Origin: a virus
Direction: 5' to 3' (one strand)
IMG/VR virus record: IMGVR_UViG_3300042387_002754
Location: 1-21,829 of that record
Length of the DNA: 21,829 nucleotides
Position 1 is the stretch's first letter. The number at the start of each line of letters is the position of its first letter. Shown here in pieces: positions 1-21,829 of the stretch. Both the position numbers and the translations under genes were made by a program. The notes below the pieces were generated by a model. The model had not been told where the DNA came from, searched no databases, and was given only the letters and a program-made list of their open reading frames with translations.

Positions 1-234
1 CGCGCCTACGGCTTGCTGTGTGGCTTCGTCCGATCCGGCGAGCGTGCCGAGCGAGATGCCGATGGCGTTGGCGTCTGCGGTGATGACCTCGCCGTTCTCG
101 ATTCGGGTCGGGACGAGGCGCATGGCAATATTTGCATCAGACCCTTCTGGAGTGTAAAATCCGCTGATAGCAAGATTGAGGCTGAATTTGTCGTAGGATT
201 TGCCGTTGATTTCAATGGGGTTGGTAGCGTTCAT
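1..234 (-). CDS. Phage protein of unknown function, partial (3' end outside window)
   Basis: The frame opens with ATG at 234 and stays open for 78 codons to the left edge, so only the N-terminus is seen (begins MNATNPIEINGKSYDKF). It is a soluble-looking segment with short beta-prone stretches and a run rich in Asp, Ala and Gly; there is no signal peptide or membrane segment. It follows the fibre-like gene ending at 253 by 18 bp, the same strand and spacing as the other structural genes, so a virion or assembly role is likely by position only. I do not recognise the family. The C-terminus and true length cannot be judged here. Confidence 0.7.
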   Translation of the reverse strand, partial: MNATNPIEINGKSYDKFSLNLAISGFYTPEGSDANIAMRLVPTRIENGEVITADANAIGISLGTLAGSDEATQQAVGA

Positions 235-252
235 GTGTTGGATTTTTTTGAT

Positions 253-627
253 TTAGCTGTAGGTGAGAGATTCTTTGGAAGACCATGCGCCGACTGCGGA
301 TTGCTCGGAGGAGACATCGCCTGCGCTGTTGGTGGTGATTTTGTAGATAGTCCAGGCTGTGGAGTCCTCGGCGGGGCCGGAGGCGGGGTAGTCGTCCCAT
401 TCAAGCCGCCCGATGTAGAGGTTGTTTCCGTCTACGGCGTGGACGAGGATGGCGGGGATTTCGTTGCGTGGGGGGGGGGTGAGTTGAATGACGCTTCCCG
501 ACTGAGGATGGCGTCCAAAAATTTTTCGATCTGCAAAATTTATACAGACCTCGCCAAGCGATAAATCCGCCGTGCTCGGGATGCGACCGGGCACGGTGGA
601 TTTTTTGGGTTTAATCGGGACTGGCAT
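253..627 (-). CDS. Small fibre-like structural protein
   Basis: 124 residues from ATG at 627 (MPVPIKPKKS). The N-terminal 45 residues resemble the next gene upstream (707-1456): both open M-x-VPI followed by basic residues and then a segment of the type 'A-E/D-L-s-x-x-E-V' leading to a short beta hairpin (LGEVCINFADRKIFGRHP). That N-terminal style is typical of phage tail-fibre attachment domains, so I read this as a second, shorter fibre or adaptor protein arising by partial duplication. The C-terminal half is beta-prone and rich in Trp and Tyr (LYIGRLEWDDY, AWTIYKITTNS). A run of ten C residues on the coding strand (470-479) encodes the Thr-Pro-Pro-Pro segment and could make the reading frame unstable. 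The virion location is inferred. Confidence 0.65.
   Translation of the reverse strand: MPVPIKPKKSTVPGRIPSTADLSLGEVCINFADRKIFGRHPQSGSVIQLTPPPRNEIPAILVHAVDGNNLYIGRLEWDDYPASGPAEDSTAWTIYKITTNSAGDVSSEQSAVGAWSSKESLTYS
470..479. repeat. Ten-base homopolymer tract inside a fibre-like gene
   Basis: Ten consecutive G on the plus strand, read as ten C in the minus-strand gene 253-627, where they encode part of a Thr-Pro-Pro-Pro segment around residue 50. Tracts of this length slip during replication, and they are also frequent sites of sequencing error. A change of one base would replace the C-terminal 75 residues. Confidence 0.9.
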
Positions 628-653
628 GAGTATGGACTCGGAAGAATTTGAAA

Positions 654-700
654 GGCCGGTCGTCATGTATGGACACGAGGTTGACCGGCCCCTTTGGGCC
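654..700. repeat. Intercistronic inverted repeats
   Basis: The 79-bp gap between the two fibre-like genes holds two potential hairpins. GGCCGGTC at 654-661 pairs with GACCGGCC at 683-690 across a 21-base loop, and GGCCC (687-691) pairs with GGGCC (696-700) across CTTT. The stems share bases, so they would be alternative structures. There is no U tract on the minus-strand transcript after the stem, so a classic intrinsic terminator is not supported; RNA processing, attenuation or messenger protection are alternatives. Confidence 0.5.
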
Positions 701-706
701 GTTTGC

Positions 707-1456
707 TTAGAACGTGCCGCCGTCGATCTCGGTTTCGAGACTGAGGATGCGGGCGGACAATTCGTTATCGGCTGAGAGGCGTGTGCTGGCCTCGCTGGCG
801 GCTGCGCTCTCGGCTGCGGAAACCCGGCTGGTGAGTGCGGTCGCTGCGCTCTCGGCTGATGTGACTCGGCTCGTAAGCGAGGTCGCTGCACCTTCGATGG
901 TGGTGGCGCGGGATTGAAGAGCTGTGATGCTGCTCTCGGCTGTGCTCACACGGGTTGTCAGCGTGGTCGCTGCCGACTTGATGCTGTTCTCTTCGCCAGT
1001 GGCGCGGGTCACTTCTGCGTCAACGGAATTGTTGATCGCGAGGACGGCGGCTGCGAGCGCGTTGTCGTTTGTCAGGTCCACCGAATTGATCAAGGTAACG
1101 ATCTCGGCGAAGCTGTCTTTATCGGCCTGTGAAGCGGAAAGGATCGCATCAACGCGATTTTTCTCAGTGGTGACCCGTGTGCTCAATGCCGATTCAGCGG
1201 CGAGGGCGCGGGTCTCTTCTGCGGAATCCGCTGCGATGCGTGCATCCCGCTCTGTGGCGACGATGCCGTCTGCGTAGCTGGATGAGGCGTTGCCGCCGAT
1301 GCCAACGATTTGTGTGGCGTTGCCTTGGGCGTCGGCACCTTTACCGTAGTAGAGGATTCCATCAACTTCGTTGTATGCGAGTTCGGCGGATTTGAGGACT
1401 CCGGGTGCTCCGGCGTTACCGGATTGGCGGCGGCGAATGCGAATTGGGACAGACAT
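707..1456 (-). CDS. Tail-fibre-like protein with long coiled-coil stalk
   Basis: 249 residues from ATG at 1456 (MSVPIRIRRR); longer upstream readings run into non-coding sequence. Residues 1-45 form an attachment-type segment with the pattern 'LKSAELAYNEVDGILYYGKG', common at the N-terminus of phage tail fibres and tropism proteins. From about residue 80 to the end the protein is a nearly uninterrupted heptad-type coiled coil with recurring blocks such as 'TRVS-A-AESA' and 'TSRVTSAESAATAL', low in aromatic residues, as in a trimeric stalk. No C-terminal receptor-binding head follows, so this may be a stalk segment that pairs with the neighbouring fibre-like proteins. The nucleotide sequence over the stalk is internally repetitive, so recombination could change stalk length. 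Confidence 0.75.
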   Translation of the reverse strand: MSVPIRIRRRQSGNAGAPGVLKSAELAYNEVDGILYYGKGADAQGNATQIVGIGGNASSSYADGIVATERDARIAADSAEETRALAAESALSTRVTTEKNRVDAILSASQADKDSFAEIVTLINSVDLTNDNALAAAVLAINNSVDAEVTRATGEENSIKSAATTLTTRVSTAESSITALQSRATTIEGAATSLTSRVTSAESAATALTSRVSAAESAAASEASTRLSADNELSARILSLETEIDGGTF

Positions 1457-1558
1457 GATTTTTTTGTGGTGGTGGTTGGTGGTTGCGGTGTCCGGTGGTC
1501 GGACGGGCGTTATTTTGCCGCTCGAAAAAATCGTGTCTTCTGCGGGGCGTTCCGTGGT

Positions 1559-1593
1559 GGATTGACCACAGAGGACACGGAGAGCACGGAGGG
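1559..1593 (+). repeat. Dispersed TTE-type repeat, copy 1
   Basis: The core ACCACAGAGGACACGGAG continues to CACGGAGGG. It sits in the 211-bp gap (1457-1667) between two fibre genes and is oriented opposite to them. Copies 2 (13743-13777) and 3 (19043-19075) lie on the other strand. Copy 1 differs from copy 2 at only two positions over about 35 bases. The rest of the gap shows no gene; it also carries a short segment nearly identical to part of the terminase gene (see findings). Confidence 0.85.
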
Positions 1594-1667
1594 GGAGAGG
1601 GCACAAAAAACCCGCCCAATTGCGCATCGTGGAGAGGCGTGGCGGGTGTTGTTCTGCTAAGAAAATT

Positions 1668-2408
1668 TTAGAAAAACCCTGCGTCGATCTCGCTGGTGGA
1701 TACGGCCCCGGCGACATAGTAGGCTGTCTCGCGGGTGTCCCAGACTGCGCTTGAGGCAACGCCTCGGCTCACGAGTTCGCCGCTGGGCGTGAAGACGCTG
1801 CGGGTGATCGTCCACGCCGGCTGATCCGTGCCGGTGCCTGCGGAGGCGCGCCCGATCCAGTGGGTGAGGTGATCGTCGGAGACATCCGAGATGAAGGAGA
1901 GGGAGCCGTAAACGAAGGCGGGGCCTCGCTCGCCTGCGTCACCTTTCGGGCCGGGGGCTGGTGACGGGATGCCGAAATTGAGAACGGCGTTTTCCTGCGT
2001 GCCGACATTGGCAATCGTGGGCGTTGCGCCTGCGGGCAGCATGAAGACCGTGCCGACTGCGATGGTGGAGGAGAGGCCGCGAGGGAGGGCGAAATTTAAA
2101 ACCGCATTTTGTGGCGTGCCGACATTGGAGACGGTGGCGGGTTGGTTCCCCGCGATGGTCTGCACTGCGCCAACGGCTATCGTGCCGCCGGGTCCTTGCG
2201 CTCCGAGGGGGATGCCGAAATTGAGCACGGCATTCGTGGGGCTTCCGACATTGGTCACGGTGGGGGCTGTGCCGGTGGCGAGTTGCGTGACGCTGCCGAT
2301 AGCCACCGTTCCGGCGGGGCCTTGCGCTCCGCTGCCGATGGGGAGTGCGATGCCGGGGGCGACGACGACTTGCGTATTCGGAACGAGTGTGAGGTCAACG
2401 ACTGCCAT
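1668..2408 (-). CDS. Collagen-like fibre protein with three 42-residue repeats
   Basis: 246 residues from ATG at 2408, 3 bp after the preceding gene. After a 27-residue N-terminus there are three tandem repeats of about 42 residues (roughly 28-69, 70-111 and 112-153). Each has a Gly-rich entry (GAQGP in two), a beta strand of type 'T-I/V-A-V/I-G', then 'T-V/I-x-NVG-x-x-x-NAVLNF-x-(I/L)P'. A short collagen-like stretch (PGPKGDAGERGP) follows, then a C-terminal domain of about 85 residues rich in Ser, Thr and Trp that could be the binding tip. Repeats of this NVG...NAVLNFGIP type occur in phage fibre proteins joined by Gly-x-y segments. A receptor-binding or decoration-fibre role is inferred from architecture. 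Confidence 0.8.
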   Translation of the reverse strand: MAVVDLTLVPNTQVVVAPGIALPIGSGAQGPAGTVAIGSVTQLATGTAPTVTNVGSPTNAVLNFGIPLGAQGPGGTIAVGAVQTIAGNQPATVSNVGTPQNAVLNFALPRGLSSTIAVGTVFMLPAGATPTIANVGTQENAVLNFGIPSPAPGPKGDAGERGPAFVYGSLSFISDVSDDHLTHWIGRASAGTGTDQPAWTITRSVFTPSGELVSRGVASSAVWDTRETAYYVAGAVSTSEIDAGFF

Positions 2409-2411
2409 AGG

Positions 2412-2759
2412 TCAGGTGCGGGTTATGGCTCGCTCGATGTATGCGAAGCCTTCGAGGATTTTGCGGCTGTTGCCGTAGGGGTCGGTTAAGAAAATGTCGT
2501 AGCGGGCGCGTGAGACTGGCAGGGCGCGGGTCTGTTCGTCGGTGAGCATGACGCGCACCTTGCCGCTTGTGCGGGGAAGCGGGAATGTGACGGCAAAGTC
2601 GGCGAGGAGTGGTTTGTCCCAGTCTTCGCGCAGTTGGCCGGATGCGGTGAAGTCGGTCAGGTTGACTGGCAGTGCGTTTGACGCTGTGGAGTCTTTCAGC
2701 GTGACCTCGAAAAAGAATGACTCGCCGGATGGAATGGTGATGTCGAAGGGCTGGCTCAT
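2412..2759 (-). CDS. Beta-rich virion protein, BppU-like style
   Basis: 115 residues. The start at 2759 is fixed by an ATGA overlap with the portal stop; a longer in-frame reading to 3266 merely shadows the portal gene. The pattern is 'F-x-ITIPSGESFFFEVTLKD...LPVNLTDFTASGQLRED...G-KVRVMLTDEQTRAL...RYDIFLTDPYGNSRKILEGFAYI': an Ig-like or baseplate-upper-protein-like beta sandwich that often stands directly before collagen-like fibre genes in phages. I infer that it anchors the fibre encoded next. Its place immediately after the portal is unusual, and it could instead be a head-associated decoration protein. No enzymatic residues are recognised. Confidence 0.75.
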   Translation of the reverse strand: MSQPFDITIPSGESFFFEVTLKDSTASNALPVNLTDFTASGQLREDWDKPLLADFAVTFPLPRTSGKVRVMLTDEQTRALPVSRARYDIFLTDPYGNSRKILEGFAYIERAITRT

Positions 2760-4285
2760 GGCTGGGGTTCGGGCTGTGCCACGGGGGCGGCTGCGCCTGC
2801 TGGGACAAGCGGCACGATGTTGCGCTTTTTCAGTTCGACCTCTTCGCGCTCGATCTCGCTCCAGACATCTTCGGGGTCTCGGTTGCTGGTCTCCCGGATG
2901 ATCTCGCTGCGAGATTTGAGCTTTTGCGAGATGGCTTTTTCGTTCGCCGCCATTTCTGCGCTTGGGTCGATCCATGCCCAGCGGCGTCCGGTGAAGGCGA
3001 CCTGTTTGTATTTTTCCAGTCGGTCGAACTTGAGGGGCTTGCCAGCGATCAGGATTTTGTTGGCGAGGAGTGAACGCTCCAACCATGACTCGTAGATCGG
3101 CATGACGAAGCCAGAGATGAGCCATTCTTGAAGGCCCTTCCACACTTCGCGCTCGTCGAGTGCGCCTTGGCGGATGCTGGAAAAATTGACGCTCGTGAGG
3201 TCGCTGGCGAGGTTGTTGTAGCTCACGCCGAGGCCGGATGAAATCGAGCGAAGCATGGCTTTGCAAAAGGGGTCGAAAGCCTGGTCAGGAAATTGCGGCG
3301 TGTAGGGGATGAACTCGCGGTTCCCGATGTCCTCAAATTTGCCGGGTTCGGCGTCCATTTCGAGGATGTCGTCGCTGTCGCCGTCGAGGTTGCGGAAGAA
3401 ACCCATCTTGCTGGCGCTCACGCGAGCGTTGACCACGGCGGCGTCTTCAAAGCCTGCCAACATGCGCATGCGCCAGAGGGCGGTTCGTGCCCACGGGAGG
3501 CCGCGCTTTTGGCCGACTCGCTCTGGCAGGAAACGATGAATGACCTGATCGGCTGGGACGCGCTGGAAACTTTCGCCGTTGTAGTTCACATAGCCCATCA
3601 TTTGCTCGTCGTAGTTTCGGAAATGGTAGGCGACCGGGCGACCGTTCGGGTTAAACTCTATGCCGTGGCGGATGACATTGCCGTTGTTTAGCTTTTCCCA
3701 CTTCGTCGGGTTGAGGAGAACTGGGTCGATGAACTGCACGGCAAAGCCCCACTTGTTGAGGTCTTCCCCGTATTTTTTTATGCAGATGACCTCGCCATCC
3801 ATCGCGGCGGTCGTGACTGCCAGGCGTTCGCCATCGGCGCGGGAGAGTTGGCCGGTGATGTCGTAGTTGCCGCGTTTGCTCCAGTCTGCAAATGCATCCT
3901 CGATGGCGGAGCTGGCCACGGTGTCCATCGTTCCAGACGGGTCGCGGATCTGTGCGTTGAATGTGAAGCCTGTCGGGCCTGCGATGTTATCGCGGGCCAT
4001 TTGAAGGAATTTTTTGAGGTGATCGTTGTTCTCTGCCTGCTCACGAGAGCGGGCGACGATGCGGCTCCAATACTGGAAGATCCAAGCGTCAATCGTGGTC
4101 GGTGTGCCTGCCCAGGTGGATTCCAAGCGGCCTGCACCAGCGGCTTGCGGCATGCCTGCGGTGGCGAAGCTGCCGATTGTGTCGGAAAGAATGGACCGCG
4201 CCGACCAGAGTTTCGGCTGGTCGACGCGGCTTGGCGCGGGCGTCTTCGTGGTGGTGGTGCGGGAAAATAGATCGAAAAGGCCCAT
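2756..4285 (-). CDS. Phage portal protein, lambda family
   Basis: 509 residues, the usual length for the lambda gpB-type portal family. The portal is a dodecameric ring at one vertex of the head through which DNA is packaged and ejected. Recognisable segments are the N-terminal 'RIVARSREQAENNDHLKKFL' followed by 'DNIAGPTGF' (about 70-105), the central 'GEVICIKKYGEDLNKWGFAVQFIDP' and 'VIRHGIEFNPNGRPVAYHF' (about 165-225), 'ADQVIHRFLPERVGQKRGLPW' (about 240-265), and 'MLRSISSGLGVSYNNLASDL...VNFSSIRQGALDER' (about 340-380), all typical of this family. The C-terminus is Pro/Ala-rich. It lies between a gpW-like gene and the beta-rich protein, as expected for a head module, except that no protease or capsid gene follows. 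Confidence 0.95.
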   Translation of the reverse strand: MGLFDLFSRTTTTKTPAPSRVDQPKLWSARSILSDTIGSFATAGMPQAAGAGRLESTWAGTPTTIDAWIFQYWSRIVARSREQAENNDHLKKFLQMARDNIAGPTGFTFNAQIRDPSGTMDTVASSAIEDAFADWSKRGNYDITGQLSRADGERLAVTTAAMDGEVICIKKYGEDLNKWGFAVQFIDPVLLNPTKWEKLNNGNVIRHGIEFNPNGRPVAYHFRNYDEQMMGYVNYNGESFQRVPADQVIHRFLPERVGQKRGLPWARTALWRMRMLAGFEDAAVVNARVSASKMGFFRNLDGDSDDILEMDAEPGKFEDIGNREFIPYTPQFPDQAFDPFCKAMLRSISSGLGVSYNNLASDLTSVNFSSIRQGALDEREVWKGLQEWLISGFVMPIYESWLERSLLANKILIAGKPLKFDRLEKYKQVAFTGRRWAWIDPSAEMAANEKAISQKLKSRSEIIRETSNRDPEDVWSEIEREEVELKKRNIVPLVPAGAAAPVAQPEPQP

Positions 4286-4287
4286 GG

Positions 4288-4785
4288 TTAGATGCGGACG
4301 GAAATTGATTGCCCGATGGAGGAGATGCCGGATGAAAGTCGGGACTCGCGGGACAGCTCACGCCGCCAGAACGAGAGAAGCTGAAGGAGTTCGGCGATGC
4401 TGTGCCGCTCAAGCTCTCGGTTGTTTATTTTGTAGCGTTTCGCCTCCAGCGTTGCGCCGCCTGCGAGCATGGCTTGGATGTGCGCCACGGCGATGCGGGC
4501 CTGCGTGCGCACCTCGGCGCCGGGGGCGAGGGTGGCCGCGGATTCGCGGATGAGGAGGTCGCCGGTTCCGACGAGGGCGCGGTGTGCGGCGACCGTTGCC
4601 CATGCCTCCCAGATGTAATGTCCGGGAATCCAGCCGCTCGTATTCGCGGCGGCGGTGAAGGTTCCTGCCGTGCCTGTGGCGGCGACATTGCGCGATTGCA
4701 TTCCAGCGAATTGCACAAGGACGGTCGCGGCGGGGTCTGCCGATACCGTAACCTCGAATGTTTCGCCTGCCGTAATAGTCACCAT
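4288..4785 (-). CDS. gpW-like head-tail joining protein with extra N-terminal beta domain
   Basis: 165 residues from ATG at 4785, which overlaps the TerL stop by 7 bp. The C-terminal part (about 95-150) reads 'AHIQAMLAGGATLEAKRYKINNRELERHSIAELLQLLSFWRRELSRE'. This is the pattern of small connector proteins encoded between terminase and portal in lambda-type phages: a helix, a short 'Y-x-I-x-x-R-x-L-x-R-x-S' hairpin, then a basic helix. The N-terminal 90 residues form an additional beta-rich domain (VTITAGETFEVTVSADP...GWIPGHYIWEAWATV) not present in the short gpW proteins. The likely role is completing the portal vertex before tail joining. Position and the C-terminal motif support the call; the N-terminal domain's job is unknown. 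Confidence 0.75.
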   Translation of the reverse strand: MVTITAGETFEVTVSADPAATVLVQFAGMQSRNVAATGTAGTFTAAANTSGWIPGHYIWEAWATVAAHRALVGTGDLLIRESAATLAPGAEVRTQARIAVAHIQAMLAGGATLEAKRYKINNRELERHSIAELLQLLSFWRRELSRESRLSSGISSIGQSISVRI

Positions 4786-6701
4786 GTATGCACGAAGGAC
4801 GCCCTGCGCGTGGTGCGCTTGCGTTTCGCGGCATTGTTGGCATCCGGTCTGGGGGTGTCTTCTGCGGGGAGTTCCGCAGGAGGGGGTGTCTCGACCTCGG
4901 CGGGCTTGGGCGCGGGCATGGTCTGCCGCCTCCGTAGGGCGAGCTTGTCAAACTGCGGGGCGCGGAGGACGAGGGCGGCGAATGCGTAAACCCGGCAATC
5001 GAGCGGTTCGTTGCGAGCGCCGGAGGTTTTGTGCCACTCCAGACGGGGGAATCCCTTTACGAATTTCGTCACGGCCTTTTCTGCGGTTAGCCCTCTGAAA
5101 TACTCTGCGCTGCGTCCCTGCGGGAAATGGCAATAGCCAGAGCCGGGTTCCGTGATGCGCAGTCTCTTGTAAACTATGGATTTCGCGGAATCGACTCCGA
5201 CGATGTAAACATCAATGGGGCGCGTGGTTTTTTTTCCTGCCCTGCGGCGGGCGGGGTTGCCGACGATGGGCAAGCCGGGTCCGCCTTGGCCTTTCACGCC
5301 GTAAACTCTGTCTCCCTTGTGGCGTTTGACATAGCCGTAAACGGCCTGCGTGTTGCTGCCGCCGGTGTCGATGCAGGTGGTTTCGATGACCATTTCGCCG
5401 CCTGCCTCCGAGGTCCAGCGTTTGCGGAGGTAGTCGGTGAGGTGCGTCCACGGGCTTCCTGCTGTGCCTTCCGGGATGTCGGGGTCTCCGAGGATGACAT
5501 GATAGGCAACGCTCCAGCTTTCTTCGCCGCCTGCCCATGCGACCACTTCAACCTCGAGCCGGTCTTGCTGAGTATCGACGCCAGCCGTCAGGATCAACCC
5601 ACGGGCGGGGACATCTGCCTGCGGGTAGGGTTCGCATCGCTCGATGAGGGCATGCTCGCTGATGCGCTCGCCTCCCTCTTCCCATGTTTCGCCCAGGCTG
5701 GTGTTGATCCAGACTTGCAGGGTTGAGGGATCGTCTTTCGCCCGTCCGTGCTCGATGGCGATGTCTGCGATGCTTCGCCAGGGGGAGTAAAGTTCGTTTA
5801 GATGGAAGCCCGCGATCTTGCTGGGTCCGGCGCTGGCCTGCCACCGACCACGGGAGACCGCTTGGTTTTTCTGCGCGTTGGTGATCGTGCCGTTGCAGGC
5901 GGGACACCGGAGGGTTGCAAGGTCTCTGCGTCCGTCCGTCCAAACAACATTGCCCCACCGCAGCGGATGCTCGTGTTGGCAATGCGGGCAAGGAACGAGG
6001 AAATGCCGTTGGTCGGAAATCTCAAAAGCGCGTTCGATGCGGGACAAGCCCTTCACGGTCGGCGTCGAGACCATGACCACGCGCCTGTTCCAGAAATTCT
6101 TCGTGCGGGCGATGGCCAAATTTACCGGATCGCCCTCGCTCCCGGCGCTTGCCGGGTAGCGGTCCACCTCGTCAAGCAGGAGGATGCGGATCGGGCGGGA
6201 GGCGAGGCCGCTGGGGGCGTTCGCACCTACAAGCGTGACATGCCCGCCGGGGAATCGTTTGTGCAGGATCGTGTTTCCGCTGTCGCGGGTCTTCGCCGGT
6301 CGCACCTTGGAGCGGAGGCTTGGCGAGTCTCGGAACATTGGCGCGAGGCGGTCCTTGGAAAATGTCTCTGCCATCGCCTCATCCGGCTGGACGAGCATGA
6401 GGGGCGAGGGGTCGAAGTCCACGAAGTATCCGATGCAGTTGAGAAGGATTTCCGTTTTTCCCACTTGGGCCGATGACATGACGACAACCTGCTCAATGGT
6501 CGGATCGGCAACGGCGTCCATGATGCCTCTCTGGTATTCGGCGCGGTTGGTTCGCCACTGCCCCTTCTCCGCTGCCGCCTCGCCGCTGAGTTTGCGCCGG
6601 TGGTCAGCCCATTCGCTGATCGTCCATTTTGGAGGGGGTGCAATGATGGCCGACCACGCCGCGATGAGATCGCTGGCGCGGTCGAGTTGTTCGGGCGTCA
6701 T
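4779..6701 (-). CDS. terL: Terminase large subunit, GpA family
   Basis: 640 residues from ATG at 6701, fixed by an ATGA overlap with the terS stop. The N-terminal packaging ATPase has a deviant Walker A 'SSAQVGKTE' (about 76-84) and Walker B 'ILLLDEVD' (about 173-180). A zinc-ribbon-like insertion has CPHC (238-241) and CPAC (266-269). The nuclease half follows, with acidic residues in 'AGVDTQQDRLEVEV' (Asp about 376) and 'TTCIDTGGSN' (Asp about 445), as expected for the RNase H-like fold that cuts DNA at packaging initiation and termination. The C-terminal tail (about 585-640) is Pro/Ala- and then Arg/Lys-rich and may contact the portal. The protein works as a motor docked on the portal encoded two genes downstream. 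Confidence 0.95.
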   Translation of the reverse strand: MTPEQLDRASDLIAAWSAIIAPPPKWTISEWADHRRKLSGEAAAEKGQWRTNRAEYQRGIMDAVADPTIEQVVVMSSAQVGKTEILLNCIGYFVDFDPSPLMLVQPDEAMAETFSKDRLAPMFRDSPSLRSKVRPAKTRDSGNTILHKRFPGGHVTLVGANAPSGLASRPIRILLLDEVDRYPASAGSEGDPVNLAIARTKNFWNRRVVMVSTPTVKGLSRIERAFEISDQRHFLVPCPHCQHEHPLRWGNVVWTDGRRDLATLRCPACNGTITNAQKNQAVSRGRWQASAGPSKIAGFHLNELYSPWRSIADIAIEHGRAKDDPSTLQVWINTSLGETWEEGGERISEHALIERCEPYPQADVPARGLILTAGVDTQQDRLEVEVVAWAGGEESWSVAYHVILGDPDIPEGTAGSPWTHLTDYLRKRWTSEAGGEMVIETTCIDTGGSNTQAVYGYVKRHKGDRVYGVKGQGGPGLPIVGNPARRRAGKKTTRPIDVYIVGVDSAKSIVYKRLRITEPGSGYCHFPQGRSAEYFRGLTAEKAVTKFVKGFPRLEWHKTSGARNEPLDCRVYAFAALVLRAPQFDKLALRRRQTMPAPKPAEVETPPPAELPAEDTPRPDANNAAKRKRTTRRASFVHTW

Positions 6702-7255
6702 GTCTCCCAGCCTTCGCCGGTCTCTTCCTCTTCCGGTTTCGCCTCGTTGCGTTTGAGGTAGCGGTTCAGAATCTCCCGCCCGTTGTATTTCGAGCATTCC
6801 GCCATCGCCTCATGCAGTAGGGTCTCGATGAGGGCTGCGCATTTGTTCGGATCGCTTTCGTCTGCCACGCGAGGGCCTGCGGTTGTCGGGATTGCCAACA
6901 GCTTCGCCCGGATGTTCGCCAGCCCCTCACCCATGACCTCGGCAATGCAGGAGGCGTCATGGAGTTCGCCGCGCATCGCCATCGATTGTGCTTCGAGGAT
7001 TTCGGCGCGGGCGCGGTAGACGCGAGTGCGCTGGGATTTGAACGAATCTTCCGATTCATTTTCCTGGCTCTTCTGCCATTCGATGTATCCGGCGGTCGAT
7101 GCGCAAAGATCGTAAACCCCTCGCGCTGTTTTTTTCACGATGCCTTTCTTTTCAAGTTGCTGGACATATCGAGGGGTCACGCCACCGAGCGCGGCGGCAA
7201 GCACCGAGGCGCTCACAAGCAAAGTCTCAGGCTTGGATTTTGTGGGTTGTTTCAT
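6698..7255 (-). CDS. terS: Terminase small subunit, Nu1-like
   Basis: 185 residues from ATG at 7255, directly upstream of and overlapping terL. Residues 13-60 (LVSASVLAAALGGVTPRYVQQLEKKGIVKKTARGVYDL) look like the winged helix-turn-helix of Nu1-type small terminases, which bind the packaging site on phage DNA. The middle (about 70-120) is a charged helical segment (RTRVYRARAEILEAQSMAMRGEL), typical of the oligomerisation region. The C-terminus is very acidic (KPEEEETGEGWET), as often seen in the part that contacts the large subunit. Length, motif and synteny agree. Confidence 0.88.
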   Translation of the reverse strand: MKQPTKSKPETLLVSASVLAAALGGVTPRYVQQLEKKGIVKKTARGVYDLCASTAGYIEWQKSQENESEDSFKSQRTRVYRARAEILEAQSMAMRGELHDASCIAEVMGEGLANIRAKLLAIPTTAGPRVADESDPNKCAALIETLLHEAMAECSKYNGREILNRYLKRNEAKPEEEETGEGWET

Positions 7256-7401
7256 TGAATGTTTGGGTGCAAGTGAGTTGCGAAGCGAACTGCGGTTTTT
7301 AGGTCAATCTCTAACCAAACTCTGCGAGTTTCCGCATACCCGCTCCCGTCCCCCCGTGGAAGAACCTACTACCCCGGTGGGGTGTTGCGTCTCGGCTTGG
7401 A
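7256..7401. other. Non-coding gap between early and packaging genes
   Basis: 146 bp with no ORF worth calling. It separates the small early-type genes from the terminase-to-fibre block, so a late promoter is expected here by position. I do not see a convincing sigma70-type -35/-10 pair on the minus strand. A short inverted repeat, CCCC-GGT-GGGG, lies near 7374-7384, and a near-palindrome around 7272-7290 (AGTTGCGAAGCGAACT) could be a protein-binding site. Confidence 0.4.
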
Positions 7402-7848
7402 TCATTGGAGGGTTTTGCTGTGCAGAGTTTTTTTAATGCGTTCTGCTGTTGAAGTTAGCGGCTTGAGGATTTCGAGTGCCCGTTCCAAGCGGTCCTTCTC
7501 CCATGCTTCGATGTCGCCAGCCTTCTCAGCCCATCGTTGGAATCCTTTGACGAGGTAATCCATGACATCGCTTTCCTCTTCGCGCTTTGGTGTTTCAGCC
7601 GGTAGAGGGATTTCAAATTCCAGTTGGAATTGGGCTTCTGTCTCCACCAGATAATCCAGCCCGAATTGTTTGACGCCGAATGACTGGGATTTTGGCAATA
7701 GCTTTCTGACTACCTGCTGCATGAGCAGGAGTTGCTTGTGTCCATCAGCCCATTTTTCTTTGCTGGTGTCTTCTGGTATTTCCCAGAATTGGAGTTGGCT
7801 GATCGTGTTGATCGAGTCTTTGACGAGTATGAGGTTAGGTGTTTGCAT
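7402..7848 (-). CDS. Hypothetical helical protein
   Basis: 148 residues from ATG at 7848, overlapping the preceding gene by 14 bp. It is predicted soluble and mostly helical, with a middle Glu/Pro-rich linker (FEIPLPAETPKREEE, about 78-93) and a charged C-terminal helix (WEKDRLERALEILKPLTSTAERIKKTL). The phrase 'FEIPLP' also occurs in the N-terminus of the Mor-like protein encoded just upstream (SFEIPLPPT), which may be coincidence. I do not recognise a family. It is the last gene before the packaging block. Confidence 0.7.
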   Translation of the reverse strand: MQTPNLILVKDSINTISQLQFWEIPEDTSKEKWADGHKQLLLMQQVVRKLLPKSQSFGVKQFGLDYLVETEAQFQLEFEIPLPAETPKREEESDVMDYLVKGFQRWAEKAGDIEAWEKDRLERALEILKPLTSTAERIKKTLHSKTLQ

Positions 7849-8128
7849 GCTGTTGTGTTTTGAGTTGTTGGATTTTTGCCCTGATGAGGGCTTGCTTGGT
7901 GTGGTGGCAGGTCGCCAGGGGAAGGAGCATCCCGCCGAATTGTCTTTGCAGGAGTTTGGCCTTTTCTTCCCCGATTGTTCTCACAAGATAGCTGTGAGAC
8001 GGGAGCCGACCGAGTGGCACATAGACGCACCGATGCCGGGTCGTGAATGCAATCGCCAATGCTGATTCTTTACCAATGATTTCGGCGATGTCTTGCGCCG
8101 TTGGTGGTAGTGGGATTTCAAAGGACAT
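7835..8128 (-). CDS. Mor-like protein without the C-terminal HTH
   Basis: 97 residues from ATG at 8128, preceded by GGAG at a good distance; an in-frame ATG at 8158 is the alternative. The sequence follows the N-terminal pattern of the Mor/C family of phage middle- and late-gene activators: 'IAEIIGKESALAIA...RHRCVYVPLGRLPSHSYLVRTIGEEKAKLLQRQFGGMLLPLATC'. Family members normally continue through an Arg/Lys helix into a C-terminal helix-turn-helix. Here the protein ends after 'RAKIQQLKTQQHANT', so the DNA-binding part is missing. It could be a dimerising antagonist, a structural relative or a degraded activator. The position just before the late block would suit a control gene. Confidence 0.55.
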   Translation of the reverse strand: MSFEIPLPPTAQDIAEIIGKESALAIAFTTRHRCVYVPLGRLPSHSYLVRTIGEEKAKLLQRQFGGMLLPLATCHHTKQALIRAKIQQLKTQQHANT

Positions 8129-8324
8129 GAGTTTCTCCTGCGTCTTTTCTGCGTTCATCAGATGAAATATCCTCCAATAAAAGCCTCGCGGTTTCTTGGT
8201 AAATATGTGTCTTTTCAGGGGTTTCCTTTTCCATTAAAATCCCCCACAAGCACACATACCCACGCGCTGCGTGATGAGTTGTCCCGGTTTTATACAACCG
8301 ATTAAGGATTTTTGAGGCTTTCAT
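8118..8324 (-). CDS. Small hypothetical protein
   Basis: 68 residues from ATG at 8324, overlapping the upstream stop by 4 bp and the Mor-like start by 11 bp. It is basic at the N-terminus (MKASKILNRLYKTG) and acidic at the C-terminus (LLLEDISSDERRKDAGE). It has a central 'HHAARGYVCLWGILMEK' and no clear domain. Position in the coupled chain and an SD-like GGAG near its 3' end, serving the next gene, support translation. Local GC is lower than in the structural genes. I do not recognise the family. Confidence 0.6.
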   Translation of the reverse strand: MKASKILNRLYKTGTTHHAARGYVCLWGILMEKETPEKTHIYQETARLLLEDISSDERRKDAGETHVL

Positions 8325-8548
8325 GTTAATACCGCATCACGGAGTCGTTTGGGGTTCTTTCCGATTGCCTGTGCTATTTCTGCAAACCATTTGCTTTGGA
8401 AAAATTTAATTGCCGAAGTTTTGTTTTTTACAGCGATTCGGCTCGCGTAAGGGCTTTTGTAATCCGTTGGCGCTTTCAAGTCTTCTGCTGCGCACATGAG
8501 AATGGCGTAGGCAAGTTTTTGCATTCCGATTGCGACCTCCTCGCTCAT
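8321..8548 (-). CDS. Small hypothetical protein
   Basis: 75 residues from ATG at 8548, overlapping both neighbours by 4 bp (ATGA). The start has a strong SD (AAGGAGG) inside the end of the upstream gene. It is mainly helical with Lys-rich segments (SRIAVKNKTSAIKFFQSKWFAEIAQAIGKNPKRLRDAVL). The C-terminal 'WFAEIAQAIGKNPKRLRDAV' has the spacing of a helix-turn-helix-like element, but I would not call it one without structure prediction. Function unknown. Confidence 0.65.
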   Translation of the reverse strand: MSEEVAIGMQKLAYAILMCAAEDLKAPTDYKSPYASRIAVKNKTSAIKFFQSKWFAEIAQAIGKNPKRLRDAVLT

Positions 8549-8889
8549 TTTGCTCCCTCCTTGAGTCGCTCCACCCCATCCCGAAGTTCAGAAACGACGC
8601 CAAATTTGTCGTTCTCGAAGTCTATTTCAGCCAGCGCAATGGCGCGTTCTGAAATATAAATCAGCTCTTTGATTTGCTCCCTCGCATCAATGATCTGTTG
8701 TCCAAACTTTTGATTTATATGCGCGTTGATTTCTGCGCCCCTGTTTGCATCGCGCAAGTGTTTCCGCGCCTCGTCGCGCTCGCGCTGCAGTCTGCGGGCA
8801 AATTCCAAATCAACGCACGGCACTTGGTAGCCGTTATCATTTAGTGCATAGATGATTGGCTGGTCATCCGTCTCAGGCGTGTCGCTCAT
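8545..8889 (-). CDS. Phage hypothetical protein, MSDTPxTD coiled-coil type
   Basis: 114 residues from ATG at 8889. It begins MSDTPETD, then 'VPCVDLEFARRLQRERDEARKHLRDAN', a short coiled coil. This 'SDTP-x-TD ... FAR-x-L-E/Q-RERDEAR' arrangement is frequent in small phage proteins of unknown role. The C-terminal half is helical (IIDAREQIKELIYISERAIALAEIDFEN). The start follows the junction GGAGGGCGCGAAATGA, and its own 3' end (KEGAK) carries the same kind of SD for the next gene. It shares coiled-coil character and C-terminal EGAK with the 64-residue protein encoded just upstream. Confidence 0.75.
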   Translation of the reverse strand: MSDTPETDDQPIIYALNDNGYQVPCVDLEFARRLQRERDEARKHLRDANRGAEINAHINQKFGQQIIDAREQIKELIYISERAIALAEIDFENDKFGVVSELRDGVERLKEGAK

Positions 8890-9080
8890 TTCGCGCCCTC
8901 CTTTTCATATTTGCCATTTTTCCAGAGCCACACTTCCTGCTGTGCCGTTTCAAGCGCCGCCGCCTCTTCCTTGGCTACCTTGCGCAGCGACCGGATCACG
9001 GCAGTCAGCTCCATGTTGTCGCTGATGAGCTTTTCCACCTCCGATTTGAGGCGTTTGTTTTCTTCGATGATTTCTTTCAT
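8886..9080 (-). CDS. Short coiled-coil protein
   Basis: 64 residues from ATG at 9080, which overlaps the RusA-like stop (ATGA). A longer in-frame reading to 9218 shadows the RusA gene. The protein is one long helix with heptads (MKEIIEENKRLKSEVEKLISDNMELTAVIRSLRKVAKEEAAALETAQQEVW), probably a dimer, ending in EKEGAK. The final codons contain the SD (GGAGG) for the following gene. No DNA-binding motif is visible. Function unknown. Confidence 0.7.
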   Translation of the reverse strand: MKEIIEENKRLKSEVEKLISDNMELTAVIRSLRKVAKEEAAALETAQQEVWLWKNGKYEKEGAK

Positions 9081-9463
9081 GGGTGCGTGATTTCGATGGT
9101 GGTCATTTCGAGGTATTTCTTGCCGACTTTCTCTTGGCAGAATTGGAGTTCGACGCTGGCCGGGTCGTCGTCCGGGATGAGGGCGGCGTATCGGATTTGG
9201 TCGATGAGAGGTTTGCAACCGCCTGCGAAATTATCGGCATCGAGGAGGCGGCAGGCGTGGCGTGTAATGCGGAGAGTAACGCGGCCCGTGCGAGTTGTTT
9301 TTCGCGGTGGCTGGCAGTCCAGTGTTTGCCGAATAGCCGGTTGAGGCTTGGGGTCAGGTATCCGGGCAGGGTGAGATGAATGGGTGATTTCTCGGGCATA
9401 GGAGCCGTCTGGTTGCAGGGTGTATCCGAGGCGTTCAAGGTCGTGTTGGGTGAAGGTTGGCAT
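9077..9463 (-). CDS. RusA-like Holliday junction resolvase, C-terminal core in this frame
   Basis: The 128-residue frame from ATG at 9463 ends with an evident RusA-type core: 'RLLDADNFAGGCKPLIDQIRYAALIPDDDPASVELQF' (about 74-110). It has the Asp-x-Asp-Asn, Lys and paired Asp residues that bind metal in this family. RusA enzymes are dimers that cut four-way junctions, here probably resolving replication or recombination intermediates before packaging. The N-terminal 25 residues (MPTFTQHDLERLGYTLQPDGSYARE) look coding. Residues about 28-62 are Pro/Arg-rich and look like a shadow. Over that stretch another frame carries the N-terminal motif expected of RusA (see the next entry). The active product may therefore need a frame switch, or the two forms may be alternatives. 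Confidence 0.75.
   Translation of the reverse strand: MPTFTQHDLERLGYTLQPDGSYAREITHSSHPARIPDPKPQPAIRQTLDCQPPRKTTRTGRVTLRITRHACRLLDADNFAGGCKPLIDQIRYAALIPDDDPASVELQFCQEKVGKKYLEMTTIEITHP
9275..9399 (-). other. RusA N-terminal segment in the alternative frame
   Basis: From ATG at 9399 a different frame reads 'MPEKSPIHLTLPGYLTPSLN' then 'RLFGKHWTASHREKQLARAA', which has the Pro-Ser-x-Asn and basic features of RusA N-termini. Left of about 9275 this frame turns into Ser/Thr/Arg-rich shadow sequence, where the -1 frame holds the catalytic core. A one-base backward step at GAAAAAC (9297-9303 region) would join the two into one protein of about 108 residues. An ATG at 9438 is an earlier in-frame start. 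Confidence 0.5.
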
Positions 9464-9488
9464 AGGAAAACGGGAAAAAACGGGGGTG

Positions 9489-9692
9489 CCGGAAATGCCG
9501 GAAAAGAGGGGCTGTGAAACCTAACTGCGCTGAGAAGGAAGATAGGAAAATTGATTTCCTAACATTTAATATGAAACATCCGGCCAATCCGGCGTTTCCG
9601 GCATAAATAGCCCTCAAAATGCCTTTTTTGGGTATCTCAAGAAAAAGGATTCTTTTTCTTTCCGGCATTTCCGGCGCGGGAAACGCCGGATT
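9489..9692. repeat. Cluster of inverted iteron-like repeats, candidate replication origin
   Basis: This lies in the 248-bp gap (9464-9711) directly after the primase-helicase gene. TTTCCGGCATTTCCGGC occurs at 9658-9674 and as its exact reverse complement at 9489-9505. AATCCGGCGTTTCC occurs at 9587-9600 and in reverse at about 9678-9691, with extra CCGGC units beside them. Between these lie two AT-rich dyads: TAGGAAA/TTTCCTA (9543-9561, 5-base centre) and AAGAAAAAG/CTTTTTCTT (9639-9660, 4-base centre). GC-rich iterons around AT-rich dyads beside the replicative helicase suggest an origin. No convincing gene lies here. Confidence 0.6.
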
Positions 9693-9711
9693 CTTTGGAC
9701 ATCTTTTCATT

Positions 9712-12144
9712 TCAGGCAGAGAGTCCGAAGGCGTCATTCTTCTCCTCCATTTTGAGTTTGATTCCGTGAATCGTCGGGTGATCCTTCCGATCCGGCTCGA
9801 TGTGATAGCCCCGCTCGGACATCACTTTTCGGAGTTGGCGGGTTCCTCGGTAGCGTGGCTGTTCGCCGTTCTGGTCGCACCAGATGGCGTAGGTTTTCGA
9901 CAGCGAGCCGATCCCGCAGCGCCCGGTGATGTCCTTCTCCGTGCATTCGAGGAGGAACGCACCGAACTGGTCGGATTCCTCCCGATAGTTCCGTGTCGCT
10001 TCCACCACTTGGGGCGGTGGGCGAAGGCCGATGTCGCGGCTTTCGAGAAGTCCACGGATCGCCCAGTTGAGAATGCCGGCGGATTCCGCTTCAAATTCCC
10101 CGAGGATTTCATGGCGGTCGCGGCGTTCGTTCTCAGGGATTGTTTGGGTGAACGGGATCATGTGGACGCGTCGCCAGATTCCTTCGTCCGTGCCTTCGAC
10201 ATCCGGCTTGTGGTTTCCCATGAGCCAGAGTTTATGGGTCGGGAAAAAAGCGTAAGGTTGCTCGAATGGACGGCGGGCATTGATGGCATCGCCGCCGGTG
10301 ATCGCTTTCACCTGGGAGTCAGCCAGCTTGCGCTTCTCGGGGATTTCGTCCGTGAGAACCACCCGCTTGCCTTCCATCGAGGCCTTGTAATAATCGAAAT
10401 TATTGTCCGACTTGGCAGCGAGGAGGGCGGCAATCGGGACCGTGGTCATGAGGTCGCCAAGGAGTATTTTGAGCACACCGAAGAGGGTGGATTTGCCGTT
10501 GGCGCCCTTTCCGTAGGCAAAAAAGAGGGCGTCGTGGTGGACGCGCCCGGTCAGCGAATACCCGAAGGCACGCGCCAGATAGACGCGCGTCTCGACATCC
10601 GGCATGAAGCGGTTCAGGAACGCATCCCACTTGGGACACTCTGCCGCTGTGTCGAAATTGATCGGTGAGCGGGTCGTCGCATAGTCCGAGGCGCGGTGTT
10701 CGCGGAAAATGCCCTCGGCAAAATCCAGCGTGCCATTGAGCACCACGAGAATCTCTGGGTTGGCGTCAAAAGCCGTCGCCGGGAGGTTCATTTCCGATTT
10801 GGCAATGCGTTCGACAGACGCCAGATATTCCGCATGGCAGAGACGATGGCAGCGGTCCTCGAGGCCCTTGATCTCCTTGATGCGCGGGTCCTTCTTGTCA
10901 TCCTCTGCCGGATGCGCCTTCATTTCAGCCCGCACCGAGTCAGCTACCCGCTGATAAACCTCTGTGAGCGTGTCGGAAATATCGAGAAGCGTCGTGTTCC
11001 CATTGTCCCGCCGCCATAGCCCGTCCTCGTAGGTCATCCATGTCTTGGCGTGTATATTCCAAACGCGCAGGCCCTTTCGGAGTTCTGCCCATAGGCGGGC
11101 GTCTCCCTTGTGGGCCTGCGCGTAGGCCACCATAATCCTTTCGCGGGAAATCTCGGTCGGGATCGCTGCCACCTCCCCACCGGCCAGCGGATCTTCTCCC
11201 TCACCTGGTCCACGGGTTGAGTCGGCAAATCGAATCCGGCCCGCCCAGCGTTTCCGCCGCCATGCCTCACGGGCGTCGAATCCGTGCTCACTGGCAATGT
11301 GTGCCAGCGTTCCAACTCCCACCTGTTTGAGGCGTGCCTTGTGCTTGGATGCGTATTCGCCATCCTTCTCCTCCGGGGACCACTGATGCAAAAGCCTCGC
11401 ACCGTCCGCCATCGGCAGGACGCTCCACACTGCGGAGGCAATTTTGAGCCATGTATCGTAATCCGGGCGCGGTGGTATGTAGCGCAGCATCTCGGCAATG
11501 TCCGCCGCTGTCGTCTCCACCGGTGGACGCCACACCTCACGCTCCGGCATTTTGTCCGGCACGGGGATCGGTTGGTAAATGTCCGAGGTCTCCATGTCCG
11601 GATCGTAGGACACGAAGCACAGGCGCATCGGGTCCTTCGTCGCCTTGTCGAGCTTGAGCTTATGCTTCTCGGAAAAATGAAGTTCCGCCGCAAACCACGA
11701 ATCCTTGTGCCGCTCGGGATCAATTGATACCACCGCCTTGAGTCCCTGCCCGGATGGTCCCACGAAAACCGCGCCCACATAGGGATCGGCGAGGAGTTCC
11801 GCCCGCTTGGCGCGAACCACGGAATCATCGGCGAGGATCGGGTTATCCTTCAGGTCAAAATCCGCCTGGAGCCATCCGCTGTGCGTGATCGCCTTCGCCT
11901 CGGGTGAAAGGTCACGCTCACGGGAGAGGCAATGGCAGGAAATGGTTACGGCTGGGAGGTCACGCTTCTTGGCTGTGTAGCGCGGCTCGTCTCCGCGCTT
12001 GAGGTGTTCGCGCAGGATGTCCACCTGCCGCTGCCACCGCCCATCCTTCACACCTTGAAAGAATGCCTCCAGCGTGATCGCCTCGTCCGGTTCGTCCGCG
12101 AAGGCGTTGGAGAAAATTGAGATATTCGTCTTGAGTGTATTCAT
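9712..12144 (-). CDS. Primase-helicase, D5-like with VirE/BT4734-type N-terminus
   Basis: 810 residues from ATG at 12144, immediately after the upstream stop (TAAATG). The N-terminal ~200 residues look like the primase-associated BT4734/VirE-N type, with 'WLQADFDLKDN' (about 91-101) and 'GPSGQGLKAVVSID' (129-142). Residues ~210-290 match a PriCT-2-like linker (AEMLRYIPPRPDYDTWLKIASAVW). The C-terminal half is a D5-family SF3 helicase with Walker A 'GKGANGKST' (545-553), Walker B 'VVLTDE' (595-600), 'MGNHKP' (642-647) and 'GIWRRV' (655-660). It should lay primers and unwind phage DNA from its own origin, most simply the repeat cluster just downstream. Phages of this type do not need host DnaB loading. 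Confidence 0.92.
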   Translation of the reverse strand: MNTLKTNISIFSNAFADEPDEAITLEAFFQGVKDGRWQRQVDILREHLKRGDEPRYTAKKRDLPAVTISCHCLSRERDLSPEAKAITHSGWLQADFDLKDNPILADDSVVRAKRAELLADPYVGAVFVGPSGQGLKAVVSIDPERHKDSWFAAELHFSEKHKLKLDKATKDPMRLCFVSYDPDMETSDIYQPIPVPDKMPEREVWRPPVETTAADIAEMLRYIPPRPDYDTWLKIASAVWSVLPMADGARLLHQWSPEEKDGEYASKHKARLKQVGVGTLAHIASEHGFDAREAWRRKRWAGRIRFADSTRGPGEGEDPLAGGEVAAIPTEISRERIMVAYAQAHKGDARLWAELRKGLRVWNIHAKTWMTYEDGLWRRDNGNTTLLDISDTLTEVYQRVADSVRAEMKAHPAEDDKKDPRIKEIKGLEDRCHRLCHAEYLASVERIAKSEMNLPATAFDANPEILVVLNGTLDFAEGIFREHRASDYATTRSPINFDTAAECPKWDAFLNRFMPDVETRVYLARAFGYSLTGRVHHDALFFAYGKGANGKSTLFGVLKILLGDLMTTVPIAALLAAKSDNNFDYYKASMEGKRVVLTDEIPEKRKLADSQVKAITGGDAINARRPFEQPYAFFPTHKLWLMGNHKPDVEGTDEGIWRRVHMIPFTQTIPENERRDRHEILGEFEAESAGILNWAIRGLLESRDIGLRPPPQVVEATRNYREESDQFGAFLLECTEKDITGRCGIGSLSKTYAIWCDQNGEQPRYRGTRQLRKVMSERGYHIEPDRKDHPTIHGIKLKMEEKNDAFGLSA

Positions 12145-12405
12145 TTATTGATTTTTCTTCTGGTCCCATCGTTGCAACCGGCGCTCGAATCTCGTCCAGC
12201 GCATGTATTCCATTTCATCCATAGCCCCATCGCGGTGCAGGAGATCGGCAAACCAGCCACCGAGCATGGCCATTCCCCATCCACTGCTTTCTGTATGGTG
12301 TCGGCTTTCAAAAGCCTCTTGCGGCCATTGCTTGAGACGCTGCCGCCAGTAACGGTGCTTGTTTTCGTTTGGGAGTGTTCCAAATAGCTCCAGTTGAGTG
12401 CTCAT
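12145..12405 (-). CDS. Small replication-module protein with sliding-clamp-binding motif
   Basis: 86 residues from ATG at 12405, overlapping the helicase stop by 4 bp. The protein opens 'MSTQLELFGTLP': QLELF at residues 4-8 matches the QL-x-LF consensus used to bind the bacterial beta sliding clamp. The rest is rich in Trp and Arg (YWRQRLKQWPQEAF, WGMAMLGGWFADLLH, MRWTRFERRLQRWDQ) and helical. I do not recognise a family. Its place between a Pif1-like helicase and the primase-helicase fits a protein that brings the host clamp to the phage replisome, or one that captures the clamp against the host (inference). Confidence 0.7.
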   Translation of the reverse strand: MSTQLELFGTLPNENKHRYWRQRLKQWPQEAFESRHHTESSGWGMAMLGGWFADLLHRDGAMDEMEYMRWTRFERRLQRWDQKKNQ

Positions 12406-13736
12406 TTCAGATTCTTGTAAAAATTGATTGCCGCCTCGCTCACATGAACGCCCTTGATCCAGTCCTTGAGGTAAAGCCCACTGAGCGAACGCAGACGGGA
12501 AAGCGCCACATACGCTTGCCCCGGCTCACGAGCGGCCCGGATGTCAATATGGGCGCTGTTGAGCGTGAGACCCTGTGATTTGTGTATGGTCAGCGCATAG
12601 GCTGGGCGAAGAGGGATTTGTGTCATGGTCGCCGAATCCTCGCGCTGCGGGTCAAATTGGGATGACCGCTTGGGGATGTTGACCGTTTCCCCGTTGTCGA
12701 ACCGCACCCACACCGATTCCGGCTCCATGTCCTGCACGGTCCCGCAGAGGCCATTGACCACCGTGTGCTTCTGGGTTTTGTCTTCCTCGTCTGGCACTTC
12801 CATGTTGCAAGTTGCCATCACGCGCGCCCCGCGCTTGATCGTGAGGTGTGTCGGGGTGATCGAGTTCTTGGCGAGGAAGTCCGCCTCGTGCTCGGCTCCG
12901 GTGAAGTCGGCTTCATAGCTCGCCTCGGGCGATTCGATTTCCCCGATCTGGTAGGCATTCCACTTGTCCACCTGGGCGTTGTGAGTCATCAGGCGCACCA
13001 CGCGCCGATCGACAAACATCTTCACCCGGCTCGAGAGCGTATCCGCCACCGCCTTGGAAATGCGCCCCTCGCGGAAGTTGTTCAGCGCCTCGGTGAAGAG
13101 GGGTTCCTTTTGGCGGTGAATCTGCGTGAGGTAGGCATTTCGGAATCCCGCCCCGCGCCATGCCTCAGAGGCAAAAGCCCAGTCGTATTTTCCATCCTTG
13201 GCCACCGGAGGGAGTTGGAGAAAGTCACCGACGGCCACGAGTTGGATGCCGCCGAAGGGTCGGTCAGTCTTGCGGATCGCGCGGCAATGAAAATCGAGGT
13301 AGTCGATAATCCGCCCCGGCAACATGGAAATCTCATCGATGACAAGGCATTCCGCCGCCTTCACCCGAGCAAATGCCGAATGGCGAGAGAACGGCATCGG
13401 CTTCTTTTGAAGGAAGGCCAAATAATCCTCGAATTTCTGCCCCGGCGCAGGCCCCAGCGCCATGCCTGCCCATCGGTAGATCGTATGAGCTGCGATCCCC
13501 ACGCCGGCATTCTTGCGAAATTGGTCTTGGAGGTTCAGCGCAGCGATCCCCGTGGTCGCGCAGACATCCACCCGACCGAATGCCTGCCCGATGTATTGCA
13601 GGAGCGCGGTGGATTTCCCCGTGCCTGCCATACCGGAGAGGAAGACATTTTCACCGGATTGGATAAGATCGACCGCCGCCGCTTGTCCTGGCGAGAGCCG
13701 GATCGCATTCTCCGCAGGGAAGCGCTTCACCGTCAT
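12402..13736 (-). CDS. Pif1/RecD-like SF1 helicase
   Basis: 444 residues from ATG at 13736, overlapping the previous stop by 4 bp with the SD lying in a TTE repeat. Motifs in order: Walker A 'GMAGTGKST' (35-43), 'CATTGIAA' (59-66), Walker B 'LVIDEISML' (131-139), motif III 'VGDFLQLPP' (169-177), motif IV region 'LTQIHRQ' (203-209), 'LTIHKSQGLTL' (382-392) and 'QAYVALSRLRS' (407-417). These are the hallmarks of Pif1-type 5'-3' helicases, which clear structured or protein-bound DNA and assist recombination. At 444 residues it is a compact version. It is probably co-expressed with the primase-helicase. Confidence 0.92.
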   Translation of the reverse strand: MTVKRFPAENAIRLSPGQAAAVDLIQSGENVFLSGMAGTGKSTALLQYIGQAFGRVDVCATTGIAALNLQDQFRKNAGVGIAAHTIYRWAGMALGPAPGQKFEDYLAFLQKKPMPFSRHSAFARVKAAECLVIDEISMLPGRIIDYLDFHCRAIRKTDRPFGGIQLVAVGDFLQLPPVAKDGKYDWAFASEAWRGAGFRNAYLTQIHRQKEPLFTEALNNFREGRISKAVADTLSSRVKMFVDRRVVRLMTHNAQVDKWNAYQIGEIESPEASYEADFTGAEHEADFLAKNSITPTHLTIKRGARVMATCNMEVPDEEDKTQKHTVVNGLCGTVQDMEPESVWVRFDNGETVNIPKRSSQFDPQREDSATMTQIPLRPAYALTIHKSQGLTLNSAHIDIRAAREPGQAYVALSRLRSLSGLYLKDWIKGVHVSEAAINFYKNLK

Positions 13737-14014
13737 TTCACGCCCTCCGTGTTCTCTGTGTCCTCTGTGGTCAATCCCTTAGACAAATCAACTTTACGAA
13801 AAACCATTTCAAACAACTCCCTTTCCTTGTTCAGATAAAACAGTTTTCTAAGCTGTGTATTCCAAAGGAATTGGTTCTCGCGCGCGTTATGCAGCGATGA
13901 AAAGAATTTCTCTCCGGATCGATTAAAACGGATTTGCCATTTCCTTCCTTCGAGTGTGTTGTTCAAGAATATATCGACCGATCCATCAAATCCGCAGTGG
14001 TTAGTATTCCGCAA
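13733..14014 (-). CDS. Hypothetical protein whose C-terminus is made by a TTE repeat
   Basis: I choose a TTG start at 14014 preceded by GAGGAA, giving 93 residues. The frame is open to ATG at 14158/14161, but that upstream part (about 50 residues) is Pro/Ser/Arg-rich and shadows the gene 14001-14258. The core 'TLEGRKWQIRFNRSGEKFFSSLHNARENQFLWNTQLRKLFYLNKERELFEMVFRKVDLSKG' is AT-richer than its neighbours and not recognised. The last 14 residues (LTTEDTENTEGVK) are encoded by the dispersed repeat at 13743-13777, which also supplies the SD for the helicase. The start remains uncertain. Confidence 0.5.
   Translation of the reverse strand: MRNTNHCGFDGSVDIFLNNTLEGRKWQIRFNRSGEKFFSSLHNARENQFLWNTQLRKLFYLNKERELFEMVFRKVDLSKGLTTEDTENTEGVK
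13743..13777 (-). repeat. Dispersed TTE-type repeat, copy 2
   Basis: On the minus strand it reads ACCACAGAGGACACAGAG and continues to AACACGGAGGG. It is translated as LTTEDTENTEG at the end of the 93-residue protein. Its terminal CGGAGGG lies at SD distance from the helicase start, so the repeat is part of a gene junction. Confidence 0.88.
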
Positions 14015-14258
14015 TTCTTCCTCGGAAGAGATGGATGGCCTTGGCGAGGAATCGCGCCTCGGGGTCGTCTGCTCCGGTAAGGTATCCCATGCGGAGCGCT
14101 GCCCCGAGTTCTCCCGCAATACGCCGCGCTTCAATAGATTTAAGATTTTCGTTATCATCACTTAAAACGGGTCGGATTCGCTGCGTTTGCGGTTCAGGAG
14201 TGGCAGGCGGTGGAGCAGGATCGGCGGCTTGCTTTGGAAGGCTTGCACTGCGATCCAT
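14001..14258 (-). CDS. Conserved-looking small protein, start uncertain
   Basis: The C-terminal 45 residues (SIEARRIAGELGAALRMGYLTGADDPEARFLAKAIHLFRGRIAEY) look strongly coding. There is no ATG near the point where that coding character begins (about 14150), where the stop of the 14162-14665 gene lies. The nearest usable start in frame is ATG at 14258 (MDRSASLPKQ) with a GGGGA upstream, giving 85 residues and a 97-bp overlap with the previous gene; an earlier ATG is at 14333. Alternatively, a small deletion removed the original start beside the upstream stop, and the ATG at 14158 now leads into the wrong frame. I do not recognise a function. Confidence 0.45.
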   Translation of the reverse strand: MDRSASLPKQAADPAPPPATPEPQTQRIRPVLSDDNENLKSIEARRIAGELGAALRMGYLTGADDPEARFLAKAIHLFRGRIAEY

Positions 14259-14665
14259 GCTTGGTCCCCGTTCGGATCGATCACAATCCCGAGGTCGCTC
14301 TCGAAGGAGTGAAGAGAGTCGAACCACTCCCACTCCGCTGCTGGTGCTCCCTCCTTTGGTTGATCCATCGGAACGCGCTCCCCGAGGGTCAATGCCCCCA
14401 ACTCGCGTGGAGCCGGGGGTTTGACTTTTGGGGCGCAGGCGTCGAGTCCCTGCTTGATGCTGGCAGCAAGGTCAGCCTTTTCGCTGTCGGGCGTGATCTT
14501 GATTCCGGTTGTCTCGGGTTTTGGAAGCCATTTAATGAACCTCCCATCCGCCCCGACAAGTTTGGCATAATGCGGGCCTTCCGGTGTCAGAATAACTTCC
14601 TCCTCTTGTTTGAGTTGAAAAGTTTTGGCCCCTTTCTTGGCAAGGATTTCAGCGAGGGTTGGCAT
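14162..14665 (-). CDS. Conserved phage-type hypothetical protein
   Basis: 167 residues from ATG at 14665, overlapping the sigma-like gene by 17 bp. The N-terminus (MPTLAEILAKKGAKTFQLKQEEEVILTPEGPHYAKLVG) is followed by a charged linker and a proline-rich stretch. A C-terminal block reads 'GERVPMDQPKEGAPAAEWEWFDSLHSFESDLGIVIDPNGDQAWIAV', which has the look of a small folded domain with conserved Trp and acidic residues. No enzyme motif is visible. It lies within the replication and recombination block, so an accessory role there is possible but unproven. Confidence 0.7.
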   Translation of the reverse strand: MPTLAEILAKKGAKTFQLKQEEEVILTPEGPHYAKLVGADGRFIKWLPKPETTGIKITPDSEKADLAASIKQGLDACAPKVKPPAPRELGALTLGERVPMDQPKEGAPAAEWEWFDSLHSFESDLGIVIDPNGDQAWIAVQAFQSKPPILLHRLPLLNRKRSESDPF

Positions 14666-14927
14666 ACATAGCCTCCTGAAAAAGCCGTTTTGTTCTCTTA
14701 TCTCGAACAGCTATCTTGGCTTTTATTATTGATTGTCTCACTATTTGCCGGACTCTCTCCTTGCATATTTTATATTTCTTCCCAATAGCTTTGAGAGTCT
14801 TTGAAGGTTTTCCATCAAGCCCAAATCTAAGATTTAAAATATCATAATCTCTTACTGATAATGTTTCTTTGGATGTTCTAATAACATCCTCAAGAATCCA
14901 GAGAGTTTTTGTTATGTTAGTAATCAT
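14649..14927 (-). CDS. Minimal sigma70 region-4 protein
   Basis: 92 residues from ATG at 14927, with a strong SD (GGGGGAGG) and ATGA overlap. Residues 22-72 follow region 4 of sigma70 factors: 'TLSVRDYDILNLRFGLDGKPSKTLKAIGKKYKICKERVRQIVRQSIIKAK'. It keeps the LRFGL turn, the TL-x-x-IG helix and the ERVRQI recognition helix that contacts -35 elements. Regions 1-3 are absent, so it cannot act as a full sigma factor. It may bind DNA alone or with RNA polymerase, as some phage co-activators or anti-sigma-like factors do. The gene is clearly AT-richer than the flanking replication genes, which points to recent acquisition. It is a candidate regulator of the late genes. Confidence 0.82.
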   Translation of the reverse strand: MITNITKTLWILEDVIRTSKETLSVRDYDILNLRFGLDGKPSKTLKAIGKKYKICKERVRQIVRQSIIKAKIAVRDKRTKRLFQEAMYANPR

Positions 14928-15283
14928 ATTCCTCCCCCTTTAATTCCAAATCTAACGGCTTCAGATTTCCAGAAATCTAACCTCTCGCGCGCCTGTCTAA
15001 GCATTCGGCAAACATGTTTTTCGTTATTTGTTTGCGATGTATGATGATAACCAGCGGCAAAGGCTGATAGTGTAATTTGAACCCCCATTTTCCTTGCTGC
15101 TTCGATGAACCTTTCAGCGCTCCCAAAACCTATTCCTAGACCTCTAATCGAGCTTGGGTTTTTTTCTAAATCCTGAACTGTAAAAACTTCCTGATCCGCA
15201 AAACGAGCAATCCATTTATCTTGCATTTTTTTTGTGGTTCCCATTTTGGGAACATTTGCAATTATGTCGCGTAAGGAGTTCAT
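14924..15283 (-). CDS. Hypothetical protein with possible helix-hairpin-helix
   Basis: 119 residues. The start is ATG at 15283, which shares one base with the upstream stop (TGATG); a longer reading to 15478 shadows the DUF1351-like gene. The segment 'VQDLEKNPSSIRGLGIGFGSAERFIEAARKMG' (about 39-70) has the spacing of a helix-hairpin-helix DNA-binding element, with GLGIGFGSA as the hairpin. The C-terminal part is basic (CRMLRQARERLDFWKSEAVRFGIKGGG). AT-rich like the adjacent sigma-like gene, so the two may have arrived together. DNA binding is my inference. Confidence 0.65.
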   Translation of the reverse strand: MNSLRDIIANVPKMGTTKKMQDKWIARFADQEVFTVQDLEKNPSSIRGLGIGFGSAERFIEAARKMGVQITLSAFAAGYHHTSQTNNEKHVCRMLRQARERLDFWKSEAVRFGIKGGGI

Positions 15284-16026
15284 CAGTAATCGTATTCCTC
15301 CACCTTCACCGGACCGGCCACCCGGACGATGGCCGCTGCCTCTTGCCAAACGCGAAGACCTGGGATTTTTGCCCCCATCTTCACCACGGCACGGATGGCA
15401 GCGTTGTTTGGCGTCACCACACAGAGTTCTGGGCGAGCGGCATAGAGAGCGGCGATGTCCACCACCTCGAATTTCCAACTCGTCCGGCTCGTGATCCCCT
15501 CTGGCCTTGGCCCCTCGGCATTGATTGCAGCCAGTTGAGACGCCGCGATTTTATCCGCTGCCTCGGCACGGGCGGCATCTGCTGCCTCCTCATCGCCATT
15601 GGCAACGGCTTCTGCCTGCTTGGCGGTCATCTCCGCGATGGCATCTGCCTGTGCCTTGGCCGCTTCCTCGCGTTCCTTTTCAGCCTTCCGGCGTTGGGCT
15701 TCTTGGTAAGAGCCAACAATCACCGAGAGGCGTTTGGCCTCCGACTCCAGCGATGTCAGGTAATCCTTCGCCACCGCATCGATCCGCCGGCCAACCTCGA
15801 GCACCGGCGCCTTCACCTCCTTGCGGCTATCCTCCACCGAACGGGTTAGCGCCTTGAGCTTCGTCAAAGCTGCCGCCGCCGAGTCCAAGTCAGCCACCGA
15901 GGCAATCGCCTTGATGCGCCCGCTCGCCTCCAACGCCAATGTTCTGGCGTTGAAGGCTGCCACGGACAACTCGATCTGCGGGCTTGGAAGACTGCCCGAG
16001 ACAACGATTTCAAGTGTGTCGCTCAT
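15283..16026 (-). CDS. DUF1351-like coiled-coil phage protein
   Basis: 247 residues from ATG at 16026, overlapping the previous stop by 4 bp. Residues ~20-110 form helices with 'LTKLKALTRSVEDSRKEVKAPVLEVGRRIDAVAKDYLTSLESEAKRLSVIVGSY', the pattern of DUF1351-type proteins encoded in phage recombination operons. A long Ala/Glu/Lys-rich coiled coil follows (about 108-165). The C-terminal domain 'RTSWKFEVVDIAALYAARPELCVVTPNNAAIRAVVKMGAKIPGLRVWQE' is characteristic of the same group. Such proteins sit beside single-strand annealing or ssDNA-binding proteins, and here it adjoins an OB-fold-like candidate. The exact role in the family is not settled. Confidence 0.75.
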   Translation of the reverse strand: MSDTLEIVVSGSLPSPQIELSVAAFNARTLALEASGRIKAIASVADLDSAAAALTKLKALTRSVEDSRKEVKAPVLEVGRRIDAVAKDYLTSLESEAKRLSVIVGSYQEAQRRKAEKEREEAAKAQADAIAEMTAKQAEAVANGDEEAADAARAEAADKIAASQLAAINAEGPRPEGITSRTSWKFEVVDIAALYAARPELCVVTPNNAAIRAVVKMGAKIPGLRVWQEAAAIVRVAGPVKVEEYDY

Positions 16027-16349
16027 AGATCGAACTCCTTCTGAGCGGGGTCTTGCACATAGGCTTCGGCCTCGTCCGAGGTTTTCACCGCATAGCTCAA
16101 CTTTGTTTTCACAATGCGAGACGGGCCTGAGTGGTCGAGCTTGACGGACAAGCTCACGCTGCCCGTGGCATCCTCGCTCTCAGCCACCGCCTGTTGAATG
16201 CCAGCCCAGTGAGTTTCGAGGAGGGAATTGACCAGCGCTGTCACACGCTGGAATTCCACCTCATTGTAATCCATCGCGGCGAACGCCGCCGTCGCGTCAA
16301 TCGTCTCACCCCCTGCGGTGCGGATTTCCACTTTGGTTGCGGCACCCAT
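16023..16349 (-). CDS. Phage hypothetical protein in recombination block
   Basis: 108 residues from ATG at 16349, with 4-bp or shorter overlaps on both sides. The N-terminal half is helical (VEFQRVTALVNSLLETHWAGIQQAVAESEDATG). The C-terminal half is a beta-prone module (SVSLSVKLDHSGPSRIVKTKLSYAVKTSDEAEAYVQDPAQKEFDL) of a type I associate with small proteins next to phage ssDNA-binding genes. No catalytic or metal-binding residues stand out. Its neighbours suggest a partner for DNA recombination or replication. Confidence 0.72.
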   Translation of the reverse strand: MGAATKVEIRTAGGETIDATAAFAAMDYNEVEFQRVTALVNSLLETHWAGIQQAVAESEDATGSVSLSVKLDHSGPSRIVKTKLSYAVKTSDEAEAYVQDPAQKEFDL

Positions 16350-17089
16350 TAGTATTCCTCCCCGGCTGTGGCCGCTGCTAATTCCTCCTGGGCACGCTTG
16401 AGCGCCTTCACGAGCCGCTGATCGGCGGCAGTCGTTCCGGCATTCGGCACCCAGTTCTTGTTCAGCTTCTCGATGGCCTCAGGATCGAGGTCGCGCACTT
16501 CCACGCCGGAGAATTTTCCGACATGAACCTTCACGGTCGCCCAGTCATCACCGGCTTGCGTTGTATCGACCGCCTCGGCTTCACGCACCGGCTCCGTGGG
16601 ATTTGCTGCCCCGCGATAGCTGGCCTCCTCGCCCTTGGCTTCACGGTCCTTTTTGCGTGTAAATTTGCCCGAGGGCTTCAGCGGATCGTTGCCCTTGTAA
16701 GGCACGCAGGCCACAATGCTTGCGTAGGTATTCCCGTTCTCAGCGTGTTCATGGATGATCGTCACTTGTCCGGCCTTGCCAAGAAGAAGCGCCTCGGTAT
16801 CGAACTCCGCTTCCTCCGCCGCTGTCAGGTCACGCCCGAACCACTGGCGCAGGAACTTGCGAAAGTTCGCCTTCTCGTTGAGCGATGGGGTAAACCCACG
16901 ACTCCACACGCATTGACGACTCCCATCCTCACGCGCCGGGGCATCCGTCTCGAAAACAAGGCGGAAAACCTCACTCTCGCCGTATTTCCCACTCTGCTTC
17001 ACCAGTGGGGTCACATCCACGCACGCCGCGCGAAATGTCCCCTCGTCATGCGGGTTAAAGGACCCGCCGCCTCTTTTTGTCAGTTTCAT
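16349..17089 (-). CDS. Putative phage ssDNA-binding protein, OB-fold-like
   Basis: 246 residues from ATG at 17089. The first ~130 residues read as a beta-rich domain with 'FNPHDEGTFRAACVDVTPLVKQSGKYGESEVFRLVFETDA', then 'NFRKFLRQWFGRDLTAAEEAEFDTEALLLGKAGQVTIIHEHAENGNTYASIVACVPY', the arrangement of phage replication-associated OB-fold proteins. A Lys/Glu-rich linker (about 135-175) and an acidic C-terminus ending in 'ATAGEEY' follow; an acidic tail is usual in single-strand binding proteins that recruit partners. Placement next to the DUF1351-like gene supports a recombination or replication role. I cannot assign a named family with certainty. Confidence 0.68.
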   Translation of the reverse strand: MKLTKRGGGSFNPHDEGTFRAACVDVTPLVKQSGKYGESEVFRLVFETDAPAREDGSRQCVWSRGFTPSLNEKANFRKFLRQWFGRDLTAAEEAEFDTEALLLGKAGQVTIIHEHAENGNTYASIVACVPYKGNDPLKPSGKFTRKKDREAKGEEASYRGAANPTEPVREAEAVDTTQAGDDWATVKVHVGKFSGVEVRDLDPEAIEKLNKNWVPNAGTTAADQRLVKALKRAQEELAAATAGEEY

Positions 17090-17183
17090 ATTATTCGCCT
17101 AATAAATCGCGGCTGTTGTTGTGTTTGCCCTCGCCGCGCCGCCGCACCGCGCCGCTCGGGGAATTTCCGGGGTGGAAAATTGT

Positions 17184-17333
17184 TCAATCCTCGTCGTCGA
17201 ACTCTTCCCATCGGCGTCTCCGCTCTTGGAAGTCACGGAGTTCGTTGCGGTAGCTATCGCGGCCCAGCATGTAGCAGGCGAAGCATGAGCCGAGCGTCAG
17301 CACGGCGATGGAAATGGCCAGCGTGGCGCTCAT
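17184..17333 (-). CDS. 49-residue mini-protein with N-terminal membrane segment
   Basis: ATG at 17333 overlaps the stop of the upstream minus-strand ORF (ATGA), with GGAAGGAG as SD. Residues 3-23 are hydrophobic (ATLAISIAVLTLGSCFACYML), followed by a highly charged tail (RDSYRNELRDFQERRRRWEEFDDED). This predicts a single-pass inner-membrane protein with a cytoplasmic charged tail. Mini-proteins of this shape in early phage operons often act on host membrane targets, but no function can be assigned. The 94-bp gap after it (17090-17183) is GC-rich and holds no gene. Confidence 0.65.
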   Translation of the reverse strand: MSATLAISIAVLTLGSCFACYMLGRDSYRNELRDFQERRRRWEEFDDED

Positions 17334-17893
17334 AGTGCGGCTCCTTCCGTCTTGCAAAACGGCCCCACTCCGCCACCATCCACACCGTGATTAGTGAAAT
17401 TCAAACCGCCTTTGCCGCACTCCATTCCGCCACGCAGGTAGTCAGTACTCTTTCCAGCCTCCATACCGAGGCCCGCGTCACTGAAGCCGTAAGCGAGATA
17501 ACGAAGCGCCTCATCGAGGCTCAAGCGGCGGTAATGGACGCCAATAAGCGCATAGTGGAACTCGAAGATTCGGAACGCCAGGCGCGCCAGAAGCTGATGG
17601 ACCTTGAAAACTGGCAGGATGAGGCCGGGCGCTACCACCTTCACGAAGTGGTTCCCGGTATTTTTTTCTACGCCGTAAAGGAAACGCATCGGGGCAGCGA
17701 CCCATTTCATTACCTTTGCCCCAACTGCTTTGTGGGCAAACAAAAAAGCATCATGCAACGGCCAACGAACTCCAGCCTGGAGTATCAATGTCCGGCCTGC
17801 TCCTACAAGGCCCGCACCCAAAGCCCCCCGAAACGCGAACCCACCGTGCTCCGCTCCCAAGGGTTTCTCGGCAGTTACTGATTGCGCGCTCAT
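17330..17893 (-). CDS. Long minus-strand ORF antisense to the zinc-ribbon gene
   Basis: 187 codons from ATG at 17893. The ORF has the operon's usual signals at both ends: SD GGGGAGG before an ATGA-type start, and a 3' end carrying GGAAGGAG plus an ATGA overlap for the 49-residue mini-protein. The interior lies antisense, codon on codon, to the plus-strand gene 17387-17881, which looks like the true coding sequence. The predicted protein (MSAQSVTAEKPLGAEHGGF...) matches nothing I know. It may be translated mainly to keep coupling through the operon, or only its ends may be real remnants. Confidence 0.35.
   Translation of the reverse strand: MSAQSVTAEKPLGAEHGGFAFRGALGAGLVGAGRTLILQAGVRWPLHDAFLFAHKAVGAKVMKWVAAPMRFLYGVEKNTGNHFVKVVAPGLILPVFKVHQLLARLAFRIFEFHYALIGVHYRRLSLDEALRYLAYGFSDAGLGMEAGKSTDYLRGGMECGKGGLNFTNHGVDGGGVGPFCKTEGAAL
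17387..17881 (+). CDS. Coiled-coil and zinc-ribbon phage protein, opposite strand
   Basis: 164 residues. The only usable start is GTG at 17387; the frame is closed at 17333-17335 and no SD is visible. Residues ~1-75 form a coiled coil (EAVSEITKRLIEAQAAVMDANKRIVELEDSERQARQKLMDLENW). A domain follows with 'RYHLHEVVPGIFFYAVKE...DPFHYLCPNCFVGKQKSIMQ' and 'YQCPACSYKA', giving zinc-binding Cys 111/114 and 135/138. This combination is a recurring type of small phage and prophage protein of unknown role. It runs against every neighbour and is completely covered by an open minus-strand frame, so it would need its own promoter. Confidence 0.68.
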   Translation: MISEIQTAFAALHSATQVVSTLSSLHTEARVTEAVSEITKRLIEAQAAVMDANKRIVELEDSERQARQKLMDLENWQDEAGRYHLHEVVPGIFFYAVKETHRGSDPFHYLCPNCFVGKQKSIMQRPTNSSLEYQCPACSYKARTQSPPKREPTVLRSQGFLGSY

Positions 17894-18108
17894 TTCTTCC
17901 TCCCCTTCTTTGTCCGGGGTTGTGGAGGCTCAGGAAACCGCGCCCAAAAGAGAGGCGCATCTGGCAGGCGGTCGGCGGAAATGTCCCGCCATGTTTCCCC
18001 GTCCAGAAATCCGGTTGTGACATCCCCGTCCTCGAGGGCGAGGATCACCGTCTCGTCGGCGTCCGGAAGCTCGTCGGTGGACGCGATCCATTCGATGGTG
18101 GAGGTCAT
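17890..18108 (-). CDS. DUF551-like small phage protein
   Basis: 72 residues from ATG at 18108, chosen because the SD GGGAGAGCGAAATGA spans the upstream stop; an ATG at 18132 is the alternative. The sequence 'TIEWIASTDELPDADETVILALEDGDVTTGFLDGETWRD...APLFWARFPEPPQP' follows DUF551: an opening 'W-I-s-x-x-d-x-LPd', a central 'G-y/f-x-d-x-x-W', and a closing 'W-x-x-x-PePP'. The C-terminus is basic (RTKKGRKK). DUF551 proteins are common in early regions of temperate phages; their function is unknown. Confidence 0.8.
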   Translation of the reverse strand: MTSTIEWIASTDELPDADETVILALEDGDVTTGFLDGETWRDISADRLPDAPLFWARFPEPPQPRTKKGRKK

Positions 18109-18626
18109 TTCGCTCTCCCTTCCAGTTTGCAAGCCTCAGTCAATTCAGGGCGAAAGCTGGTAGATAGAGCTTCCGCTTCCTCCAGAGAACCCACTACTTG
18201 CACTTCATGCCGACATTTCGCCTCCCCTTTCTCCGTTGACGCATCCGCAGCGCATCCCATAGCCTGCGCCCAGTTATGGGAACCAAACTCGCAGGGATCA
18301 AAGTCGGGCAGTTGAAGGCAGAGCTGGAGGGTTGGCCGGAGGACATGGAACTCACATTTGGAGGTTTCACATTTTATCGCCTCAAGCAGCGCGGTCCGAA
18401 ATTGCTCCAGATGGAGTTCAATCAGACGGTCTATCTTGATAGCGAGGGGATAGTCCGGGTGGGCGAGCACGACATTCTGCCTCGGGAACTCCCCGGTTCT
18501 GGCAGTAATTAAGGCCGCCAGCACATTTTGCCCGGTAGTCTGCGGGTAATAGGAGGCATCCATGCGGCCATCGATCATTTCGAGCGCACCACCGGAAGGG
18601 ATTGGGATTCTGAGTGAGTGGGTCAT
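18105..18626 (-). CDS. Minus-strand ORF with operon signals, antisense to a plus-strand gene
   Basis: 173 residues from ATG at 18626, preceded by GGAGGAGGCGAAATGA, one of the best starts in the window. Its last codons (LEGRAK) carry the SD for the DUF551-like gene. The N-terminal ~38 residues (MTHSLRIPIPSGGALEMIDGRMDASYYPQTTGQNVLAAL) and the C-terminal ~50 (MGCAADASTEKGEAKCRHEVQVVGSLEEAEALSTSFRPELTEACKLEGRAK) look plausible as protein. The middle lies antisense to the plus-strand gene 18276-18512. One interpretation is a single 173-residue protein; another is two short genes split by the inverted one, the second starting at ATG 18260. Function unknown. Confidence 0.5.
   Translation of the reverse strand: MTHSLRIPIPSGGALEMIDGRMDASYYPQTTGQNVLAALITARTGEFPRQNVVLAHPDYPLAIKIDRLIELHLEQFRTALLEAIKCETSKCEFHVLRPTLQLCLQLPDFDPCEFGSHNWAQAMGCAADASTEKGEAKCRHEVQVVGSLEEAEALSTSFRPELTEACKLEGRAK
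18276..18512 (+). CDS. Small conserved-type phage protein, opposite strand
   Basis: 78 residues from ATG at 18276. The sequence 'LAGIKVGQLKAELEGWPEDMELTFGGFTFYRLKQRGPKLLQMEFNQTVYLDSEGIVRV' resembles a known style of small phage proteins: an 'L-x-x-x-L-x-x-x-P-x-D' helix followed by '(F/I)-x-GG-x-x-FYR-x-K-x-RG-x-x-L-x-Q-x-EFN-x-x-VY'. No SD precedes it, though a TTGACG at 18236-18241 could be a -35, which would give an almost leaderless transcript. It is read against the operon and lies inside the open frame 18105-18626. The protein-like character favours this strand; the translation signals favour the other. Confidence 0.6.
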   Translation: MGTKLAGIKVGQLKAELEGWPEDMELTFGGFTFYRLKQRGPKLLQMEFNQTVYLDSEGIVRVGEHDILPRELPGSGSN

Positions 18627-18880
18627 TTCGCCTCCTCCACGAGTTTGACTTTCAGCGAGGCGCTCCCGACCGGACGCACCTCGGCGACCAGTTGCAGAAT
18701 CTGATAAGTCGCAGACGATGCGGCATCCCGATCTTTTAGCGGCGTGTCTGAATTTTCCCACCAGTCCGCAAAATCCTTGCGTATGAATGCTTCCGCCCCT
18801 GCGCGGGTCTCGTAGGGGCCGAAAATGTTCATCATCCCGACCTTCTCGGCCTCCGTGTCTATGACATAGAACGCGCTCAT
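18623..18880 (-). CDS. Small hypothetical early protein
   Basis: 85 residues from ATG at 18880, overlapping both neighbours by 4 bp. It begins 'MSAFYVIDTEAEKVGMMNIFGPYETRAGAEAFIRKDFADWWENSDTPLKDRD' and ends 'SLKVKLVEEAK', where the last four codons hold the GGAGGAGGCGAAATGA junction. The pattern 'YVID...GPY-x-T-x-A-x-AE-x-FI' suggests a compact alpha/beta fold of the kind that reports a value or label for display, common in small phage ORFs of unknown function. No membrane or DNA-binding motif is seen. Confidence 0.72.
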   Translation of the reverse strand: MSAFYVIDTEAEKVGMMNIFGPYETRAGAEAFIRKDFADWWENSDTPLKDRDAASSATYQILQLVAEVRPVGSASLKVKLVEEAK

Positions 18881-19080
18881 CGTATTGCCCCCTTTGCGTC
18901 AGGAATCGAATAAATCTCAAGGCAATCCCCGACTTGGCGCGTAAAAGCCGTTCTTCCCTCTGCTTTAGCTATTTTGCTCAACCCCTCTGCAATGTCTGCA
19001 AAGTAACTCACGGAAACTGGGCACTTAATCTTCGCCATCACCCACTCCGTGTTCTCTGTGCTTTCTGTGGTTAAACTCAT
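18877..19080 (-). CDS. Small protein with TTE-repeat N-terminus
   Basis: 67 residues if started at ATG 19080, which overlaps the previous stop (ATGA). Residues 2-11 (SLTTESTENT) come from the dispersed repeat. The alternative start, ATG at 19038 (MAKIKCPVSVSYF), has the repeat's own GGAG as SD and gives 53 residues, and I think it is the ancestral one. The core 'MAKIKCPVSVSYFADIAEGLSKIAKAEGRTAFTRQVGDCLEIYSIPDAKGAIR' is not recognised. The repeat appears to have been placed at a gene junction without breaking translation. Confidence 0.6.
   Translation of the reverse strand: MSLTTESTENTEWVMAKIKCPVSVSYFADIAEGLSKIAKAEGRTAFTRQVGDCLEIYSIPDAKGAIR
19043..19075 (-). repeat. Dispersed TTE-type repeat, copy 3
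   Basis: On the minus strand it reads AACCACAGAAAGCACAGAG and continues to AACACGGAG. It is the most diverged of the three copies. It is translated as LTTESTENTE, and its terminal CGGAG sits at SD distance from ATG 19038, as copy 2 does for the helicase. Confidence 0.82.
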
Positions 19081-19202
19081 CGTGTCCGCTCCCCCCATGT
19101 CGTGACCCAGTATGTTGCCACCCCCAGCGCGAGGGCTGGGCCGACAGCGCGGATAAAGTCCCACGCGAATTGCAGTTGTCTGATTACTTGTTCGTGTTCC
19201 AT
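19077..19202 (-). CDS. 41-residue mini-protein with one membrane segment
   Basis: ATG at 19202 lies 3 bp after the upstream stop; the TGA overlaps the next start (ATGA). The sequence MEHEQVIRQLQFAWDFIRAV is followed by GPALALGVATYWVTTWGERTR, so residues ~14-35 are a hydrophobic helix with a charged N-terminus and a basic C-terminus. It is a likely single-pass membrane peptide. Start and stop fit the coupled chain exactly, which supports translation despite the size. Function unknown; toxin-like, holin-like or host-modulating roles are all possible by size alone. Confidence 0.55.
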   Translation of the reverse strand: MEHEQVIRQLQFAWDFIRAVGPALALGVATYWVTTWGERTR

Positions 19203-19205
19203 AAA

Positions 19206-19343
19206 TTATCTTTCGAGAGAGACATGCGCGGCTTGAACGCCGTGCTTTTGAAAAAACTTGATGCGGGCATCCCCGAACCCGCAGGCGCGGATCGTCTCGG
19301 TGATGTCTCCCGACTGGCAGAGGTAGAAGCGGGGGGATTTCAT
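19206..19343 (-). CDS. 45-residue protein after the HTH gene
   Basis: ATG at 19343 overlaps the HTH stop (ATGA). The protein begins MKSPRFYLCQSGDITETIRA and ends GVQAAHVSLER. At the same position relative to a paralogous HTH gene at the right edge, the integrase starts with MKARYFVS. The two junctions and first residues are alike (MKSPRFYL against MKARYFVS), so this ORF may be the stub of a duplicated HTH-integrase junction. It is otherwise unrecognised. Confidence 0.45.
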   Translation of the reverse strand: MKSPRFYLCQSGDITETIRACGFGDARIKFFQKHGVQAAHVSLER

Positions 19344-19543
19344 TTCGCGGGCCTCCGGTTCGATGTCTCGCCGATGCGGGCGGACCACCATTGATTGAGC
19401 GACTCGGTAAAAATCCTCCACCCGCCGCGATTCCCCAGCGGCTTGGTTGCCGAGAAGCTCCCCTTGTAAATGTGCATCTTGATCGTCCAAGCGCAGGCCC
19501 CGGTTAGCTCGCACGCCTCCTTGATGGTCATCGTGCCTTTCAT
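19340..19543 (-). CDS. Excisionase/MerR-type HTH DNA-binding protein
   Basis: 67 residues from ATG at 19543, overlapping the ribbon-helix-helix stop by 4 bp. 'MTIKEACELTGACAWTIKMHIYKGSFSATKPLGNRGGWRIFTESLNQWW' has the helix-turn-helix and short wing of excisionase-like or HTH_17 proteins (helix 1 about 6-14, recognition helix about 17-26, wing around GGWRI). The C-terminus WWSARIGETSNRRPAK matches the end of a second gene at the right edge (21778-21829) except at three positions. Paralogues at the two ends of the control region suggest one directs excision and the other transcription (inference). Confidence 0.75.
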   Translation of the reverse strand: MKGTMTIKEACELTGACAWTIKMHIYKGSFSATKPLGNRGGWRIFTESLNQWWSARIGETSNRRPAK

Positions 19544-19710
19544 TTTGCGGCCTCCTTTGTCTCAACATCCCGGCGAAGCAGGTCGCGAAGGTATTCGCTA
19601 AATGTTGAATATTTCCCCTGCATCCTTTCCTGAGCGGCTTCGCGCAGGCTGTTTGGGATACGGAATCCGATGTGCTGGGTGTCGATTGCTTCTTCTGTTT
19701 CCGTTTGCAT
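19540..19710 (-). CDS. Ribbon-helix-helix regulator, first gene of the minus-strand early operon
   Basis: 56 residues from ATG at 19710; a GTG at 19737 would add nine residues but would be read through the operator palindrome. 'HIGFRIPNSLREAAQERMQGKYSTFSEYLRDLLRRDVET' is a ribbon-helix-helix: a beta strand (HIGFRIP), helix A (NSLREAAQERM), a turn and helix B (TFSEYLRDLLRRD). These proteins are dimers that bind short inverted repeats. A perfect 10-bp inverted repeat ends one base before its ATG, so autorepression is likely. It is divergent from another RHH gene at 19887, forming a likely lysis-lysogeny type switch. Confidence 0.78.
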   Translation of the reverse strand: MQTETEEAIDTQHIGFRIPNSLREAAQERMQGKYSTFSEYLRDLLRRDVETKEAAK

Positions 19711-19737
19711 GTGCACAAATCTGTAAAATTTGTGCAC
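19711..19737. promoter_or_regulatory. Operator-like perfect inverted repeat
   Basis: GTGCACAAAT (19711-19720) and ATTTGTGCAC (19728-19737) are exact reverse complements separated by 7 bases. The element directly abuts the minus-strand RHH start codon at 19710, covering the place an SD would occupy. A related, imperfect pair, GCGCACAAA (19840-19848) and TTTGTTGCGC (19858-19867), lies before the divergent gene. Confidence 0.75.
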
Positions 19738-19756
19738 AAAAAATAAAAGAAAAAAT

Positions 19757-19786
19757 TTTACAGGGGTAGGGACTACACCCCATAAT
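19757..19786 (+). promoter_or_regulatory. Sigma70-like promoter with dyad in the spacer
   Basis: TTTACA at 19757-19762 and CATAAT at 19781-19786 are separated by 18 bp, a good match to -35 and -10 boxes for the plus-strand RHH gene. The spacer carries GGGGT-N9-ACCCC (19763-19781), an inverted repeat that would place a bound repressor across the promoter. Transcription would begin near 19793, leaving a leader of about 90 bases. Confidence 0.6.
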
Positions 19787-19872
19787 TTTCTCTTGACATG
19801 CCCATTCTATGCGGGTCTGCGGGCCGATATATTTTTTTTGCGCACAAAAGAAATTTATTTGTTGCGCGTTTG

Positions 19873-19886
19873 TTCACACTGGTGAA
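19873..19886 (+). promoter_or_regulatory. Small dyad abutting a start codon
   Basis: TTCAC-ACTG-GTGAA ends immediately before ATG 19887 and includes the only weak SD candidate (GGTGAA). It could be a translational or DNA operator; a chance occurrence cannot be excluded for arms of five bases. Confidence 0.35.
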
Positions 19887-20222
19887 ATGTTTGTTTACAT
19901 GGAAAAAGAAGACTTCAAATTTGTATCAGTTCGAGTTCCAAAAGAATTGGCAGACCTTGCAAAAGCTCGCGCCAAGTCACAGCACCGGAACCTTCAAGGA
20001 CACATGCGTCACTTACTTGAGCAAGACATCATGCAATCAGGTATTCAAGAATCCGCTGAGTCAGTTGAATTGCCTCAAGACAAACAAAAGGGAAAATACC
20101 AAAATGCGCGCCAAGCACGCCTGAATGCTGGTGCCAAAGCTTTCGATCCATCCGAAACTTTAGATGGTGGGCCATCAATAGCTGGGAAGGGCCTTTCCCA
20201 GAAAACTGGGTCGCAGAAGTGA
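19887..20222 (+). CDS. Ribbon-helix-helix regulator, divergent from the early operon
   Basis: 111 residues from ATG at 19887 (MFVYMEKED); ATG at 19899 is also possible. The open frame to 19809 upstream is Cys/Phe-rich and looks untranslated. 'DFKFVSVRVPKELADLAKARAKSQHRNLQGHMRHLLEQDIM' is a ribbon-helix-helix: strand FKFVSVRVP, helix A KELADLAKARAKS, turn, helix B LQGHMRHLLEQD. A Lys/Gln-rich tail of ~60 residues follows. As the only gene transcribed rightwards in this region, from a promoter with an operator in its spacer, it is the best candidate for the lysogeny repressor. It converges on the membrane-protein gene ending at 20291; the 68-bp gap shows no clear terminator. Confidence 0.75.
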   Translation: MFVYMEKEDFKFVSVRVPKELADLAKARAKSQHRNLQGHMRHLLEQDIMQSGIQESAESVELPQDKQKGKYQNARQARLNAGAKAFDPSETLDGGPSIAGKGLSQKTGSQK

Positions 20223-20290
20223 TCGACCTAACACAGGAATAAAAATTTTACATCAGTCTGTGTCCAGACGAGGGGCAGGTTTTGATACGA

Positions 20291-20737
20291 TCAATGAAAC
20301 CACCAGCTCCAAAACCGCCATACTAAAAATAGAAAAAGCAGCAAGATCAGGCATCCGCACCCCCCGTAACATCCTTCTAATTCCTCTTTTCCTTTTTTGT
20401 CTTTTTTCTTTTCAATCCCAGCCACATTTTGCTTCCAAGCTTGGTATTCATCTTCATCGTAAAGATGCTTGTTTTTATCAATCAGTTCAGACGCCTCTTT
20501 TTTGCTGAAATCCCCATAGATTCCGTAGAACTCCAAGCGTCGAAGCTGACCCTCTGTTGCACCGTCCTCTTTGCGTAAAATCTCTGTGATGAGGTCGCTC
20601 GCCTCGCCCTTTGTATCAGGTGCTTCGTAGCCTTTTTCCTCAATCAATTCTCGTTGCCGGTCCGTGATTGGATCGAAGCGCCAATCATCATTGGAAGCAT
20701 TTTTTTCAGGCATATTAAAAGAATGAATGTCTGACAA
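20291..20737 (-). CDS. Tail-anchored membrane protein with two T-x-x-Q repeats
   Basis: 148 residues if started at TTG 20737 (weak GGCGGA before it); ATG at 20713 would give 140. Two similar helical repeats occupy residues ~25-52 (TDRQRELIEEKGYEAPDTKGEASDLITE) and ~61-88 (TEGQLRRLEFYGIYGDFSKKEASELIDK). Each has a T-x-x-Q-x-x-x-L opening and an EAS-x-LI close. A Lys-rich linker leads to a hydrophobic C-terminal segment (CGCLILLLFLFLVWRFWSWWF, about 127-147). The repeats resemble a module found in many phage and replication-related proteins; the C-terminal anchor suggests the protein sits in the inner membrane facing the cytoplasm. Its place 18 bp after the integrase is where lysogenic-conversion or exclusion genes are often found. 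Confidence 0.7.
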   Translation of the reverse strand: MSDIHSFNMPEKNASNDDWRFDPITDRQRELIEEKGYEAPDTKGEASDLITEILRKEDGATEGQLRRLEFYGIYGDFSKKEASELIDKNKHLYDEDEYQAWKQNVAGIEKKKDKKGKEELEGCYGGCGCLILLLFLFLVWRFWSWWFH

Positions 20738-20755
20738 CGATCCGCCAAGAAATTT

Positions 20756-21781
20756 TCAAACAGCCCACCACGCCCGCCAATCCGCACGGCGCGATGGCAC
20801 GGCATAGACCCTTTTTACCATCGCGGTCGTTGAGTGTCCAAGCTGGTGCGCGGTCTTTCCAGCGTCCTGCCCACGCCCCAGGTGATAGGTGGCGAACGAA
20901 TGCCTCAGAGCGTTTTCAGGAAACTGCGACCACGGCACCTTGCCAGCCTCGTGAAGCCGCCTGATGAGCGCCTGCCGCTCTTGATAAATGCGCAACGATG
21001 CCGGTGGCAGAATCAGCCCCTTCTTTTTATCGTCTTGAAAGAACGCCGCCCGCTTCGTCAGCGGCTCCGTGAAATCCACGATGCGCTCTGGCAGTCCGGT
21101 AGATTGTTTGGAGACCTCGCGCCTCACCTCGATCTCTCCCCGTCCTGCGTCAATGTCCTCCCACCTCATCCGCCGCACCTCGATGGACCGCAGCCCGGCA
21201 AAGCCTCCGAGAAGAAACCACGCCCGCAACTCGTCGCTCATCTCCTCGGCCAAGATCGTCGCCATTTCCCCGGCTGTGACGAGCGACCGCTTCGCCTCGG
21301 CCTTTGGCGCTCGTATCCTCCGCAGCGGATTCCGGTCGATAAGCTCCATATCGAGGCACCATGCGAAAAACCCGCTCGCGTAGCGATGCCAGCCAGCCCG
21401 TGTCGTCGGTGATCCCTCGATGCCGTCAAACCACTTCCCTGCTTTCAGCGGCGTCACATTGGCAACTGGCCCGTCGAACGCCTCCAGCAACTTACCGCAG
21501 ACCCGCTCAACCTTCGACTTGTGCTCCTCAGAGGATTTGGCCTTGGTCGCAACATAATCCCGAATCGCCGAACGCATCGAAAGCCCCGCTTGTTCCTTCT
21601 CCTTCAGTCCTTCCGTCCCTGTTTTTTGCAAAGCCTCCAAAAGAGCAGGGCCCGCCGCCCAAGCCTCCGCCTCCGTGCGGAAAAACCGCTTGATCCTGCT
21701 GCCCGACACCGACGCAGGAATCTCAAGCTTCCAAGTGCCAGGTCGTGCCGTGTGCGGGCTAACAAAGTATCGGGCTTTCAT
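20756..21781 (-). CDS. int: Tyrosine recombinase integrase
   Basis: 341 residues from ATG at 21781, which overlaps the stop of the upstream HTH gene (ATGA); the 16 extra residues in the longer reading are that gene's end in another frame. A SAM-like core-binding domain (~65-160) precedes the catalytic domain: Arg198 in 'AGLRSIEVRRMRW', a Lys candidate at 225, 'PENALRHSFATYHLG' with Arg293, His316 in 'QLGHST', and nucleophile Tyr326 in 'KRVYAVPS'. The usual first His of the H-x-x-R box is Asn290. It integrates the phage genome by site-specific recombination. No attachment site was identified in the window; it may lie beyond the right edge or in the 20222-20290 gap. Confidence 0.93.
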   Translation of the reverse strand: MKARYFVSPHTARPGTWKLEIPASVSGSRIKRFFRTEAEAWAAGPALLEALQKTGTEGLKEKEQAGLSMRSAIRDYVATKAKSSEEHKSKVERVCGKLLEAFDGPVANVTPLKAGKWFDGIEGSPTTRAGWHRYASGFFAWCLDMELIDRNPLRRIRAPKAEAKRSLVTAGEMATILAEEMSDELRAWFLLGGFAGLRSIEVRRMRWEDIDAGRGEIEVRREVSKQSTGLPERIVDFTEPLTKRAAFFQDDKKKGLILPPASLRIYQERQALIRRLHEAGKVPWSQFPENALRHSFATYHLGRGQDAGKTAHQLGHSTTAMVKRVYAVPSRRADWRAWWAV

Positions 21782-21829
21782 TTCGCGGGCCTTTTGTTCG
21801 AGGTTTCGCCGATCCGTCCCCCCCACCAT
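21778..21829 (-). CDS. C-terminal end of a second excisionase-like HTH gene (partial)
   Basis: In the frame ending at TGA 21778-21780 the last residues are WWGGRIGETSNKRPAK. This matches the end of the HTH protein 19340-19543 (WWSARIGETSNRRPAK), and the DNA is about 70% identical over this stretch. The rest lies outside the window. It is coupled to the integrase by ATGA, the expected position of an excisionase. A run of seven C (plus strand 21818-21824) lies in the gene. Confidence 0.65.
   Translation of the reverse strand, partial: WWGGRIGETSNKRPAK

Follow-up and report, generated by a model that had tools for sequence, protein, structure and literature searches.

The non-coding gap directly behind the primase-helicase gene of this phage carries an array of 9-bp repeats whose layout is conserved in relatives while their core sequence is rewritten in concert, and the class of the core is tracked by a single residue, 787, of the adjacent primase-helicase. 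From homology of layout with characterized systems the repeats most likely represent the DNA replication origin of the phage. We hold it to be highly probable that this gap is the origin, that the adjacent primase-helicase is its initiator and that the tip of the initiator's wing reads the iteron core. The origin itself would belong to an already known type; the new part, and the one that is surprising to a specialist, is a natural one-residue specificity series.

The window, i.e. the whole stretch of DNA analysed, is a 21829-base viral record of 43% AT overall and possibly a fragment of a larger genome. The initial annotation had placed a candidate origin in a gap at 9464-9711 directly 3' of the primase-helicase gene, and these coordinates are correct, the gap being bounded by an ORF end at 9463 and by the primase-helicase ORF at 9712. 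The true repeat unit of the gap is the exact hexamer GCCGGA/TCCGGC at a 9-bp pitch and, in primase-gene orientation, the full 9-bp unit is TGCCGGAAA with close variants and GCCGGA as its core (Table 1). Nine hexamer positions are present, eight of them exact; the ninth (9676-9681) reads GCGGGA, which mismatches the class of the window and is the core of another class. Counted from the primase stop codon, and with plus and minus units marked by sign, cores start at 25-, 34-, 40+ and 49+ (cluster I), at 113+, 122+ and 131+ (cluster II) and at 213- and 222- (cluster III, the positions of which match in relatives), with the inner clusters II and III facing one another across a stretch of 63% AT. 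The four exact tandem hexamer pairs at 9-bp pitch in the gap were reached in 0/5000 dinucleotide shuffles of it (maximum three, observed once), other 248-bp stretches of the record (n=341) contain one such pair at most, and a search of six records found no tandem iteron pairs outside the origin gap.

Table 1. Coordinates and strand of the origin gap elements and of the adjacent primase-helicase gene in the window
Feature	Position	Strand	Description
Iteron cluster III	9488..9502	+	Two 9-bp units with GCCGGA cores on + strand (9488-9493, 9497-9502)
AT-rich spacer, clusters II/III	9503..9578		63% AT; contains non-conserved dyad 9543-9561
Iteron cluster II	9579..9602	-	Three 9-bp units, cores 9579-9584, 9588-9593 and 9597-9602, GCCGGA on - strand
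Iteron cluster I, first half	9661..9675	-	Cores 9661-9666 and 9670-9675
Iteron cluster I, second half	9676..9690	+	Cores 9676-9681 (odd, GCGGGA) and 9685-9690 (GCCGGA)
Primase-helicase gene	9712..12144	-	810 aa; D5_N, DUF5906, PriCT_2, BT4734-like_N; proposed initiator
C-terminal winged-helix domain	9715..9972	-	About residues 725-810; AF2 model
Wing-tip codons R786 K787 D788	9781..9789	-	Proposed base-reading residues

A 17-bp unit (9488 and, inverted, 9659) and a 14-bp unit (9586 and, inverted, 9679), each described previously as occurring twice in opposite orientation, are both present, but reading the gap in these terms masks the underlying 9-bp unit: what had been regarded as a symmetrical layout unlike simple direct iterons consists of simple 9-bp direct iterons arranged in inverted clusters. 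Two perfect dyads pointed out in the initial annotation also exist (9640-9659 and 9543-9561) but are not conserved in the alignment of relatives, and are therefore probably incidental; they were dropped as functional parts.

To survey relatives, IMG/VR and GTDB species genomes were scanned, yielding 24 viral loci plus a single contig from a Spartobacteria MAG, with more loci at lower identity. The main family comprises 29 loci including the window: 18 near ones, with primase identities of 91% or more, and 11 distant ones. Repeats were present directly 3' of the primase in 29/29 main-family loci; their lack next to related primases would, by the initial annotation, have refuted its proposal. 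A blind repeat detector returned a period of 9 for these 29 loci, with 2-4 exact tandem pairs in each, whereas the highest count in 20 shuffles of each locus was 0 or 1. Nine unit positions are identical across the 18 near loci, L003 being one base off from position 113 on, and in distant loci units are fewer or shifted. The distance between facing clusters, measured from the pair's second plus unit to the first minus unit, is about 90-97 bp in the main family, with values of 86 or 94 in L046 and no assignable value in L021.

Additional Verrucomicrobiota genomes (387, 213, 372 and 273, in overlapping sets) yielded loci L115-L125, of which L115 is the contig of L026 and L123 is a partial match outside the repeat survey. 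In L116, L117, L119 and L120 the primase gene is followed by 9-bp repeats of other sequence (in L116 the detector found one exact tandem pair), suggesting that a repeat layout behind the primase is widespread. No repeats were seen 3' of the primase in L118, L121, L122, L124 and L125, nor by the repeat detector behind the primase of L054. ACCGG-type repeats at an 8-bp rather than 9-bp pitch lie 3' of the primase in L056, L058, L059, L061, L062 and L064-L067, and L057, which is close to this group, carries repeats of another kind that lack a clear tandem pitch. A search with a conserved-spacer DNA pattern returned 34 stretches; 19 lay outside known contigs, and none of these 19 contained a primase relative. 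Because their cores cannot be set in register, L054, L055, the L115-L125 set and the period-8 group within L056-L067 were omitted from the code table relating wing residues to cores. Rows of this table are partly dependent, L016 and L017 being near-copies and L046 and L048 having a common wing and gap, and L006 is without its first three residues (contig end).

Whilst the layout is kept in the 29 loci, the core sequence changes in concert. Near loci carry the cores GCCGGA (5), GCGGGA (8), GCAGGA (2) and GCGGCA (3), and distant loci GCGGGA (3), GTCGGG (1), GCCGCA (1), GCCGAG (1), GCGGAG (3) and GGTGAC (2). CCGGC, previously taken as the key unit, is thus not an essential part since relatives swap it in concert. 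An identical change of base 3 is seen at six unit positions (40, 49, 113, 122, 213 and 222) in 18/18 near loci; base 3 at position 131 follows the core class too, except in the GCGGCA class, so that 7/9 unit positions follow a new core, with the outermost minus units (25 and 34) lagging behind. Two GCGGGA units are retained at positions 25 and 34 in L013, which belongs to the GCAGGA class, and each of the five GCCGGA phages, including the window, holds one other-class unit (GCGGGA in three, GCAGGA in two). Judged by their sequence, such units look like leftovers of earlier specificities.

Core classes are not clearly clustered on a tree of primase residues 1-700 (15 changes; shuffled mean 17.0, and as low in 15/200 shuffles). 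The nearest row to the window, L020, is 99% identical over residues 1-700 yet belongs to another core class, the two proteins differing at 18/810 residues, 5 of which lie within the last 36. L004 and L007 differ at 14/810 residues and have the cores GCGGGA and GCAGGA, respectively, and a series of near-identical primases is formed by L004 (GCGGGA, N787), L006 (GCCGGA, K787) and L007 (GCAGGA, I787). An initiator with many binding sites can acquire a new specificity only if every site changes along with it, and how this comes about is a general problem; such sets of near-identical primases that differ in their iterons amount to a natural mutant series and make the problem testable.

The primase-helicase matches D5_N (4.3e-19), DUF5906 (2.9e-12) and PriCT_2 (5e-06) and also PHROG primase families. 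No significant Pfam family was found for the window's own C-terminal domain, a Pox_D5 match to this domain was obtained in 9/22 rows (best 1.9e-06), and searching the PDB with a sequence profile of the domain gave chance matches only. An AF2 model of residues 690-810 is a winged helix (block pLDDT 88-91 for residues 730-799), with predicted helices at 745-758 and 767-777, wing strands at 781-784 and 790-797, and residues 786-788 at the wing tip. A full-length model was poor (pLDDT 61.7) and was set aside as too weak. Fold comparison of the domain model placed the RFX1 DBD first (1dp7, Z 8.8); the ASFV PrimPol C-terminus gave Z 8.5, and 1ka8, the P4 origin-binding domain, gave Z 7.0 with an rmsd of 3.6 over 77 aligned residues, a Z below 8 being one that may mean a common arrangement. 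Scores near 8 for such a model may reflect shared fold only.

Across 138 variable columns of the 17 full-length near primases, residue 787 accounts for core class with an NMI of 1.000, the next column being 803 (0.702), and it remains perfect when L006 is added (18/18 near loci). It is the sole perfect column among 600 variable columns of nine genes (at least 10 loci and three classes), the next best reaching an NMI of 0.828 based on 10 loci. In the near clade the residue at 787 goes with base 3 by the rule K:C, N:G, I:A and S:G, which is degenerate as Asn and Ser both accompany G. The codons used are AAA/AAG (K), AAC (N), ATC (I) and AGT (S), such that K-N and N-I are separated by one nucleotide, and AAC and AGT by two (one if the N codon were AAT).

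When rules derived from the near loci are applied to the distant ones, base 3 is predicted correctly in 8/8 rows with a known residue, the other three distant rows having residues at 787 for which there is no rule (R, G and G). Presence of K or R at 787 corresponds to C at base 3 in 29/29 rows; among 254 usable columns none does better, and 799 comes second with 2 wrong. Independent pairs on starred branches agree in 5/5 cases for the K/R-C link (sign test p 0.0625, the test being unable to reach 0.05 as there are just 5 such pairs), and likewise in 5/5 for N/S with G. The relation between residue 788 and base 5 is no strict code, because three residues (G, H and K) all accompany A; in distant rows it is right in 4, wrong in 2 (L046 and L048, representing one wing) and without a rule in 5. 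L021 combines K787 and N788, which no near locus does, and its core GCCGCA is as both rules predict. In L046 and L048 the wing tip is R-G-N and the core GGTGAC, against the residue 788 rule; this wing tip and core may resemble those of human RFX and its half-site. The pattern at 787 and 788 would fit general preferences of side chains for bases: where base 3 is C, Lys or Arg would contact the G on the other strand; where it is A, Ile would meet the methyl group of the opposite T; and Asp or Glu at 788 would contact the C that pairs with G.

The main rival to direct reading by the wing is that the origin is real but the link to residue 787 arises by hitchhiking, the primase 3' end and the origin recombining together with no base contact. 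The scatter of core classes over the primase tree points in this direction, as do the 5 of the 18 differences between window and L020 (810 residues) that fall in the last 36, and the linked columns 799, 803 and 808, which partly track core class. However, columns closer to the origin than 787 track worse, similar spacer haplotypes (clusters II-III) span core classes with flanking units still matching residue 787, the rule is valid in lineages 51-76% identical to the window, and K arises together with C in separate lineages. We consider hitchhiking unlikely and direct reading of the core by the wing tip the preferred interpretation.

Instead of serving as an origin, the repeats could control transcription of the replication operon as an operator or attenuator array, or could be a terminator. 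Initiators of the kind proposed here may also act as regulators, and one terminator-like site is present on the + strand at 9670-9690. This reading appears very improbable: the count of terminator-like sites equals the shuffle mean, no sigma-70-like promoter was found in 9300-9900, the same place is annotated as rep_origin in phages A2 and phiadh, and it is the origin in PICIs (PMC6092414). Recognition of the repeats by another phage or host protein, e.g. in partition or packaging, is the least probable reading: tandem 9-bp arrays do have other roles, such as the TcpK boxes at oriT (PMC6137059), but the best column in eight neighbouring genes has an NMI of 0.83 (10 loci, seven letters; next 0.66) and the downstream gene varies among loci of one core class.

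Cumulative GC skew, proposed in the initial annotation as a check, lends the origin no support, as six records disagree and show no consistent origin signature. The window's skew switches sign at about 10-11 kb, close to the primase gene, where the cumulative curve has a maximum (near 11 kb). A replication origin usually sits at the minimum, and the polarity of this turning point is thus opposite to the usual pattern.

The closest known systems are of the SaPI/PICI Pri-Rep and SCCmec Cch2 type, which have (PMC6092414, PMC7581432) a D5-type helicase initiator with a C-terminal dsDNA-binding domain, an origin directly 3' of the initiator gene, and two iteron sets flanking an AT-rich stretch, the counterpart here being clusters II and III around 9503-9578. 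The window likewise has a D5/SF3-type helicase and primase region with a C-terminal winged helix (in the model) and, directly 3' of the putative initiator gene, a repeat-bearing gap as presumed origin. In contrast to these systems, the window is a phage-like record and no known satellite, it has 9-bp units at nine positions with an extra inverted cluster I, and its family shows repeated natural core switches with the wing residue.

P4 alpha, a primase-helicase whose C-terminal winged helix binds origin repeats (PMC4234260), would be comparable to the window's protein with its modelled winged helix, the structural match to 1ka8 reaching no more than Z 7.0; the P4 primase is described in the same source as of Toprim type. 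The pRN1-type origin is there depicted as a large stem-loop without iterons, from which the window gap differs in having iterons. For RFX1, whose DBD (1dp7) is the best fold match, PMC4333399 reports that reading of the major groove falls to the wing rather than to the recognition helix; RFX1 is a eukaryotic transcription factor, and a binding mode shared with the window domain is presumed. TcpK of pCW3, also a winged-helix protein, uses its wing to read tandem repeats of 9 nucleotides, but it acts at a transfer origin and is no primase (PMC6137059).

In Lactobacillus phages A2 and phiadh a P4-family primase gene is likewise followed directly by repeats, with unit sequences and spacing other than those of the window, and the A2 primase is 31% identical to that of the window over half its length. 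Their rep_origin annotations (A2 32208-32717; phiadh 13084-13469) cover the primase 3' end and the stretch behind it and, together with the layout conserved in relatives, support the candidate origin. Related geminiviruses have different iterons with matching Rep determinants, but geminivirus Rep is a rolling-circle protein of unrelated fold. Covariation of an initiator DNA-binding domain with iterons is also described for PLE RepA/ori and ICP1 Odn in PMC8263062; unlike the window's protein, PLE RepA belongs to the RepA_N family, with long semi-palindromic iterons and whole-module swaps. The same paper reports that ICP1 Odn copies the PLE RepA DNA-binding domain and cuts the PLE origin iteron-dependently.

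We infer iteron binding, melting, origin activity and a direct contact between residue 787 and a base. In the proposed mechanism the C-terminal winged helix of the primase-helicase would bind the 9-bp iterons, with the wing tip (786-788), rather than the usual recognition helix, reading the core such that base 3 is recognised by residue 787 and base 5 with the help of residue 788. At a distance of ~90 bp, the two facing clusters would each receive a helicase assembly, one on either side of the AT-rich stretch at 9503-9578, which by analogy with the SaPI/PICI layout is the probable melting region, and the initiator assembled on these clusters would melt it and load its own helicase. Initiator assembly, melting and own-helicase loading have been proposed for SaPI Rep and Cch2 (PMC7581432), and the PICI layout (PMC6092414) suggests the same melting and loading scheme. 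Specificity would shift via single-nucleotide codon changes at 787, with seven of the nine units following.

More generally, we lean slightly towards the view that the wing tip of D5/P4-type primase-helicases is an evolvable residue-to-base code in which a single-nucleotide switch is followed by stepwise iteron rewriting. A wing-tip residue that predicts the core suggests how phages may change their replication-start password and, by way of speculation, such switching may be an escape from co-infecting phages, satellites, origin-directed nucleases or origin mimics of the ICP1 Odn kind. If true, the iterons of uncultured phages with such an initiator would be predictable from sequence, and phage/satellite incompatibility groups would be readable from genomes. 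A search confined to open-access papers found no report of a wing-residue code for such origins.

In named phage and plasmid records with P4-family primases, 6/10 have an 8-mer that recurs four or more times within the 400 bases surrounding the end of the primase gene, and a 7-mer occurs at least 4 times there in 17/17 Firmicute phages, a set that includes three of the ten named records (JNU_P9, A2 and SP15-1). JNU_P9, C3.1 and CL2 have a common wing tip and a common iteron. The primases of T25 and R18.1 are ~97% identical to that of JNU_P9, with strongly different wings and different iterons: T25 differs from JNU_P9 at 26/766 residues, 8 of them in the last 36 and including R745M and N746D, with GTGACGG replaced by ATGACGG, and R18.1 at 27, 15 of them in the last 36, with another wing and the iteron AGGGAGG. 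This pattern in distantly related Lactobacillus phages speaks for wing and iteron being linked more generally, but yields no residue-to-base code for these phages.

The gene beside the origin is exchanged among relatives irrespective of core class. In the window the ORF at 9077-9463 has a weak RusA-like match, and in L003, L004, L008 and L019 a different ORF, presumably RuvC-like by motif, occupies this place. Upstream of the primase, and separated from it by an 86-aa ORF with no family match (12145-12405), lies a PIF1/Dda-like helicase gene at 12402-13736.
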